This document shows positions 1 through 55,443 of a stretch of 55,443 nucleotides of DNA, one piece after another. Position numbers and translations under genes: made by a program. This stretch comes from Halanaerobium saccharolyticum (GTDB lineage Bacteria; Bacillota; Halanaerobiia; Halanaerobiales; Halanaerobiaceae): NCBI RefSeq assembly GCF_003053565.1, contig NZ_QAXS01000021.1, positions 1-55,443 of the forward strand, given 5' to 3'. The notes beneath the pieces are model-generated. The model searched no databases. It worked only from the letters and a program-made list of their open reading frames with translations, and had not been told where the DNA came from. Each line of letters opens with the position of its first letter. The first letter of the stretch is position 1.

Positions 1-79
1 ATTTTAGTGGAGATTATTTGTGCGACGCTTATTATCTTATCAAGCTCTTTTAACTTTGTCAAGAACTTTTTAAAATAAT

Positions 80-118
80 TTTGTCGGCCGGAAAAGTCTT
101 TTGTTTTTCGGCGACAAA
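80..118. other. Inverted repeat (hairpin) of unknown role
   Basis: TTTGTCG (80-86) pairs with CGACAAA (112-118), and CCGGAAAA (88-95) pairs imperfectly with TTTTTCGG (104-111). This gives a hairpin of about 39 nt in an otherwise gene-free stretch (1-166). It could be a terminator for a gene to the left of the window, but no clear T-run follows it. Nothing else is recognisable in 1-166. Confidence 0.35.
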
Positions 119-149
119 TAATATAGTAACATCTATGATCACTGCTGTC

Positions 150-221
150 AAAAAAAAAATAAAAAAACTTCCTCCAAGTAGATAATAATTTCTATTAAAG
201 CTATCTACTATAAAGGAAGTT
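150..221 (-). terminator. Intrinsic terminator after the small-peptide genes
   Basis: AACTTCCT (167-174) and AGTAGATA (177-184) pair with AGGAAGTT (214-221) and TATCTACT (202-209). Read on the minus strand, the stem is followed by a long T-rich tract (A-run at 150-166 on the plus strand). This would end transcripts coming from the peptide genes at 281-725. Confidence 0.7.
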
Positions 222-280
222 CTTATTATTCTTGTTTTTAAAGATCATTTTTATATATTTTTTCATTATAATTTACTACT

Positions 281-397
281 TTAACCAAGATAATCTATAT
301 AATCATCATTATCAGTATTTTTCTGTTTGGTATTAATTCCAAACCCAAATGCAGCGATCTCAGCAAACTCATTAACAAATTTCTCAAACTTTCTCAT
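281..397 (-). CDS. Small acidic-tailed peptide, paralogue 1 (38 aa)
   Basis: Unrecognised 38-codon gene. ATG at 397 is preceded by AGGAGT with a 6-7 nt spacer, which is a good ribosome-binding site. The N-terminal half (MRKFEKFVNEFAEIAAFGFG) would form an amphipathic helix ending in Gly-Phe-Gly. The C-terminal half is polar and ends with an acidic aromatic motif DDYIDYLG. It shares the pattern F-x-x-F-A-E...A-x-GFG...D-x-YIDY-x-G with the peptide at 467-580, and the 5' leaders are similar too, so the two are duplicates. There is no signal peptide, Cys or transmembrane segment. The design (helix, short middle, acidic tail) recalls signalling-peptide precursors, but the residues needed for AgrD-type cyclisation and any processing enzyme are missing, so no function is assigned. 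Confidence 0.6.
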   Translation of the reverse strand: MRKFEKFVNEFAEIAAFGFGINTKQKNTDNDDYIDYLG

Positions 398-466
398 AGT
401 TATCACTCCTTATAGTATTATAAAATTATTGTTTTCTTATTGTTTTCTTATCGAGAAAAATTGATT

Positions 467-580
467 TTAACCAAAATAATCAATATATTCGTCGCTATCT
501 TTATCGATATTTCTAGCTAAACCAAATCCCATTGCAGTTGTTTCAGCGAAATTGTTAAGAAATCTTTCCACTCTATTCAT
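467..580 (-). CDS. Small acidic-tailed peptide, paralogue 2 (37 aa)
   Basis: Unrecognised 37-codon gene, ATG at 580, preceded by AGAGGTGATAATT, a reasonable ribosome-binding site. It is a clear relative of the peptide at 281-397: MNRVERFLNNFAETTAMGFG forms the helical half and DEYIDYFG the acidic aromatic end. Conservation of both ends, with a variable middle of about 8-10 residues, argues that this is translated and under selection rather than a chance ORF. It lies between the other two small genes, with short AT-rich spacers that repeat the same leader sequence. Confidence 0.6.
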   Translation of the reverse strand: MNRVERFLNNFAETTAMGFGLARNIDKDSDEYIDYFG

Positions 581-650
581 AATTATCACCTCTTATAGTA
601 TTTTTAAATTATAGGTTTCTTTTAAAATTATATTTTTTTCTTAAAACTTA

Positions 651-725
651 TTACTTTCTATAACCTCTAGCCTTCATTTCTAATTCTGCTGCTTCAAAAA
701 TAAAATCTTTTACTTTTCTTAGCAT
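651..725 (-). CDS. Small peptide, divergent third member (24 aa)
   Basis: Unrecognised 24-codon gene starting with ATG at 725 after AAGGGGTGATATAAG, a ribosome-binding site very like those of the next two peptides. The product is basic and helical, MLRKVKDFIFEAAELEMKAR followed by GYRK. It shares the starting pattern M-x-R...F-(I/L/V)...A-E with the two downstream peptides but lacks the DYIDY end. It is the first gene of the array after the likely promoter at 795-826. Shorter and less certain than its neighbours, it could be a leader peptide. Confidence 0.45.
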   Translation of the reverse strand: MLRKVKDFIFEAAELEMKARGYRK

Positions 726-794
726 CTTATATCACCCCTTGTAGTTTTGTAAAATTATAGGTTTTATTAACTTTCTTATTTTCTTATTGAGTAC

Positions 795-826
795 ATTATA
801 TCGAATAAGAATTATTATGATGTAAA
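795..826 (-). promoter_or_regulatory. Possible promoter of the small-peptide array
   Basis: On the minus strand a perfect TATAAT (plus-strand 795-800) lies 20 nt downstream of TTTACA (821-826). The spacing is long for a standard promoter, so only the -10 box is convincing. It stands between the gyrA terminator and the first peptide gene, so the array probably has its own transcript. Otherwise 726-933 holds only AT-rich sequence. Confidence 0.4.
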
Positions 827-933
827 GTAGTTAACAATTATTAAAATTAATATGAGTTATTTACTCAACTTTACTTATCTGTATTCATTTTATGTTAATT
901 CATAGTTATATAAAGTAAAATTGATTACATTTG

Positions 934-969
934 AAAAAAACTCCACAGAATTTTGATCTCTGTGGAGTT
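934..969 (-). terminator. Intrinsic terminator of gyrA
   Basis: AACTCCACAGA (939-949) and TCTGTGGAGTT (959-969) form a perfect 11-bp stem with a 9-nt loop. On the minus strand this is followed by a run of T (A-run at 934-940). It lies 18 nt past the gyrA stop and should end the dnaA-gyrA side transcript. Confidence 0.9.
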
Positions 970-987
970 AACTTATCATATTAGTAA

Positions 988-3594
988 TTATTCTTCTGTA
1001 TCTGTATTATCTGTTTCAATTTCTTCCTCTGCTTCAAGTTCAGCCTCTTCTGCAGCTTGAGCTTCCTCTGCTTCTCTGTCTATTTTTTCAACAATCCTGT
1101 CAAAACGAGCTTCTGCAATTTCTTCCGGGCTTAATTTTTCTTTTTCTTCCTTATCTTCAGCTTCATCTTCTAAAATATCATCATTAATTCTGGCTAAAGA
1201 TACAACTTTATCATCTTCGCCAACATTGATTATTTTAACACCCATTGTATTTCTACCAGTAGTTGATATTTCAGCCGCTGGAACTCTAATAATAATACCA
1301 TCCTGAGTTATAACCATCATTTCCAGGCTGTCATCAACAATTCTGGCTGCAGCAAGCTTACCATTCTTCTCAGTAATATTAGCGGTAATTATACCTTTAC
1401 CGGCTCTATTTTGAATTCTATAGTCAGAAATTGGAGTCCGCTTACCATAACCATTTTCAGTAATTACCAGTAGTTCTTCTCCTGCAGAATCTATTCCCAT
1501 ATCGATTACCCGATCATCTTCTGCTAAATTAATTCCTTTAACTCCATAAGAATTTCTACCTACAGAGCGAACATCAGCCTCATTAAAATGAATAGCCTTG
1601 GCATTACGGGTAACCAGGAAGATGTTTTCGTCCTCTTCAATAATTCTGACCCCAATTAGTTCATCATTTTCTCTTAAATTAACAGCAATTAGTCCGGTAT
1701 AATTGGTATCATACTCTTCTAAAGCTGTCTTTTTGATTAAACCATTTTTGGTGGCCATAATTAAATAGGCATCTTCCGGGAACTCTTTAATTGGGATAAC
1801 TGCATTAATCTTTTCTTCTGCCTCTAATTCAAGCAGGTTAACAATAGCAGTACCTCTGGCCTGACGACCTGTTTCCGGTATCTGATATCCCTTTAATCTG
1901 TAAACTCTCCCCTGGTTGGTAAAGAATAAGAATTTATAGTGAGTGGTAGTTGTAAAGATATTCTCCACAAAATCCTCTTCTTTGGTGCTGATTCCTATTA
2001 CTCCTTTACCACCCCGGCGCTGACTGCGGTATAAATCAAGCGGCATCCGCTTAATATATCCCTGATTGGTCATAGTTACTACAATCTGCTCTTCTTCAAT
2101 TAGATCCTCTAATTCAAGGTCTGTAGCTCTATTCATAATTGCAGTTCGGCGCTCATCATTATATTTATCTTTAATTGCTAAAATTTCTTCTTTAATAATT
2201 TCTAATAATTTTCCTTCATCTGCTAAAACAGATCTATAATATGTTATTTTTTCCTGTAAATCTTTATATTCTGTTTCTATTTTATCTCTTTCTAATCCGG
2301 TCAGGCTCTGCAGTCTCATTCTTAAAATAGCATTGGCCTGAGTCTCAGAAAGATCATAGTTCTCCATTAATTTAATTCTGGCTGTATCAACTTCATCAGC
2401 ATTTTTAATCATTTCCACTATTTCATCAATATTAGCCAGGGCAATCCTGTAACCTTCTAGAATATGAGCTCTATCTAAGGCTTTATCCAGATCATACTGA
2501 GTTCGGCGTCTGATAACCTCTTTTTGATGTTCTAAGTAATGTTCTAAAATTTGTTTTAAGGATAAAACCTTGGGCTCTTTATCTACCAGAGCTATCATTA
2601 TCACACTGAAGGTAACCTGAAGTCTGGAGTGTTTAAATAGCTGATTTAAAACTACTTTGGGAGTAGCTTCTCTTTTTAATTCAATTACTATTCTCATTCC
2701 ATCACGATCTGATTCATCCCTGATATCAGAAATCGCATCAAGTTTTTCATCCTTAACCAGCTCAGCAATTCTTTTGATTAAACGAGCCTTATTTACCTGA
2801 TAAGGCAGTTCATCAACAATGATCTGCTTTCTATTTACAGATAAATCTTCAACTCTGGTTTTTGCTCTTACAGTTAATTTACCGCGCCCATTTTTATAGG
2901 CCTTATAGATGCTGCCGCGGCCCATAATCTGACCGCCTGTAGGAAAATCAGGTCCCTTGATAGTTCCCATCAATTCCTTGGTTGTAATCCCCGGATTGTT
3001 GATCAATTTAATTACTCCATCAATTACTTCACCTAAATTATGAGGTGGAATACTGGTTGACATTCCAACTGCAATTCCTGAAGTACCATTAACTAATAAA
3101 TTAGGAAATCTAGCGGGTAATACTTCCGGTTCTTCCAGCGATTCATCAAAGTTAGGAATAAAATCAACTGTTTCTTTATTGATATCAGTCATCATCTCTG
3201 AGGCAATAGGAGCCATCCTGGCCTCTGTATAACGCATAGCTGCGGCACTATCACCGTCAATCGAACCAAAGTTACCATGACCATCTACCAGCATATAGCG
3301 GTAGGAAAAATCCTGTGCCATCCTAACCATCGTATCATAAACTGCTGTATCTCCATGTGGGTGATACTTACCCAGTACTTCTCCAACAATACGAGCAGAT
3401 TTTTTATGAGGTTTGGTATGAGTCATCCCCAGGTCATTTAAGGCATATAAAATTCTTCTGTGGACCGGCTTTAAACCATCTCTAACATCCGGCAGAGCTC
3501 TTCCTACAATTACACTCATTGAGTAATCAAGGTAGGAAGTTCTCATTTCTTTATCTATGTCAATTTTTTTAACTCTTGCTGCTTTTTGATCCAA
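988..3594 (-). CDS. gyrA: DNA gyrase subunit A
   Basis: GyrA is the DNA-cleaving subunit of gyrase, a type IIA topoisomerase that introduces negative supercoils with GyrB in the cytoplasm. The 868-residue length fits the family. The N-terminal winged-helix/tower domain contains the catalytic Tyr122 in AAMRYTEAR. The quinolone-region sequence [11 protein letters not shown] gives Thr83 and Asp87 by E. coli numbering. The GyrA box QRRGGKG, diagnostic of gyrase versus topoisomerase IV, is present at the start of the C-terminal pinwheel domain. The last ~50 residues are a strongly acidic tail (Glu/Asp/Ala-rich), longer than in many relatives. The gene follows gyrB by 32 bp, is last in the dnaN-gyrA run, and ends at a strong terminator. 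Confidence 0.98.
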
Positions 3595-3626
3595 AATATT
3601 TCACCAACCTTTATCTTATAATAAAT

Positions 3627-5549
3627 TTATACATCAAGATTTTTAACTTCTCGGGCATGTTTTTGAATAAATTCACGTCTTGGAGCAACCTTGTCCCCCA
3701 TTAAAATAGAGAAGGTCTCATCAGCCATGATTGCATCTTCTATATCTACCTGGAGTAAAATTCTATTATCTGGATCCATAGTAGTATCCCAGAGCTGAGA
3801 AGGATTCATCTCACCCAGACCCTTATATCTCTGCATGGAAACTCTGTCTTTTCCTATTTCCTCAAGCAGCTCCTTAAGTGCTTTATCATTGTAAACATAT
3901 TCTTCTCTTCTACCCTTTTTGACCTTATATAAAGGTGGTTGTGCAATATAGATATTTCCATTTTCTAATAAAGGGCGCATATACCGATAAAAGAAGGTTA
4001 AAAGTAAAGTTCTAATATGAGCACCATCAACATCGGCATCAGTCATAATTATAATTCGATCATAACGAATATTATTTATATCAAACTCTTCTCCTACCCC
4101 TGTTCCAATAGCAGTAATTAGAGCTCTTATTTCATCATTATTTAAAATTTTATTTAATCGTGATTTTTCTACATTTAAAATTTTACCTTTAAGCGGCAAA
4201 ATAGCCTGAAATTCTCTGTCCCGGCCCTGTTTAGCAGAACCACCGGCAGAGTCACCCTCAACGATATATACTTCTGTGTCATCAGCCTTCCTTTTTGAAC
4301 AGTCTGCCAGTTTCCCCGGTAGAGCTGTAGATGTTAGGGCACTTTTTCTTCTGGTTAAATCTCTGGCTTTCCGGGCAGCTTTTCTTGCCTGAGCTGCACT
4401 CATTGCCTTCTCAATAATCGCCTTACCTACCTTAGGATTTTCTTCTAAATATGTTTTCAAAAATGAAGAAACGGCAGAATCAACAAAACCCCGCATCTCA
4501 CTGTTACCGAGCTTGGTTTTAGTCTGTCCTTCAAACTGGGGTTCAGATAATTTAACACTAATAATAGCAATCATACCTTCTCTAATATCTTCACCTTTGA
4601 GGTTGTCATCCCCATCTTTTAAAATATTTTTGCTGCGGGCATAATCATTAAAAGTACGGGTAGTAGCTGATTTAAAACCGCTTAAATGAGTTCCACCCTC
4701 TTTGGTGTTAATATTATTGGCAAAGGTATAAAGTGAAGTATTATATCCCTGATGGTACATAATTGCAACTTCAATTGAACCCTCTTCACCTTCATCTTCT
4801 ATGTAAATTGGTTCTGAAAGCAGAGGTTTCTTACTCTGTGCTAAATATTCAACAAAGGAAACCAGTCCACCATCAAAGTGGAATTCTTCCTCTTCAACCT
4901 CTTCCTGACGGGTATCCTTGATTTTTATTGTTGTACCTTTATTTAAAAAAGCCAGCTCTTTTAAGCGCTGAGCTAAGACTCTAAATTCAAAATCAATTTC
5001 TTCAAAAATAAGTGGGTCAGGTTTAAATTCAATAGTGGTTCCTGTACATTCACTGTCACAGCTTCCTACTACCTGCAGCTCATGCTGAGGAATCCCTCTC
5101 TCGTATTTCTGCTTATAAACCTTACCATCTTTCCAGGCAATCTCAACTTCCATCCACTCGGTGAGTGCATTTACAACTGAAACACCAACACCATGTAAAC
5201 CACCTGAAACCTTATACCCCTCTCCACCAAATTTACCACCTGCATGAAGTGTTGTCATTACTACCTCTACAGCTGGTTTATCAACTTTAGGGTGGATTTC
5301 AACTGGGATTCCCCGGCCGTCATCCTGAACTTTAATTACATTTCCGGGCTTGATTTCAACTGAGATTTCTGTACAGTAGCCAGCCATAGCTTCATCAATA
5401 CTATTATCAACTACCTCATAGACTAAATGATGCAGCCCTTCTATACTTGTAGAACCAATGTACATCCCCGGTCTTTTACGAACCGCTTCCAGTCCTTCTA
5501 ATACCTGTATATGTTCTGCTTCGTAATTACTTCTGTCCTTAATATCCAT
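3627..5549 (-). CDS. gyrB: DNA gyrase subunit B
   Basis: GyrB is the ATPase subunit of gyrase. The GHKL ATPase domain is at the N-terminus ([24 protein letters not shown] and [13 protein letters not shown] motifs). The TOPRIM domain carries [20 protein letters not shown] and the acidic [13 protein letters not shown] metal site, and the C-terminus has the usual [16 protein letters not shown] prefer ATG at 5549 (640 residues) over a TTG one codon upstream, because this ATG overlaps the TGA stop of the preceding RemB-like gene as TGATG, typical of translational coupling. Gene order remB-gyrB-gyrA is the usual Firmicutes arrangement. Confidence 0.98.
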
Positions 5550-5809
5550 CAATATCCCCCATTTTCTTCTGTAAACTTATCAACTCTATCTCCAAGTGTC
5601 TTAGATGAGATCATTGAAAGATAAATTGTCTCTCCTGTTAACACAAAAGAACGGGGATCTCCCCCGGAATAATCAACAATAAATCCTTCTTCATCAGAAA
5701 TCTCTAAAAATTCCTCAGTTATCTCAGATGAAGTCGTACTCTCTAAATCACCAATTAATACTACTTCTTTTGATGGAATCATATAACCATCACCAAGATG
5801 TAAAAACAT
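5549..5809 (-). CDS. remB: RemB/YaaB-like regulator (DUF370)
   Basis: An 86-residue member of the RemA/RemB (DUF370) family. The start [12 protein letters not shown] matches the MYIHLGEDFVV type start of B. subtilis YaaB/RemB, and position between recF and gyrB is the same. RemA-type relatives are DNA-binding regulators of biofilm-matrix and osmoprotectant genes; the role of RemB itself is poorly defined. The C-terminal part ([19 protein letters not shown]) is the conserved strand pair. It starts 4 nt after the recF stop and its TGA overlaps the gyrB ATG, so it is embedded in the operon and translated with its neighbours. Confidence 0.85.
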
Positions 5810-5813
5810 ATGT

Positions 5814-6938
5814 CTAATTCACCCTCTTTTTTATTCTCCCCTTTTTAACCTGATAAACATTATAGGAGTTATTTTTAATTCCGGATAAATTTTCTCCATC
5901 TGTTGCTGTAATTATAGTCTGAATTTTATCAGCTATAATATTAATCAATGCTTTTCTTCTTAAACCATCTAATTCCGAAAAAACATCATCTAAAAGCAGG
6001 ACTGGATATTCTCCGGTCTCTGACTTCATAAATTCCAGTTCTGCCAGTTTTAACGATAGAGCAGCAGTTCTCTGCTGTCCCTGAGATCCATATTTGCGAA
6101 GATCCATATCATTAACCTTTAATATTAAATCATCTCTATGAGGTCCAACTACTGTATAACCTCGAGAAATTTCCTGATCACGCTTTGAAATTAGGGCATC
6201 TATAAAAACTTCTCTTAATTCTGCTTCTCCCAGTTTTTTAGAAAAATTATTAAGAGAAATATCATATTCCAGCTCTAAATTTTCCCTTCCTTCAGTAATT
6301 TTACGCTGAGAAAGTCTGGCCAGAATTTTTAGTTTATCTACAACTTCAATTCTTTTTAAAATTATTTTTGAGCCTACTGCCGCCAGCTGTTCATCCCAGA
6401 CAGAAAGCATTTCCCGATCAGTTGACTTTCCATCTCTAATTGATTTTAATAAATTATTTCGCTGTTTTAAAAGATGATCATATTTATTTAAAAGGTGATT
6501 ATAATAGCGGCTGACCTGAGAAATTTCAAGATCTATAAACTCTCTTCTGTGCGATGGTCCCTCTTTAACCAGCTTTAAATCCTCAGGAGAAAATAAAACT
6601 GCATTTAAATATCCCAGCAGTTCTTTCACTTTATCCAGAGGATTATCATTAATTTCAACCTGGCGTCCACTTTTTTCTAAACGCATGGCTAACTTTATTT
6701 TACCTTCTCTGCGCCGTAAAAGCAACTGAACAAGTGCTTTTTCCTGATCCCAGTTGATCATTTCGGAAGTAATACTACTCCGATGCGAGTTAGCAGTGGC
6801 CATTAAATAAATTGATTCTAAAAAATTAGTCTTCCCCTGGCCGTTGGCACCCAAGAAAATATTTAAATTTGGATTTAAATCAATCATCAGCTCTTCAAAA
6901 TTACGAAAATTTCGGCAGAGAACTCTTTCTAAATACAT
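5814..6938 (-). CDS. recF: DNA replication and repair protein RecF
   Basis: RecF is an SMC-like ATPase that helps load RecA at single-strand gaps, acting with RecO and RecR. The 374-residue length is normal. Walker A is GANGQGKTNFLE near residue 30, the ABC-type signature is YGSQGQQRTAALSLKLAELE near residue 300, and Walker B is PVLLLDDVFSELD near residue 325. It starts 3 nt after the stop of the S4-domain gene yaaA and is followed by the RemB-like gene after 4 nt. This is the conserved dnaN-yaaA-recF-remB-gyrB order. Confidence 0.97.
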   Translation of the reverse strand: MYLERVLCRNFRNFEELMIDLNPNLNIFLGANGQGKTNFLESIYLMATANSHRSSITSEMINWDQEKALVQLLLRRREGKIKLAMRLEKSGRQVEINDNPLDKVKELLGYLNAVLFSPEDLKLVKEGPSHRREFIDLEISQVSRYYNHLLNKYDHLLKQRNNLLKSIRDGKSTDREMLSVWDEQLAAVGSKIILKRIEVVDKLKILARLSQRKITEGRENLELEYDISLNNFSKKLGEAELREVFIDALISKRDQEISRGYTVVGPHRDDLILKVNDMDLRKYGSQGQQRTAALSLKLAELEFMKSETGEYPVLLLDDVFSELDGLRRKALINIIADKIQTIITATDGENLSGIKNNSYNVYQVKKGRIKKRVN

Positions 6939-6941
6939 TAA

Positions 6942-7160
6942 TTATCCCCGACTTACTTTATATTTTTTATCTTCAGCCTTTAATTTAACTATATCTCCAG
7001 CTTTTAAAGTTTTACCCCTCTTTAATTCTATTTCTCCATTAACCTCTACTTCTCCTGCCTGAATTAAATGTTTAGCTTCGCCACCACTCATTACAATATT
7101 GGCCCATTTTAAAAATTGATCTAAATTAATTGTATCACTTGTTATTTTTACTTCTTCCAT
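6942..7160 (-). CDS. yaaA: S4-domain RNA-binding protein YaaA/RlbA
   Basis: A 72-residue protein with a single S4 RNA-binding domain (LDQFLKWANIVMSGGEAKHLIQ followed by GEVEVNGEIELKRGKTL when split at the helix end). B. subtilis YaaA (RlbA) in the same position is linked to assembly of the large ribosomal subunit. The ATG at 7160 has a strong AGGAGG site 9 nt upstream. The gene sits between dnaN and recF as in most Firmicutes. Confidence 0.9.
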   Translation of the reverse strand: MEEVKITSDTINLDQFLKWANIVMSGGEAKHLIQAGEVEVNGEIELKRGKTLKAGDIVKLKAEDKKYKVSRG

Positions 7161-7249
7161 TTCTAAATAACCTCCTCAATTACAGTAAGTGTACCCCCTT
7201 TAATAACTTTCCAGATATCAACAGACCATTACACTTTATTAGCTTTTAA

Positions 7250-8359
7250 TTATGATTGTGAACGGACCGGCATAATCAGATAAATAAACTTATCCCCATC
7301 TTTTTGAGAATTAACAACAAGGGGATTTAATGGTCCTATCATTTCTATATTAATTTCGTCAGAATCTAATACTTTTAAGACATCAATGAAATAGCCGGCG
7401 TCAATATTAATTTTCTGCTCCGGACCTTCAATATCAATCTTTACTTCCTCATGTGCATAACCAGAACTACCCTCTGCTGAATTGATCTCCATTAAGCCAT
7501 CATCTGCCTGAAGGGTAATTATATTTGCATCAAGTTTTGCAATCAGAGAAGCTCTTTTTACTGCACCGTGCAGCTGGGAGAGATCTGCAGAAAATTTACT
7601 GTTTGATTCATCCGGAATAACCAGCTCATAATTTGGAAATTTACCCTCGATTAAGCGGGAAATAACCTCTATTCCAGCAAAATTAAAACGAGCATAATTA
7701 CTGTCAACCTCTATCTCAACACTTCCCTCATCTTCCAGTAAATTATTTAATTCCTGTAAGGTGCTGCCTGGTAAAATAACAGCAATTTTTTCATTAACTG
7801 AAGTCTGTAAAGGAGCTTCAATATATGAAAGACGGTATGTATTTGTAGAAACCATCTTTACTTTTTCTGCTTCAACTTCAAATAAAGCACCTGTTAAAGC
7901 AGGCTGAGTTTCATCCTTTGAGGTTGAAATTCTAACCTTTTTGATCATTTCTTTAAATTTACTTGAAGGCAGAGTAAACTTTGCACTCTCTTCTACCTGC
8001 GGCAAATTGGGAAATTCATCTGGATCATAACCATTTATTTTAAATAAAGAATTAAGACATTTAATCTGCAGCTGCCATTTATCCTTATTTAATTCTATCT
8101 TTACTTCTTCATTAGGCAGTTCCCTAATAATATTTGAAAATTGAGTAGCAGGCAGCACAATTGATCCGTCAATTTCTGCCTCTACTTTTAAATCATATTT
8201 GATTCCCAGCTCCAGATCAGTTGACTTTAAAGTTAATTTATTATTTTCCAGCTTTAAAAAGATTCCAGTTAAAATAGGTAATGTTTGATTTTTAGCTACA
8301 GCTCTTCTAACTATGTTCAGAGCATTATATAAATCTTTTTGATTGATTGAAAATTTCAA
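7250..8359 (-). CDS. dnaN: DNA polymerase III sliding clamp (beta subunit)
   Basis: DnaN forms the ring-shaped clamp that tethers the replicative polymerase to DNA. I choose TTG at 8359 as start: it gives the canonical LKFSINQKDLYNAL N-terminus and has a perfect AGGAGGG (8367-8373) 7 nt upstream. The longer reading from 8392 lacks a ribosome-binding site. The product is then 369 residues, the usual length, with three repeated clamp domains and the typical C-terminus YLIMPVRS. It lies downstream of dnaA across the 304-bp origin segment. Confidence 0.97.
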   Translation of the reverse strand: MKFSINQKDLYNALNIVRRAVAKNQTLPILTGIFLKLENNKLTLKSTDLELGIKYDLKVEAEIDGSIVLPATQFSNIIRELPNEEVKIELNKDKWQLQIKCLNSLFKINGYDPDEFPNLPQVEESAKFTLPSSKFKEMIKKVRISTSKDETQPALTGALFEVEAEKVKMVSTNTYRLSYIEAPLQTSVNEKIAVILPGSTLQELNNLLEDEGSVEIEVDSNYARFNFAGIEVISRLIEGKFPNYELVIPDESNSKFSADLSQLHGAVKRASLIAKLDANIITLQADDGLMEINSAEGSSGYAHEEVKIDIEGPEQKINIDAGYFIDVLKVLDSDEINIEMIGPLNPLVVNSQKDGDKFIYLIMPVRSQS

Positions 8360-8663
8360 AGTATATCCCTCCTGATTAAAAGTTATTAACAAAAACGAAA
8401 ATATATAATAATGGTTAATTTATTAATAAAACTAGTAGTAATAGTAGTAGGGGCTGTGAATATGTGGATAAGCCCTTAAGTACTATTGAGAGCCTGATTT
8501 CACCTGTAGATAAGTTGTTAGTCGATAGGACAAGAGTTATCCACATACTAACAGTTAAAAATTATCAACAATCTATCAACAGGCACCTTAATAATTATCC
8601 ACAGAAAATGTTAATAGATAAAATGTGGAGCTAAGTATTAAAAAATTAACAGCAAAAAAAGTT
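8360..8663. other. oriC: oriC, dnaA-dnaN side (with unwinding module)
   Basis: A gene-free stretch of 304 bp. DnaA boxes: TGTGGATAA 8463-8471, TTATCCACA 8537-8545, TTATCCACA 8595-8603, plus near matches TGTGAATAT 8455-8463, TTATCAACA 8562-8570 and CTATCAACA 8573-8581. Next to the first pair is a GC cluster, then six TAG/TAA triplets at 8433-8450, then a very AT-rich run at about 8395-8431. This matches the unwinding architecture known for B. subtilis between dnaA and dnaN. Together with 10077-10621 it makes a bipartite origin flanking dnaA. Confidence 0.9.
8433..8450 (+). repeat. DnaA-trio array
   Basis: Six tandem triplets TAG TAG TAA TAG TAG TAG. Read 3'-to-5' from the DnaA-box side they are GAT GAT GAT AAT GAT GAT, the known 3'-(G/A)A(T/A)-5' DnaA-trio pattern on which a DnaA filament assembles to melt DNA. 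They are separated from the boxes at 8455-8471 only by a GGGC cluster, and are followed on the other side by AT-rich DNA. Confidence 0.85.
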
Positions 8664-10076
8664 TTAACCGTGCTTAATTGTATCAATTAATCTTTCAATT
8701 TTATTACTAAAATCATCTTCATTTTCTATTTTTTCTTTAATTTTATTGTGAGCATGGATTACAGTTGTATGATCACGGCCGCCAAATTCATTACCAATAT
8801 GAGGTAGAGAAAAATCAGTTAATTCTCGACTCAAATACATGGCTATCTGACGGGGAAAAGCTATATTTTGAGTTCTTTTTTTGGATTCCATATCTTCCAT
8901 TTTTAAATTATAATCATCAGTTATAATTTTTTTGATCCTTTCAATATTAACTTCTATTGATTCATTTTTCTTTTTATTAACCAAATCTTTTAAAGCTTCT
9001 CTTGCCAGATCGACATCAATTTCCCTGTCAACAAGGGATGAATAGGCAATTACCTTAACCAGAGCCCCTTCTAATTCTCTAATATTAGATTGAATTTTAT
9101 TGGCAATATAAATAACTACTTCATTTGGAATAGTTAGATTTTCTATATCTGCTTTTTTTCTCAAAATAGCAATTCTGGTTTCTAAATCAGGTTTTTGAAT
9201 ATCAGTAATTAAACCCCATTCAAAGCGGGAACGGAGCCTTTCTTCTAAAGTAGGAATTTCTTTTGGGGGTCGATCACTTGATATAATTAACTGGCGATTT
9301 GATTCATGTAATGTATTAAAGGTATGGAAAAACTCTTCCTGTGTTCTTTCTTTGCCGGCCAAAAACTGAATATCATCAACCAGTAGAATATCAATATTTC
9401 GGTATTTATCTCTAAAATCAACAGTAGAATCATCCTTGATAGAGTTAATAAGTTCATTGGTAAAGGTTTCCGAAGAAACATAAACAACTTTATAATCAGG
9501 ATTATTTTTCAAAATAAAATGGGCAATAGCCTGCATCAGGTGGGTTTTTCCAAGTCCTACATCACCATAAATAAAAAGAGGATTATATGCCTTTGCTGGA
9601 GCTTCGGCAACGGCAAGAGATGCTGCATGAGCAAAGCGGTTGCTGTTACCGACTACAAAAGTATCAAATGTATATTTTGGATTAAAGCCATTTTGCTTTA
9701 ATTCTGATTCTATACTGTCTTCTTCAATATTTTCTTCAACTATTTCAACTTCCTGCGTTTTTTCTTCAGCTGTATCTTTATTATTTTCCTTATTTTCTTT
9801 AAATTTCTTTACTTCTTTGGGAGTTAATAAAAGTAGAGTCCACTGATTACCAGTTAAATCTTCGAGGATTTCTTCTATTAAATCAGTATACTGACTTTCT
9901 ATCCATTCCTGGATAAAATTATTTGGTACCTGCAGTACCAGCTGATTTTCTGCAGTAGTCATAACTGCCTTAGTTTCTGAAAACCAGGTATTAAAACTGG
10001 GATTTGTAATTTTTTCTTTAATATTTTCTAAAGTTTTCTTCCAGATGTGATCTAATTCTTTTTGCGAGAAAGACAT
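8664..10076 (-). CDS. dnaA: Chromosomal replication initiator DnaA
   Basis: DnaA binds the DnaA boxes on both sides of its own gene and opens the origin. The 470-residue protein has domain I (residues 1-85, binding to helicase and DnaA), an acidic linker (about 95-130), an AAA+ domain with Walker A GDVGLGKT (171-178) and Walker B LLVDDIQF, and a C-terminal helix-turn-helix with the DnaA signature [15 protein letters not shown] (from residue 432). ATG at 10076 follows a strong AGGAGG. Since boxes also lie just upstream, autoregulation is likely. Confidence 0.99.
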
Positions 10077-10621
10077 AAAATACCTCCTGTAATTCTAAAA
10101 AATTGTGCTTAAGTTAAAGTTATCCCCAATCAACGGGGATAAATAGGGGTTTATCCACAAAATTGTGGACAACTATATAAATTATCCACAGAAAAAAGAA
10201 ATATAACTTCACTGTTAAAGCAGTAAAATCACTTTCTAAATTTAAAATTCGAATAAAAATTTGTTAATAAAAAGACAAAAGATATCCACAAAGAATGATT
10301 GTTATTAACAGTTTGTGGATAAAAAATTAAGAAATTGTGGATAAGTTGCTGTATTTGATTGGTTTTTATGGCTATGTTGATTATTTTATGAACAGATTGT
10401 TAATAATCTCTTAACTATTAGCTCGGTAAGGATAAAAATTTAATCCAAATAACCATATTAATAATAACAGATTATCAACAAATTATCAACATAGGCTTTA
10501 AAAATTTATCTTGTGGATAAAGTTAAATCTCCTTGACTCTACTATCTAAATAGCATATAATTTTAAATGTATGAATAAAAAATTAGCTTAGTTGTGGATT
10601 ATTTTAGCTGGAGGTTATTTG
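10077..10621. other. oriC: oriC, dnaA-rnpA side (DnaA-box cluster)
   Basis: A gene-free stretch of 545 bp. Exact boxes TTATCCACA or its complement: 10151-10159, 10182-10190, 10314-10322, 10336-10344, 10512-10520. Single-mismatch or weaker boxes: TGTGGACAA 10164-10172, ATATCCACA 10282-10290, TTATCAACA 10472-10480 and 10483-10491, TGTGGATTA 10593-10601. The two TTATCAACA copies are 11 bp apart, i.e. on one helical face. No rpmH reading frame is found here. The promoter of rnpA lies at its right end. Confidence 0.9.
10533..10561 (+). promoter_or_regulatory. Promoter of the rnpA operon
   Basis: TTGACT (10533-10538), 17-nt spacer, TATAAT (10556-10561): a near-consensus sigma-A promoter. DnaA boxes sit just upstream (10512-10520) and downstream (10593-10601), so DnaA could influence it. 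Confidence 0.8.
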
Positions 10622-10951
10622 GTGGAGAGTCTTAAAAAGAATAAGGAGTTTAAAAAAGTATATGAAAATGGAAGTTCATATGCGACAAGAAATCTTGTAA
10701 TTTACTGCTTAAATTACGAAAAAGGAAAAAAGAACCGCTACGGTTTATCAGTCAGCAAAAAAATTGGTAATGCTGTTGTCCGAAACAGGCTGAAAAGAAG
10801 ATTGAGAGAGATTATTAGAGAATTTGAAAGAGAAAAAGAATTTAAAGGTTATGATATAATTTTTATTGCCCGAAAACCAGTTGTTAATCTTGATTATCAT
10901 CGTTTAAAAAAAGATGTAAAAAAGTTGTACCAAAAGATGAATATAATTTAA
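10622..10951 (+). CDS. rnpA: Ribonuclease P protein component
   Basis: RnpA is the protein cofactor of the ribozyme that trims the 5' ends of tRNA precursors. I choose GTG at 10622: TGGAGGT at 10609-10615 is ideally placed, and the product starts ESLKKNKEFKKVYENGSS after the initiator, as in the family (109 residues). A TTG at 10592 would place ten extra residues across a DnaA box. The RNR-type signature is VSKKIGNAVVRNRLKRRLRE. The usual rpmH partner upstream is missing. Confidence 0.95.
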   Translation: MESLKKNKEFKKVYENGSSYATRNLVIYCLNYEKGKKNRYGLSVSKKIGNAVVRNRLKRRLREIIREFEREKEFKGYDIIFIARKPVVNLDYHRLKKDVKKLYQKMNII

Positions 10952-11048
10952 ATTACATAGAAATTGGAGCTTATTAGTTTTATTTATCTAATTCTACATA
11001 ATTATTAGTAACAAAATGATTATGAAACTGGTTAAATAAGGTGGTAAA

Positions 11049-11258
11049 ATGAAAAAATTATTTTTGTTTTTTATTAAAATCTATCAGAAGATTATTTCAC
11101 CCTGGACTCCCAAAAGCTGTCGTTTTCGTCCTACCTGTTCAGAATATACAAAACAGGCAGTTCAAAAATACGGAGCTTTAAAAGGAGGCTGGATGGGATT
11201 AAAGCGAATTTTGCGCTGTCATCCTTTCAATCCTGGGGGATATGATCCGGTAGAATAG
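11049..11258 (+). CDS. yidD: Membrane protein insertion efficiency factor YidD
   Basis: A 69-residue YidD protein, a small membrane-associated helper of YidC-dependent insertion. Family motif is clear: [19 protein letters not shown], followed by [20 protein letters not shown] and the end GYDPVE. It sits between rnpA and yidC, the normal order, 14 nt before the yidC start, so the two are probably co-translated. Confidence 0.95.
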
Positions 11259-11272
11259 GAGGAATTTATTAA

Positions 11273-11923
11273 ATGTTTGATTGGTTAATTAATGGAATGG
11301 CATACGCTTTAGATTTTATTTACAATATTGTTGGTAATTATGGTCTGGCAATTATTATTTTCACTCTGTTGATTAAGCTGGTTCTTTATCCTTTAACAGC
11401 TAAACAGACGCGTTCAATGAGAGAGATGCAGGAAATACAGCCTGAAATGAAAAAAATTCAGGAAGAATATAAAGATGATAAGGAAAAGCAGCAGGAAGCA
11501 ATGATGGAACTTTATCAGGAACATGGTGTTAATCCAGCTGCAGGTTGTCTGCCGATGATTGTTCAGATGGCAATTTTGATTCCTTTATACAGGACTATTT
11601 TTGCTTTAGGTGACAAAATGGCAAATGAAGCATTTTTATGGATTGGAACAATTACTAATGGGTCACTGGCTGAGCCGGATATTGCGATTGTGCTTTTAAA
11701 TGCACTTGTAATGCTGGGACAGACATATATGACTCAGAAAATTTCTGGAGGAGAAGGCAAGAGTAATAAGATGATGTACATGATGCCTCTCTTTATAGTA
11801 TTTATTGGTTTCTCATTACCTGCTGGTGTCTTATTATACTGGTTTACATCAACCCTATTTACTGTAGGTCAGCAGTATTTTCTATCCAAAGAACCTAGCA
11901 GAATCAAGGGGGATGCAGAATAA
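11273..11923 (+). CDS. yidC: Membrane protein insertase YidC/Oxa1/SpoIIIJ
   Basis: Inserts and folds integral membrane proteins with or without the Sec translocon. The 216-residue protein is the short Gram-positive type: no large periplasmic domain, and here also no lipoprotein signal peptide. Five hydrophobic segments are visible, with the hydrophilic hairpin MREMQEIQPEMKKIQEEYKD between the first two and the conserved groove Arg in TAKQTRSM. AGGAGG precedes the ATG. The jag/khpB gene follows after 2 nt. Confidence 0.95.
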   Translation: MFDWLINGMAYALDFIYNIVGNYGLAIIIFTLLIKLVLYPLTAKQTRSMREMQEIQPEMKKIQEEYKDDKEKQQEAMMELYQEHGVNPAAGCLPMIVQMAILIPLYRTIFALGDKMANEAFLWIGTITNGSLAEPDIAIVLLNALVMLGQTYMTQKISGGEGKSNKMMYMMPLFIVFIGFSLPAGVLLYWFTSTLFTVGQQYFLSKEPSRIKGDAE

Positions 11924-11925
11924 AA

Positions 11926-12561
11926 ATGAAAAGCATAAAAGTAGAAGCTAAAAATGTAGAAAAAGCTGTAGAAAAAGCTCTGAATAAATTAGGAATTACA
12001 AGAGAAGATGCTGAAATTAATGTTATAGATGAAGGTAGTAAAGGCTTACTTGGATTAATCGGAACTAAAGATGCTGTTGTAGAGGTAAAAGAAGTTTTCG
12101 ATCCTGTCAAAAAGGGCAAAGAGTTTTTGGAAAGCCTTTTAGAAAAAGCCAATATTAATGTTGGTGTAGAAATCATGGAAGAAAAAAGTGATGCTGAACA
12201 GGTAGTTTACAACCTAACAGGAGAAAAAGAACTGGGTCTGGTTATTGGTCATCGAGGAGAAACTCTTGATGCAATGCAGTATTTAACTTCTATCTATATT
12301 AATAAAGAGCTGGAAGAATATTTTAGAGTTCTACTTGATGCTGAAGGTTATCGTGATCGCCGCCAGCAAACTTTAGAAAGACTGGCAGAAAGACTGGCAG
12401 CAAAGGCAGAAAGAAAAAAGAGAAAAGTTGTTTTAGAGCCGATGCCGCCACATGAAAGAAGGATTATTCATATAGCACTTAAGGAAAATAAAAATGTTAA
12501 ATCATACAGTGAGGGAAAAGAACCCTACCGTAAAGTTATGATAGAACCATTAGATAAATAA
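11926..12561 (+). CDS. khpB: RNA-binding protein Jag/KhpB
   Basis: A 211-residue Jag (KhpB) protein: Jag-N domain (residues 1-50, with EGSKGLLGLIGTKDAVVEV), KH domain (about 75-145, GHRGETLDAMQYLTS) and R3H domain (about 148-211, PMPPHERRIIHIALKENKNV). In other Firmicutes it binds RNA together with KhpA and influences cell-wall growth and division. It follows yidC closely, the standard arrangement. Confidence 0.95.
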   Translation: MKSIKVEAKNVEKAVEKALNKLGITREDAEINVIDEGSKGLLGLIGTKDAVVEVKEVFDPVKKGKEFLESLLEKANINVGVEIMEEKSDAEQVVYNLTGEKELGLVIGHRGETLDAMQYLTSIYINKELEEYFRVLLDAEGYRDRRQQTLERLAERLAAKAERKKRKVVLEPMPPHERRIIHIALKENKNVKSYSEGKEPYRKVMIEPLDK

Positions 12562-12648
12562 AATTATCTAATCTAAATAAAGTGCTGTATTACTTTGGTG
12601 CAGCAGTTAATAAACAGAAAATAAAAGAAGCAGATGGCTTTTATCATT

Positions 12649-12685
12649 AACCCAGCAGGGATTTTCTCTGCTGGGTTATCTTTTA
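12649..12685 (+). terminator. Terminator or attenuator before mnmE
   Basis: AACCCAGCAG (12649-12658) pairs perfectly with CTGCTGGGTT (12668-12677), loop 9 nt, followed by ATCTTTTA. The T-run is short, so it may be a partial terminator between jag and mnmE rather than a full stop. Confidence 0.65.
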
Positions 12686-12700
12686 GGAGGTGTTTAGAAA

Positions 12701-14095
12701 TTGGATATATTAAAAGAAGATACTATTGCAGCAATTGCAACTCCATTTGGCACAGGAGGGACCGGTAAAATTAGAATTAGTGGACCCCAGGCTTATCAAA
12801 TTGGAGATAAGATTTTTAGTTCTGTCAAAAAAGAGAAAAAGATTTCTGAGCAGGAGACTTATACTGCTCACTATGGACATATCAAAGATCCGGAGACTGA
12901 GAAAACAATTGATGAGGTGGTGGCAGTGATGATGAGGGGCCCCCACTCATTTACCGGAGAAAATGTACTCGAATTTGACTGTCACGGAGGGATGACTCCC
13001 CTGAGAGCAGTCCTGGACTTAACTTTAAAACACGGAGCCAGGCTGGCTGAACCGGGAGAATTTTCGCAGAGAGCTTTTCTGAACGGCAGAATTGACCTGG
13101 CTCAGGCAGAAGCTATTATCGAAGTTATTAATTCTAAAACGGAAAAAAGTCTGGATCTGGCTGTTGACCAGCTGAACGGAAAACTTTCTAAAAAAGTTGA
13201 TCAAATTAAAGAAGAGGCTGTAGAAATACTTGCTCATCTGGAAGCTGCCATTGATTATCCAGAAGATGAAATTGAAGGATTCTCTCCGGCTGAGCTGGGT
13301 GATAAATTTAATTATATAAAAGAAGAGATAGAAAAATTATTAAAAAGTAGTAAACAGGGTAAGATCTATAAAGAAGGTTTGAAAACTGTAATTGTTGGCA
13401 AGCCAAATGTAGGTAAATCAAGCCTTTTAAATTATTTCTTAGAAGAAAAAAGGGCAATTGTAACAGATATTCCCGGAACAACCAGGGATGTTATTGAAGA
13501 ATATGTTAATCTGCAGGGGATCCCACTAAAAATTATTGATACAGCTGGGATTAGAGAAACAAGAGATGCTGTAGAAAAAATTGGTGTTGAGCGGACCAGA
13601 AAATCAGCCGAAAAAGCGGATCTGGTGCTCTTTATGCTTGATATAAATCAGGGGATCACAGAAGAAGATAGAGAAATTTATAAATTAATTAAAGATAAGC
13701 CCCTGATAATAATAGTTAACAAGACTGATCTGCCAGCAAAAATTGAAAAAGAAAAGATTGAAAAAGAATTTTCCGAACACAGTGTTCTCTGGATATCACT
13801 TTTAGAAGAAGAAGGTTTAAATGAACTAAAAGATGATATTTTAGCTGAAATTTTGGATGAGGAAATTGATACAGATGCTGAAACGGTAGTCACTCAGAGC
13901 AGACATCGTGATGCTCTGGTTAAGGCTGAAGAAGCAATTGAACGGGTAATTGTTTCACATGAAACAAATATGCCCTATGATTTTTTAACTATTGATTTAA
14001 AAGACTGCCTTGATGGACTTGGAAAGATAACAGGAGAAACAGTCGCAGATGATATTTTAGATAGAATATTTAATGACTTTTGTCTGGGAAAATAA
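12701..14095 (+). CDS. mnmE: tRNA modification GTPase MnmE
   Basis: With MnmG, makes the 5-carboxymethylaminomethyl or related modification at the wobble uridine of tRNAs. TTG start at 12701 with AGGAGG 10 nt upstream gives the family start DTIAAIATPFGTGGTGKIRI. It has the folate-binding N-terminal domain, a helical domain, an inserted G domain (GKPNVGKSSLL near residue 230, DIPGTTRD, DTAGIRET) and the C-terminal FCLGK with the catalytic Cys. 464 residues is normal. A parS-like site (13951-13966) lies within the coding sequence. mnmG follows after 24 nt. Confidence 0.97.
   Translation: MDILKEDTIAAIATPFGTGGTGKIRISGPQAYQIGDKIFSSVKKEKKISEQETYTAHYGHIKDPETEKTIDEVVAVMMRGPHSFTGENVLEFDCHGGMTPLRAVLDLTLKHGARLAEPGEFSQRAFLNGRIDLAQAEAIIEVINSKTEKSLDLAVDQLNGKLSKKVDQIKEEAVEILAHLEAAIDYPEDEIEGFSPAELGDKFNYIKEEIEKLLKSSKQGKIYKEGLKTVIVGKPNVGKSSLLNYFLEEKRAIVTDIPGTTRDVIEEYVNLQGIPLKIIDTAGIRETRDAVEKIGVERTRKSAEKADLVLFMLDINQGITEEDREIYKLIKDKPLIIIVNKTDLPAKIEKEKIEKEFSEHSVLWISLLEEEGLNELKDDILAEILDEEIDTDAETVVTQSRHRDALVKAEEAIERVIVSHETNMPYDFLTIDLKDCLDGLGKITGETVADDILDRIFNDFCLGK
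13951..13966. promoter_or_regulatory. parS: parS-like centromere site (inside mnmE)
   Basis: TGTTTCACATGAAACA differs from the parS consensus TGTTTCACGTGAAACA at a single position. It is the exact reverse complement of the site at 19307-19322. It is about 4.5 kb from the spo0J gene and would be a loading site for Spo0J/ParB near the origin. Confidence 0.8.
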
Positions 14096-14119
14096 TTTTA
14101 AAAGTAAGGGAGAGATATA

Positions 14120-16030
14120 ATGGATTTTCATAGATATCCAAAAGAGTACGATGTAATTGTCATTGGAGCCGGTCATGCCGGTTGTGAAGCATCTCTGGCA
14201 CCTGCAAGAATGGGTATGAAGACTTTAACCCTAACAGTTAGTCTGGATCATGTAGCATTTATGCCCTGTAATCCTTCACTCGGAGGACCTGGTAAGTCTC
14301 ATATAGTGCGAGAAATTGATGCTTTAGGCGGAGAAATGGCCAAAAACATGGATGAAACAATGATTCAAATCAGAATGCTGAATACAAGTAAGGGTCCAGC
14401 AGTTCATGGTCTGCGGGGCCAATCAGATAAAGATGAATACCACAAGCGAATGAAACAGGTTTTAGAACAGGAAGATAATATAGATTTAAAACAGCAGATA
14501 GCAGAAGATATAGTTGTTGAAGATGGAGAAGTTAAAGGGGTTGTAACTAAAACCGGAGTCTTTTTCCCCGGCAAAAAGGTTATTTTGACAACAGGAACCT
14601 TTTTAAAAGGAAGAATAATAATTGGGGAGGCTAAATTTAATGCCGGCCCAAACCAGCAGTATCCGGCAAATAAACTTTCCGGAAGCTTAAAAGATCTGGG
14701 AATCAACCTGCGCCGCTTTAAAACTGGAACCCCACCAAGAGTGAGCAAAAAGTCTATGGATTTTTCAAAAATGGAGCCGCAGCCGGGAGAAGAAGGTTTG
14801 AGTTTTTCTTTTGAGTCTGAGCCTTTAACCGGTGAGCAGGCGATGTGTTATTTGACCTATACTTCGGAAGAAACCCACAGAATTATTAATGATAATAAGA
14901 TGAGAACTCCTTTATTCAGTGGAGTGATTGATGGGGTTGGACCGCGATACTGTCCTTCGATTGAGGATAAAGTAGTTCGTTTTCCTGATAAAGGAAGGCA
15001 TCAGTTATTTATTGAGCCGGAGGGTTTGGGAACTGATGAATATTATGTTTCTGGCCTTTCTACCAGCTTACCTTATGATGTACAGATTGAAATGGCAAGA
15101 ACTGTACCTGGTTTAGAAAATGTAGAGATAATGAGGCCTGGTTATGCAATTGAGTATGACTGTGTAGATCCGGAAGAATTAAAACTTGATTTAGAACTAA
15201 AAAAAGTAAAGGGTTTATATACAGCCGGTCAAATTAATGGTAGCTCCGGCTATGAAGAAGCTGCCGGCCAGGGTTTAATAGCAGGTATTAATGCTGCTTT
15301 GAGTCTGCAGGATAAAGAGCCGGTGATTTTAAAACGATCTCAGGCCTATATAGGTGTTTTAATCGATGATCTGGTAACAAAAGGAACACCTGAGCCCTAT
15401 AGAATTATGACTTCTCGAGCAGAATACAGGCTGCTGCTGCGCCAGGATAACGCAGATCAGCGTTTAACTCCTCTGGGAAGAGAAATTGGTCTGGTCAGTG
15501 ATCAGAGATATGAAAATTATCAGGAAAAAATGGAGGGTGTAAAAAAAGCCCTTGGATTTTTAAGAGCAGATGAAAACCAGGTTAATCCGACTAAAGAAGT
15601 TAGAGCCAGACTGGAAGAGTTGGGAAGTGGAAACTTAAGTAAACCTGTAAGTCTAGAAAAACTTCTGCGCCGGCCTGAAATTTCTTATTCAGATCTGAAG
15701 TTTTTTGCTGAAGATCTGCCGGAGATTAAAAAAGATGTTCAGGAACAGGTAGAAATCCAGGTTAAATATAAAGGTTATATCGAACGCCAGGAAGCTCAGG
15801 TAGAGCAGTTTAGAAAAATGGAAGAGAAAAAAATTCCTGAAGAACTGGATTATAATCAGCTTGATAATCTGCGTCTGGAGGCTAGAGAAAAGTTGAATAA
15901 GATTAGACCGCTTTCTATCGGCCAGGCGTCAAGGATTTCAGGTGTTTCTCCAGCTGATATTTCTGCTTTAATGATTTATTTGGAGCAGTATAATAGAACT
16001 AAAAAGGATGATCAGAATGGAGAAAAATAA
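14120..16030 (+). CDS. mnmG: tRNA modification enzyme MnmG (GidA)
   Basis: FAD-dependent partner of MnmE in wobble-uridine modification. The 636-residue protein starts with the dinucleotide-binding site [15 protein letters not shown], has the GidA signatures [11 protein letters not shown]-like stretch (here [15 protein letters not shown]) and [12 protein letters not shown], and a C-terminal helical domain ending in [17 protein letters not shown]. It overlaps the rsmG start, so mnmE-mnmG-rsmG form an operon. Confidence 0.98.
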
Positions 16031-16748
16031 AAAGGAATTCATAAAAAAATTAAAAGACGGAATAGAAGAGTTAAATATTTCCTACAGCAGCGAGCAGCTT
16101 GAGCAGCTGTGGGAATACTACCTTTTCTTTATTGAGGAAAATAAGAAATATAATTTAAGCACAATTACAGAAGCAGATGCTGTTATCAAAAAACATTTTT
16201 TAGATTCGCTGGTGATATTAAAACAGCTTAATTTAGAAGGTCGTAAGAGATGGCTTGATATCGGGAGTGGAGCTGGCTTTCCAGGTATGGTTTTAAAATT
16301 ATTTTTACCTGGAGACAGTTTTTATTTGCTCGATTCTTCAGCAAAAAAGGTTAATTTCTTAAATCAGCTGAGTTATAAACTGGGGCTTAAGGGTATTGAT
16401 GCTACCCACGGTAGAGCTGAAGATCTGGCACAAATTGGTGAATGGAGGTCTTCTTTTGATTATGTCTGCTCAAGGGCAGTTGCATCTTTAAATATTTTGC
16501 TGGAATATGCAGTCCCTTTTTTAAAAATAGGTGGTTTGGCTTATCTTTATAAAGGACCGGAATATGAAGAGGAAATTGAAGCAGCTCAGGCTGCTTTAAA
16601 AACACTTGGAGCTGAGGTTGAAGAAATAATAGAGCTTGATGTGCCGGGTTTAGAAGCTGAGAGATATTTAATTGTGGTTAAAAAAACAGCCAAAACTCCC
16701 GAAAAATATCCTCGCCGGGCTGGAATTCCAAAAAAACGCCCCCTTTAA
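16017..16748 (+). CDS. rsmG: 16S rRNA m7G527 methyltransferase RsmG (GidB)
   Basis: Methylates G527 of 16S rRNA using S-adenosylmethionine. The SAM-binding motif is [19 protein letters not shown] prefer ATG at 16017 (243 residues), with AAGG 10 nt upstream; the ATG at 16008 abuts that sequence. The start overlaps the end of mnmG by 14 nt. The C-terminus [11 protein letters not shown] is typical. Confidence 0.96.
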
Positions 16749-16750
16749 TT

Positions 16751-16766
16751 TATTTCCCGGGAAATA
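16751..16766. promoter_or_regulatory. Noc-binding site (NBS) upstream of noc
   Basis: TATTTCCCGGGAAATA is a perfect 16-bp palindrome that contains the B. subtilis Noc-binding consensus ATTTCCCGGGAAAT. It lies just 10 nt before a TTGACT -35-like box (16776-16781) and about 95 nt before the noc start, so Noc probably binds and may control its own promoter. Confidence 0.85.
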
Positions 16767-16861
16767 GTTTTGGAATTGACTTAATTCTGGCTAAATTAAA
16801 TATTTATAAAGGAGATTTAAGTAATTTAGAGAAATATATTTTTATGTGGGGGTAATTATGA

Positions 16862-17662
16862 ATGAAAATTCCTTTCTTTAATCAGGAAGACCAAAAAAAC
16901 AGGGATCAGATTGTAGAAATTAAAGTAGAAGAAATCAAAGTTAATCCTTTTCAACCGCGGCAGGAGTTTAATCAGGCTGAAATTAAAGAGCTTGCAGATT
17001 CAATTAAGAATTTCGGCTTAATCCAGGCAATTACAGTTAGGGAAAAAGAAAATGAATATGAACTAATTGCTGGTGAGAGAAGGTTGAGAGCTGCCCGATT
17101 ATTAAATAAGGAAGTTATTCCGGCTGTGGTTAAGGATTTTAATGACCAGCAGATGGCAGAAATAGCTCTGATTGAAAATCTGCAGCGTAAAGATTTAAAT
17201 TTTTTAGAAGAAGCTAAGGCCTATCAGCGATTATTGGATGAATTTGATTTAACTCAAAAAGAGCTGGCGGCAAGAGTTTCTAAAAGCCAGTCGACTATAG
17301 CCAACAAATTGCGTTTGTTAAATCTGTCAGAGCAGATTCGAGAAAAAATTCTGGCAGCTGATTTAAGTGAGAGACACGGGAGATCTCTTCTGCAGCTGGA
17401 CAGTCCGGCAGAACAGCTGGCAGTGGTTGAAGAAATAAGTAAAAAAGGGCTTAATGTTAGAGAGACTGAAAAACTGATCAAGAAAAGAAAGCAGCCGGCT
17501 GCAAAGAGAAAAAAGATAAAACATATTTCTGATGATCTTCGTCTTTTTGCTAATTCTCTCGAAAAAAGAATTTCAGAGATTAAGGATTCAGGGATAAATG
17601 TTGAATTTGAGCGCAGTGATGATCAGGATACTATCGAATATTATATCAAACTTTCCAAATAA
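16862..17662 (+). CDS. noc: Nucleoid occlusion protein Noc (ParB family)
   Basis: Noc binds NBS sites and the membrane to keep the division septum away from the nucleoid. The 266-residue protein begins MKIPFF, consistent with the Noc membrane-binding N-terminus. It has the ParB-type CTP motif AGERRLRAARLL (70-81) and an HTH. At the four positions reported to separate NBS from parS recognition (Caulobacter ParB 173, 179, 184, 201) it has Gln143, Lys149, Asn154 and Arg171: three of four are the Noc type. The neighbouring Spo0J has Arg, Met, Lys and Gly. A perfect NBS lies in its own upstream region. Confidence 0.92.
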   Translation: MKIPFFNQEDQKNRDQIVEIKVEEIKVNPFQPRQEFNQAEIKELADSIKNFGLIQAITVREKENEYELIAGERRLRAARLLNKEVIPAVVKDFNDQQMAEIALIENLQRKDLNFLEEAKAYQRLLDEFDLTQKELAARVSKSQSTIANKLRLLNLSEQIREKILAADLSERHGRSLLQLDSPAEQLAVVEEISKKGLNVRETEKLIKKRKQPAAKRKKIKHISDDLRLFANSLEKRISEIKDSGINVEFERSDDQDTIEYYIKLSK

Positions 17663-17703
17663 GAATTTATAGATTTAAATAATGTTCACAAAGAGGTGAA
17701 ATA

Positions 17704-18465
17704 ATGGCTAAAAAAATTGCAATTGTCAATCAGAAAGGTGGGGTTGGCAAGAGCACAACAGCAGTTAACTTAAGTGCTGGCCTGGCAGAAAAAAATAATA
17801 AGGTTTTACTGATTGATATTGATCCTCAGGGGAATGCAAGCAGTGGCCTGGGAATTGAAAAATCTGAGGTTGAATATACAATCTATGATTTATTAATTGA
17901 ATCTGAGCCGCCGGCGAAGGCTATTTTGCAGAGTGAAAGCAAAAATCTGGACATCATTCCTGCCAATATTGAGCTGGCAGGGGCTGAAATAGAGCTTGTT
18001 TCTATTATCTCCAGGGAGAGCAGATTAAAAAAATCATTAAAAAATCTTGACCGTGATTATGATTATATAATTATTGATTGTCCTCCTTCTTTAGGACTTT
18101 TAACTTTAAATGCTCTGACCGCAGCCGACAGTGTTATGGTTCCTATTCAGTGCGAATATTATGCCCTGGAGGGGCTGGGGCAGCTGATGAATACTATTGA
18201 GCTGGTCAGAAAAAATTTGAATTCAGATTTAAGAATCGAAGGTGTTTTAATGACCATGTATGATGCCAGAACCAATCTTTCTGAACAGGTAATTGATGAG
18301 GTTAAAGATTATTTTTCTCAACTTGTTTTTGAGACGATAATTCCTCGCAATGTTCGTTTAAGTGAGGCTCCAAGTTTTGGTAAGCCAATATTAGACTACA
18401 GCTCCTCCTCCAAAGGAGCGGAAGCATACAGAAAATTAGCAGAGGAAGTGATCTCTCTTGAGTAA
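17704..18465 (+). CDS. parA: Chromosome partitioning ATPase ParA/Soj
   Basis: Deviant Walker ATPase that moves origin regions and modulates DnaA. The 253-residue protein has the Walker A KGGVGKSTTAVNLS near the N-terminus, the A' motif DIDPQGNASSGLG and Walker B IIDCPPSLG. It is short, with no N-terminal HTH, as in B. subtilis Soj. Its end overlaps the spo0J start by 8 nt, indicating translational coupling. Confidence 0.97.
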   Translation: MAKKIAIVNQKGGVGKSTTAVNLSAGLAEKNNKVLLIDIDPQGNASSGLGIEKSEVEYTIYDLLIESEPPAKAILQSESKNLDIIPANIELAGAEIELVSIISRESRLKKSLKNLDRDYDYIIIDCPPSLGLLTLNALTAADSVMVPIQCEYYALEGLGQLMNTIELVRKNLNSDLRIEGVLMTMYDARTNLSEQVIDEVKDYFSQLVFETIIPRNVRLSEAPSFGKPILDYSSSSKGAEAYRKLAEEVISLE

Positions 18466-19303
18466 AAAAAGACTTGGTAAAGGCTTAAGTGCTTTAATAA
18501 ATAATGAAGAAAATGTTGATCAAAACAGGGTTGAAGAAGTTTTTGTTGATCAAATCGAAGCAAATCCATTTCAGCCGCGGAGTACATTTGATGAGGATGC
18601 TTTAAATGAACTGGCAAATTCAATACGAGAAAAGGGTGTTATTCAGCCAATTACTGTCCGCAAGATTAAAGCAGAAAAGTATCAGATTGTAGCAGGAGAA
18701 AGGCGCTGGCGGGCATCAAAACTTGTTGGTTTAAACAAAATCCCGGCAGTAATTAGAAATTTTGACGATCAGGAAATGCTGGAAATAGCTCTAATTGAAA
18801 ATATACAGCGGGAAGATTTAAACCCGGTGGAAGAAGCAAAAGCTTATAAGGAAATGCTCGATAATTTTGAAATCACTCAGGCCGAGCTGGCCAAACAGGT
18901 AGGTAAAAGTCGCTCTAATGTTTCAAATATGGTTAGATTATTAAAATTAGCTGAAAAAGTCAAAAACCACCTTGAGCGGGGGACAATTACCATCGGTCAT
19001 GCGCGAGCATTACTATCCCTGGATAAGGAAGCCGCTCAGGTTGCAGCCTGCGAAAATATTATAATTCAGGATTTGACTGTCAGGGAGACAGAAAAGTATG
19101 TGGAGAAACTTAAAAACCCCTTAAAAGATAAGGAAAAGAAAAAAGAAAAAGAAGAACTGCCTCAGGCCTGGCAGCAGGCAGCAGCAGAATTAGAAAAGAA
19201 ATTAGGGACAAAAGTTAAGATTAAACAGCGCAAGAAAAACAATCTGCTGACTATTGAGCTTGATAGTGTAGATAGATTAAATGAACTTGTTAAAAAACTT
19301 TAA
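18458..19303 (+). CDS. parB: Chromosome partitioning protein ParB/Spo0J
   Basis: Binds parS and spreads as a CTP-dependent clamp, loading SMC. TTG start at 18458 yields the classic N-terminus SKKRLGKGLSALI after the initiator, which is the ParA-activating peptide. CTPase motif AGERRWRASKL is at residues 79-89 and the HTH at about 135-165 (GKSRSNVSNMVRLLKL). Recognition residues Arg152 and Gly180 are ParB-type, unlike the Noc paralogue. A parS site lies 4 nt past the stop codon. Confidence 0.97.
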   Translation: MSKKRLGKGLSALINNEENVDQNRVEEVFVDQIEANPFQPRSTFDEDALNELANSIREKGVIQPITVRKIKAEKYQIVAGERRWRASKLVGLNKIPAVIRNFDDQEMLEIALIENIQREDLNPVEEAKAYKEMLDNFEITQAELAKQVGKSRSNVSNMVRLLKLAEKVKNHLERGTITIGHARALLSLDKEAAQVAACENIIIQDLTVRETEKYVEKLKNPLKDKEKKKEKEELPQAWQQAAAELEKKLGTKVKIKQRKKNNLLTIELDSVDRLNELVKKL

Positions 19304-19306
19304 TAG

Positions 19307-19322
19307 TGTTTCATGTGAAACA
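19307..19322. promoter_or_regulatory. parS: parS-like centromere site after parB
   Basis: TGTTTCATGTGAAACA, one mismatch from consensus TGTTTCACGTGAAACA and the exact reverse complement of the site in mnmE. It is placed directly after the parB stop. Confidence 0.85.
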
Positions 19323-19355
19323 AATATATATAGAAGAGAGTAGATAGGTGATATA

Positions 19356-20042
19356 ATGATAGGAACTATAGTTAATGTAGCATCAGTGCTAACCGGAAGC
19401 ACAGTCGGAGTTCTTTTCCGGGGTAAATTTCCTGAAAAAGTACAGACAACTGTAATTCATGGAATTAGTCTGGCTGTAATTTTAATTGGGATGAAGATGG
19501 CTTTTAGTATCGAAAAAGATCCGGATATTCTACTGGTTATTTTTAGTCTGGTGATTGGAGCAGTAATTGGGGAGCTTCTGCAGCTTGAGAAAAGGTTAAA
19601 TGATTTTGGTGAAGGTTTAAAAGAAAAGTTTGGGGGAGAAGATGATCTTTTTGTTCAGGGCTTTGTTCAGGCCAGCTTAATCTACTGTGTAGGGGCAATG
19701 GCTATTATGGGCTCGATTCAGGATGGGCTTAATGGAGATCCCAGCATTTTATTCACCAAATCACTGCTGGACGGCATAACTTCGATTGCTTTTGCAGCCA
19801 GCACAGGGATTGGAGTTGCTTTTTCAGTAATTCCGATACTGCTTTACCAGGGGAGCATTACTTTAGCGGCTGGTTGGGCTGCTGTATATCTGACCGAAGA
19901 TATGATTAGAATAATGACAGCCAGCGGAGGCCTTTTAATTACAGCGATTGGTTTAAATATGCTGGGAGTCAGTAAAATTAAAGCTGGTAATCTTCTGCCC
20001 GCACTGCTTGTAGCTGTAGTACTGACAGCATTTGTATTTTAA
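19356..20042 (+). CDS. DUF554 family membrane protein
   Basis: A 228-residue integral membrane protein of the DUF554 (YdfK-like) family, with about six or seven hydrophobic segments. The family start MIGTIVNVASVLTGSTVGVL and the central FVQASLIYCVGAMAIMGSIQ are characteristic. The biochemical function is unknown; a small-molecule or ion transporter has been guessed for the family. It lies alone between parB/parS and the glycine operon, and has a Shine-Dalgarno-like AGGTGA before ATG. Confidence 0.85.
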   Translation: MIGTIVNVASVLTGSTVGVLFRGKFPEKVQTTVIHGISLAVILIGMKMAFSIEKDPDILLVIFSLVIGAVIGELLQLEKRLNDFGEGLKEKFGGEDDLFVQGFVQASLIYCVGAMAIMGSIQDGLNGDPSILFTKSLLDGITSIAFAASTGIGVAFSVIPILLYQGSITLAAGWAAVYLTEDMIRIMTASGGLLITAIGLNMLGVSKIKAGNLLPALLVAVVLTAFVF

Positions 20043-20044
20043 TT

Positions 20045-20073
20045 TTGCAATATTTAAAAAAATAATATATAAT
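20045..20073 (+). promoter_or_regulatory. Promoter of the glycine-cleavage operon
   Basis: TTGCAA (20045-20050), 17-nt spacer, TATAAT (20068-20073). It stands just upstream of the glycine riboswitch. Confidence 0.8.
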
Positions 20074-20094
20074 TGTAACATAGAATTTAATAAA

Positions 20095-20200
20095 CGGGTG
20101 AAGGCTGGATGAGAGACCCTAGATGGCGCCGAAGGAGCAAGGGAGACCGAAACTCTCAGGCAAAAAGAATTCAGCTGGACGTAACTCTGGACATAGCAAA
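20095..20200 (+). ncRNA. Glycine riboswitch (single recognisable aptamer)
   Basis: Conserved glycine-aptamer core: GGATGAGAGACC, then GGCGCCGAAGGAGCAA, then AACTCTCAGGCAAAAAGA and GGACGTAACTCTGGA. Only one full aptamer is visible between promoter and terminator, rather than the common tandem pair. It precedes gcvT and a transcription terminator, so glycine binding should allow read-through into the cleavage operon. Confidence 0.93.
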
Positions 20201-20210
20201 TTATTAATGA

Positions 20211-20252
20211 ACAGGGAGTCGGATTTCTTTCCGGCTTCCTGTTTTCTTTTTA
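20211..20252 (+). terminator. Riboswitch-controlled terminator
   Basis: ACAGGGAGTCGGA (20211-20223) pairs with TCCGGCTTCCTGT (20230-20242) with two G-T pairs and a 6-nt loop, followed by TTTCTTTTT. It is 11 nt after the aptamer and before the gcvT ribosome-binding site AAAGGAGGT. Confidence 0.92.
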
Positions 20253-20277
20253 TCAAAATTTAAAGGAGGTCAAATAA

Positions 20278-21351
20278 ATGAAAAAAACTCCACTCAATCA
20301 GGTACATAAGAATATGGGAGCAAAAATGACTGATTTTGGCGGCTGGGAAATGCCGGTAGAATATACCGGTATTATTGAAGAACATAAGGCTGTCAGAAAT
20401 AAATGCGGTCTTTTTGACGTCTCTCATATGGGAGAAATTCTTGTCAGTGGTAAAAATGCTAAAAAATCGCTGCAGAAAATCATTGCAAATGATTTAAATA
20501 AGTTGGAAAAAGGTAAAATTATTTATACGCCAATCTGTAAAGAAGATGGGGGAATTATTGACGATCTGCTTGTTTACTCTCTGCAGGATGATCAGTTTTT
20601 ACTGGTTGTAAATGCCTCTAATATTGAAAAAGATTATAACTGGATAAAAGAACACCTGCTTGAAGATACGACTGCTGAAAATTTATCAGCTAACTATGCG
20701 ATGGTGGCACTACAGGGACCAAACTCTAAAAAAATATTGACTCAATTAACAGATATTGATTTAAACAGCCTCAGTTATTACAGGTTTAGAGAAGCGAAAG
20801 TCGCCGGTGTTAATATGATAGTTTCACGGACTGGCTATACAGGTGAATTAGGTTATGAACTTTATTTTGAGCCTGAAGAAGCTGAAAAAATGTGGGATGA
20901 GTTAATGGAAGCAGGTTCAGATTTTGGCCTGCAGGCCTGTGGTCTCGGCGCTAGAGATACTCTGAGGCTTGAAAAAATATATGCTCTCTATGGTAATGAT
21001 ATAGATGAAAGCACCAACCCTTTTGAGGCTGGATTAAGCTGGACAGTTGAACTCGACAAAGGAGATTTTATTGGTAGAAAGAAATTAATAGATATAAAGG
21101 AAAACTGCTGTCAGAGAAAACTAACACCATTTGTAATCAGGGGTAGAGGTATGGCTCGCCACGGTTATGAAGTCTATGCTGGAGAAGAAAAGATTGGTGA
21201 AGTAACCAGCGGCAGTTATTCTCCTACATTAGAAGAAGGAATAGGCCTGGCTTACCTAAAAAGCGAACATACGGAAGTAGGTAGTGAGATTGAGATCAAA
21301 GTGAGAAATAGAAAAATCAAGGCTGAGGTAGTAAAAGGTCCTTTTGTCTAG
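20278..21351 (+). CDS. gcvT: Glycine cleavage system T protein (aminomethyltransferase)
   Basis: Transfers the methylene group from the H-protein-bound aminomethyl to tetrahydrofolate, releasing ammonia. 357 residues, usual length. Starts with KTPLNQVHKNMGAKMTDFGG and contains GLFDVSHMGEI, DDLLVYSL and the folate-site stretch SRTGYTGELGYELYF. First gene of gcvT-gcvH-gcvPA-gcvPB, under the glycine riboswitch. Confidence 0.98.
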   Translation: MKKTPLNQVHKNMGAKMTDFGGWEMPVEYTGIIEEHKAVRNKCGLFDVSHMGEILVSGKNAKKSLQKIIANDLNKLEKGKIIYTPICKEDGGIIDDLLVYSLQDDQFLLVVNASNIEKDYNWIKEHLLEDTTAENLSANYAMVALQGPNSKKILTQLTDIDLNSLSYYRFREAKVAGVNMIVSRTGYTGELGYELYFEPEEAEKMWDELMEAGSDFGLQACGLGARDTLRLEKIYALYGNDIDESTNPFEAGLSWTVELDKGDFIGRKKLIDIKENCCQRKLTPFVIRGRGMARHGYEVYAGEEKIGEVTSGSYSPTLEEGIGLAYLKSEHTEVGSEIEIKVRNRKIKAEVVKGPFV

Positions 21352-21418
21352 TTTAGGATCTTTAAAAATAATTAAGAGTAATTAATTGCTGCATTAAAAA
21401 TTATAAGGAGGAATAAAA

Positions 21419-21802
21419 ATGAGTGTAAAAGAAGATTTATATTATTCAGAGGATCATGAGTGGGTTAGAGAAGAAGAAGACTATCTTGTAATTGGTGTTA
21501 CTGATTTTGCTCAGGAAGAGCTGGGAGACATCGTTTTTGTTGAATTACCAGAAGTTGATGAAGAGTTTGATAAAGATGATAGTTTTGGAGTTTTAGAGTC
21601 AGTTAAAGCTGTTTCTGACACCTTTATCCCTGTTAGTGGTAGAGTTATCAAAGTTAATGAAGACTTACTTGACAATCCTGAATTGATCAATGATGACCCT
21701 TATGGTGAAGGCTGGTTAATTAAGGTTGATCCGGCTGATGATTCTGAGCTGGATGAACTTTTATCTGCAGAGGAGTATGCTGAATTCATAGAGGAGGAAT
21801 AA
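21419..21802 (+). CDS. gcvH: Glycine cleavage system H protein (lipoyl carrier)
   Basis: Lipoylated shuttle protein of the glycine cleavage complex, 127 residues. The lipoyl-lysine is Lys63 in GVLESVKAVSDTF. Start YYSEDHEWVREEEDYLVIG is typical. It is unusually acidic, in line with the acidic style of many proteins here. Strong AAGGAGGA ribosome-binding site; 67 nt after gcvT. Confidence 0.97.
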   Translation: MSVKEDLYYSEDHEWVREEEDYLVIGVTDFAQEELGDIVFVELPEVDEEFDKDDSFGVLESVKAVSDTFIPVSGRVIKVNEDLLDNPELINDDPYGEGWLIKVDPADDSELDELLSAEEYAEFIEEE

Positions 21803-21804
21803 GC

Positions 21805-23142
21805 ATGGATTATATTTCCAATACAGCAGCAGAAAAAAATAAAATGCTGAAGGAGATTGGAATTAAAGAGATTAAAGATCTTTTTCAGATGATACCAGAA
21901 GCAGTATCAGCAGATGATGAATTAAATATTGAGTCAGGAATTTCCGAAATGGAATTGATGAGAAAGGCTCAGGCACAGGCAGCTAAGAACAAAAGCCTTG
22001 ATCAACAGATTTCTTTCCTGGGAGCAGGGGCCTATGATCATTATGTTCCCGGTATAATAGATGCTTTAATTTCTCGTTCGGAATTTTATACGGCCTATAC
22101 CCCTTATCAGGCTGAATTGAGCCAGGGGACTCTGGAGGCAATTTACGAATACCAGAGTATGATCTGTGATCTAACAGGGATGGGTATTGCTAACGCCTCA
22201 ATGCTGGATGGCGGCTCAGCAGCTGCAGAAGCGGTTACGATGGCTGCGAGAATCACCAGAAATTCCAGGGTGATCTTGCCTGACACAATTAATCCTGCTT
22301 ATAGAGAAGTTATCAAAACTTATGGAGCCGGAGTAGATCTTGATTTTGTTGATTTAGAAACAGAGGATCAGTTTATTGACCCGACTCAGCTTAAAGAAAA
22401 TCTTGATGATCAGACTGCAGTTGTAGTTCTGCAGTATCCAAATTTCTATGGCTCTATAGAAAAAATGGAAGAAATTTCAAAAATGGTTAAAAACAACAAA
22501 AAAACTTTACTGCTGGTAATCGCCAATCCAGTCTTACTTGGAGTTTTAAAAGCACCTGCTGATTTTGGTGCTGACATTGTAGTTGGAGAAGCACAAAACC
22601 TCGGCAGTGGCCTCAATTATGGAGGACCATACCTTGGTTTTATGGCCTGTAAAGATGATAGGAGGATGCTCAGACAGCTTCCGGGTAGAATAGTTGGAAA
22701 AACAACTGATGTTGACGGAAAAGAAGGTTTTGTGCTAACTCTGCAGACCAGGGAACAGCATATTCGCCGAGAAAAGGCAACTTCCAATATCTGTACAAAT
22801 GAGGCCCTAAACGCTTTAATGGCTACAATTTATCTCTCCACAATGGGTAAAGCAGGTCTAAAAGAAGTTGGAGAGCAGTCCTATCATAAAGCTCATTACT
22901 TAGCTGATAAACTTGATCAGCTGGCCGGTTATCAGGTTTTAAATAAGGAAAATTTCTTCAATGAATTTGTTTTAAAAACTGAAAAGGACAGTACAGAATT
23001 GATTAAGGAACTTTTAGCTGATGATATAATTGCCGGTTATGATTTAAAAGAGGCGGGCAGTGAAGGGATTCTGGTCTGTGTAACTGAAAAAAGAAGCAAA
23101 GCAGAAATGGATAAATTAGTAGAAAAACTGGAGGTGCTTTAA
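21805..23142 (+). CDS. gcvPA: Glycine dehydrogenase subunit 1 (P protein, alpha)
   Basis: N-terminal half of the split P protein (445 residues), which decarboxylates glycine with pyridoxal phosphate in complex with GcvPB. Family hallmarks include FLGAGAYDHYVPGIIDAL, TAYTPYQAELSQGTLEAIYE and GGPYLGFMACKDDRRMLRQL. It starts 2 nt after gcvH and ends directly against the GTG of gcvPB. Confidence 0.97.
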   Translation: MDYISNTAAEKNKMLKEIGIKEIKDLFQMIPEAVSADDELNIESGISEMELMRKAQAQAAKNKSLDQQISFLGAGAYDHYVPGIIDALISRSEFYTAYTPYQAELSQGTLEAIYEYQSMICDLTGMGIANASMLDGGSAAAEAVTMAARITRNSRVILPDTINPAYREVIKTYGAGVDLDFVDLETEDQFIDPTQLKENLDDQTAVVVLQYPNFYGSIEKMEEISKMVKNNKKTLLLVIANPVLLGVLKAPADFGADIVVGEAQNLGSGLNYGGPYLGFMACKDDRRMLRQLPGRIVGKTTDVDGKEGFVLTLQTREQHIRREKATSNICTNEALNALMATIYLSTMGKAGLKEVGEQSYHKAHYLADKLDQLAGYQVLNKENFFNEFVLKTEKDSTELIKELLADDIIAGYDLKEAGSEGILVCVTEKRSKAEMDKLVEKLEVL

Positions 23143-24576
23143 GTGGAGGAAAAATTAATAAAAGATTACAGCAGTCCTGGACGCAGAGGTTATTCTCTAC
23201 CTCCGCTTGAGGTGGGAAAAAGCGATATAAACGAAAATTTAGCTGGTTATTTAAGAGAAGAGATTGAACTGCCGGAAGTTAGTGAAGTTGATGTAGTTCG
23301 TCATTATACGGCATTAAGCGAAATGAATTATGGGGTTGACTCCGGAATTTATCCACTTGGTTCCTGTACTATGAAATATAATCCTAAAAGAAATGAAAGA
23401 GTGGCCAGAATTTCTGGCCTGAGCAATATTCATCCCTATCAGCCGATAGAACAGCTGCAGGGCTCATTGGAAATACTATATCAGTTGAAGTTAGATCTGG
23501 CAGAAATAAGTGCTATGGATGAAATCACACTTCAGCCTGCCTCAGGGGCACACGGCGAATTTACTTCTCTTTTGATAGTTAAAAAATATTTTGAAGATCG
23601 TGAAGAAAATAGAACAAAAGTAATTGTACCGGATTCAGCTCATGGAACCAATCCTGCCAGTGCAGCAATGGCTGGTTTTGATGTGGTTGAAATTGCTTCT
23701 AACGAAAGAGGTATGGTTGATCTGGACGCCCTGGCAGAAGCGCTCGATGAAAATACTGCTGCTCTAATGCTGACCAATCCCAATACTCTTGGTATTTTTG
23801 AAGAGGATATTTTAAAAATAACTGAAATGGTTCATGAAGTCGGAGGCCTTGTATATTATGATGGCGCTAATATGAATGCTATCATGGGTTATGCTAAACC
23901 CGGGCTGATGGATTTTGATTTAATGCACTTTAATCTGCATAAGACATTTTCAACTCCTCACGGTGGAGGTGGACCTGGTTCTGGTCCGGTTGGAGTAAAG
24001 GACTTTTTAGCTCCATATCTGCCTAAGCCAGTTTTAAAAAAGGATCAAGAAAAATATTTCTGGGATTATCAGCGGCCAAAATCAATTGGGAAAGTGCACA
24101 GCTTTTATGGAAATTATGGTGTAATGCTCAGAGCCTGGGCCTATATTAAAACTGTAGGTGGCAAAGGACTTAAAGAGACAACAGAAAATGCTGTTTTAAA
24201 TGCTAACTATTTAAAAGCGAGACTTAAAAAGGACTTTGAACTTCCCTATGCTGAAGAAAGCCTGCATGAGTTTGTCCTCTCCGGCAGCCGGCAGAAGGAG
24301 GAAGGGGCATCAACCCTTAATATAGCAAAAAGATTATTAGATTATGATCAGTATGCACCAACAATTTATTTCCCGCTGGTAGTTAAAGAGGCTATGATGA
24401 TTGAGCCGACAGAGACTGAAAATATAGGAACTCTGGATCATTTTGTGGAAACTATGCTGACTATTTCCCGGGAAATAAAAGAAGATCCAGAACTGGTTAT
24501 AAATGCCCCCCATACAACAACTGTTAGAAAGCTTGATGAAACAGCAGCTGCTAGAAATCCTGATTTGCACTGGTAA
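23143..24576 (+). CDS. gcvPB: Glycine dehydrogenase subunit 2 (P protein, beta)
   Basis: C-terminal half of the split P protein (477 residues), carrying the pyridoxal-phosphate Lys267 in [20 protein letters not shown] start at 23143, overlapping nothing but directly adjoining gcvPA, with GGAGGTG upstream. SGAHGEF and [11 protein letters not shown] stretches support the family. A Noc-binding palindrome (24462-24477) lies in its coding sequence. No lipoamide dehydrogenase gene for the complex is present in the window. Confidence 0.97.
24462..24477. promoter_or_regulatory. Noc-binding site inside gcvPB
   Basis: TATTTCCCGGGAAATA, identical to the 16-bp palindrome upstream of noc (16751-16766). 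It encodes part of GcvPB (near codon 440). Being identical and palindromic, it is unlikely to be chance and would place Noc here. Confidence 0.8.
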
Positions 24577-24656
24577 ATGATGCTGGTTTGATACTTAAAA
24601 GAACTTTAGAACTTTAGCTAAACAAAAAATAATAGCTAAAAAATTAATATCTGCAG

Positions 24657-24680
24657 ATGGCCCACTTAGGGCCATTTTTG
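24657..24680 (+). terminator. Terminator of the gcv operon
   Basis: ATGGCCC (24657-24663) pairs with GGGCCAT (24669-24675), 5-nt loop, then TTTTTG. Confidence 0.85.
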
Positions 24681-24707
24681 CAGTTTTAGGTAACTGTGTG
24701 ATATAAT
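24678..24707 (+). promoter_or_regulatory. Likely promoter of the TPR gene
   Basis: TTGCAG (24678-24683), 18-nt spacer, TATAAT (24702-24707), about 35 nt before the start codon. The -35 box overlaps the end of the gcv terminator. Confidence 0.6.
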
Positions 24708-24742
24708 ATTAAATTGAAGTTAATTAAAAGTAGGTGGATAAA

Positions 24743-25294
24743 ATGAGAGAAGAAACATATAAAAATCAGCTGGAAGATGAGAACAAAAAACTTTATCAGG
24801 AATGTGTCAATTTAATGGAAAAAGGGCGCCGAAAAAAAGCTAAAAAAAAGCTTGATCATTTTTTAAAGGAAAAGCCAAATTTTGTGCCTGCTCTGAACAA
24901 AAAGGCCGTTATTCACATCTATAATAAAGAATTTAATCAGGCTCAGTCACTGCTCAATCAAATACTGCAGCAGGATCCAGATTTTGCTCCTGCTATAACT
25001 AACCTCGGCAGTATAGCCAGAGAGATGGGTAATTCAAAGAGAGCCAAAGAACTTTATCAGAAGGCAATTAAGTTAGATGAAGAATATGGACCTGCCTATA
25101 ATAATTTGGGTGTGATTTATCGGGAAGAGGGAAATTATTCGGAATCTATTAAATATCTTAAAAAAGCCAGAAAAAAAGGAAGCTTTAGTTATGATATCAA
25201 TGCAGATAAGCCGTTTTATAAAGATCCTGGCTGTCTTTTTGTTATTTTCTTAGTGGCAGCTTTGATTTTAATTCTTTATTTACTTTTAAGTTAG
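24743..25294 (+). CDS. TPR protein with C-terminal membrane anchor
   Basis: Unnamed 183-residue protein. I choose ATG at 24743, with AGGTGG 5 nt upstream, over GTG at 24734, which falls within that site. Residues ~15-145 form about three or four tetratricopeptide repeats; two clear ones contain APAITNLGSIAREMGNSKRA and GPAYNNLGVIYREEGNYSES. The last ~22 residues are one hydrophobic helix (GCLFVIFLVAALILILYLLL), so it is probably tail-anchored with the repeats facing the cytoplasm. Likely a scaffold for protein contacts; partner unknown. Confidence 0.75.
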   Translation: MREETYKNQLEDENKKLYQECVNLMEKGRRKKAKKKLDHFLKEKPNFVPALNKKAVIHIYNKEFNQAQSLLNQILQQDPDFAPAITNLGSIAREMGNSKRAKELYQKAIKLDEEYGPAYNNLGVIYREEGNYSESIKYLKKARKKGSFSYDINADKPFYKDPGCLFVIFLVAALILILYLLLS

Positions 25295-25343
25295 ATTTTT
25301 AATCATAGGAGCGAAAATAATAGAAAATAAAGGAGGTCTTTAA

Positions 25344-25523
25344 ATGCCGGAAGACTATTCAGTAGGTGACAGGGTAGAATTTAAAAAAACACATCCCTGT
25401 GGAGGTAAGACCTGGGAAATTTTGAGGGTCGGCATGGATTTTAAAGCAAAATGTGAGACCTGTGAGCGAGTAATTATGTTACCAAGAAATAAATTCGAAA
25501 AAAGTGTTAAGAAAAAACTTTAA
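25344..25523 (+). CDS. DUF951 family small protein (59 aa)
   Basis: A 59-residue protein, starting MPEDYSVGDRVEFKK, ATG at 25344 after a perfect AAAGGAGGT. It has the DUF951 pattern THPCGGKTWEILRVGMDFK, then CETCERVIMLPRNKFEK. Three cysteines (CG and CETC) suggest a small metal or nucleic-acid-binding fold. In many Firmicutes DUF951 lies directly upstream of ychF as here (24 nt gap). Function unknown. Confidence 0.88.
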   Translation: MPEDYSVGDRVEFKKTHPCGGKTWEILRVGMDFKAKCETCERVIMLPRNKFEKSVKKKL

Positions 25524-25547
25524 TTATTTAGGAAGGAAGATTTTTTA

Positions 25548-26639
25548 ATGAAAATAGGAATTGTTGGACTGCCAAATGTAGGTAAATCGACTCTTTTTAA
25601 TGCTCTGACAGAAGCAGGTGCTGATGCGGCAAATTATCCTTTTTGTACTATAGATCCTAATGTGGGAGTTGTACCGGTACCTGATGAGCGCCTGGACTGG
25701 CTGGCAGATAAATATCAGCCAGAAAAGAAAACACCTACAGTGATTGAATTTGTAGATATAGCTGGACTTGTAGAGGGAGCCAGCCGAGGTGAAGGTTTGG
25801 GTAATAAATTTTTAGCTCACATCAGAGAAGTAGATGCGATTGCTCAGGTAGTTCGCTGTTTTGATGATGAAAATATAACCCATGTTGACGGTAAAATATC
25901 TCCAGATAGAGATATTGACATTATTAATACAGAATTAATGATGGCTGACCTGGCTCAGGTAGAAAAAAGACTCGAAAAATCTAAAAAGCAGGCTAAAAGT
26001 GGAGATAAAATATATCTCAAAGAAGTTGAATCTCTGGAGAAGATTTCAGATGCTCTGGAAGAGGGTAAAAACATCCGGCAGCTTGAACTTTCCGAAACCG
26101 GAGAGCGGCTGGTTAAAGAACTGCAGCTTTTAAGTGCGAAGCCAATTATTTATCTGGCAAATGTTAATGAAGATGATATTAACACCGGTCAGAATCAGCT
26201 TGTAAAAGAGGTAAGAGAACATGCTGAGCGTGATGGTGCCAAGGTAGTTGAAATTAGTGCTAAGATTGAAGCTGATATTGCTGAGCTGGACGAAGATGAA
26301 AAAGAGATGTTTTTGGATGAGCTCGGCCTTAATGATTCTGGTCTGGATCGAGTAATCAAAGCAGGTTATGAATTATTAAATTTACTTACTTTTTTAACTG
26401 CAGGTGAAAAAGAGTGCAGGGCCTGGACAGTAGAGAGGGGATCCACAGCACCTCAGGCAGCTGGTAGAATTCACAGTGATATGGAAAAAGGATTTATCAG
26501 AGCTGAAATTGTAAGTTTCGAAGATTTAAAGAGAGTTGGCTCAATGGCTGATGCCAGAGAGGAAGGTCTTCTACGCCTGGAAGGTAAAGATTATATAATG
26601 CAGGATGGAGATGTTTGTCACTTTAGGTTTAATGTCTGA
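25548..26639 (+). CDS. ychF: Redox-responsive ATPase YchF (Obg-like)
   Basis: Obg-family P-loop NTPase that prefers ATP and binds ribosomes. 363 residues. G1 motif GLPNVGKSTLF at the N-terminus, DIAGLVEGASRGEGLGN switch region, a central helical pair, and a C-terminal TGS domain ending in RLEGKDYIMQDGDVCHFRF. Conserved ERGSTAPQAAGRIHSDMEKG links to the TGS domain. Confidence 0.97.
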   Translation: MKIGIVGLPNVGKSTLFNALTEAGADAANYPFCTIDPNVGVVPVPDERLDWLADKYQPEKKTPTVIEFVDIAGLVEGASRGEGLGNKFLAHIREVDAIAQVVRCFDDENITHVDGKISPDRDIDIINTELMMADLAQVEKRLEKSKKQAKSGDKIYLKEVESLEKISDALEEGKNIRQLELSETGERLVKELQLLSAKPIIYLANVNEDDINTGQNQLVKEVREHAERDGAKVVEISAKIEADIAELDEDEKEMFLDELGLNDSGLDRVIKAGYELLNLLTFLTAGEKECRAWTVERGSTAPQAAGRIHSDMEKGFIRAEIVSFEDLKRVGSMADAREEGLLRLEGKDYIMQDGDVCHFRFNV

Positions 26640-26644
26640 TCTTA

Positions 26645-26963
26645 TTTGAGTTATAATTTGCACACAATCTCCATTGACGGCTTCAATAGATAGTTGATTA
26701 TTAATTATTTGAACTCCCTTCGGTCAAACAGCAAATAATTTTAACATAATCAACTATGTTTCAGCCTATTCCGATTGAAGTTGCAAATTATAACTCAAAC
26801 AATCTAGGTAATATAAAGCTTTAAACACTTATCTAAAAATCTACTTCGATTGAATTCATAAAATAAAGTGGTAATAATCTCCGTGTAATATATTTCAGCC
26901 TATTCCGATTGAAGTAGTGAATTAGAAAAGAAATAACCTAGGTAGTATAAAGCTTTAAATACT
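26645..26963. repeat. Nested inverted/tandem repeat element (MITE-like)
   Basis: Gene-free stretch 26640-27003. TTTGAGTTATAATTTGCA (26645-26662) is an exact inverted copy of 26782-26799. Within it TAGTTGATTAT pairs with ATAATCAACTA, and AATTATTTG with CAAATAATT around a TCGG tip, giving a ~155-nt cruciform. The right half is repeated 134 bp further on: TTTCAGCCTATTCCGATTG at 26759 and again at 26893, and TATAAAGCTTTAAA after a CTAGGTA at both 26804 and 26938. No ORF inside. It could be a non-autonomous mobile element or a structured RNA. Confidence 0.7.
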
Positions 26964-27003
26964 GATTTTTCTAAAGCAGCAGGAAAGTTAAGAGGCAGTA
27001 GCT

Positions 27004-27501
27004 ATGATAAATAAAATTGACCAAAAACTATTTTTCGGACTGTATAATTTTACTGTCAGCCATGAGTTGGTTTCAAAGCTGGCAGTTTTTATTACAAAAT
27101 TTTCTTCTAAGTTTTTTTCAACAATTTATTTTGCAGTTGGTGGCTGGCTGATCTATAACAGTGATCCCAGGCTCAGAACTTTTATTTTAATTCCGGCGTC
27201 TGTATATTTGATAGTAAAATTAATCCCAGGCTTATATAACCGGAGGCGACCTTTTGCTGAGTACGGTCTGCAAAATTTAGTTAAACAGCGGGAGGATCAT
27301 GCTTTTCCCAGTACTCATACAGCCAGTTCGTTGATTATTTCGCTGGTTGTTTTAAAGATCAGCTTTGAACTGGGGATTATAATGTTTGTTCTGGCAGTGA
27401 TAACTGCTTTTACGAGAATCATGGTTGGGGTTCATTACCCTTCCGATATTTTGGGAGGCTGGCTAATTGCTTTAATGCTTTATTTTTTATTTGCATTTTA
27501 A
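27004..27501 (+). CDS. PAP2-family phosphatase (undecaprenyl-PP-type)
   Basis: A 165-residue membrane phosphatase with about four to five hydrophobic segments. Catalytic motifs are intact: K-x6-RP (KLIPGLYNRRRP), PSTHTAS and R-x-x-x-GVHYPSDILGG. The size fits BcrC/YbjG-like undecaprenyl-diphosphate phosphatases that recycle the cell-wall lipid carrier, but other lipid phosphates are possible. The promoter of rpsF overlaps its end. Confidence 0.85.
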   Translation: MINKIDQKLFFGLYNFTVSHELVSKLAVFITKFSSKFFSTIYFAVGGWLIYNSDPRLRTFILIPASVYLIVKLIPGLYNRRRPFAEYGLQNLVKQREDHAFPSTHTASSLIISLVVLKISFELGIIMFVLAVITAFTRIMVGVHYPSDILGGWLIALMLYFLFAF

Positions 27502-27519
27502 GTAAAGAGGTGTTATAAT
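27491..27519 (+). promoter_or_regulatory. Promoter of the rpsF-ssb-rpsR operon
   Basis: TTGCAT (27491-27496), 17-nt spacer, TATAAT (27514-27519). The -35 box is inside the last codons of the PAP2 gene. Confidence 0.8.
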
Positions 27520-27534
27520 TTAGATTGGTTAAAA

Positions 27535-27574
27535 ACCCACGCTCTGCTAGCAGCAGGGCCATTAGTCCGTGTGG
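27535..27574 (+). ncRNA. Likely S6:S18 ribosomal-protein leader RNA
   Basis: CCCACG pairs with CGTG-T-GG (one bulge) at the base, CTCTGCT pairs with AGCAGGG above, and an asymmetrical internal segment CCATTAGTCCG contains the CCG that is characteristic of the S6:S18-binding leader upstream of rpsF. It ends just before the rpsF ribosome-binding site, so bound S6:S18 could block translation. Assigned by structure and place; not aligned to a model. Confidence 0.65.
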
Positions 27575-27589
27575 AGGAGGTGAATGTAA

Positions 27590-27889
27590 ATGGAAACAAG
27601 AAAAAGAGATTACGAAACAACTTTTGTACTTAAGCCAGATCTTGAAGATGAAGAAAAGCAAACAATTCTTCAGCGTGTAAAGGATGCTATTTCTGAGCAC
27701 GAAGGAGAAGTAACCGAGGTTGATGCCTGGGGTAAAAAGCAGTTAGCTTATGAGATTAAAGATTATCGTTCTGGTGACTACACAATCTTAGAGTTCAATG
27801 CTCAAACTACTGTAGTTAATGAATTAGAGAGAATCTTTAAGATTATGGATGGTGTACTTCGTTATTTAGTAGTTAGAAATGATGCATAA
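27590..27889 (+). CDS. rpsF: 30S ribosomal protein S6
   Basis: S6 of the small ribosomal subunit, 99 residues. Contains RDYETTFVLKPDLEDEEKQ, VTEVDAWGKKQLAYEIKDYR and ending in RYLVVRND. GGAGGTGA precedes the ATG. First gene of rpsF-ssb-rpsR. Confidence 0.98.
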   Translation: METRKRDYETTFVLKPDLEDEEKQTILQRVKDAISEHEGEVTEVDAWGKKQLAYEIKDYRSGDYTILEFNAQTTVVNELERIFKIMDGVLRYLVVRNDA

Positions 27890-27913
27890 TATAAATTTAG
27901 GTGGTGAATACTC

Positions 27914-28396
27914 TTGTTAAACAGAATTGTTTTAATCGGCCGCCTGACACGAGATCCTGAACTTCGCTATACCAGTAATGGAACTCCCGTCTGTAATTTT
28001 ACACTGGCTGTGGAGAGAAATTATACCAACCGCAATGGTGATAGAGATGTAGATTTCATCAATATTGTAACCTGGCGGGGTCTGGCGGAAAATTGTGCCC
28101 GTCATCTCGGTAAAGGTAGACTGGTTGGAGTTGACGGATCCTTACAGATTCGTAAGAGTGAAAATAACAACAGAACTTATATAAATCCTGAAGTAAATGC
28201 TGATAATGTGCGTTTTCTAGATTTCGGTAACAATAACGGTAGCCGAAATAATAATCAGGGACAGTCTCAGAATAATCAGAATAACAGGCAGCAGAATAAT
28301 AATCAGGCTCAGCAGAATAAGAAACAGGAGCAGGATGATTTTGATGCCCAATTTGATGATAATTTTGATGCTGATGATTTTGATGTACCATTTTAA
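27914..28396 (+). CDS. ssb: Single-stranded DNA-binding protein
   Basis: TTG start at 27914 gives LNRIVLIGRLTRDPELRYT. 160 residues: OB-fold up to about residue 105, then a Gln/Asn-rich linker and the acidic C-terminal tip DADDFDVPF used to dock partner proteins. The linker DNA is a repetitive run of CAG/AAT codons, making it variable. Confidence 0.97.
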   Translation: MLNRIVLIGRLTRDPELRYTSNGTPVCNFTLAVERNYTNRNGDRDVDFINIVTWRGLAENCARHLGKGRLVGVDGSLQIRKSENNNRTYINPEVNADNVRFLDFGNNNGSRNNNQGQSQNNQNNRQQNNNQAQQNKKQEQDDFDAQFDDNFDADDFDVPF

Positions 28397-28413
28397 AAAG
28401 GAGGTAAATCTTA

Positions 28414-28629
28414 ATGCCTAGAGGTAGAAATAAATCTTGCCATTTTTGTGCAAACGAAGATAAAAAAATTGACTATAAAGACTTAAGAACTTTAAATAGA
28501 TACCTGACAGATCGCGGAAAAATTATGCCGCGTCGTGTAACAGGAAATTGTTCCAAACACCAAAAATTAATTACACAGGCAGTTAAAAGAGCTAGATCAG
28601 TTGCTCTACTGCCATATGTAAAAGAATAA
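28414..28629 (+). CDS. rpsR: 30S ribosomal protein S18
   Basis: S18 of the small subunit, 71 residues. Family motifs: [39 protein letters not shown] and the basic C-terminus. Cysteines CxxC and C are retained. Last gene of the operon before a terminator. Confidence 0.98.
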
Positions 28630-28639
28630 GCATTTAATT

Positions 28640-28675
28640 AAGGAGGCAAAATCTATGATGGCGCCTCCTTTCTTT
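28640..28675 (+). terminator. Terminator after rpsR
   Basis: AAGGAGGC (28640-28647) pairs with GCCTCCTT (28663-28670), then TCTTT. Confidence 0.75.
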
Positions 28676-28717
28676 AATACTAGTGTTATTTTGCCGGCAG
28701 ATGAGGTGATAAATTAG

Positions 28718-29602
28718 ATGGATATTAGAAACTATAAAGACAGTATTAGAACTCTGGCCTACATAATTTTATTAACTGCAGTTAACTACTTTATTCCATT
28801 TTTATCAATGGCAGTTATGATACTCTGGCCGGTGCCAATAGTTTATCTTGTGCAGAAAAAAGAAAGTAATGCTGTAATTACGGTAATTGTAATTGCTGCA
28901 TTAATAAATGGATTTTTATTCGGAACCGTAATGGGTCTGATGACTGTAATTGGTTTTGGACTGGTGGGTTTTGTAATTGGTAATGTGATCAAAGAGGGGC
29001 TATCACCTCTAAAAACCCTAATCACAGCTGTAATTACAGTAATTATATCACAGGCTTTAATATTTTATGTTTCATCGGGAATGCTTAATTTAAATTATCA
29101 AACTTTACTGCAGCAGGCTGTAGAGAGTTTAAGCAGCGAATTTGACCAGCAGTCAGTTGAACAGCTAGTTACAGCTCAAATGAGTTTAATTAGAATGATT
29201 TTCCCTGCCCTGCTTGCTGTATCGGCAACAGTGACTGGTATTTTAAATTATTATGTTTCGGCCTGGTACTTAAGAAGAAGAGGTTTAAATATAGAATTAT
29301 ATAAGGCAGTCAGCAGCTGGTATTTTCCCCGCTGGATTGTTTCAATTTTAATTGTTATTTCTCTTCTATTAACTTCAAATCCAATCTTTTTAAATATAAA
29401 TATTTTTATGTTTTTCCTGGCTTTTCTGCAGGGATTTTCGGTTTTAATGTATTATTTATCAACCAAGGGTAATTCCTTTTTACTGAAATCATTTTTGATA
29501 TTTTTAATCTTTATTTTTCCACCGGTACCGATTATTCTTATTTTACTTGGAATGCTGGATATGTGGTTTAATTTTAGAAAGCAGACTAATCAACCCGGTT
29601 AA
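28718..29602 (+). CDS. DUF2232 (YybS-like) membrane protein
   Basis: A 294-residue integral membrane protein with about eight hydrophobic segments, of the DUF2232/YybS family found upstream of rplI in Firmicutes. Function unknown. In B. subtilis gdpP (yybT) lies between yybS and rplI; here rplI follows directly. Confidence 0.8.
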   Translation: MDIRNYKDSIRTLAYIILLTAVNYFIPFLSMAVMILWPVPIVYLVQKKESNAVITVIVIAALINGFLFGTVMGLMTVIGFGLVGFVIGNVIKEGLSPLKTLITAVITVIISQALIFYVSSGMLNLNYQTLLQQAVESLSSEFDQQSVEQLVTAQMSLIRMIFPALLAVSATVTGILNYYVSAWYLRRRGLNIELYKAVSSWYFPRWIVSILIVISLLLTSNPIFLNINIFMFFLAFLQGFSVLMYYLSTKGNSFLLKSFLIFLIFIFPPVPIILILLGMLDMWFNFRKQTNQPG

Positions 29603-29625
29603 AATGCTTAAGGAGGTAAAAGATT

Positions 29626-30069
29626 ATGAAAGTAGTATTAACAGAAGATGTTAAAAAGTTAGGTTCTAAAGGTGATGTTGTAGATGCGGCTGATGGTTAT
29701 GCCCGCAATTATTTAATGCCCCGCGGTCTGGCTGTAGAAGCAACTCAGCAGAAAATTAAAGAACTGAAAGAAAAAGAAGCCAAGAAAAATCGTCTTGAAT
29801 CAGAAAAAAGAGATGATGCTAACAAATTGAAGTCTAAATTAGAATCAGAAAAATTTGTAATCAAGGTTAAAGCTGGTGACAATGGCAGACTATTTGGTTC
29901 AGTAAATACCAAAGATATTGCTGAGGCAGCAGCAGCTAAAGGTTATGATATTGACAAGCGCAAGCTTGAGCTTGATGATTCTATTAAATCACTGGGAATG
30001 CATACTGTACCAGTAAAACTATATGATGATATTACAGCTGATTTAAAGGTTAATGTAAAAGAAAAGTAA
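29626..30069 (+). CDS. rplI: 50S ribosomal protein L9
   Basis: L9 of the large subunit, 147 residues. The N-terminal domain MKVVLTEDVKKLGSKGDVVD with the signature GYARNYLMPRGLA, a long central helix and a C-terminal domain. It is followed by a terminator, and the usual replicative helicase gene dnaB is not found next. Confidence 0.98.
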   Translation: MKVVLTEDVKKLGSKGDVVDAADGYARNYLMPRGLAVEATQQKIKELKEKEAKKNRLESEKRDDANKLKSKLESEKFVIKVKAGDNGRLFGSVNTKDIAEAAAAKGYDIDKRKLELDDSIKSLGMHTVPVKLYDDITADLKVNVKEK

Positions 30070-30076
30070 GCTACTA

Positions 30077-30116
30077 AAACCCCAGTCTGGATTTAAGCCT
30101 GGGGTTTAACTTTTTT
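30077..30116 (+). terminator. Terminator after rplI
   Basis: AAACCCCAG (30077-30085) pairs with CTGGGGTTT (30099-30107), followed by AACTTTTTT. Confidence 0.88.
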
Positions 30117-30147
30117 AATCAAAGATGTATAAATTATTGCAGAATAT

Positions 30148-30222
30148 ATCTTTTTTTGCTTAATTAAAAAATCAGGCAGGAATTTTAAATTCAACCTTGA
30201 ATTATTTAAATAAGCAAAAAGA
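30148..30222. repeat. Long inverted repeat upstream of uxuA
   Basis: TTTTTGCTTA (30153-30162) matches TAAGCAAAAA (30211-30220) as an inverted repeat. The AT-rich interior, with the palindrome GAATTTTAAATTC, is also partly self-complementary. It could act as a regulatory hairpin or a further binding region; no clear use is seen. Confidence 0.45.
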
Positions 30223-30242
30223 AAAAGATTTTTTTATTGTTC

Positions 30243-30258
30243 TTGAAAACGCTTTCAA
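30243..30258. promoter_or_regulatory. LacI/CcpA-type operator (cre-like) upstream of uxuA
   Basis: TTGAAAACGCTTTCAA is a perfect 16-bp palindrome of the LacI-GalR/cre class. It overlaps a candidate promoter (TTGAAA, 17-nt spacer, AATTAT) 34 nt before uxuA. Likely bound by the local LacI-type regulator at 35042 and/or CcpA. Confidence 0.75.
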
Positions 30259-30291
30259 ATTACAAAATTATCTAATAAAAGGAGTGATCTT

Positions 30292-31332
30292 ATGAAATTA
30301 TCTTTTCGCTGGTATGGTGATGATGACCCTGTAACCTTAAAAAAAATCAGACAGATTCCTGGTATGGTAGGGATTGTTACAGCTATTTATGATATTCCAG
30401 CAGGAGAAGCCTGGCCTTATGAGAAAATTAAAGAGTTGAAAGATAAGGTAGAGGCAGCTGGACTTGAAATTTCAGCAATCGAAAGTGTGCCGGTGCCGGA
30501 AGCAATTAAAATGGGTGTTGAGCCCCGGGACCGCTATATTGAAAACTACAAAGAGACTTTAAGAAACCTAGCTAAAGCAGGAATTGAGGTTGTAACCTAT
30601 AACTTTATGCCTGTTTTTGACTGGACTCGCTCAGAGCTTGATTATGAGCTTGAAGACGGCTCAGAAGCTTTAATCTACAAAAAAGAAGAAGTAGATAAAA
30701 TGGATCCAGTTGGAGGAGAACTTGATCTGCCCGGCTGGGATACCAGTTATGGCAAAGACGAATTAAATGATTTAATGACAGCCTACAGAGAAATTGATGA
30801 GGATAAGCTCTGGGATAATTTAGAGTATTTCTTAAAAGAAATTATTCCGGTAGCTGAAGAAGAAAATATAAAAATGGCAATTCACCCGGATGATCCACCA
30901 TGGTCTATATTTGGACTGCCGAGAGTTATTGTCGGCAAGGAAAATCTGCGTAAGTTTTTAAAATTAGTTGATTCTCCTGCCAATGGACTTGCACTCTGTT
31001 CCGGTTCACTGGGAGTTAATCCCGAAAATGATGTGCCGGCAATTATTAGAGAGTTTGGAGACAGAATCCACTTTGCTCATGTAAGAAATATTAAAATCAC
31101 CGGTGAAGACAGTTTTGAAGAGGCTGCTCACTTAAGTGAAAAGGGTTCACTGGATATGTATGAGATCATGAAGGCCTACCATGATGTAGGTTTTGAAGGG
31201 CCTCTGCGTCCTGACCACGGCCGTATGATCTGGGGAGAAACCGGAAAACCTGGTTATGGACTTTATGATCGCGCTTTAGGAGCAACTTATCTGAATGGAC
31301 TCTGGGAAGCAATTAAGAAAAGCAGTAAGTAA
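30292..31332 (+). CDS. uxuA: Mannonate dehydratase
   Basis: Dehydrates D-mannonate to 2-keto-3-deoxygluconate in hexuronate catabolism. 346 residues, TIM-barrel metal enzyme. The start [20 protein letters not shown] and the interior [16 protein letters not shown] are characteristic of UxuA; metal-site stretches include [20 protein letters not shown] and [20 protein letters not shown] ribosome-binding site. Pairs with uxuB downstream, controlled by the operator at 30243-30258. Confidence 0.95.
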
Positions 31333-31349
31333 AAAGAAAGGAGAGCGAT

Positions 31350-32969
31350 ATGTTAACACTTAAAAAAGAAGAATTAAAAGATCAAGCTCAGTGGGAAGAA
31401 GCGGGAATTAATCCACCGCAGTTTGACTATCAGAATTTAATAGATAACACAAAAGAAAATCCAGAATGGGTGCATTTTGGTGCAGGCAATATTTTTAGAG
31501 CCTTTATTGCCCGTCTGCAGCAGGAATTACTAAATGAAGGAGAAGTCGAAACAGGTATCATAGCTGCCGAAGGCTTTGACTATGAGATTATCGATAAAGT
31601 TTATAAGCCGGCAGATAATTTGAGTCTGGTTGTTAAGATGTCTGCTGATGGCAATTTAGATAAGACGCTGCTGGCCAGCATTACTGAAGGTTTAAAGGCT
31701 GATTCACAGTTTGAAGAAGACTGGGGAAAACTAAAAGAAATTTTTAAAAATCCGAGCTTAAAGATGGCCAGTTTCACAGTGACTGAAAAAGGTTATGCTC
31801 TGGATAATATGGAGGGCGAATTTTTCCCCTTTGTTTTAGAAGATTTCAAAACTGGACCTGAGGGAGATCTAAATCACCTGATGGCAAAAGTAACAGCTTT
31901 AGCCTATGAGCGCTACAAAGCAGGTGCTTATCCCTTTGCCTTTGCCAGTATGGACAACTGTTCCCACAACGGTCAGAAGTTAAAAGATGCAGTTTTAACT
32001 GTAGCTGAAAAGTGGGTGGAAAATGAGCTGGTAGAAAAAGAATTCCTGGGTTATTTAAGTGATGAATCAAAGGTTGGTTTCCCCTGGTCAATGATCGACA
32101 AAATCACTCCAGGACCAGCGCCAGAAGTTCAGGAAAAACTTAAAGAAATTGGTTTTGAAAATACAGAGATTGTAAAAACAAATAAAAACACAGAAATTGC
32201 AGCTTTTGTTAATGCAGAAGCACCTGAATACTTAGTTATTGAAGACAGTTTCCCCAATGGTAAGATTCCACTTGATAAGGCAGGAGCAATCTATACTGAT
32301 CGCAATACTGTAAATCAGGTTGAGACCATGAAGGTGACTACCTGTTTAAATCCACTTCATACAGCAATGGCAGTTTACGGCTGTCTTTTAGGACACACTT
32401 CAATTGCAGAAGAAATGGAAGATCAGGAAATCAGAGCTTTAGTAGAACAGATTGGCTACAAGGAAGGCCTACCGGTTGTTGTAGATCCAGGTGTGCTTGA
32501 CCCTAAGGATTTTATTGATGAGGTAGTTAAAGAAAGACTGGTTAACCCTTATATTCCTGATACACCTCAGAGAATAGCTAAGGATACCTCCCAGAAAGTT
32601 GCAATCCGCTTTGGCGAGACAATTAAATCCTACCGTGATGCTGAAGACTTAGATCCAGCAGATTTGGTTGTAGTACCTCTCGCGATTGCAGGCTGGTTAA
32701 GATATCTGCTGGCAGTAGATGACCAGGGCAAGGAGATGCCTTTAAGTTCAGACCCAATGCTGGATGAACTGACACCTCAGTTAGAAGGTATTGAGATTGG
32801 TAATCCAGATTCTGTCGGAGATAAACTGCATAACATCTTAAGCAACGAAAAACTGATGGCAGTTGACCTTTACGAAGTTGGTCTGGGAGAAAAAATCGAA
32901 GGCTACTTTAAAGAAATGATCGCAGAAGAAGGTGCAGTGAGAAAAACATTAAATAAATATCTTCTGTAA
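31350..32969 (+). CDS. uxuB: Fructuronate reductase / mannitol dehydrogenase family
   Basis: NAD(P)H-dependent long-chain polyol dehydrogenase, likely D-fructuronate reductase (mannonate oxidoreductase), giving mannonate for UxuA. 539 residues, longer than the ~480 of E. coli UxuB. The N-terminal Rossmann domain begins with VHFGAGNIFRAFIARLQQ, and the catalytic K-x5-N-x2-H motif is KVTTCLNPLH (Lys328, Asn334, His337). It follows uxuA after 17 nt; the pairing supports the substrate choice. Confidence 0.85.
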   Translation: MLTLKKEELKDQAQWEEAGINPPQFDYQNLIDNTKENPEWVHFGAGNIFRAFIARLQQELLNEGEVETGIIAAEGFDYEIIDKVYKPADNLSLVVKMSADGNLDKTLLASITEGLKADSQFEEDWGKLKEIFKNPSLKMASFTVTEKGYALDNMEGEFFPFVLEDFKTGPEGDLNHLMAKVTALAYERYKAGAYPFAFASMDNCSHNGQKLKDAVLTVAEKWVENELVEKEFLGYLSDESKVGFPWSMIDKITPGPAPEVQEKLKEIGFENTEIVKTNKNTEIAAFVNAEAPEYLVIEDSFPNGKIPLDKAGAIYTDRNTVNQVETMKVTTCLNPLHTAMAVYGCLLGHTSIAEEMEDQEIRALVEQIGYKEGLPVVVDPGVLDPKDFIDEVVKERLVNPYIPDTPQRIAKDTSQKVAIRFGETIKSYRDAEDLDPADLVVVPLAIAGWLRYLLAVDDQGKEMPLSSDPMLDELTPQLEGIEIGNPDSVGDKLHNILSNEKLMAVDLYEVGLGEKIEGYFKEMIAEEGAVRKTLNKYLL

Positions 32970-32993
32970 TTAAAAAAGAGATTAATAGTTATG

Positions 32994-33028
32994 AAGGAGC
33001 CTGGTTAGCTGTAATCGGGCTCCTTTTT
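32994..33028 (+). terminator. Terminator of uxuAB
   Basis: AAGGAGCC (32994-33001) pairs with GGCTCCTT (33018-33025), followed by T-run TTTTTGC. Confidence 0.88.
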
Positions 33029-33123
33029 GCTTATAAATTATGCTGATCTGCTTCATTTATCAGAAACATTATGTTATATTAGTTTTAACTTGGGAAAATA
33101 AAATTTATAGAAGGTGATTTAAA

Positions 33124-33933
33124 ATGACAGCAGGCAGTATTTTAGAGGTTGAAAATTTAAACTTCAGTAGAGATGGTAATGACTATTTAGACGACTTTGA
33201 AATAGAGGTTAAAAGTAAAAGTATTCATTCAGTGATCTTTCAAAATGAAGAAAGCAAAAATAAGCTGCTTGAGTTTTTAAAAGGTGAAAGTGACTGTGGA
33301 GAGGGAGAATTAAGATTTAAAAATAAGAATCTCAGCCAGCAGGAGCTGCAGGAACTGGGGAGAAAAACTTTTTATTTTATCAATCAGTATTCTGCTGTTA
33401 ATCCGGAAAAAGATCCCCTTGGAATTTTTAAATTTAACAAAAAAGGCGAGTCGGGAAACAGGTCAACAGTTTTCCCTGAGATGACAGTAGCTGAAAATAT
33501 ATTTTTTGGTAGAGAACCCATAAAGAAATTTTTGTTTTTCAAATCAATTGATAATGAAAAAATGTTTGAAGAGACTTTAAGACTATTGGAGCTGCTGGAA
33601 GTAAAAATTTATCCAGAACAGAAAATGCAGGAATTAAGTCCGCTAAAAAAACAGCTGGTGGAGCTGCTGAAGGCTCTATCATTTGGAACAGAGCTCGTTA
33701 TTATTGATCAGGCAGTTGTGGAGCTTTCTAAAAAAGAAAAAGGACTATTTTTTAATTTCATGCAGATTTTGAAGAAAAATGAGATTACTATTATCTATTT
33801 TACCAAAGAAATTGAAGAAGTGTTTAGTAGCTCAGATCAGGTAACTGTATTAAAAGAAGGCAAAAATGTTGGCACAGTAGAGGTTTCAGATATAGAATAT
33901 AATGAGCTGGCCCTGCTCTTAATGGGGAGATAG
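33124..33933 (+). CDS. Degenerate sugar-ABC ATPase-like protein
   Basis: A 269-residue relative of RbsA/MglA-type sugar ABC ATPases (it keeps a TVFPEMTVAENIFFGREPI segment, as in those families), with a single ATPase-like module. The catalytic motifs are lost: the P-loop position reads FQNEESKNKLLEFLKG with no Gly-rich loop Lys-Ser/Thr, the ABC signature is ELSPLKKQLVELLKAL, and the Walker B region ends in Asp-Gln (ELVIIDQAVVEL) instead of Asp-Glu. No transporter partners are next to it. Either a decaying gene or an ATPase fold reused for binding or regulation. Confidence 0.8.
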   Translation: MTAGSILEVENLNFSRDGNDYLDDFEIEVKSKSIHSVIFQNEESKNKLLEFLKGESDCGEGELRFKNKNLSQQELQELGRKTFYFINQYSAVNPEKDPLGIFKFNKKGESGNRSTVFPEMTVAENIFFGREPIKKFLFFKSIDNEKMFEETLRLLELLEVKIYPEQKMQELSPLKKQLVELLKALSFGTELVIIDQAVVELSKKEKGLFFNFMQILKKNEITIIYFTKEIEEVFSSSDQVTVLKEGKNVGTVEVSDIEYNELALLLMGR

Positions 33934-33973
33934 AAAGATAAAATTAGCTTATAAAAATAGAGGAGTTTGATTA

Positions 33974-34900
33974 ATGACTGATTTTTATCCAGTTTTAGAA
34001 CAATTATTGTTGATGGGAGTTTTAATAGCGCTTGGCTTTTACTTAAATCGCTCAGGTAAAATTAAACAGGCGGCAGAAAACGGAATAGCTGAACTGACAA
34101 TAGATATTGCCTTTCCGGCGCTGATTTTTACCAATATAGTAAGAGATTTTGATCTCAGCAGGTTGAGGCAGTATTTGATTGTACCGGTTTCAGCACTGAT
34201 TATTACTGTGATTTCAATTTTTATAATTTTAATTATTAGTCGCAGTCTGGGATATTCGAGAAGAGAACAGGAAGAGTTTGCTTTTGTTACCGTCTTCAGC
34301 AATAATATTTTTGTAGGAGCACCAATTTGTCTGGCGCTTTTTGGAGCCCAGGGCCTGATTTTAGCAATTTTATATGATTTTGGCATGCAGCTAATCTTAT
34401 GGACTGTTGGGATCTGGCTATTAAAAGACAGCGGTCAGAATGCAGAGAGTCATTTTCTGGCTAATATCTTTTCACCTCCAATTGTCGGCCTTTTACTTGG
34501 TTTAGTTGTTGTCTTCAGTGGAGCAACTATGCCGGAAGCAGTAATTAATATCACTGATAGTATTGGGGCAATTACTGTGCCGCTGGCAATGATTTTCATT
34601 GGCTTACAGCTTGCCAAAAGCACCTTTGCTGAGGTGATGGGCAACAAAAAGGTCTATTTACTATCTTTTTTGAGGCTTTTATTATTTCCTGCCTTAGTTT
34701 ATTATGGTCTGGGACTTTTTCCGATTCAATCTCTATTAAGAAGTGTAATGACAATTCTGGCTGCAATGCCTGTTTTTGCAAGCTCTTCGGTTATTATGGA
34801 GAAGTACGGGCATCAGAGTGCATTTGCTTCTGCAGCAATTTTTGCAACTATCGTTTTTATGGCAGTTACTCTGCCGGTGTTTATCTGGCTGGTAGTTTAA
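33974..34900 (+). CDS. AEC-family (auxin efflux carrier-like) permease
   Basis: A 308-residue integral membrane protein with about ten hydrophobic segments in two fivefold halves. The start LGFYLNRSGKIKQAAENGIA and the conserved DIAFPALIFTNIV are typical of bacterial AEC permeases, which often move malate or other organic acids. Substrate not predictable; its place between uronate genes suggests a sugar acid or product acid. Confidence 0.85.
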   Translation: MTDFYPVLEQLLLMGVLIALGFYLNRSGKIKQAAENGIAELTIDIAFPALIFTNIVRDFDLSRLRQYLIVPVSALIITVISIFIILIISRSLGYSRREQEEFAFVTVFSNNIFVGAPICLALFGAQGLILAILYDFGMQLILWTVGIWLLKDSGQNAESHFLANIFSPPIVGLLLGLVVVFSGATMPEAVINITDSIGAITVPLAMIFIGLQLAKSTFAEVMGNKKVYLLSFLRLLLFPALVYYGLGLFPIQSLLRSVMTILAAMPVFASSSVIMEKYGHQSAFASAAIFATIVFMAVTLPVFIWLVV

Positions 34901-35041
34901 ACAGGCTAAGCACTTAGCAGGTCTGTATTTTGAGTTATATTTAGTCAGAAAAATAACTTTAATAAAATCAACTGTAAGAAGTAGAATTAAGAATCTGTAT
35001 AAAAATAAAAAACTAGGATAATTAAACCGAGGTGAAAGAAA

Positions 35042-36058
35042 GTGGTTTCAATAAATGATGTAGCAGAAAAAGCAAATGTGTCAATTTCTACTGTTTCCAG
35101 AGTCATTAATCAGAATGCTAATGTTTCACGTGAAAAGGAAAAGGCAGTTTTAAAGGCTGTTGATGAACTAGATTATATTCCAAATGGGCTGGCCCAGGGG
35201 CTGGTGACTAAAAAAAGCAAATCAATTGGAGTTCTAATTGCTGATATTGCCAACCTCTATTATTCTTATCTGGTTAAAAGTATAGAAAAAGAGCTTAGAG
35301 CAGCTGGTTATTACGCCATAATTGGAAACACTGAATGGGATTCCAAAAGAGAAAAAGAATATATGCGGCACTTAATGCAGCGGCAGGTTGATGGCTTTAT
35401 TCTCGCCTCAACATCCTTAAACTCTTCTTATTTAAATCAACTAATAAAAAAAGATATTCCACTGGTAGTTTTAGATCGTGAGCTTGAATCAGATAAAATA
35501 GATAAAATTAGAATCGATGACTATAAGGGCGGCTATCAGGCTGCAGAACATCTCATAGAATGCAACTATAATTATTTTATTCACCTGCAGGGAGCTGAAT
35601 TCACAGTCACTGCTGCAGATCGAGCGCGAGGTTTTAAAGATTGTATGCAGGAAAATAATGTTGATCAATCTGACTATAAAGTTATTTCTTCATCTTTTGT
35701 AGAATCAGAAGCAGCTCAAAATATTGCTAAATTTTTAGATTCGAAAAATCTTAAAGATAAAAGGATCGGGATTTTTGCAGCCAATGATGCAGCTGCTTTT
35801 GGGGTTTTAAAAGAACTGAAAAAAAGGGGGATAAATGTTCCCAAAGAGGCTGGAGTTGTTGGCTTTGATAATGTTAATTTTGCTGAATACTCAAGTCCAG
35901 CTCTGACAACTATCAGCAGACCAATTGATGAGATTGGAAAAATTTCTGCCCGGATATTACTGGAGAGATTAAATAAAGAGGAAAATGAAGAAATAGCAGA
36001 AAAGGACATAACCCTTACTGTAGAATTGATAAAAAGAGAGAGTACCATGAAATTATAA
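35042..36058 (+). CDS. LacI-family transcriptional regulator
   Basis: A 338-residue LacI/GalR repressor, GTG at 35042 after GAGGTGAAAG. DNA-binding domain VSINDVAEKANVSISTVSRV then hinge region ending near residue 60, followed by a periplasmic-binding-protein-like sensor domain. Sits directly upstream of uxaC, with an operator-like sequence (36101-36114) between them and a better one at uxuA, so it probably controls hexuronate genes. A parS-like sequence (35122-35137) overlaps its DNA-binding coding region. Confidence 0.9.
   Translation: MVSINDVAEKANVSISTVSRVINQNANVSREKEKAVLKAVDELDYIPNGLAQGLVTKKSKSIGVLIADIANLYYSYLVKSIEKELRAAGYYAIIGNTEWDSKREKEYMRHLMQRQVDGFILASTSLNSSYLNQLIKKDIPLVVLDRELESDKIDKIRIDDYKGGYQAAEHLIECNYNYFIHLQGAEFTVTAADRARGFKDCMQENNVDQSDYKVISSSFVESEAAQNIAKFLDSKNLKDKRIGIFAANDAAAFGVLKELKKRGINVPKEAGVVGFDNVNFAEYSSPALTTISRPIDEIGKISARILLERLNKEENEEIAEKDITLTVELIKRESTMKL
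35122..35137. promoter_or_regulatory. Weak parS-like sequence inside the LacI gene
   Basis: TGTTTCACGTGAAAAG matches the parS consensus in 14 of 16 positions, including the whole central TTTCACGTGAAA. It lies in a coding region about 16 kb from parB. It may be chance or a third loading site. Confidence 0.4.
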
Positions 36059-36100
36059 AATTATTAATTTGGATAATGTAAAAAAATTAGATGTTATAAG

Positions 36101-36114
36101 CGAAAACACTTTCA
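36101..36114. promoter_or_regulatory. Operator-like site before uxaC
   Basis: CGAAAACACTTTCA matches the uxuA operator core TGAAAACGCTTTCA in 12 of 14 positions and lies 21 nt before the uxaC start. This suggests common control of uxaC and uxuAB, or catabolite control by CcpA. Confidence 0.6.
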
Positions 36115-36135
36115 AAAAATTTAGGAGGAATAATA

Positions 36136-37497
36136 ATGTCCTTTCAGGATGAAAATTATTTATTAAGAACTGAAACAGCAAAAAAATTATATAGAGAAGT
36201 GAAAGAATTACCAATTATTGATGCTCATAACCACGGAGATATTAAAGAAATAATTGATAATCAGGGCTGGAATGATATCTGGGAAGTTGAAGCAGAAACT
36301 GATCATTATGTCTGGGAACTAATGAGGCGATGTGGAGTTGAGGAAGAAAAGATAACAGGAAAAGCAAATAATAAAGAAAAATGGTTTGCTTTAGCAGAAG
36401 TCTTTCCTGAATTCATAGGGAATCCAACTTATGATTGGATTCATTTAGATTTGAAAAGAAGATTTGGGATAGAAAAGTTAATTTCTAAAGAAACTGCTGC
36501 AGAAATCTGGGATCAAAGTAAAGAAATACTTAAGCAGGAAAAAATGAAACCTCAGCAGCTGCTGAAAGAAATGAAGGTTGAAATCATGTGTACCAGTGAT
36601 GATCCCCGCTCTGAACTAGAATATCACAAAAGGGCTGCTGAAGAACTGGATCAGATTAAAATTCTTCCCACCTGGCGTCCGGATCCTGCATTTAAAGTTG
36701 CTCAAAATGAGAACTGGAATAACTTTGTAGATGATATAACAGAAATGTATAGCGAAGAGAGCAATACACTTAACGGGTTTTTAGCAGCTTTAAAGGGATC
36801 TCATGATTATTTTGCAGAACAGGGCTGTTTATCGACTGATCATGATTTGGTTTCACCTTATACAAAAAAAGTTGCTAAAAAGAGAGCAGAAGAAATATAT
36901 AATAAAGCAAGAGAAGAAGAGCTTAATCAAACGGAAGTATTAGATTTCCAGGCTTTTTTAATGGAATATTTTGTCGACTTAAATAAAGAAAAAGATTGGG
37001 TTATGCATTTACATATCGGTGCTGTCAGAAACTACAGTGATAAATTAGATGAAGAGCTTGGAGCTGATGCAGGTGGAGATATCTGCAGACAGGATTTAAA
37101 TATTGTTGATAATTTGAGATATTTATTTAACTTAATGGATGGAGAGCTGGATTCAGTACTTTACTGTATGGATCCTGTTTATTTAACAACAATGGCTTCA
37201 ATTGTAAGAGCTTTCCCAAATCTTTATATGGGGGCTGCCTGGTGGCTCTCTGATACCGCTGCTGGGATTAGAGAAAACCTGGAGTATACTGCCAATGTAG
37301 ATTTATTAACAAAACATGCCGGTATGGTATCCGATTCCAGGAAAGTGATGTCTTATGATTCCAGAAATGAAATTTTCCGCAGAGTGCTGGCAGATTATGT
37401 GGGAGAGCTGGTGGAAGTTGGTCAGGTTCCAGAAGAACTGGCAGTTGAATTAGTTAAAGATTTAAGTTACAGACGACCTAAAAAAATGTTTTTTTAA
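36136..37497 (+). CDS. uxaC: Glucuronate isomerase (uronate isomerase)
   Basis: Converts D-glucuronate to fructuronate, and galacturonate to tagaturonate, the first step before UxuB and UxuA. 453 residues, amidohydrolase-type fold with the metal-binding motif DAHNHGDIKEI near the N-terminus and MHLHIGAVRNYSDKL later. AGGAGGAA ribosome-binding site. No downstream gene on this strand; a terminator follows. Confidence 0.95.
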   Translation: MSFQDENYLLRTETAKKLYREVKELPIIDAHNHGDIKEIIDNQGWNDIWEVEAETDHYVWELMRRCGVEEEKITGKANNKEKWFALAEVFPEFIGNPTYDWIHLDLKRRFGIEKLISKETAAEIWDQSKEILKQEKMKPQQLLKEMKVEIMCTSDDPRSELEYHKRAAEELDQIKILPTWRPDPAFKVAQNENWNNFVDDITEMYSEESNTLNGFLAALKGSHDYFAEQGCLSTDHDLVSPYTKKVAKKRAEEIYNKAREEELNQTEVLDFQAFLMEYFVDLNKEKDWVMHLHIGAVRNYSDKLDEELGADAGGDICRQDLNIVDNLRYLFNLMDGELDSVLYCMDPVYLTTMASIVRAFPNLYMGAAWWLSDTAAGIRENLEYTANVDLLTKHAGMVSDSRKVMSYDSRNEIFRRVLADYVGELVEVGQVPEELAVELVKDLSYRRPKKMFF

Positions 37498-37518
37498 AGT
37501 ATTAATGGATATAAAAAT

Positions 37519-37567
37519 CTCCTCAAAAAGCTTATTGATTAATATAAAGCTTTATGAGGAGTTTTTC
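37519..37567. terminator. Bidirectional terminator between uxaC and the minus-strand sugar gene
   Basis: CTCCTCA (37519-37525) pairs with TGAGGAG (37555-37561), with an inner AAGCTT/AAGCTT helix (37528-37533/37547-37552); followed by TTTTTCTTT on the plus strand and A/T-rich sequence on the other side. Confidence 0.8.
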
Positions 37568-37598
37568 TTTATTAAATATATTGTTTTTGTAATTAAAA

Positions 37599-38612
37599 CT
37601 ACTGGTTTAGATAATATTTTTTTCTTTTTTTAGAAGAATTATTAATTTTATTAATGAGCTCTAAAGTCTTGATTCCTTCTTCAGCTTTGATTAGATTTTT
37701 ATTATTATTATTTATTATAGCTTGATAAAAGGACTCTATCAGTTTTTGGTGGCCGTAACCCCAGTAAGCTTTGTATTTACTTTCTTTTTCTTCACTAAAC
37801 TGTTTTATTTCATTTTCTTTTTGAACAAAGAGCTGGTCTCCAAATAAGCGTAAACTCCCTTTTTCAAAATCAACAACTATTTCTACCGGACTGTTGGCAG
37901 AAAAACCATTAGTAGCATAAAAGATTCCAACAGCATTATTTTTAAAATATAAGGTTGCATCAGCTGTATCTTCAACTTCTATAATATCTTCTAAAACTCT
38001 AGTGTCTATATTTCCTTTGACTGCTTCAATCTCTCCTCCAAACCACTGTATTAAATCCAGCGTATGTATAGCCTGATTAATTAGAACTCCTCCCCCTTCA
38101 GTTTTATAATAGCCTTTCCAGTCATCTTTGAGGTAATAGTTCTGATCTCGGTGCCAGGTAACAATACCTTTTATTCCTTTTAGCTCACCGAGTTCACTGG
38201 AGTCAATAATTTCTCTGGCACGCTGAATATTTTCATTAAATCTATTTTGAAAGCAGACTCCTAATTTAGCACTGCTATTTTGATCAGCTTTAATAACTTT
38301 TTGTGCTTCTTTATAATTTAAAGCCAGCGGTTTTTCTACGAGAACATTAATTTCGCTGTTTAAAAAATCGATTGCCATTGAGCTGTGCAGAAAATGTGGG
38401 GTACAGATATGGACGGAATCCAAATTTTTATCCAGTAGGTCTTTATAGTCAGTTAAATATTTACAATTATATTTTTCAGCAGATTTTTTAGCTCTATTTT
38501 CTTTTATATCAACTACATATTCCAGCTCAGTATTATCCGAATTTTTGATTATATCTGCATGAACCTGATGAATATTTCCACAGCCGATAATTGCAGTTTT
38601 CAATTTTTTCAT
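37599..38612 (-). CDS. Gfo/Idh/MocA family oxidoreductase
   Basis: NAD(P)-dependent sugar or sugar-acid oxidoreductase, 337 residues. N-terminal Rossmann site AIIGCGNIHQVHADI and the conserved EKPLALNYKEA; the central GGGVLINQAIHTLDLIQW is the catalytic His/Asp region. Substrate unknown. In a minus-strand cluster with a GPH symporter and isomerases, so likely acts on the imported sugar. Confidence 0.9.
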   Translation of the reverse strand: MKKLKTAIIGCGNIHQVHADIIKNSDNTELEYVVDIKENRAKKSAEKYNCKYLTDYKDLLDKNLDSVHICTPHFLHSSMAIDFLNSEINVLVEKPLALNYKEAQKVIKADQNSSAKLGVCFQNRFNENIQRAREIIDSSELGELKGIKGIVTWHRDQNYYLKDDWKGYYKTEGGGVLINQAIHTLDLIQWFGGEIEAVKGNIDTRVLEDIIEVEDTADATLYFKNNAVGIFYATNGFSANSPVEIVVDFEKGSLRLFGDQLFVQKENEIKQFSEEKESKYKAYWGYGHQKLIESFYQAIINNNNKNLIKAEEGIKTLELINKINNSSKKRKKYYLNQ

Positions 38613-38650
38613 TTATATTTCACCTTCTAATTTTTTTAGTCTAAACTTTT

Positions 38651-38708
38651 AAACCACAGCCCGAATATTAACTTGTTGAGTTCTGAATTTCAGGCTGTGG
38701 TTTTTAGT
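38651..38708. terminator. Hairpin between the symporter and Gfo/Idh genes
   Basis: AAACCACAGCC (38651-38661) pairs perfectly with GGCTGTGGTTT (38693-38703). On the plus strand it is followed by TTAG, on the minus strand by TTTAAAAGTTTAG. Likely the terminator of the symporter gene. Confidence 0.6.
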
Positions 38709-38736
38709 GTTTTAAGTTTTAGATCAGAATTAAAGT

Positions 38737-40206
38737 TTAAGCACTCTGACGGCTTTTTTCTATTGCTTCTTGAATTTCAACCATTCTCTTATCATCGAGT
38801 TCATAGAATTTCATGGCAATTAGCGAAGCAATCCAGGCAGCCAGCAGAGTTCCCACAAATAAGAACATCGTTACCATAAAGATATCATCTGAGTAAGGAG
38901 TATTTATATCCGGGAAAACCTCTGTAAAACCAATTGCTGCCACAGCTAAGCCGACAACAGACTGGGCTAAAGAAGAGATCAGCTTATCTACAAAGGAGAA
39001 AAGGGTTCCGATTACTCCAGGAGCATAACGATCATTTTTATAAGTCTCATAGTCTGTTACATCCGGAATCATTGGAATAACCAGTCCTCCAGAGACTGTT
39101 CGCACACCATAGCCGATAATGTAGAGAGCTAAAAAGCTGATTGTCATTAGATTAAAGTTTGATAAGCTTATCTGACTTGCATCTCCGAGCCAGAGCAAAA
39201 AGAACATGCCGCTAAAGAGAATAATACAGAGCCAGGTCGCCACTACATAAGCTTTTTTAGTACCAGATTTACGAGCCAATTTGGTACCAAAATAAACAAT
39301 TATTAAACTTGGGATTAAAGTTAACATTGCCATTTTACCATACATTCCATAGTCACCAATAATGATTCCAAAAAGCATAACCATAACAATGGAATTGCCA
39401 GAAATACTCTGCCCCAGTTTATCCGTAGAAGCTGCCACAACAAGCATCTGCAGAGGACGGTTTCCTTTTAAAATACCAAACATTTCTTTAAAACCAATTT
39501 TTTTGTTCTGGCCACCTGAACCAAAAAACTCTGTTCTGTCATGGGACCAAATTCCGGCAACTGCCAGTGCAGTTAAAATTCCAGAAAAAATAATAATAGT
39601 TATTCCAAATTCATAAAATAAAGTTTCGGTAAAGCCACCGTGTTTGGGGACCAGATAGTTTGATACATAAACTGCGGCTCCAGAAAATAGAAGTGAGGTA
39701 TAACTAATATCAAATAATGAGAATAGCGGTCTCTGATCTGGATCATTGGTCAGGGCTGACTGGCCTGATTTTGTACAGGCAGTTTGAAATGTATAACCAA
39801 TTATATAAATTACATATAATAAAGCCCAGTAGATTAAACTAAAGGCTTCTGGAACTAAATGAGTGGTAAAAAACATAGTTAAGACAGAAATAGACATAAT
39901 AGAGTAGCCAACAATCATAAAAAGTCTAAACTTGCCAAATTTACCATCTGTTTTATCTATTAAGAGACCAATTATTGGGTCAGTAATTCCATCAAAAAAG
40001 CGGCTGCCCGCAATTACATTAGAAACCAGAACTGTTCCCAGACCTACAATTCCAGAGGCATAGTAGGCAACATACATCATTAAGAATAAAAATACATTAG
40101 TAGCACTATTATTGGCTGCAAAGGCAGCTATCTCCCAGGTTTTAGCTTTTGTATACTCAAATTTCCCTTCCGGCTCAACTGCTGTTTCTAATCTTCCAGT
40201 GTTCAT
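38737..40206 (-). CDS. GPH-family sugar:cation symporter (MFS)
   Basis: A 489-residue transporter with about twelve transmembrane segments. The hallmark of glycoside-pentoside-hexuronide symporters, SRFFDGITDPIIGLLIDKTD, is present in the first half. Likely imports a glycoside or hexuronide with Na+ (fitting a salt-loving cell). Flanked by sugar isomerase and oxidoreductase genes on the same strand. Confidence 0.9.
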   Translation of the reverse strand: MNTGRLETAVEPEGKFEYTKAKTWEIAAFAANNSATNVFLFLMMYVAYYASGIVGLGTVLVSNVIAGSRFFDGITDPIIGLLIDKTDGKFGKFRLFMIVGYSIMSISVLTMFFTTHLVPEAFSLIYWALLYVIYIIGYTFQTACTKSGQSALTNDPDQRPLFSLFDISYTSLLFSGAAVYVSNYLVPKHGGFTETLFYEFGITIIIFSGILTALAVAGIWSHDRTEFFGSGGQNKKIGFKEMFGILKGNRPLQMLVVAASTDKLGQSISGNSIVMVMLFGIIIGDYGMYGKMAMLTLIPSLIIVYFGTKLARKSGTKKAYVVATWLCIILFSGMFFLLWLGDASQISLSNFNLMTISFLALYIIGYGVRTVSGGLVIPMIPDVTDYETYKNDRYAPGVIGTLFSFVDKLISSLAQSVVGLAVAAIGFTEVFPDINTPYSDDIFMVTMFLFVGTLLAAWIASLIAMKFYELDDKRMVEIQEAIEKSRQSA

Positions 40207-40242
40207 TTATTTTCCCCCTGTTTTTATTTTTTTAAAAATGTT

Positions 40243-41109
40243 CTAGTTTTTAAACCAGCCACCATAGCCTAATTCTTTTAGATTATCTCTAGAAGTTTCA
40301 AGACAGGCAAAAGGATCTCTGCCATACTGGTCATCCTGCTCAATCAAGAAATATTTTGAACCACTTTCCAGTCCAGCTTCAATGATTGCTTTCATATCAA
40401 GATTACCTTCTCCAACTTCTGCAAACTGCACAACAGCTTTAAAGTCCTGCATAAACTGCTCCATATCTCCAGTTTCTAAACTGCTCTTATCAAGCTCTCC
40501 AATCCGGTAATCTTTTAGATGAAGAAGTGTAACTCTTCCATCATATTTTTTAATAAAATCTACAGGGTCTTCACCACCACGCTGTATCCAGTGGACATCA
40601 AGCTCAAAACCGATGTGAGAAGTATTATCCTTGATAATATCTAATAAGTATTCACCCTCAAATTTTTGAAACTCAACATGATGATTATGATAATATAGTT
40701 TGATATCATGCTCAGCTAATTTTTCAGCTACAGCATCAGCTTTTTCTACAAATTCAAGGGCTTTTTCTTTACTACCCATCAAGCTTAAGGGGAGCATACC
40801 CATTCTCAAGAAATTACAGTTTAATTTTTTGCAGTCAGCTACAATTTTATCGAAATCATCTTTTAAAGTTTCACCTTCCATTCCCGGCATCATGGGCTCT
40901 AGATTAGCAGATAAAGCTGCCACTTCTAAATCAAAGTCAGCTAGAGATCTTTTGAGCTCAGCCACATTTTCTTCTGTCATTGGAATTTGAGAAACTTCAA
41001 CACAACTGTAGCCTAGCTCAGCTATTTTCTGCATCGTTTTATAAATACCAATCTCTTCAACTTTTTCTTTGAGCATCATCATTTGGACACCAATTTTTCC
41101 CTTACTCAT
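40243..41109 (-). CDS. Sugar phosphate isomerase/epimerase-like TIM barrel
   Basis: 288 residues of the xylose-isomerase-like AP-endonuclease-2 fold. Metal-site residues are visible in YYHNHHVEFQKFEG, GFELDVHWIQRGG, LLHLKDYRIGELD and FAEVGEGNLDMK. Such proteins next to Gfo/Idh enzymes act as sugar isomerases, epimerases or lyases. ATG at 41109 follows a good AGGAGG. Confidence 0.85.
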   Translation of the reverse strand: MSKGKIGVQMMMLKEKVEEIGIYKTMQKIAELGYSCVEVSQIPMTEENVAELKRSLADFDLEVAALSANLEPMMPGMEGETLKDDFDKIVADCKKLNCNFLRMGMLPLSLMGSKEKALEFVEKADAVAEKLAEHDIKLYYHNHHVEFQKFEGEYLLDIIKDNTSHIGFELDVHWIQRGGEDPVDFIKKYDGRVTLLHLKDYRIGELDKSSLETGDMEQFMQDFKAVVQFAEVGEGNLDMKAIIEAGLESGSKYFLIEQDDQYGRDPFACLETSRDNLKELGYGGWFKN

Positions 41110-41149
41110 TAAAAATCCTCCTCTATAATTTCAATTCAAAATTACTATA

Positions 41150-43231
41150 TTAATTATTTGTTTTTTCTGCTTCGATTTTTTTATTTAATTCTTCTAAGAA
41201 TAATTCTTCGTCAATTGGAAGTTCTACCTCTTTGTCAAGCCAGCTGGAGAGATGAATAGAGTTTGCCACTGTAACCCCGTTAATTCCTTCAGCACCTGGG
41301 GCCAACAATTCTTCTCCATCCAGAATATTTGCAGCAAAGTTGCGCATAACATTAGGATGCTGTTCCTGCCAGTTGCTTTCGAATTCAATTACTTCCTCTG
41401 TATACATTTCGTCGGTATCTCCACCCTGAACCAGATTATATACCTCCATCATTGTCATATTATCGCTCATTTCCTGTTCTGATTTAACAAGGCGTTTAAT
41501 AGTAACTTTTTTGCTGTTATCTACGATGATTTTTCCTTTGTCACCAAAGAGCTCAAAGCGATCGGTACCAATTGGATCATGGGTGCAGGTAATAAAACTG
41601 CCTGTTGCTCCATCACCATAGTCAAATAAAGCGGTTACTTCATCTTCAACTGCAATATCTCTTTGATAACCATATTTAACATTAGAATATACTTTTTTAG
41701 GCATTCCGCAGATCCACTGCATTAAATCAATCTGATGAGGTGCCTGATTAACTAAAACACCGCCACCTTCTTCGCCCCAGGTTGCTCTCCAGGCACTCTG
41801 ATCATAATAGCTCTGTGGTCTCCACCAGCTTGTGATAATCCAGTTGGCTCGACGAAGGTCACCAATTTCTCCATTGTCTACAATTTCTTTAACTTTCTGA
41901 TAAAGCGGATTTGTGCGCTGATTAAACATGATTGCAAAAGTTAAATCAGGTTTTGAAGCAGCAAATTCATTTAATTCTTTAACCTGTTTGCTGTAAACAC
42001 CAGCCGGCTTTTCTAATAGAGCATGAATATCTCGCTTTAAAGCCTCAATTCCCATCTCTGGATGCAGATAGTGGGGAACTGTAGTTACAACTGCATCAAC
42101 TTCTCCGCTTTCCAGCATTTCTAGATAATCTTCATAAAAAGGCAGCTCAGGATATTTTTCTGCAGCCTCTTCTTTTTTAGCAGGATCAATATCACAGAGA
42201 GCAGCAAGCTCCATTTGTTCTATTTTTCCTTCATTTAAAAATTCTGCGTAATAGGAACCCTGAGTTCCAAAACCAATAATACCTAATCTTACTTTTTCCA
42301 TAGTATCTCTCCTCTTAATTTTTTTATTTACTTCTGCTTTAATTTCAGTCATCAGCTGCATAAATCTTTTTCCATACTCTAGATAAGTATTATATTTTGC
42401 TTTTTCTTCTCCACTTTCAGCCTGATCATGATAGACAGCTCCCATGTGAGGCTCAATAGAAAAACCGCCGTCATAGCCATTTTCTAAGAGATCTTTAATT
42501 ATTTTTTTAACCTGGCCATCACCCTGACCGGCAAATTTGTAATCCATCTCCGGGAAAATTTCTCCTGTGTCTTCTTTAAATACACAATCTTTAATATGTA
42601 CATAAGCAATTCTATCTTTGAGCTGCTGATAGGCCTGCCAGCTGGTCTGCTTTTGGTAGGGCTCAGACCCCATTTTATTATCTGCCATTACCGGGTTGCC
42701 TGTATCAAAGACTATTTTAAAGTTTGGAGAATCAATTTCGTTTAAGAGATAATCCATATGTTGATAAGACTGAGAAAAGTAATTCATACAGTTTTCATGG
42801 ACATAGGTAATACCTGCATCTTCACACATTGCAGTTAGTATTTTGAGTTCAGAAATTATCTTTTTTTCTAATTCTGGATTTCTGGGAGCTAAATCCCGGG
42901 GAATACCAAAACTCATACCTCTGATCATTTTTGTTCCCAGTTTCTTCATTCGGGGAATAGCTCTTTTTAATTCCTCTCTACTCTCAGTAAAAGACTTCTC
43001 ATCACGAGGATCCTTTCCCCAGTTGGCAACTGCACTGCCAAAACAGTTAATTTTAATTCCGGCAGCTTCTAATTTTTGATAAACATCTTCAAATTTTTCT
43101 TCACTGATTTCAGTAATATTAGTACCATCAATATTTCTTGACTCGATATATTGCCAGCCTAATTCTTTAGTAACCTGAATTTGTTTTTCTATTGAATCAG
43201 CTGCTTCATCAGCGAATCCTGAAAAATACAA
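41150..43231 (-). CDS. Sugar isomerase-Gfo/Idh oxidoreductase fusion
   Basis: A 693-residue reading frame with two complete enzymes. Residues 1-310 are a xylose-isomerase-like TIM barrel (YVHENCMNYFSQSYQ, FDTGNPVM, IAYVHIKDCVF). Residues 311-693 are a Gfo/Idh/MocA oxidoreductase starting MEKVRLGIIGFGTQGSYYAE with GGGVLVNQAPHQIDLMQW. The second begins at ATG 42301, preceded by AAGAGGAGAG at 42307-42316, an excellent ribosome-binding site. So both a fusion and a separately initiated oxidoreductase may be made. It looks like two genes joined by loss of a stop codon. Confidence 0.9.
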   Translation of the reverse strand: MYFSGFADEAADSIEKQIQVTKELGWQYIESRNIDGTNITEISEEKFEDVYQKLEAAGIKINCFGSAVANWGKDPRDEKSFTESREELKRAIPRMKKLGTKMIRGMSFGIPRDLAPRNPELEKKIISELKILTAMCEDAGITYVHENCMNYFSQSYQHMDYLLNEIDSPNFKIVFDTGNPVMADNKMGSEPYQKQTSWQAYQQLKDRIAYVHIKDCVFKEDTGEIFPEMDYKFAGQGDGQVKKIIKDLLENGYDGGFSIEPHMGAVYHDQAESGEEKAKYNTYLEYGKRFMQLMTEIKAEVNKKIKRRDTMEKVRLGIIGFGTQGSYYAEFLNEGKIEQMELAALCDIDPAKKEEAAEKYPELPFYEDYLEMLESGEVDAVVTTVPHYLHPEMGIEALKRDIHALLEKPAGVYSKQVKELNEFAASKPDLTFAIMFNQRTNPLYQKVKEIVDNGEIGDLRRANWIITSWWRPQSYYDQSAWRATWGEEGGGVLVNQAPHQIDLMQWICGMPKKVYSNVKYGYQRDIAVEDEVTALFDYGDGATGSFITCTHDPIGTDRFELFGDKGKIIVDNSKKVTIKRLVKSEQEMSDNMTMMEVYNLVQGGDTDEMYTEEVIEFESNWQEQHPNVMRNFAANILDGEELLAPGAEGINGVTVANSIHLSSWLDKEVELPIDEELFLEELNKKIEAEKTNN
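42307..42316 (-). promoter_or_regulatory. Internal ribosome-binding site in the fused gene
   Basis: AAGAGGAGAG lies about 5-7 nt before an in-frame ATG at 42301 that is the natural start of a Gfo/Idh protein. This sequence also encodes the linker residues KRRD, so it is used both as coding and potential initiation sequence. Confidence 0.7.
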
Positions 43232-43420
43232 TAAAATCCCTCCTCATTTAAATTACCTGATGATGCTAATAATTTTTCATCAGTTCAATTAAAATTTCAA
43301 TTATTCAATATTGTAAGACTATTATAAAATATTATATAGTATATATCTTTAGCTATATTGCTTTAAATATTTCAAATCTTGTTATATAATTGTTTTAAAA
43401 GTGGAAAAGGAGAAATTAAA

Positions 43421-44302
43421 TTGAAAAATATTATTAGAAGTTTTCCAGCTGAGATTACTAATCTGGGCATATCAAGTCAGGATTTTAATATTAATTATGC
43501 ACGGACTATACCAGGTGAAAGGGCAGAATATTACGAACTGCAGATTCATGATTTATATGAGATTTATTATTTTATTGAAGGTGATGTTAGCTATCATATT
43601 GAAGGACATGTTTATCAGGTTAAGCCTGGAGATACCTTATTAATAAATAATAAGGAAATGCACAAACCAGTATTTAACTCTCAAAAAGAATATGAGAGAA
43701 TAACAGCTCATTTTGCTCCCTGGTATTTTTCGAAATATAATAGAGATGATTTTAATATTTTAAAATGTTTTGAAAATCGTAAATCCGGTTATTTCAATTT
43801 GATTCCCGCTCAAAGAGCAGAGAAATATAATATCGATAGTTATTATGAGCAGATTAAAAGCTATTTAGCAAAAGAGGAGAAGGGTAAGGGAATTATGCTG
43901 GAAAGCCTTTTTGTTCAACTTCTGTACCTTTTAAACAAAGCTTTTGTTAAAGATGATAAATTAAATGAAGGCTCAATCGAATATAATGAAAAAATAACTA
44001 AAGTAATAGAATATATTAATAAGAATTTGGAGAAAAAATTCAGTCTTGACGACATTGCCAGGGAATTTTACTTAGATAAATATTATCTATCCCACCTGTT
44101 TAAAGAAAACACAGGCTTTTCAATTATTCAGTATATTAATTATAAAAAAATAATGAAGGCGAAAGAACTTCTGGCCCGGGATTACAGCTGCAGTATGGTT
44201 GCCGAAAAATTAAAATTTGGAAACTACTCTCATTTTTACAAACAGTTCAGCAAAGAAGTTGGGCTTTCTCCTTCAAAATATCAAAAGAAAAGTTTGCTTT
44301 AA
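43421..44302 (+). CDS. AraC-family transcriptional regulator
   Basis: Cupin-type sensor domain (YYELQIHDLYEIYYFIEGDV) followed by two C-terminal helix-turn-helix motifs (FSLDDIAREFYLDKYYLSHL and a second ending in GLSPSKYQKKSLL), 293 residues. I choose TTG at 43421, with AAAAGGAG 8 nt upstream. A longer start at 43379 would include the TATAAT promoter box (43385-43390). Divergent from the fused isomerase/oxidoreductase, it most likely controls the minus-strand sugar cluster. Confidence 0.88.
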   Translation: MKNIIRSFPAEITNLGISSQDFNINYARTIPGERAEYYELQIHDLYEIYYFIEGDVSYHIEGHVYQVKPGDTLLINNKEMHKPVFNSQKEYERITAHFAPWYFSKYNRDDFNILKCFENRKSGYFNLIPAQRAEKYNIDSYYEQIKSYLAKEEKGKGIMLESLFVQLLYLLNKAFVKDDKLNEGSIEYNEKITKVIEYINKNLEKKFSLDDIAREFYLDKYYLSHLFKENTGFSIIQYINYKKIMKAKELLARDYSCSMVAEKLKFGNYSHFYKQFSKEVGLSPSKYQKKSLL

Positions 44303-44429
44303 CTTTCTAAGCAGATCTTTCTCTGTTAATCTAATTCAAAAGAGGATATTATCTCTAAGTCTAGAATTATAGAAAAAGTACTGCAGTTTATTTGATCTTA
44401 ATTGTTCTAAATTGCTGGGGGTATAAATA

Positions 44430-46628
44430 ATGAAAAATTTTTTTAAAGAAGAAAATAAGATTATAATAATTTATGTAATTATCGGTTTTGCCTGGATATA
44501 TTTTTCAGACCGACTTTTACTTGTTTTAACAGGTGATTTGGAGCAGTTTAATATCCTTCAGTCTTTTAAAGGTGCCTTTTATGTTCTGGCAACTGCAGTT
44601 TTGCTTTATTTACTAATTAAACGCTATGCTGATAATTTAAAAGAACAAAAAAGCGAGGTTAATTCTTTAAATGAGGAGCTAACTGCATATAATGAAGAGC
44701 TGCTAGCAATGAATGAGGAACTGGACCAGTCTTTAGATGAGTTGAACGAATTAAACGAAAAGTTTATTTCAATGATTAATCTGGTTTCAGATCTGGATAA
44801 GCAGAACAACTTAGATCAGGTTGAATTTCTGTCACATTTATTAAAACAGGCAGTTCAAATTGTGCCGGAAGCTGATTATGGTAAGGTATATCTGATAGAA
44901 GATGGAGTCTGCAGATTTGTTGATGCTGTGGGTCATGACATTGAAATTTTAAAGAATCTAAAAATCGATCAGAAAAGTTTATTTCATTATGATGAAAAAG
45001 GTATTTTTACTTCTGAGCAGTATTCAATAAATTTAGATAAAATCCCGCGAAAACATCAGGAGGAATTTGAAAAGGCTTTAAAAGAAATTAAAGATTCTCT
45101 GTTTATCAATATCAATGTTAATGAAAGTGTTGTCGGCAGAATTTCTCTGGATATAGCTGCCGAAAGCAGTGCCAAATTTAGAGATACCACCAAGAAAGTT
45201 CTTCAGTCTTTTGCAACTTTAGCTTCTTCCTTTTTTGCTTTTAAGCGATTTGATAAACTGCAGGGAGAATTCACCAAAGAATTAATTTCATCTATAATTC
45301 AGATTTTAGAAATTTATGATAGTTATACAAAAGGTCATTCGGAAAATGTAGCTAACCTGGCAGCGGGGGTTGCCGAAAAATTAGGGCTTTCCCGCAAAAT
45401 GGTTGTCGATACTTACTGGGCAGGAATGGTCCATGATATCGGTAAACTTTTAGTTCCAGTCAGTGTTTTAAATAAAAAGGGAAGACTTACAGAAGAAGAG
45501 TATCAGCTGATTAAAAAACATCCGGTCTGGGGAAGCCAGGCTCTTGCAGATTCTGCTGTTTTAAAGCATATTTCAAAATATATTTTATATCATCATGAGC
45601 GCTGGGATGGCAGCGGTTATCCTGAGGGAGTAAAAGGAGACAGGATACCACTGGTCTCTCAAATTATTGCTGTTGCTGATGCCTGGGATGCAATGAGATC
45701 AGAAAGATCTTATAGAAAGCCCTTAACAAAAGAAGAGGCACTGGCAGAGATTGAAAATAACAGAGGCAGCCAGTTTTCACCTGAGGTTGCTGATAAATTT
45801 TTAGAACTTGTATCAAAAGATAATTTTTCTATCAAAAATTCTGCAATAGATTCTAGAAGCAGCAAATCTTCTCTCAGTTTTAACGAAGATTATTTTGAAT
45901 ATCTTTTTGAAGAAAGTGCAGAAGGAATTGTAGTCTTAGACAGTGAATTTAGAATAATAAAAAGCAATCAGTATTTTTTAGATATGTTTGATTATCAAAG
46001 GTATGAAGTTTTAGACAGACACATTAAAGATGTTGTGGTTCCTGGAGAAAAAAGTGATGAGACTGAAAAGTTTATGGAGCTTGTTAAAAGTGGGGAAAGA
46101 GTTAATGCCAGGTCATTTAGAGAAGACAGTAGTGGCGAAAAAGTAGAAGTTTCTATCCAGGGTTTTCCCATTTCACTGGCCCGAGGGAAAACAGGGTATT
46201 ATATAATTTATCAGGATATAAGCGAATTTAGAGATTTAGAAAGAAAATACTTTAATTCACAGCAGAAATACAGAGCCTTATTTGAAAACGAAGATATTAT
46301 TATTCTAATTATTGACCCCGAAACAGGTCAAGTAGTTGATGCTAATCCAGCAGCTGAAAACTTTTATGGCTGGAGCAGGACTGAATTGAAGTCAAAAAAG
46401 ATATCAGAGATCAACTGTTTAAGTCCAGCTGAAATAAAGGCAGAAATGGAAAATGCTAAAGCAAATAATAAAAATAGATTTTTATTTAAACATCAATTAG
46501 CCTCAGGTGAGATTAAAGAGGTTGAAGTTTACAGTCAGCCGATCAATTTTTCAGAAAAGGAATATCTATATTCGATAGTTCATGAGTATAATAAAAAGGC
46601 AGCAAGAAAAGCAGAATTAGTTAACTAA
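44430..46628 (+). CDS. Membrane HD-GYP protein with PAS domains
   Basis: A 732-residue sensor. Two hydrophobic segments (about 13-30 and 48-64), then a coiled coil rich in NEEL repeats (80-115), a GAF-like region (115-270), an HD-GYP domain (290-465) with HSENVANLA, MVHDIGK and HHERWDGSGYP, then two PAS domains (about 480-590 and 605-720). HD-GYP proteins commonly hydrolyse cyclic di-GMP; the motif is intact. Unusually, the sensors lie after the catalytic domain. Near a putative c-di-GMP riboswitch (48697-48906). Confidence 0.88.
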   Translation: MKNFFKEENKIIIIYVIIGFAWIYFSDRLLLVLTGDLEQFNILQSFKGAFYVLATAVLLYLLIKRYADNLKEQKSEVNSLNEELTAYNEELLAMNEELDQSLDELNELNEKFISMINLVSDLDKQNNLDQVEFLSHLLKQAVQIVPEADYGKVYLIEDGVCRFVDAVGHDIEILKNLKIDQKSLFHYDEKGIFTSEQYSINLDKIPRKHQEEFEKALKEIKDSLFININVNESVVGRISLDIAAESSAKFRDTTKKVLQSFATLASSFFAFKRFDKLQGEFTKELISSIIQILEIYDSYTKGHSENVANLAAGVAEKLGLSRKMVVDTYWAGMVHDIGKLLVPVSVLNKKGRLTEEEYQLIKKHPVWGSQALADSAVLKHISKYILYHHERWDGSGYPEGVKGDRIPLVSQIIAVADAWDAMRSERSYRKPLTKEEALAEIENNRGSQFSPEVADKFLELVSKDNFSIKNSAIDSRSSKSSLSFNEDYFEYLFEESAEGIVVLDSEFRIIKSNQYFLDMFDYQRYEVLDRHIKDVVVPGEKSDETEKFMELVKSGERVNARSFREDSSGEKVEVSIQGFPISLARGKTGYYIIYQDISEFRDLERKYFNSQQKYRALFENEDIIILIIDPETGQVVDANPAAENFYGWSRTELKSKKISEINCLSPAEIKAEMENAKANNKNRFLFKHQLASGEIKEVEVYSQPINFSEKEYLYSIVHEYNKKAARKAELVN

Positions 46629-46709
46629 GTTACATTTATTATAATTTATTCAGCTAACAAGGACTTTTTTAGTAGATAGAGAATTATATAATTACAGGAG
46701 GTCGATATT

Positions 46710-47171
46710 ATGAGAAAAATTCTGGTGGCTGTTGATGGTTCTAAAAGTGCTCAAAAGGCTGCAAAGAAAGCTGCAGAGCTTGCTGAAGATTTAAAGGCCG
46801 AAGTAACCCTGATTCATGTTTACGCGGAATCTGCTCAGATTCCAGTTAACCAGTTTAACGAAGTGGCCTCTTATCTATCTGCAGAAACAATGGAAGAGAT
46901 TATGTCTCAGCAGGAAGATACAATAAAAGAAAAGAGGCAGAAGATACTTGATGAAGATGCTGAGTTTTTTGAAGATAGGGGTATTAAACCTGAAAAAGTA
47001 CTGCTTCATGGTGATCCTGCAGATGAAGTTTGTGATTATGCAGAAAAAAATAATTTTGAGCTGATTATAGTTGCTGATAAAGGGCACGGCAAGGTAGAGC
47101 GCTTCCTGCTTGGCAGTATTAGTGACAAGATAGTTAGACATGCGAAGACTTCAGTGATGGTTGTAAAGTAA
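46710..47171 (+). CDS. Universal stress protein (UspA family)
   Basis: A 153-residue UspA-fold protein. MRKILVAVDGSKSAQKAAKK is the usual start, and the C-terminal ADKGHGKVERFLLGSIS matches the nucleotide-binding loop G-x2-G-x9-G-S except that the first Gly is Ala. Could bind ATP or act as a stress regulator. AGGAGGTCG ribosome-binding site. Stands between two HD-GYP genes and ends at a terminator. Confidence 0.9.
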   Translation: MRKILVAVDGSKSAQKAAKKAAELAEDLKAEVTLIHVYAESAQIPVNQFNEVASYLSAETMEEIMSQQEDTIKEKRQKILDEDAEFFEDRGIKPEKVLLHGDPADEVCDYAEKNNFELIIVADKGHGKVERFLLGSISDKIVRHAKTSVMVVK

Positions 47172-47209
47172 GAAAAAACATTTAATTGAATAACTGTTAA
47201 GAATTTATG

Positions 47210-47249
47210 ACTCCTCTTTAATAATAATTTAATTAAAGGGGAGTTTTTA
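47210..47249 (+). terminator. Terminator after the UspA gene
   Basis: ACTCCTCTTTAAT (47210-47222) pairs with ATTAAAGGGGAGT (47232-47244) with one G-T pair, followed by TTTTT. Confidence 0.85.
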
Positions 47250-47421
47250 GATATTAAAAAAGTTTTGAGTAAGTGAGTAGAAAAACTAAATTTAAAAGAT
47301 GTCGATTTATAAAGAATGATGTTTGATAATATTGGTGAAAAAGAATATAATTATATTAATAAAGTTATTAAATGCTATAAAGTCTAAAATTTAGCTTCAA
47401 TATAAAAGGAGATATCAAAAT

Positions 47422-48375
47422 ATGGAAGAAATCGAAGGTAAAAAGAATAAATTTCCTTTAAACCCCAACAATATTATTATAAATAGAAAAGACGAATATC
47501 TTGATAAAGTGGAAAAAAGATCGACACAGCTCTTCTTGATTGCTAAAAATGACAACCTTGAGGTTATCAAACAGCATATTACAGCTGATAAGACTTTTCA
47601 GATAGCAGCTGGAGAAGAGAATAGTTTTGAACTTTTTTATATTTTAGAAGGAACTGTTGCTTCTGAGGATGAAAAAATTACTTTAGCAGCTGGAGATTCA
47701 ATTACTGCCAAAAGTGGTGAAGAAGAAAAATATTTTAAGACTTTAACTGAAGTAACTTTGCTATATATTTCATCTACACCTATTTTTGCCAGTGAGCAGA
47801 AGAAAATTAATGAGCTTTTAGCACTGAATGAACAAATCGCTGATAAAGATACCGAAACCCATGACCACTGTGATCGCCTGCAGCGATTAAGCAGACTAAC
47901 AGCAAAAGAACTTGACTTGAGTGAAGAAAAATTATTTAATTTAGGTTATGCTTCCTTTCTTCACGATATTGGTAAGGCAAAAGTACCGAAATCATTGTTG
48001 CAGAAACCTGGAAGATTAACAGAGTCAGAATGGGAGATTATGAAAAAGCATGCTAAATGGGGTAAGACAATTCTGCTTGAGCGTTTTAGTAATAAATATT
48101 TTGAACAGGTAGCTGAAATCATATATCAACACCATGAGCGTTATGATGGTCAGGGTTATCCTCAGGGTCTAAAAGGTGATGAGATTTTAATCGAAGCGCA
48201 GATCTTAACAGTTGTTGATGCTTATGATGCTATGGTTTATGAAAGGCCCTATCAGAGGGCTCTTACAAGAAAAGAGGCTCTGGCAGAAATTAAGAGAGAA
48301 AAGGGTAAACAGTTTGCGCCGCGAGCTGTAGAGGCTTTTTTAAAAGCAGAAAAGAAATTTGTTGGTCAGAGTTAA
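47422..48375 (+). CDS. Cupin-HD-GYP protein
   Basis: 317 residues. An N-terminal cupin-like small-molecule or cation domain (about 50-125, with AGEENSFELFYILEGTVASE) followed by an HD-GYP phosphohydrolase domain: HDHCDRL near 146, FLHDIGKAKVPKSLLQKPGR near 178, HHERYDGQGYP at about 236-246, and VVDAYDAM. Intact motifs suggest cyclic di-GMP hydrolysis. No membrane segment. Its convergent neighbour is the secreted protein under the tandem riboswitch. Confidence 0.88.
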   Translation: MEEIEGKKNKFPLNPNNIIINRKDEYLDKVEKRSTQLFLIAKNDNLEVIKQHITADKTFQIAAGEENSFELFYILEGTVASEDEKITLAAGDSITAKSGEEEKYFKTLTEVTLLYISSTPIFASEQKKINELLALNEQIADKDTETHDHCDRLQRLSRLTAKELDLSEEKLFNLGYASFLHDIGKAKVPKSLLQKPGRLTESEWEIMKKHAKWGKTILLERFSNKYFEQVAEIIYQHHERYDGQGYPQGLKGDEILIEAQILTVVDAYDAMVYERPYQRALTRKEALAEIKREKGKQFAPRAVEAFLKAEKKFVGQS

Positions 48376-48386
48376 AAACAAAAAAT

Positions 48387-48416
48387 CTACTGCTTACTTT
48401 TAAAAGTAAGCAGTAG
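48387..48416. terminator. Bidirectional terminator (perfect palindrome)
   Basis: A 30-nt perfect palindrome, half-site CTACTGCTTACTTTT, lies between convergent genes. On the minus strand it is followed by T-rich sequence (A-run at 48377-48385 on the plus strand), so it mainly ends the secreted-protein gene and may serve both. Confidence 0.85.
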
Positions 48417-48434
48417 AAGTAATAAATTAAAAAT

Positions 48435-48680
48435 TTATTTTCCCGCAACAGCTATTGGGTTAGTTGGCTTGCCATTTTCTTTACCATTCTCGTTAACCGC
48501 AGGAAGGAAATGAATTTCTTTTACTCCATCATTGTTATCATCAACTAAAACCCTTACGCCAGCTTTATTGTTGGGAGCCTGTCCTTCACCTGTAGTTGTT
48601 TTTGTTTCAGCTATAGTCGCTGCTGAAAAAGAAACTAACATCACCATTACAATTGCTAAAACTACTGATTTTTTAAACAT
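48435..48680 (-). CDS. Small secreted protein with EF-hand-like loop
   Basis: 81 residues, unrecognised. Signal peptide MFKKSVVLAIVMVMLVSFSA with likely cleavage near ...IAE (about residue 25). The mature part is polar and contains VLVDDNNDGVKEIHF, a D-x-N-x-D-G-type Ca-binding loop as in dockerins/EF-hands. AGGAGG 6-7 nt before ATG. Behind a ~250-nt leader with tandem c-di-GMP-I aptamers. Possibly a surface or matrix protein controlled by c-di-GMP. Confidence 0.8.
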   Translation of the reverse strand: MFKKSVVLAIVMVMLVSFSAATIAETKTTTGEGQAPNNKAGVRVLVDDNNDGVKEIHFLPAVNENGKENGKPTNPIAVAGK

Positions 48681-48696
48681 TTTTTTGCCTCCTTTT

Positions 48697-48760
48697 GTAA
48701 CCCGGCTATCTCTTTTTGAGACCCGTGGCTTTGTGTCTCCATCTCCCGATGGATTTACCC
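48697..48760 (-). ncRNA. Cyclic di-GMP-I (GEMM) aptamer 2, next to the gene
   Basis: Minus strand: GGGTAAATCC, hairpin CCATC-GGGA-GATGG, then ACACAAAGCCACGGGTCT and GAGATAGCCGGGTTAC. This follows the consensus (GGCAAACC / GNRA hairpin / GACGCAAAGCCACGGGTCTAA / GATAGCCGGGTTGCC) closely. P1 pairs GTAA with TTAC. Its 3' end abuts the ribosome-binding site at 48682-48690. Tetraloop is GGGA, a GNRA type. Confidence 0.85.
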
Positions 48761-48823
48761 CTACTGGAGGAACAGAATAAAAAGTTTTATTTTTTTGAGA
48801 AACAAAAATCCTGTTCCTGCTTC

Positions 48824-48906
48824 GGCAGCCAGGCAGCCATAATCAACAAAAAAGTGATCTTAGGCTCCAGAGCTTTGCGCCCTTTAGCTTTCGCTCAAAG
48901 GTTACC
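48824..48906 (-). ncRNA. Cyclic di-GMP-I (GEMM) aptamer 1, upstream
   Basis: Minus strand: GGTAACC, hairpin CCTTTGAGC-GAAA-GCTAAAGG, GCGCAAAGC, then the canonical 11-nt GAAA-receptor halves CCTAAG (48859-48864) and TATGG (48837-48841), ending in CTGGCTGCC. GGTA pairs with TGCC for P1. This is a full GEMM-I fold. The 3' end can alternatively form a hairpin (CTGC-CGAA-GCAG with CCTG/CAGG) followed by ATTTTTGTTT, i.e. a possible terminator overlapping the aptamer. Confidence 0.88.
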
Positions 48907-48940
48907 TTTTTCGTGACTGGAACACTGAAACTATATACTA

Positions 48941-48969
48941 AGAATAGCATAATTTTGAAAAAATATCAA
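48941..48969 (-). promoter_or_regulatory. Promoter of the tandem riboswitch leader
   Basis: Minus strand TTGATA (48964-48969), 17-nt spacer, TATTCT (48941-48946), about 35 nt ahead of aptamer 1. Confidence 0.65.
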
Positions 48970-49105
48970 TATTCAGTTTTTTGAAAATCAAAAAATAATT
49001 TATGTAAGATATTTTTTTGATTAAATTATTATTAGACTCTTCTTTAAAATGAACAGATTTATTTTTAAAAACTGTTTAAATTTGTAGAGTTAAGGAGCGA
49101 TAAAA

Positions 49106-50107
49106 ATGACCAAATCAGGGTCAAATGATAATCAACAAAAAGATAGAGAACGGGAAATGGATGAAGACTGTGGGAAAAAGACAGCATACTATAATAGCCG
49201 CTGTATTGAACGAGTCAGAACTGATGTCTCTGATTCTAAACGGAGCAGATTATATATAAAAGCAATAATTTATGCAATTGGGGGTAATCTTTTATTAGCA
49301 GTCATTAAAGGCATAGTGGCCTGGCTCTCAGGCAGTAGTGCTGTCTTTTCTGATGCAGCAAACTCTTTATCAGATGCGCTCTACAGCATAATTATGGGAA
49401 TCGGACTCTATGTATCCCAGCGTCCAGCCGATGAAACACATCCTCAGGGGCACAGTCAGTTTGAACCACTGGTCAGCCTCTTTATTGCAGCAGCTATGGC
49501 TTCTGCGGGAATTGCTGCAGTCTGGCAGAGCATTCAAAATTTTCTGGGGCAAACAGAGCCTACAGCTCTGGGATGGACATCTTTGGTGATGGTGATAGCT
49601 ATTGTTGTAAAATATATAATGTATTATCTTGTTTCCGGGATTGGAGAGAAAGTATATAGCCCGGCTATTCAAGCCAGTGCTCGGGATAATCTGGTTGATA
49701 TTATAAGTACAACTCTTGCTCTGATAGGTGTCCTGGGATCCCACTTTATCCATCCATATTTAGATCCCATTGCTGGTCTTATTGTAGCTCTTTGGATTTT
49801 CAAAGCCACCTGGGAAATCACCTGGGAAAATGTAGGATATCTTATCGGTAGAGGAGCTGATCTAGAATTAACTGAAAAAATAGCCGAAGCTGCCTTTTCA
49901 GTAACTGAAGTTGCAGATGTGCATCGGATTGTAGCTGAATATGTAGGTCCTCAATTAAGGGTCGATATGCATATAAATGTCGATGGCGATATTCCTTTGA
50001 GCAAAGCCCATCAAATTGGAGAAGATGTGAGGCAGGCTGTTGAAGGACTGGAAGAGGTCGATTTAGTTTATGTTCATATTGAGCCGATCGGACATGAAGG
50101 TAAATAG
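49106..50107 (+). CDS. Cation diffusion facilitator (CDF) transporter
   Basis: Six-transmembrane divalent-cation exporter, 333 residues. Metal-site stretches: FSDAANSLSDALYS in segment 2, HPQGHSQFEPL after it, ASARDNLVDIIS in segment 5 (a D-x3-D pair, seen in Mn or Fe rather than Zn types), and a C-terminal cytoplasmic domain (about 250-333) ending in DLVYVHIEPIGH. Metal not certain. Confidence 0.9.
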   Translation: MTKSGSNDNQQKDREREMDEDCGKKTAYYNSRCIERVRTDVSDSKRSRLYIKAIIYAIGGNLLLAVIKGIVAWLSGSSAVFSDAANSLSDALYSIIMGIGLYVSQRPADETHPQGHSQFEPLVSLFIAAAMASAGIAAVWQSIQNFLGQTEPTALGWTSLVMVIAIVVKYIMYYLVSGIGEKVYSPAIQASARDNLVDIISTTLALIGVLGSHFIHPYLDPIAGLIVALWIFKATWEITWENVGYLIGRGADLELTEKIAEAAFSVTEVADVHRIVAEYVGPQLRVDMHINVDGDIPLSKAHQIGEDVRQAVEGLEEVDLVYVHIEPIGHEGK

Positions 50108-50190
50108 TGAAAACTTTATCTATCAATAAATTTGTATCTGATGATAGTATTTATATAGATTTTTTAATTATTAGAGGGAGGTAATTATAA

Positions 50191-51174
50191 ATGGAAAAAG
50201 TAAAATGGGGAATTATTGGCTGTGGTGATGTAACAGAAAAGAAGAGTGGACCAGCACTGCAGAAAATAAAGAATTCAGACTTAGTTGCTGTAATGAGAAG
50301 GACGGGTGAACTGGCAGAGGATTATGCTGAAAGGCATAATGTCCCCCGCTGGTATGATAAAGCAGAAGATTTAATTAATGATCCAGAGGTTAATGCTGTT
50401 TATGTGGCCACCCCGCCTTCCACCCATAAGAAATATACTATTATGGCAGCTGAGGCAGGACTGCCGGTTTATGTAGAAAAACCAATGGCCAGAAACTACA
50501 AAGAAGCAGCAGAAATGATCAGAGTCTGTGAAGAAAATGATGTGCAGCTGCATGCAGCATATTACCGCCGGGCGATGCCCAGATTTTTAAAAATCAAAGA
50601 GCTGCTTGATTCAGGAGCAGTTGGGGAAATTAGAACAGTAAATATCAGGCTGGCCCAGCCAGTAGCAGCAGAAGAAAAAGATGAAAGCAGTCTTCCCTGG
50701 AGAGTATTACCTGAAATTGCAGGAGGAGGCAAGTTTTTAGATCTGGCAGCACATACCCTTGATCTATTTGATTATTATTTTGGCCCAATCGATGCAGCGG
50801 CTGGTTTTGCTTCCAATCAGGCTGGTTATTATCCTGCAGAAGATAATGTTGTAATGACCTTTAGATTTGAAAATGGGATTCAGGGAATTGGAAGCTGGAC
50901 TTTCAATGGTTTTCATGATCTGGACCAGAATGAGATAATCGGCAGTAAAGGCAGACTTTTATTTTCTTCATTTAGTGAAGAAGCTATAATTTTAGAAAAT
51001 GAAGACGGACGCCAGGAAATAGAATTTCCTTATCCGGAACATGTTCAGCAGCCGCTTTTAGAAAAAGTAGTTGCCAGTTTACTGGGTAAGGGAGAGTCGC
51101 CTTCTACTGGTGAAAGTGCAGCCAGAACAACACGGGTGATGGATCAAATTATTGCTGAGTATTATAGAAATTAA
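50191..51174 (+). CDS. Gfo/Idh/MocA family oxidoreductase
   Basis: 327 residues, NAD(P)-dependent sugar-type oxidoreductase. Rossmann site WGIIGCGDVTEKKSGPA, YVEKPMARNYKEAAEM and the active-site region GGGKFLDLAAHTLDLFDYYF. Stands alone with its own GGGAGGTAA site. Third such enzyme in the window; no partner gene. Substrate unknown. Confidence 0.9.
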   Translation: MEKVKWGIIGCGDVTEKKSGPALQKIKNSDLVAVMRRTGELAEDYAERHNVPRWYDKAEDLINDPEVNAVYVATPPSTHKKYTIMAAEAGLPVYVEKPMARNYKEAAEMIRVCEENDVQLHAAYYRRAMPRFLKIKELLDSGAVGEIRTVNIRLAQPVAAEEKDESSLPWRVLPEIAGGGKFLDLAAHTLDLFDYYFGPIDAAAGFASNQAGYYPAEDNVVMTFRFENGIQGIGSWTFNGFHDLDQNEIIGSKGRLLFSSFSEEAIILENEDGRQEIEFPYPEHVQQPLLEKVVASLLGKGESPSTGESAARTTRVMDQIIAEYYRN

Positions 51175-51270
51175 AAGTTAGTGTCCTGCAAAAACCATAT
51201 AAAAATATAGAATAATTAACTTAGATGAGCAGCTGTTTCTGGCAGCTGCTCTTTTTTTTAAAAATAAAAG

Positions 51271-51330
51271 TTGACAAACTAAATTTAAAAGAATATAATG
51301 TGACTACAAAGTCATGTGACTTAAAAGTCA
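51271..51330 (+). promoter_or_regulatory. Promoter and twin operators of the TetR-ABC operon
   Basis: TTGACA (51271-51276), 17-nt spacer, TATAAT (51294-51299): perfect consensus. Right after the -10 box are two inverted repeats, TGACT-ACA-AAGTCA (51301-51314) and TGACTTAAAAGTCA (51317-51330), 16 bp apart. They overlap the transcription start, so the TetR repressor likely shuts down its own operon by binding here. Confidence 0.88.
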
Positions 51331-51376
51331 TATAAAATCTGAAAATTAATTTTATTTTAAAAAAGAAGGTGAAGCA

Positions 51377-52015
51377 ATGCCCAAACAAACTTTTTTCAAC
51401 CTGAAAGAAGCAAAAAAAGAGCGGATTATTGAGGCTGCGGTTGACGAATTTGCTGCTCATCCCTATTTAAAGACAAGCATTAATCGGATTATTGAGCGGG
51501 CAGATATTTCAAAGGGTAGTTTTTATCAGTATTTTAGCAACAAAAAAGATCTTTATAAATATGTTATTGATCAGGCATCAGATGCCAAGATGAAATTTCT
51601 GGCTCAGAAGCTTCAGGATTACCAAAAGCTTGAGTTTTTTGAGCTTTTACGAGAACTCTTTATTGCTGGAATTGAATTCAAACGAGAGTACCCACTTTTT
51701 TCTCAAATAGGGGATTATCTTCTCGATGGAAGTAATGAAAGTCTAAAAGAAGAAATTTATGCTGACAGTCGGCCAAAAAGCAACCAGTTTTTTGAAGAGT
51801 TATTAGAAGAAGCAGTTATGAAAGAAGAAGTTGATCCAAATATTGATATAAAACTCACAGCTTTTATGTTAACTGATTTTTCAATCAGCATTGTAAGTTA
51901 TTTTTTTGAAAATCATAATCCAGAAAATGTAGACCAGATTATGGATTATGCAGATAAAATGCTCTATATCATGAAAAATGGTATAGCAAAGGGGGATAAA
52001 AATGTCATTAATTAA
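51377..52015 (+). CDS. TetR-family transcriptional repressor
   Basis: 212 residues. N-terminal HTH domain (about residues 13-60): KERIIEAAVDEFAAHPYLKT, INRIIERADISKGSFYQYF. Variable ligand-binding C-terminus. Its end overlaps the ABC ATPase start by 14 nt, so it is co-transcribed with the exporter it likely represses through the twin repeats at 51301-51330. Confidence 0.92.
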   Translation: MPKQTFFNLKEAKKERIIEAAVDEFAAHPYLKTSINRIIERADISKGSFYQYFSNKKDLYKYVIDQASDAKMKFLAQKLQDYQKLEFFELLRELFIAGIEFKREYPLFSQIGDYLLDGSNESLKEEIYADSRPKSNQFFEELLEEAVMKEEVDPNIDIKLTAFMLTDFSISIVSYFFENHNPENVDQIMDYADKMLYIMKNGIAKGDKNVIN

Positions 52016-52691
52016 ATTAACAGGTTTAGAAAAAATTTATCAGCAGGGTAAGATTGAAGTTCCCGCTTTAAGAGGAATAGATATGGAGATTGAATCAGGA
52101 GAATTTACAACTATCTTTGGTCCTTCTGGTTCAGGTAAAACAACTCTTTTAAATATGATTGGCTGTCTTGATAAATCAACAGCCGGAGAAATTGTATTTG
52201 ACGGACATTCAATCAATGATCTGAACAGTAAGGAGCTGGCTGAAGTCCGCCGCTATAATCTGGGCTTTGTTTTTCAGAGCTATAACTTAATCCCTGTTTT
52301 AACAGCTTTTGAAAATGTTGAGTTTGCAATTCGTTTAATTGACAAACACAGCAAAAAAGAAAGAAGAGATAAAGTAATGTCGCTGCTGGAAGAAGTGGGG
52401 CTGGGAGATATGGCTGACCGACGTCCAAATGAGCTTTCGGGGGGGCAAAAACAGCGGGTGGCAATTGCCAGAGCTCTAATCAAAGAGCCAAAACTGGTTC
52501 TGGCTGATGAGCCGACTGCTAACCTTGACTCTGAAACCAGCAAAGAGGTTTTAGAGCTAATGAAAGAAATGAATGAAGAGTTAAATACAACCTTTATCTT
52601 TTCCACCCATGACCCTCAGGTAATGGATTATGCCCGCCGTTTAATTGAAATTAAGGACGGAAAAATCAGCAAAGACCAGAGGAGGGATTAG
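52002..52691 (+). CDS. ABC transporter ATPase (LolD/MacB type)
   Basis: 229 residues. Walker A GPSGSGKT (40-47), signature LSGGQKQRVAIARAL, Walker B LVLADEPTANLD and H-loop STHDPQ. Belongs to the MacB/LolD group that powers FtsX-like permeases. Could export a toxic compound or peptide (TetR control suggests) or sort lipoproteins. Confidence 0.92.
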   Translation: MSLIKLTGLEKIYQQGKIEVPALRGIDMEIESGEFTTIFGPSGSGKTTLLNMIGCLDKSTAGEIVFDGHSINDLNSKELAEVRRYNLGFVFQSYNLIPVLTAFENVEFAIRLIDKHSKKERRDKVMSLLEEVGLGDMADRRPNELSGGQKQRVAIARALIKEPKLVLADEPTANLDSETSKEVLELMKEMNEELNTTFIFSTHDPQVMDYARRLIEIKDGKISKDQRRD

Positions 52692-52693
52692 TA

Positions 52694-53929
52694 ATGTTTT
52701 TTCTTAAAATGGCGTTTAAAAATCTAACACGTCACAAAAGGAGAACTATCATTACTGCTCTGATAATTGCCTTTGCGATTTTAATTTATGTAATTACAGA
52801 AGGCTTAATGATTGGCATGACAGAAATGTCTTTTGATAATATTATAAATTTAGAAAGTGGTCACCTGCAGGTTGCAGATCAAAATTACTGGGAAGATAGA
52901 AAAGAGCTGCAGCTTAAAAATTTAATCACTCCGGCAGCAGAGATCGAGAATAAAATCAGTCAGACTGATGGTTTTGAGGCTTTAACCAGGCGCTTAAACT
53001 TTGCAGTTAATCTTAATAATGGCATCGACGAGCTTCCAGTTACCGGGGTTGGGATTAATCTGGAGACTGACAGTAGAGTCTTTGAGTTGGACCAGCATCT
53101 GGTAGAAGGTAGGATGCCGGAAGCGGGAAGTACCGAAATTATTATGGGAGCCAAGCTGGCAGAATTGATGGATTTTCAGCTCGGAGACTATGCGATAATG
53201 CTGATTAGAACTGAAGAAAAAACTTTTAATACAATTGATGGTGAGATTGTGGGTTTGTTTAACACTCCCCATCCCAGTTTAAATGAAAGCAATGTTTTTC
53301 TGCCGCTGTCAACAGTCCAGGAGAGGTTGAATGTGGAGGATAAAATAAGCCACTATGTAGTCCGTTTAAATGATCAGGACCTGGCTAGTAATGCAGCAGA
53401 AGAGCTAAGTTCTCGACTTAGTGCTCCCTATCAGGCTTACTCCTGGCGGGATGCAGCCCGGAGCCTGGTAACAATGCTTGAAATGCAGGATATAGAGACT
53501 CAGATTATTCTGGCTATAATTTTAACTCTGGCAGCAGTTGGAATCGTTAATACAGTAATTTTATCTGCTCTGGAGCGGATGGAAGAGCTGGGGATGATGA
53601 AGGCCTTAGGAATGCACGAGCGAGAAATTGTATATACATTTATGGGCGAAGCAGCCGGGATCGGTCTGATTGGTGGAGTAATGGGAGTTATTATGGGAAT
53701 TATTGGTCTGGCGATTTTCAATATTAATGGTATTGATATGGCAACTATGACCGGTGGTGGCGATATGACCTATGGCTTTCCTTTAAGTGGAACAATTTAT
53801 GCTGGCTGGGAGCTTGAATCATTTATTTTTGTCTTTGTCTATGGAGTTGTTGTTTCTGTGCTGGCAAGTGTTTTACCTGCTTTATGGGCCGCGCGCAAAG
53901 ACCCGGTAAAAGCTATATATCACCGCTAA
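52694..53929 (+). CDS. FtsX-like ABC permease 1 (LolC/E type)
   Basis: 411 residues: one N-terminal transmembrane segment (about 20-40), a large extracytoplasmic domain (45-270), and three C-terminal segments with the FtsX region (about 270-400) containing LSALERMEELGMMKALGMHE. Starts 2 nt after the ATPase. Pairs with the next permease as in LolCDE. Confidence 0.9.
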   Translation: MFFLKMAFKNLTRHKRRTIITALIIAFAILIYVITEGLMIGMTEMSFDNIINLESGHLQVADQNYWEDRKELQLKNLITPAAEIENKISQTDGFEALTRRLNFAVNLNNGIDELPVTGVGINLETDSRVFELDQHLVEGRMPEAGSTEIIMGAKLAELMDFQLGDYAIMLIRTEEKTFNTIDGEIVGLFNTPHPSLNESNVFLPLSTVQERLNVEDKISHYVVRLNDQDLASNAAEELSSRLSAPYQAYSWRDAARSLVTMLEMQDIETQIILAIILTLAAVGIVNTVILSALERMEELGMMKALGMHEREIVYTFMGEAAGIGLIGGVMGVIMGIIGLAIFNINGIDMATMTGGGDMTYGFPLSGTIYAGWELESFIFVFVYGVVVSVLASVLPALWAARKDPVKAIYHR

Positions 53930-53941
53930 GGAGGTTGGGAA

Positions 53942-55192
53942 ATGACATTTTTAATTAATATTGCTTTTAAAAATATGTTCAGAAATAAATTGAGAACTAT
54001 AGTTTCAATCCTGGCTATTGCCTTTGCTGTGATGGTAATTGTCTTTACCAGGGGCTTGATCGATGGAATGATTGGTGACACTTATTCACTCTATATTCAC
54101 TATGATACAGGCCATATTAAAATTATTGACGAAGAGTATGAGCAGAAGGAAAAACTGCTTTCTCTAAATTATACAGTCAAGGGACTGGAAAACAAGAGTT
54201 TAAGTGAAATGCAGGCTGATCTAAGTGAGATGGAAGGAATTGAGATGGTTATACCCAGGCTGAAGTTTGGAGCAGCAGTCAGTACGGAAGAAGAACTGGT
54301 GCAGATGCTGGCCTGGGGAGTAGATGGAGCTAAAGAACTGAAATTTACCAATCTGGAGAGAGAACTAAGCCAGGGACGGATGGTGGAGCCGGGCCAGCGA
54401 GAAGTTGTAATGGGTTCTGAACTTTTAAAAAAGATTAACCGCAGTGTAGGTGAAAAGGTAACAATGGTTTATACGACAGCCTTCAGCTCTTTTCAGGGAG
54501 CCACTTTTGAAATAGTCGGTGAGATTCAGAGTAATCTGCCGCTTTTAAATGAACAGGTTGTTTTTATGCCGATTGATACCGCTCAAAATCTTCTTTATTT
54601 AAATGATGAGGCGACTGAACTGCTGCTGGTGACTGAAGACCGCGAGCTAGCGGGAGAGTTTCTGCCGCAGGTGAGAAATTATCTAAGTCAGGGTGGTGGA
54701 AATAATTATCTGGCCCAGAGCTGGAAGGAAGGCAATACCTTTATTCAGCTGCTTGAAGTCAGTGAGACAATTTATAATTTCATCTATCTCTTTTTGGTTC
54801 TACTGTCATCAATTGTGGTAATTAATACTCTGGTGATGATTGTTAAAGAGAGAACTCAGGAGATAGGAATGATGAGTGCGCTGGGACTGAAAAGCAGAGA
54901 AATTCTACAGCTTTTTATTCTAGAAGGATCAGCTATGGCATTGATTGGTAGTTTTCTTGGTGCCCTTGGAGGTGGAGCTCTAAATTATTATCTGGCAGGA
55001 GTTGGTTTTGATTACAGTGCAGCTTTTGAGGATATTGATGTTTTGATGAATCCAGTTATCTATCCGACTTACAAAGTGGAGCATATGCTTTTTGCCTTTG
55101 CAATCGGAGTAGTTGTTACAACTTTAACTGCGATTATTCCGGCTAGAAGAGCTGCCAAACTGGAGCCAACAGAAGCTTTAAGAGAAATCTAA
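53942..55192 (+). CDS. FtsX-like ABC permease 2 (LolC/E type)
   Basis: 416 residues with the same layout as the preceding permease: N-terminal segment, extracytoplasmic domain, three C-terminal segments with VKERTQEIGMMSALGLKS. The two are paralogues and probably form a heterodimer around the ATPase. Strong AAGGAGGTT ribosome-binding site. Confidence 0.9.
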   Translation: MTFLINIAFKNMFRNKLRTIVSILAIAFAVMVIVFTRGLIDGMIGDTYSLYIHYDTGHIKIIDEEYEQKEKLLSLNYTVKGLENKSLSEMQADLSEMEGIEMVIPRLKFGAAVSTEEELVQMLAWGVDGAKELKFTNLERELSQGRMVEPGQREVVMGSELLKKINRSVGEKVTMVYTTAFSSFQGATFEIVGEIQSNLPLLNEQVVFMPIDTAQNLLYLNDEATELLLVTEDRELAGEFLPQVRNYLSQGGGNNYLAQSWKEGNTFIQLLEVSETIYNFIYLFLVLLSSIVVINTLVMIVKERTQEIGMMSALGLKSREILQLFILEGSAMALIGSFLGALGGGALNYYLAGVGFDYSAAFEDIDVLMNPVIYPTYKVEHMLFAFAIGVVVTTLTAIIPARRAAKLEPTEALREI

Positions 55193-55267
55193 ATGAAAGC
55201 AGAAAATAGAATTGTTTTTGAAAATATAAATTTGAGCAAGATTAAAGTAGAAAGGGGTCAAAATACA

Positions 55268-55411
55268 ATGGCTGATTTAAAGAAATTAAGCAAAAATAAT
55301 AAGATGATCATTGGTAGATTTAGTTTATTATTAATCGGAATACTTTTTCCTGAATTATTCATAGCAACCACGAAATATTTTTTTCTTTTATTTAACTCTA
55401 AAATTATCTGA
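55268..55411 (+). CDS. Possible small membrane protein (47 aa)
   Basis: ATG at 55268 with AAAGGGG 10 nt upstream; an in-frame ATG at 55193 directly after the permease stop would give 72 residues. Basic start MADLKKLSKNNKMIIGRFSL then one hydrophobic segment LLLIGILFPELFIATTKYFF. No recognised family; may be a chance frame or a small partner of the exporter. Near the window end. Confidence 0.35.
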   Translation: MADLKKLSKNNKMIIGRFSLLLIGILFPELFIATTKYFFLLFNSKII

Positions 55412-55443
55412 TTTAAAATTTTAAAAGAGATTTTTGAGTTAAA

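Follow-up and report, generated by a model that had tools for sequence, protein, structure and literature searches.

The locus described here recalls the staphylococcal psm-alpha and psm-beta operons, in which small helical peptides without a signal sequence are encoded in tandem, each with one ribosome-binding site, and in which a short basic type stands beside longer acidic ones. AgrD offers a second comparison, with its amphipathic N-terminal helix, acidic C-terminus and length of about 40 aa, as do the RRNPP-type precursors (PapR, Phr, NprX, SHP), which are small genes with a conserved C-terminal stretch. Lineage-restricted small-protein operons as such are already known, and uncharacterised lineage-specific bacterial families share with our array the short length, the conservation in one genus only and the lack of an annotated family. 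Unlike the psm peptides, the products of the Halanaerobium array keep exact residues and carry an acidic-aromatic tip; they give no sequence match to the psm peptides, no exporter gene is conserved beside them in the neighbourhoods read, and the shortest one (A) is not clearly amphipathic. Unlike AgrD, none of the 21 peptides contains a cysteine, and AgrB (PF04647) was found in 0 of 14 family genomes. Unlike the RRNPP precursors, they show no obvious signal sequence and no adjacent receptor was seen, while the tip barely varies between species. What separates the array from other lineage-specific families is that several paralogous types occur together with a unique shared leader and an invariant 20-bp promoter spacer.

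The window that we analysed is the entire contig G000:C21 with its 55,443 bases. A preliminary description had placed three short reading frames of 38, 37 and 24 codons on the minus strand at 281-725, and all three are indeed found there, transcribed in the order A, B, C. The features of the locus, in the direction of transcription, are:

939..969, minus strand: intrinsic terminator of gyrA, which parts gyrA from the array; 12-pair stem followed by a T run (0.1 expected in shuffles)
795..826, minus strand: array promoter TTTACA-N20-TATAAT within the conserved block GTTAACTACTTTACATCATAATAATTCTTATTCGATATAAT
726..761, minus strand: leader of gene A with Shine-Dalgarno sequence, CCTATAATTTTACAAAACTACAAGGGGTGATA, shared leader consensus
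651-725, minus strand: micro-gene A, 24 codons (24 aa), MLRKVKDFIFEAAELEMKARGYRK; pN/pS 0.08-0.47 among gyrA-linked orthologues
581..615, minus strand: leader of gene B, CCTATAATTTAAAAATACTATAAGAGGTGATA, shared leader consensus
467-580, minus strand: micro-gene B, 37 codons (37 aa), MNRVERFLNNFAETTAMGFGLARNIDKDSDEYIDYFG; pooled pS 0.55, pN 0.15
398..432, minus strand: leader of gene C, ACAATAATTTTATAATACTATAAGGAGTGATA, shared leader consensus
281-397, minus strand: micro-gene C, 38 codons (38 aa), MRKFEKFVNEFAEIAAFGFGINTKQKNTDNDDYIDYLG; pooled pS 0.39, pN 0.11
about 166..221, minus strand: array terminator, a long hairpin AACTTCCTTTATAGTAGATAG...CTACTTGGAGGAAGTTTTTTT with a T run
34..62, minus strand: likely rRNA operon promoter TTGACA-N17-TAAGAT, downstream of and outside the array

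The gyrA gene ends at 988 and carries its own terminator upstream of the array promoter. At the other end, the stretch 160-300 with the array terminator folds at -31.4 kcal/mol versus -18.8 kcal/mol for shuffles (z -4.1), and the counterpart of the rRNA-like promoter in related genomes (L029 and L111) lies a few hundred bases before 16S rRNA. Because the gyrA terminator, the array promoter, the array terminator and the rRNA-like promoter delimit it, the array forms a separate transcription unit between gyrA and the probable rRNA operon. The promoter and terminator suggested in the preliminary description are both present (826..795 and ~221..166) and frame one unit. The ribosome-binding sites had been called good, and we find a strong Shine-Dalgarno sequence before every frame (A GGGGTGAT, B GAGGTGAT, C GGAGTGAT). 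Long frames leave 7.7 kb of the window free, and a scan of this part for short frames with strong ribosome-binding sites yields eleven, A, B and C among them; such frames alone are thus no proof, and the proof has to come from relatives.

The three genes share a leader that is specific to them. The 3.2 Mb genome has exactly three matches to its 32-base consensus (<=3 mismatches), one ahead of each frame, and 0 to the reversed control pattern. The repeated leader noticed earlier is therefore real; the TATCACC-type site described within it is no more than the ribosome-binding site read on the other strand. No consensus RNA structure was obtained for the leaders (folding z-scores +0.4 to +1.1), and for this reason efficient ribosome binding together with shared descent is the best account of why they are conserved. 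Sequestration of the ribosome-binding site by the leader CCT was considered and rejected, the leaders being without predicted structure.

The promoter is conserved in an unusual geometry. All arrays (10/10), including the two that lie elsewhere in the chromosome (G007, G010), have T[TA][TA]ACA exactly 20 bp from TATAAT, and this length holds even in G007, G010 and G008, where the sequence of the spacer is diverged. The spacer of sigma-A promoters normally measures 16-18 bp, and a length of 19-20 bp is typical of promoters that MerR-family proteins activate. The 20-bp spacer hence suggests MerR-like control, as a lead and not as a demonstration. In G000 the spacer contains the dyad AATAA-TTC-TTATT, which is not retained in all genomes. 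The promoter block has one match per genome in 7 of 12 genomes, invariably at the array locus; a wider regulon sharing it was rejected, since the genome scans match the array locus only at the stringency used.

B and C are clear duplicates, as proposed at the outset. They are 46-49% identical in the alignment and score 97, compared with a best score of 52 among 5000 shuffles. The kinship of A to B/C/D is marginal at the protein level (shuffle p 0.005 to 0.96; hhalign P 0.008, probability 5%), so a common origin of A and the B/C/D types rests mainly on the shared leader. The best explanation for the array is tandem duplication of gene plus leader, followed by gain and loss of the copies (types A, B, C and D).

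Searching with B, then with B/C/D and A profiles, and reading the loci, we detected related genes, among them homologues with conserved ends, in 10 of the 12 genus genomes, the named species being Halanaerobium kushneri (G005), saccharolyticum (G001, G004), congolense (G006) and salsuginis (G011). The array stands downstream of gyrA in eight genomes; in two it occupies another chromosomal site and keeps its promoter geometry. Its content is A-B-C in G000 and G005 and A-C-D in G001 and G004. G011 holds A and one B/C/D-like gene, and G006 has A with the 3' scar of a B/C-type gene; a single B-like gene with a TTG start is found in G009 and a single shortened gene in G008. The unit of G007 and G010, in a neighbourhood of purC, a DnaJ-like gene and a MATE transporter, encodes A together with a second peptide of another kind, MKKTKEFTLTMMLLNPSWT[VI]NGADKDSWNF. 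Hence A is missing in G008 and G009, and intact B, C and D are missing in G006, G007 and G010; because each type is lost somewhere, none is essential genus-wide. The other two genomes, G002 and G003, are assembled less fully (75% and 83%), and no array genes were found in them: the G003 contig breaks off within the promoter, and in G002 the spot is taken by other genes.

Some further observations concern these loci. The relocated arrays occupy L124:9584-9785 (G007) and L125:3794-4046 (G010), far from gyrA. In G010 an insertion of about 50 bases, which includes a second ribosome-binding site, separates the old leader from the start codon side of gene A. The second micro-gene of this pair, MKKTKEFTLTMMLLNPSWTVNGADKDSWNF, is weakly like a 27-aa frame on G000:C51, and for neither of the two is kinship to B/C/D proven. 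That frame, MKRLQEMALTMMLANPNAGVEDFENLK (27 codons, minus strand, L123:4604-4687 on G000 contig 51), has a strong ribosome-binding site, lies between an MFS transporter-like and a TauE-like gene, and has LTMML-NP in common with the second peptide of G007 and G010. Downstream of gyrA in G002 (L112), the place of the array is taken by a protein that looks secreted and has a long tail rich in Asp, and by an unrelated 55-codon frame, MNNSKCKENAKTLSEEISETIFKSEEIMISEDFSSFTVLFNNPALRNYFANDDKE, which precedes an rRNA-like promoter.

Outside the genus, no credible relative was found with the A and B/C/D profiles in 398 genomes of the phylum; the hits beyond the genus lie almost all within long unrelated frames and were taken as chance. 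The A profile in the species-level genome collection and the searches of viral contigs likewise gave no credible relative, nor did plasmids and phages with C as the query. Pfam, NCBIfam, PHROGs, PADLOC and PDB returned no match above the curated cut-off or at E <= 0.001, and Rfam none at the array, antisense RNA families included. The family, described earlier as unrecognised, is thus new to every library searched. Additionally, among the papers listed for Halanaerobium small proteins or transcriptomes, none was relevant.

The substitution pattern argues strongly that the frames are protein-coding. Between G000 and G005, pS is 0.50 and pN 0.08 over A+B+C (Fisher p = 2e-11), so the equal rates that would have spoken against the preliminary description are not seen, and in the shifted frames the relation is reversed (pS 0.11 vs pN 0.17, and 0.06 vs 0.17). 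The independent pair G004/G001 differs at 28% of synonymous versus 6% of non-synonymous positions (p = 5e-5). D (pS 0.44 vs pN 0.04) and the second peptide of G007/G010 (0.26 vs 0.01) follow the same trend. Purifying selection is confined to the annotated frame, and the substitutions cluster at third codon positions. By every test that we computed from the sequences, A, B and C are almost certainly real protein-coding genes, and their translation is probable.

The preliminary description had noted that the first two peptides share both ends; the conserved ends are confirmed, with the correction that the N-terminal motif reads F-x-x-x-F-A-E and not F-x-x-F-A-E. In the B/C/D tail end D-x-Y-I-D-x-[FL]-G, the residues D, Y, I, D and G are invariant in all ten proteins, as are N9 and F19. 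The acidic tail applies to B and C, which carry the acidic YIDY tail, but not to A, which is basic and ends in ARGYRK. The A proteins are short and mostly basic, and I9, A13, E14, E16, M17, A19, R20, G21 and Y22 are invariant in 8/8.

The variable middle had been taken as a pattern of signalling-peptide or toxin families, and this part is not supported by the codon analysis. Residues 21-30 of C have pN 0.28 vs pS 0.32, a pN/pS of about 0.9 and near neutral, flanked by tightly constrained residues 2-20 (0.05 vs 0.46) and 31-38 (0.03 vs 0.28), and the middle of B is itself constrained (0.14 vs 0.59). The pN/pS values thus show no sign of diversifying selection in either middle. With its near-neutral ratio, the middle of C appears to evolve like a free linker, unlike a diversifying signal.

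The predicted model of C (9 sequences, mean pLDDT 66.5) shows a helix at 2-26 (block pLDDT 77-78) and a low-confidence unstructured tail; a structure search with the lone helix gave no match. Most B/C/D proteins have a raised hydrophobic moment of about 0.5 at the N-terminus (shuffle p 0.004-0.06), and the amphipathicity of A is not above shuffles (p 0.12-0.47). No obvious signal peptide or transmembrane-like segment was found in the peptides, the mean N-terminal hydrophobicity being near 0, and the B/C/D alignment has no conserved Ser at the core position.

Since exact residues are kept, the two ends stay constant around a drifting linker, and there is no sign of export, we tentatively lean towards B, C, D and A acting inside the cell as small regulators or adaptors, each type binding a defined partner. 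The array itself is best explained as a dedicated, independently transcribed operon of 24-40 aa proteins specific to the genus Halanaerobium; retention of the unit even after relocation in the chromosome (G007, G010) is taken as support for such an operon. The promoter, with a spacer of 20 bp instead of 17, would require an activator to be switched on. Having neither an obvious signal peptide or transmembrane segment nor a conserved gene for export, the proteins would stay inside the cell, where the short N-terminal helix would bind a specific partner. A flexible linker would connect this helix, in B, C and D, to the invariant C-terminal tip D-x-Y-I-D-Y-[FL]-G, and A may use its own invariant stretch A-E-x-E-M-x-A-R-G-Y instead of the tip. 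Because the copy types come and go, they are probably alternative or additive versions. The exact conservation of charged and aromatic residues (E-M-x-A-R-G-Y in 8/8) argues for specific recognition rather than a generic amphipathic surfactant. What counts against a partner is that no partner gene lies beside the array in the neighbourhoods read and that a partner specific to one type need not exist. More doubtful is the further step that these are genus-specific helix-linker-tip micro-proteins, one to three per operon under a MerR-like promoter, which regulate a core machine through the acidic-aromatic tip D-x-YIDY-F-G.

Compared with intracellular partner binding, a secreted signal or a membrane-active peptide is less likely. 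As precursors of an intercellular signal (AgrD-like or RRNPP-like), the proteins would target the membrane with the amphipathic N-terminus and release a C-terminal or middle fragment. Their size, the amphipathic N-terminal helix, the acidic C-terminus and the several paralogues per genome do recall AgrD and pheromone precursors, but we consider such a role unlikely. AgrD membership is rejected on the missing AgrB, cysteines and core serine, and the RRNPP features, an N-terminal signal sequence and a neighbouring tetratricopeptide receptor, were not found, since inspection of the neighbourhoods by eye revealed no gene resembling such a receptor. Nor do the neighbourhoods that were read contain a receptor, kinase or exporter gene conserved beside the array. 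Moreover, the candidate tip is near-identical across species and paralogues, whereas the variable part of C drifts neutrally, and a signal with a hypervariable core was rejected as the leading idea on the behaviour of the two middles.

An improbable role, too, is that of secreted membrane-active peptides similar to phenol-soluble modulins or leaderless bacteriocins, in which the basic short A would be combined with the acidic longer B, C and D. In favour of this role, the tandem operon encodes small helical peptides that lack a signal sequence, each gene has its own ribosome-binding site, the short type is basic and the long types are mostly acidic. The conservation nevertheless extends beyond a hydrophobic pattern to exact residues, charged ones included, A is no more amphipathic than its shuffles, and neither an exporter nor an immunity gene is conserved beside the array in the neighbourhoods read.

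The tiny frames, the gene duplication and the unusual aromatic C-termini (YIDYFG, DSWNF) could also be those of a type I toxin, or of a RiPP precursor modified by an enzyme encoded elsewhere. We regard both as very unlikely, since the single hydrophobic membrane helix of type I toxins is at odds with the hydrophobicity values, no antisense RNA family was matched, and no modifying enzyme was recognised by eye in the gyrA/rRNA, gyrA/antiporter and purC/DnaJ-like/MATE neighbourhoods. That the transcript is a functional small RNA, with frames that are incidental or affect only RNA stability, would fit the conserved promoter, strong terminator and conserved leader but is hardly credible given a synonymous and third-position bias limited to the annotated frames, leaders without predicted structure and no Rfam match.

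The interest of the array lies in its clean genetics and its unusual promoter. It is a complete, testable small-protein operon that standard annotation may miss, because gene A with its 24 codons falls below the usual length limit of gene finders, and it illustrates duplication, divergence and loss of 24-40 aa protein families within one genus. A partner, if found, would make it a new small regulator in halophilic anaerobes, about whose regulation very little is known.

Other features of the window deserve mention. Next to the array, at 988-1250 on the minus strand, GyrA has a long, highly acidic and fast-evolving C-terminal extension, the length of which varies among Halanaerobium species. 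A glycine riboswitch aptamer (single Rfam match) lies at 20098-20181 on the plus strand, ahead of a gene at 20278 that encodes the glycine cleavage T-protein. The 693-aa frame at 41150-43231 (minus strand) combines a xylose-isomerase-like TIM barrel with a GFO/IDH/MocA oxidoreductase and is apparently a fusion of two sugar enzymes that are usually separate. Finally, at 48435-48916 on the minus strand, two tandem c-di-GMP-I riboswitches (48821-48916 and 48693-48769) stand immediately ahead of an 81-aa frame; its small product, MFKKSVVLAIVMVMLVSFSAATIAETKTTTGEGQAPNN..., looks secreted and has no Pfam match.

Follow-up and report, generated by a model that had tools for sequence, protein, structure and literature searches.

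Why should the gene of a small, apparently secreted protein lie behind two c-di-GMP-I aptamers in series, and what might its product have to do with c-di-GMP? These questions are raised by a locus in the window (the whole stretch of DNA that was analysed, 55,443 nt), where the small gene and its leader are read from the minus strand, close to two HD-GYP genes on the plus strand. The features of the locus are:

48941-48969, minus strand: weak candidate promoter from a consensus scan (TTGATA, 17 nt, TATTCT, with TG)
48919-48924, minus strand: strand A (UGUUCC), which may form the 5' half of an extended P1 of aptamer 1; complementary to GGAACA in strand B, with weak statistics
48821-48916, minus strand: aptamer 1, c-di-GMP-I, with GAAA loop and 11-nt receptor (RF01051, 52.4 bits)
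48811-48818, minus strand: strand B (AGGAACAG), 3' of aptamer 1; by complementarity a possible partner of A or D
48766-48775, minus strand: strand D (CUGUUCCUCC), 5' of aptamer 2; complementary to B, its CCUCC also to the ribosome-binding site, as P1 of aptamer 2
48693-48769, minus strand: aptamer 2, c-di-GMP-I, with GGGA loop and no 11-nt receptor (RF01051, 61.7 bits)
48688-48692, minus strand: ribosome-binding site GGAGG of the small gene, from the sequence
48435-48680, minus strand: gene of the 81-residue secreted protein (open reading frame and homologues)
48438-48461, minus strand: codons of the conserved C-terminal octapeptide NPIAVAGK (alignment and pattern search)
48386-48417, minus strand: terminator-like hairpin between the two convergent genes (14-pair stem and T-run)
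47422-48375, plus strand: cupin-HD-GYP gene, convergent partner of the small gene (HD_5, weak Cupin_2, Foldseek matches)
44430-46628, plus strand: second HD-GYP gene nearby, with PAS domains (HD_5 and PAS by domain search); at most a candidate member of the system

The initial annotation had proposed two aptamers at 48697-48906. The Rfam covariance model of the c-di-GMP-I class (RF01051, gathering cut-off 35 bits) recovers both on the minus strand and above the cut-off (E 1.9e-7 for aptamer 1 and 1e-9 for aptamer 2), and the proposed interval begins and finishes within the two matches. The alignments also bear out the structural details that had been given: one aptamer has a GAAA loop and an 11-nt receptor (CCUAAG/UAUGG), and the other has a GGGA (GNRA) loop with GCCACGGGUCU and is without the 11-nt receptor. 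At presumed positions 20, 47 and 92 both aptamers carry G, A and C, respectively, which is the c-di-GMP type if the positions are assigned from the Rfam alignment (an imperfect Vc2 sequence used for comparison showed A at 92). We take G20, A47 and C92 to be the ligand contacts of c-di-GMP-I aptamers, in numbering as well as in meaning. Two complete aptamers of one class stand ahead of one gene; this is a tandem riboswitch, probably for a single shared ligand, and we regard the leader as a genuine tandem c-di-GMP-I riboswitch with predicted ligand binding. The start of the small gene lies 12 nt past aptamer 2. The candidate promoter is weak, with nine promoter-like sites observed in the 2-kb region and 6.6 expected. 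The 3.2-Mb genome of the window contains seven RF01051 matches, six of them over the cut-off. Another c-di-GMP-I riboswitch of this genome, at locus L004 (1032-2109), has a curlin-repeat gene (PF07012, E 1.3e-15) on one side and on the other an ORF that is signal-peptide-like.

The arrangement recurs. A search of 61 genomes with the small gene gave matches in six, and five of these (window, G003, G018, G021 and G024) contain the real gene, at six loci with both aptamers in each; the match in G013 is a 574-residue frame and was rejected. The G003 contig C222 is 97.4% identical to the window over 2,326 bases. With the cupin-HD-GYP gene as bait, 14 of 59 genomes of the class were found and eight further loci were checked: two (L151 and L152) have tandem aptamers and the gene, one (L153) has a single aptamer and a longer secreted protein ending in DPLHVYSW, and five showed neither aptamer nor gene. 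A profile search pointed to G020, G040, G047 and G049. Searching the 59 class genomes for the octapeptide followed by a stop gave 13 exact matches, which are 12 gene loci and one short chance frame (in G045). Among 398 genomes of the phylum the octapeptide pattern matches in eight; those in the window and in G018 are real, and the other six look unrelated. The gene is therefore counted at 12 loci in 11 genomes, window included, with two aptamers ahead of it at eight of the 12, and the two-aptamer arrangement in front of this gene spans three families of the order. In G040, G047 and G049 one aptamer precedes the secreted gene and another the HD-GYP gene. The G020 locus has one aptamer and, judged by eye, a shortened second: aptamer 1 is kept (L108, 1060-1263; 42.5 bits), and the second appears reduced to a hairpin, which retains pairing with the ribosome-binding site. 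Upstream of both tandem leaders of G024 lies a ComFB-like gene (L111, 1973-2275, PF10719, E 5.1e-27; L114, 2363-2668, by eye); we take ComFB to be a c-di-GMP receptor.

What, then, could two aptamers do that one could not? Sharper, "digital" control, which the initial annotation named as something that tandem arrangements can give, usually presupposes two independent switches. The tandem c-di-GMP-I arrangement itself is well known and ordinary: 347 doublets and 12 triplets are reported in a survey in which c-di-GMP-I tandems outnumber all others (PMC9481103), enrichment is described for c-di-GMP and T-box tandems, with tandem c-di-GMP-I riboswitches said to act independently (PMC12452182), and the Bc3-5 triple tandem of Bacillus thuringiensis is described as a set of independent transcriptional ON switches with terminators (PMC4759541). 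The window leader shares with these, Bc3-5 included, at least two complete aptamers in series in one leader. It differs from Bc3-5 in that (i) no terminator was found between the aptamers, (ii) the ribosome-binding site occupies the P1 place of aptamer 2, and (iii) one strand could serve both aptamers.

This strand, CUGUUCCUCC (D), lies between the aptamers and can, by its sequence, pair with either of two alternative partners, the 3' flank of aptamer 1 (B) or the ribosome-binding site (as P1 of aptamer 2), a design that looks new. The reading that we prefer, at about even confidence, is a translational OFF switch in which c-di-GMP acts through both aptamers and the aptamers are coupled; both the direction and the coupling are inferred, with uneven support from folding. 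Without ligand, B would pair with D and leave the ribosome-binding site freer. When c-di-GMP is bound, P1 of aptamer 1 (A:B) would capture B, and P1 of aptamer 2 (the CCUCC of D with GGAGG) would mask the ribosome-binding site, so that c-di-GMP would reduce synthesis of the secreted protein. Competition between B and the ribosome-binding site for D should make occupation of either aptamer promote that of the other, and less protein should be made with c-di-GMP; because CCUCC and GGAGG flank aptamer 2 near the P1 place, binding there should hide the ribosome-binding site. A shared switching strand, if real, would couple the aptamers directly and is open to mutational test.

Complementarity was compared with shuffled sequences in three leader versions (window, G016 and G020), which are related and not fully independent, and all folding was done at 37 C with standard parameters. 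B:D complementarity exceeds that of the shuffles (p 0.0065 for the window, 0.0003 for G016 and 0.043 for G020; Fisher 1.4e-5), as does that of D with the ribosome-binding site (D:SD) in combination (6e-4); CCUCC and GGAGG bracket aptamer 2 roughly at the P1 place. A:B complementarity is weak (Fisher 0.063 over the three versions; 0.012-0.013 for G018 and for G024a, one of the two G024 leaders). Among the control pairings there is no signal for A:D (0.85) or B:SD (0.77), while A:SD gives 0.014. For D, ribosome-binding sites taken from other versions are roughly as good partners as its own, and in one case a non-cognate B:D pair (-17.2) is stronger than the cognate one (-12.8). A 16-base linker motif occurs at 36 places with at most one mismatch, and the six exact occurrences are the known tandem loci. 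At L004, a single c-di-GMP-I aptamer elsewhere in the genome, the ribosome-binding site also takes the P1 position (p 0.006).

Folding of the eight tandem leaders divides them. With both aptamer cores imposed, the probability of B:D is 0.97 in the window, G003 and G021 and 0.98 in G018, and it is low in G024b (0.00), G024a (0.19), G034 (0.14) and G016 (0.15); B:D is thus the dominant fold in four of the eight leaders, and those four are two close pairs. When A:B is imposed, the free ribosome-binding site drops in the window (0.36 to 0.03), G003 (0.21 to 0.03), G018 (0.55 to 0.00) and G021 (0.46 to 0.00). The change is from 0.41 to 0.35 and from 0.22 to 0.20 in the G024 leaders and from 0.13 to 0.08 in G034, and in G016 there is a rise from 0.15 to 0.27. 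Once A:B is imposed, D:SD reaches 0.99 in G018 and G021, 0.71 in G034 and 0.26 in G016; in the window and G003 it stays at 0.05 and 0.16, and other letters of the linker cover the ribosome-binding site. The coupling between A:B and D:SD amounts to -2.0 kcal/mol in the window, -2.8 in G003, -4.0 in G018, -2.8 in G021, -2.4 in G024b, -0.2 in G024a, -1.5 in G034 and -5.6 in G016. When the half of D that serves only B is replaced, mean coupling becomes -0.14 to +0.48 in the window, G003, G018, G021 and G024b and +1.2 in G024a, and persists in G034 (-1.4) and G016 (-3.5). Our confidence in the coupled OFF switch had been slightly better than even; we lowered it because D:SD stays low in the window under imposed A:B and because the leaders of family f4 show little B:D.

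The main alternative is that the leader holds two independent riboswitches for the same ligand, each with its own expression platform, giving digital, pseudo-cooperative control; the first could be transcriptional and the second translational, or both could be ON switches. We consider this a substantial possibility, though appreciably short of an even chance. It is the standard reading of tandem c-di-GMP-I arrangements (PMC9481103, PMC12452182, PMC4759541), it is compatible with the four of eight leaders in which B:D is not dominant, and relatives do carry terminator-like hairpins between the aptamers. In the window itself, however, a terminator scan found none between the aptamers, and the A/U-rich 3' arm of a transcript that ends at the T-run is locally paired at only 0.04-0.05; full-length folds contain a weak A/U hairpin nested in B:D. 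Moreover, the linker strand is complementary to both platforms, which argues against their independence. Terminator-arm pairing is about the same with and without the aptamer core, and one alternative fold would use the binding-site strand, as is described for the ON switch Bc4 (PMC4759541). The SAM-II/SAM-V tandem, which has another ligand and other aptamer classes, is reported to exert dual transcriptional and translational control (PMC4759541, PMC9481103); as a same-ligand pair, the relatives of our leader may likewise act at two levels. It is very improbable that the downstream aptamer senses a different ligand (as a c-di-GMP-I-GGC variant or a 3',3'-cGAMP sensor) and so makes a two-input gate: permissive settings do assign aptamer 2 to RF03167 (c-di-GMP-I-GGC), and its counterpart at L111 scores 59.4 bits, but that of the window reaches 56.2 bits with a cut-off of 59 and has ACAAA where the RF03167 consensus has GCGAA (A in place of G at what we take to be the intercalating position), for which the GGC assignment was dropped, and the position that we take to be A in cGAMP sensors is G.

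The coupled OFF switch, if correct, would set the level of a protein whose pairing with another gene is the firmer part of our results. The protein has an N-terminus that by eye resembles a signal peptide, and no Pfam or NCBIfam family reaches its cut-off, in agreement with the earlier description of a small secreted protein outside known families; weak family matches of the window protein and its relatives all fall below the cut-offs shown. A proposed Ca-loop-like motif fared less well: DDNNDG is not conserved among the homologues, and a Ca-binding loop was dropped from consideration. In an alignment of 11 Halanaerobiia sequences (G003, identical to the window, was omitted) good conservation is limited to the signal peptide and the C-terminal octapeptide, and the middle is variable. 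The octapeptide reads [N]NP[I/L]xVAGx, in which N, P, V, A and G never vary; K3, V11 and A24 are likewise invariant. It is NPIAVAGK in the window and NPILVAGS, NPIRVAGS, NPIVVAGN, NPIDVAGA, NPLYVAGE or NPITVAGD in relatives; residues 4 and 8 vary, and residue 3 is I or L. In wider relatives the C-terminal motif is mostly [I/V]DPxxV. The small genes of the window and G003 have no differences in 243 coding bases, and those of G018 and G021 differ by eight amino-acid-changing and five silent codons. We propose that the 81-residue protein belongs to an unnamed family, predicted to be secreted and marked by a fixed C-terminal motif, which looks new.

The annotation had also mentioned two HD-GYP genes close by, and the domain search finds both. 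It is the cupin-HD-GYP gene, of the two, whose link to the small gene is conserved: all 12 octapeptide genes of the class adjoin one, although at one of the 12 loci (contig C101 of G024) the HD-GYP gene is broken into several frames. Its product matches HD_5 (E 7.6e-38), and weakly Cupin_2 (20.1 bits, cut-off 27.2), and has the HD and HHExxxGxGYP motifs in alignment, which places it in the HD-GYP phosphodiesterase class with predicted activity. The structural model is of low confidence (mean pLDDT 66.3), with Foldseek matches to the HD-GYP protein 4mcw and to cupins; no relative of the cupin segment was found among PDB sequences.

Outside the class, the link extends to more distant loci. The cupin profile has matches in 16 of the 398 genomes of the phylum (3 of 15, 6 of 17 and 26 of 398 in further counts, on sets that overlap with this search), with 15 loci outside the class. 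At 13 of these 15 (12 distinct genes, that of L189 being the L187 gene again) there is an ORF ending in [D/V]P[I/L/M/P]x[V/I/L] and one to four more residues; eleven of the 13 are signal-like, and the called start of L180 is not. L182 and L188 have no ORF with the motif. The motif was written after the first 11 had been seen and was then fixed for 30 new loci, many of them from few genera and with a size limit of 180 residues (135 in the earlier round). Seventeen of the 30 fit, including L217, which lacks a signal-like start, and five more by eye (L193, L200, L201, L212 and L218) bring the number to 22; the other eight (L195, L199, L207, L208, L211, L215, L216 and L219) have no fit. By comparison, among 307 small ORFs at 100 other loci, ten fit, every one of them a further sighting of the known gene; the remaining 297, of which only eight are signal-like, give no fit.

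Gene order in the pair varies. In a set of 33 pairs, picked for having the secreted gene, both genes are on the same strand, with the secreted gene first in 24 and the HD-GYP gene first in nine, and gaps of -26 to 285. At nine Halanaerobiales loci the genes are convergent, and in G040, G047 and G049 they run in the same direction. As far as the flanks reach, a c-di-GMP-I riboswitch precedes the secreted gene at five of the 13 loci (L175-L187) and at two of the 30 new loci, so that it seems to be a local addition to a wider pair. We conclude, with more confidence than for the leader, that the secreted protein is half of a conserved, unnamed pair with the cupin-HD-GYP gene. The pair looks new: among the open-licence papers listed in literature searches none concerns it, and nothing was found there on Halanaerobi c-di-GMP riboswitches or on a c-di-GMP-I riboswitch with a small secreted protein. 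Pairing with a predicted phosphodiesterase suggests that the leader probably ties the secreted product to the cell's own c-di-GMP control, and makes the pair a candidate for how some bacteria link the outside of the cell to c-di-GMP. At L104, L105 and L106 (three genomes of family f10) the cupin-HD-GYP gene has a c-di-GMP-I riboswitch of its own, so the predicted phosphodiesterase may also be under c-di-GMP control. Family f10 also has five second cupin-HD-GYP loci (L154-L158), with no riboswitch over the cut-off and no octapeptide ORF; four of them (L155-L158) share a similar 34-residue membrane-like ORF.

The function of the secreted protein is a more speculative matter. In Rap-Phr pairs, the gene of a cytosolic phosphatase-type enzyme lies beside that of a small secreted protein, and in RpfG-type signalling an HD-GYP phosphodiesterase is linked to an extracellular signal. 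Our pair resembles the former in gene layout, with the gene of a small secreted protein next to that of an enzyme (and at some loci following it almost without a gap), and the latter in a phosphodiesterase possibly tied to an extracellular signal. It differs from Rap-Phr in that no precursor family is over its cut-off and one long relative is predicted to be folded, and from RpfG in the cupin-like domain before HD-GYP and in a peptide as the candidate signal. The boldest idea, which we rate as unlikely, is that the protein is a pre-signal whose C-terminal octapeptide, once released, is imported and sensed by the cupin domain of the HD-GYP partner. Such a circuit would be autocrine and Phr-like and would act on c-di-GMP; in these bacteria the tandem riboswitch would close the loop. 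Among pheromone precursor families, the best match was NF033802 (AimP; E 0.12, two of 11 members), and none in the NCBIfam listing is over the cut-off for the window protein.

The protein may instead be one of the usual products under c-di-GMP control, for example a component of the matrix or surface, with the HD-GYP link reflecting shared regulation only; we give this somewhat less than an even chance. A long relative (L178) is predicted to form a helical hairpin with C-terminal strands (mean pLDDT 82.6), which would suit a structural protein; comparison of its model with the PDB gave nothing below E 0.001. Another c-di-GMP-I riboswitch of the genome lies directly downstream of the curlin-repeat gene. 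On the other hand, conservation in the 11 Halanaerobiia sequences is confined to the signal peptide and octapeptide, and the pairing persists in both gene orders, in convergent arrangement and at many loci without a riboswitch.

The window contains one riboswitch of another class. A glycine aptamer (RF00504, 58.7 bits; a single aptamer over the cut-off) lies at 20098-20181 on the plus strand, directly before ORF 20278-21351, which is presumably the gene of the glycine-cleavage T protein.
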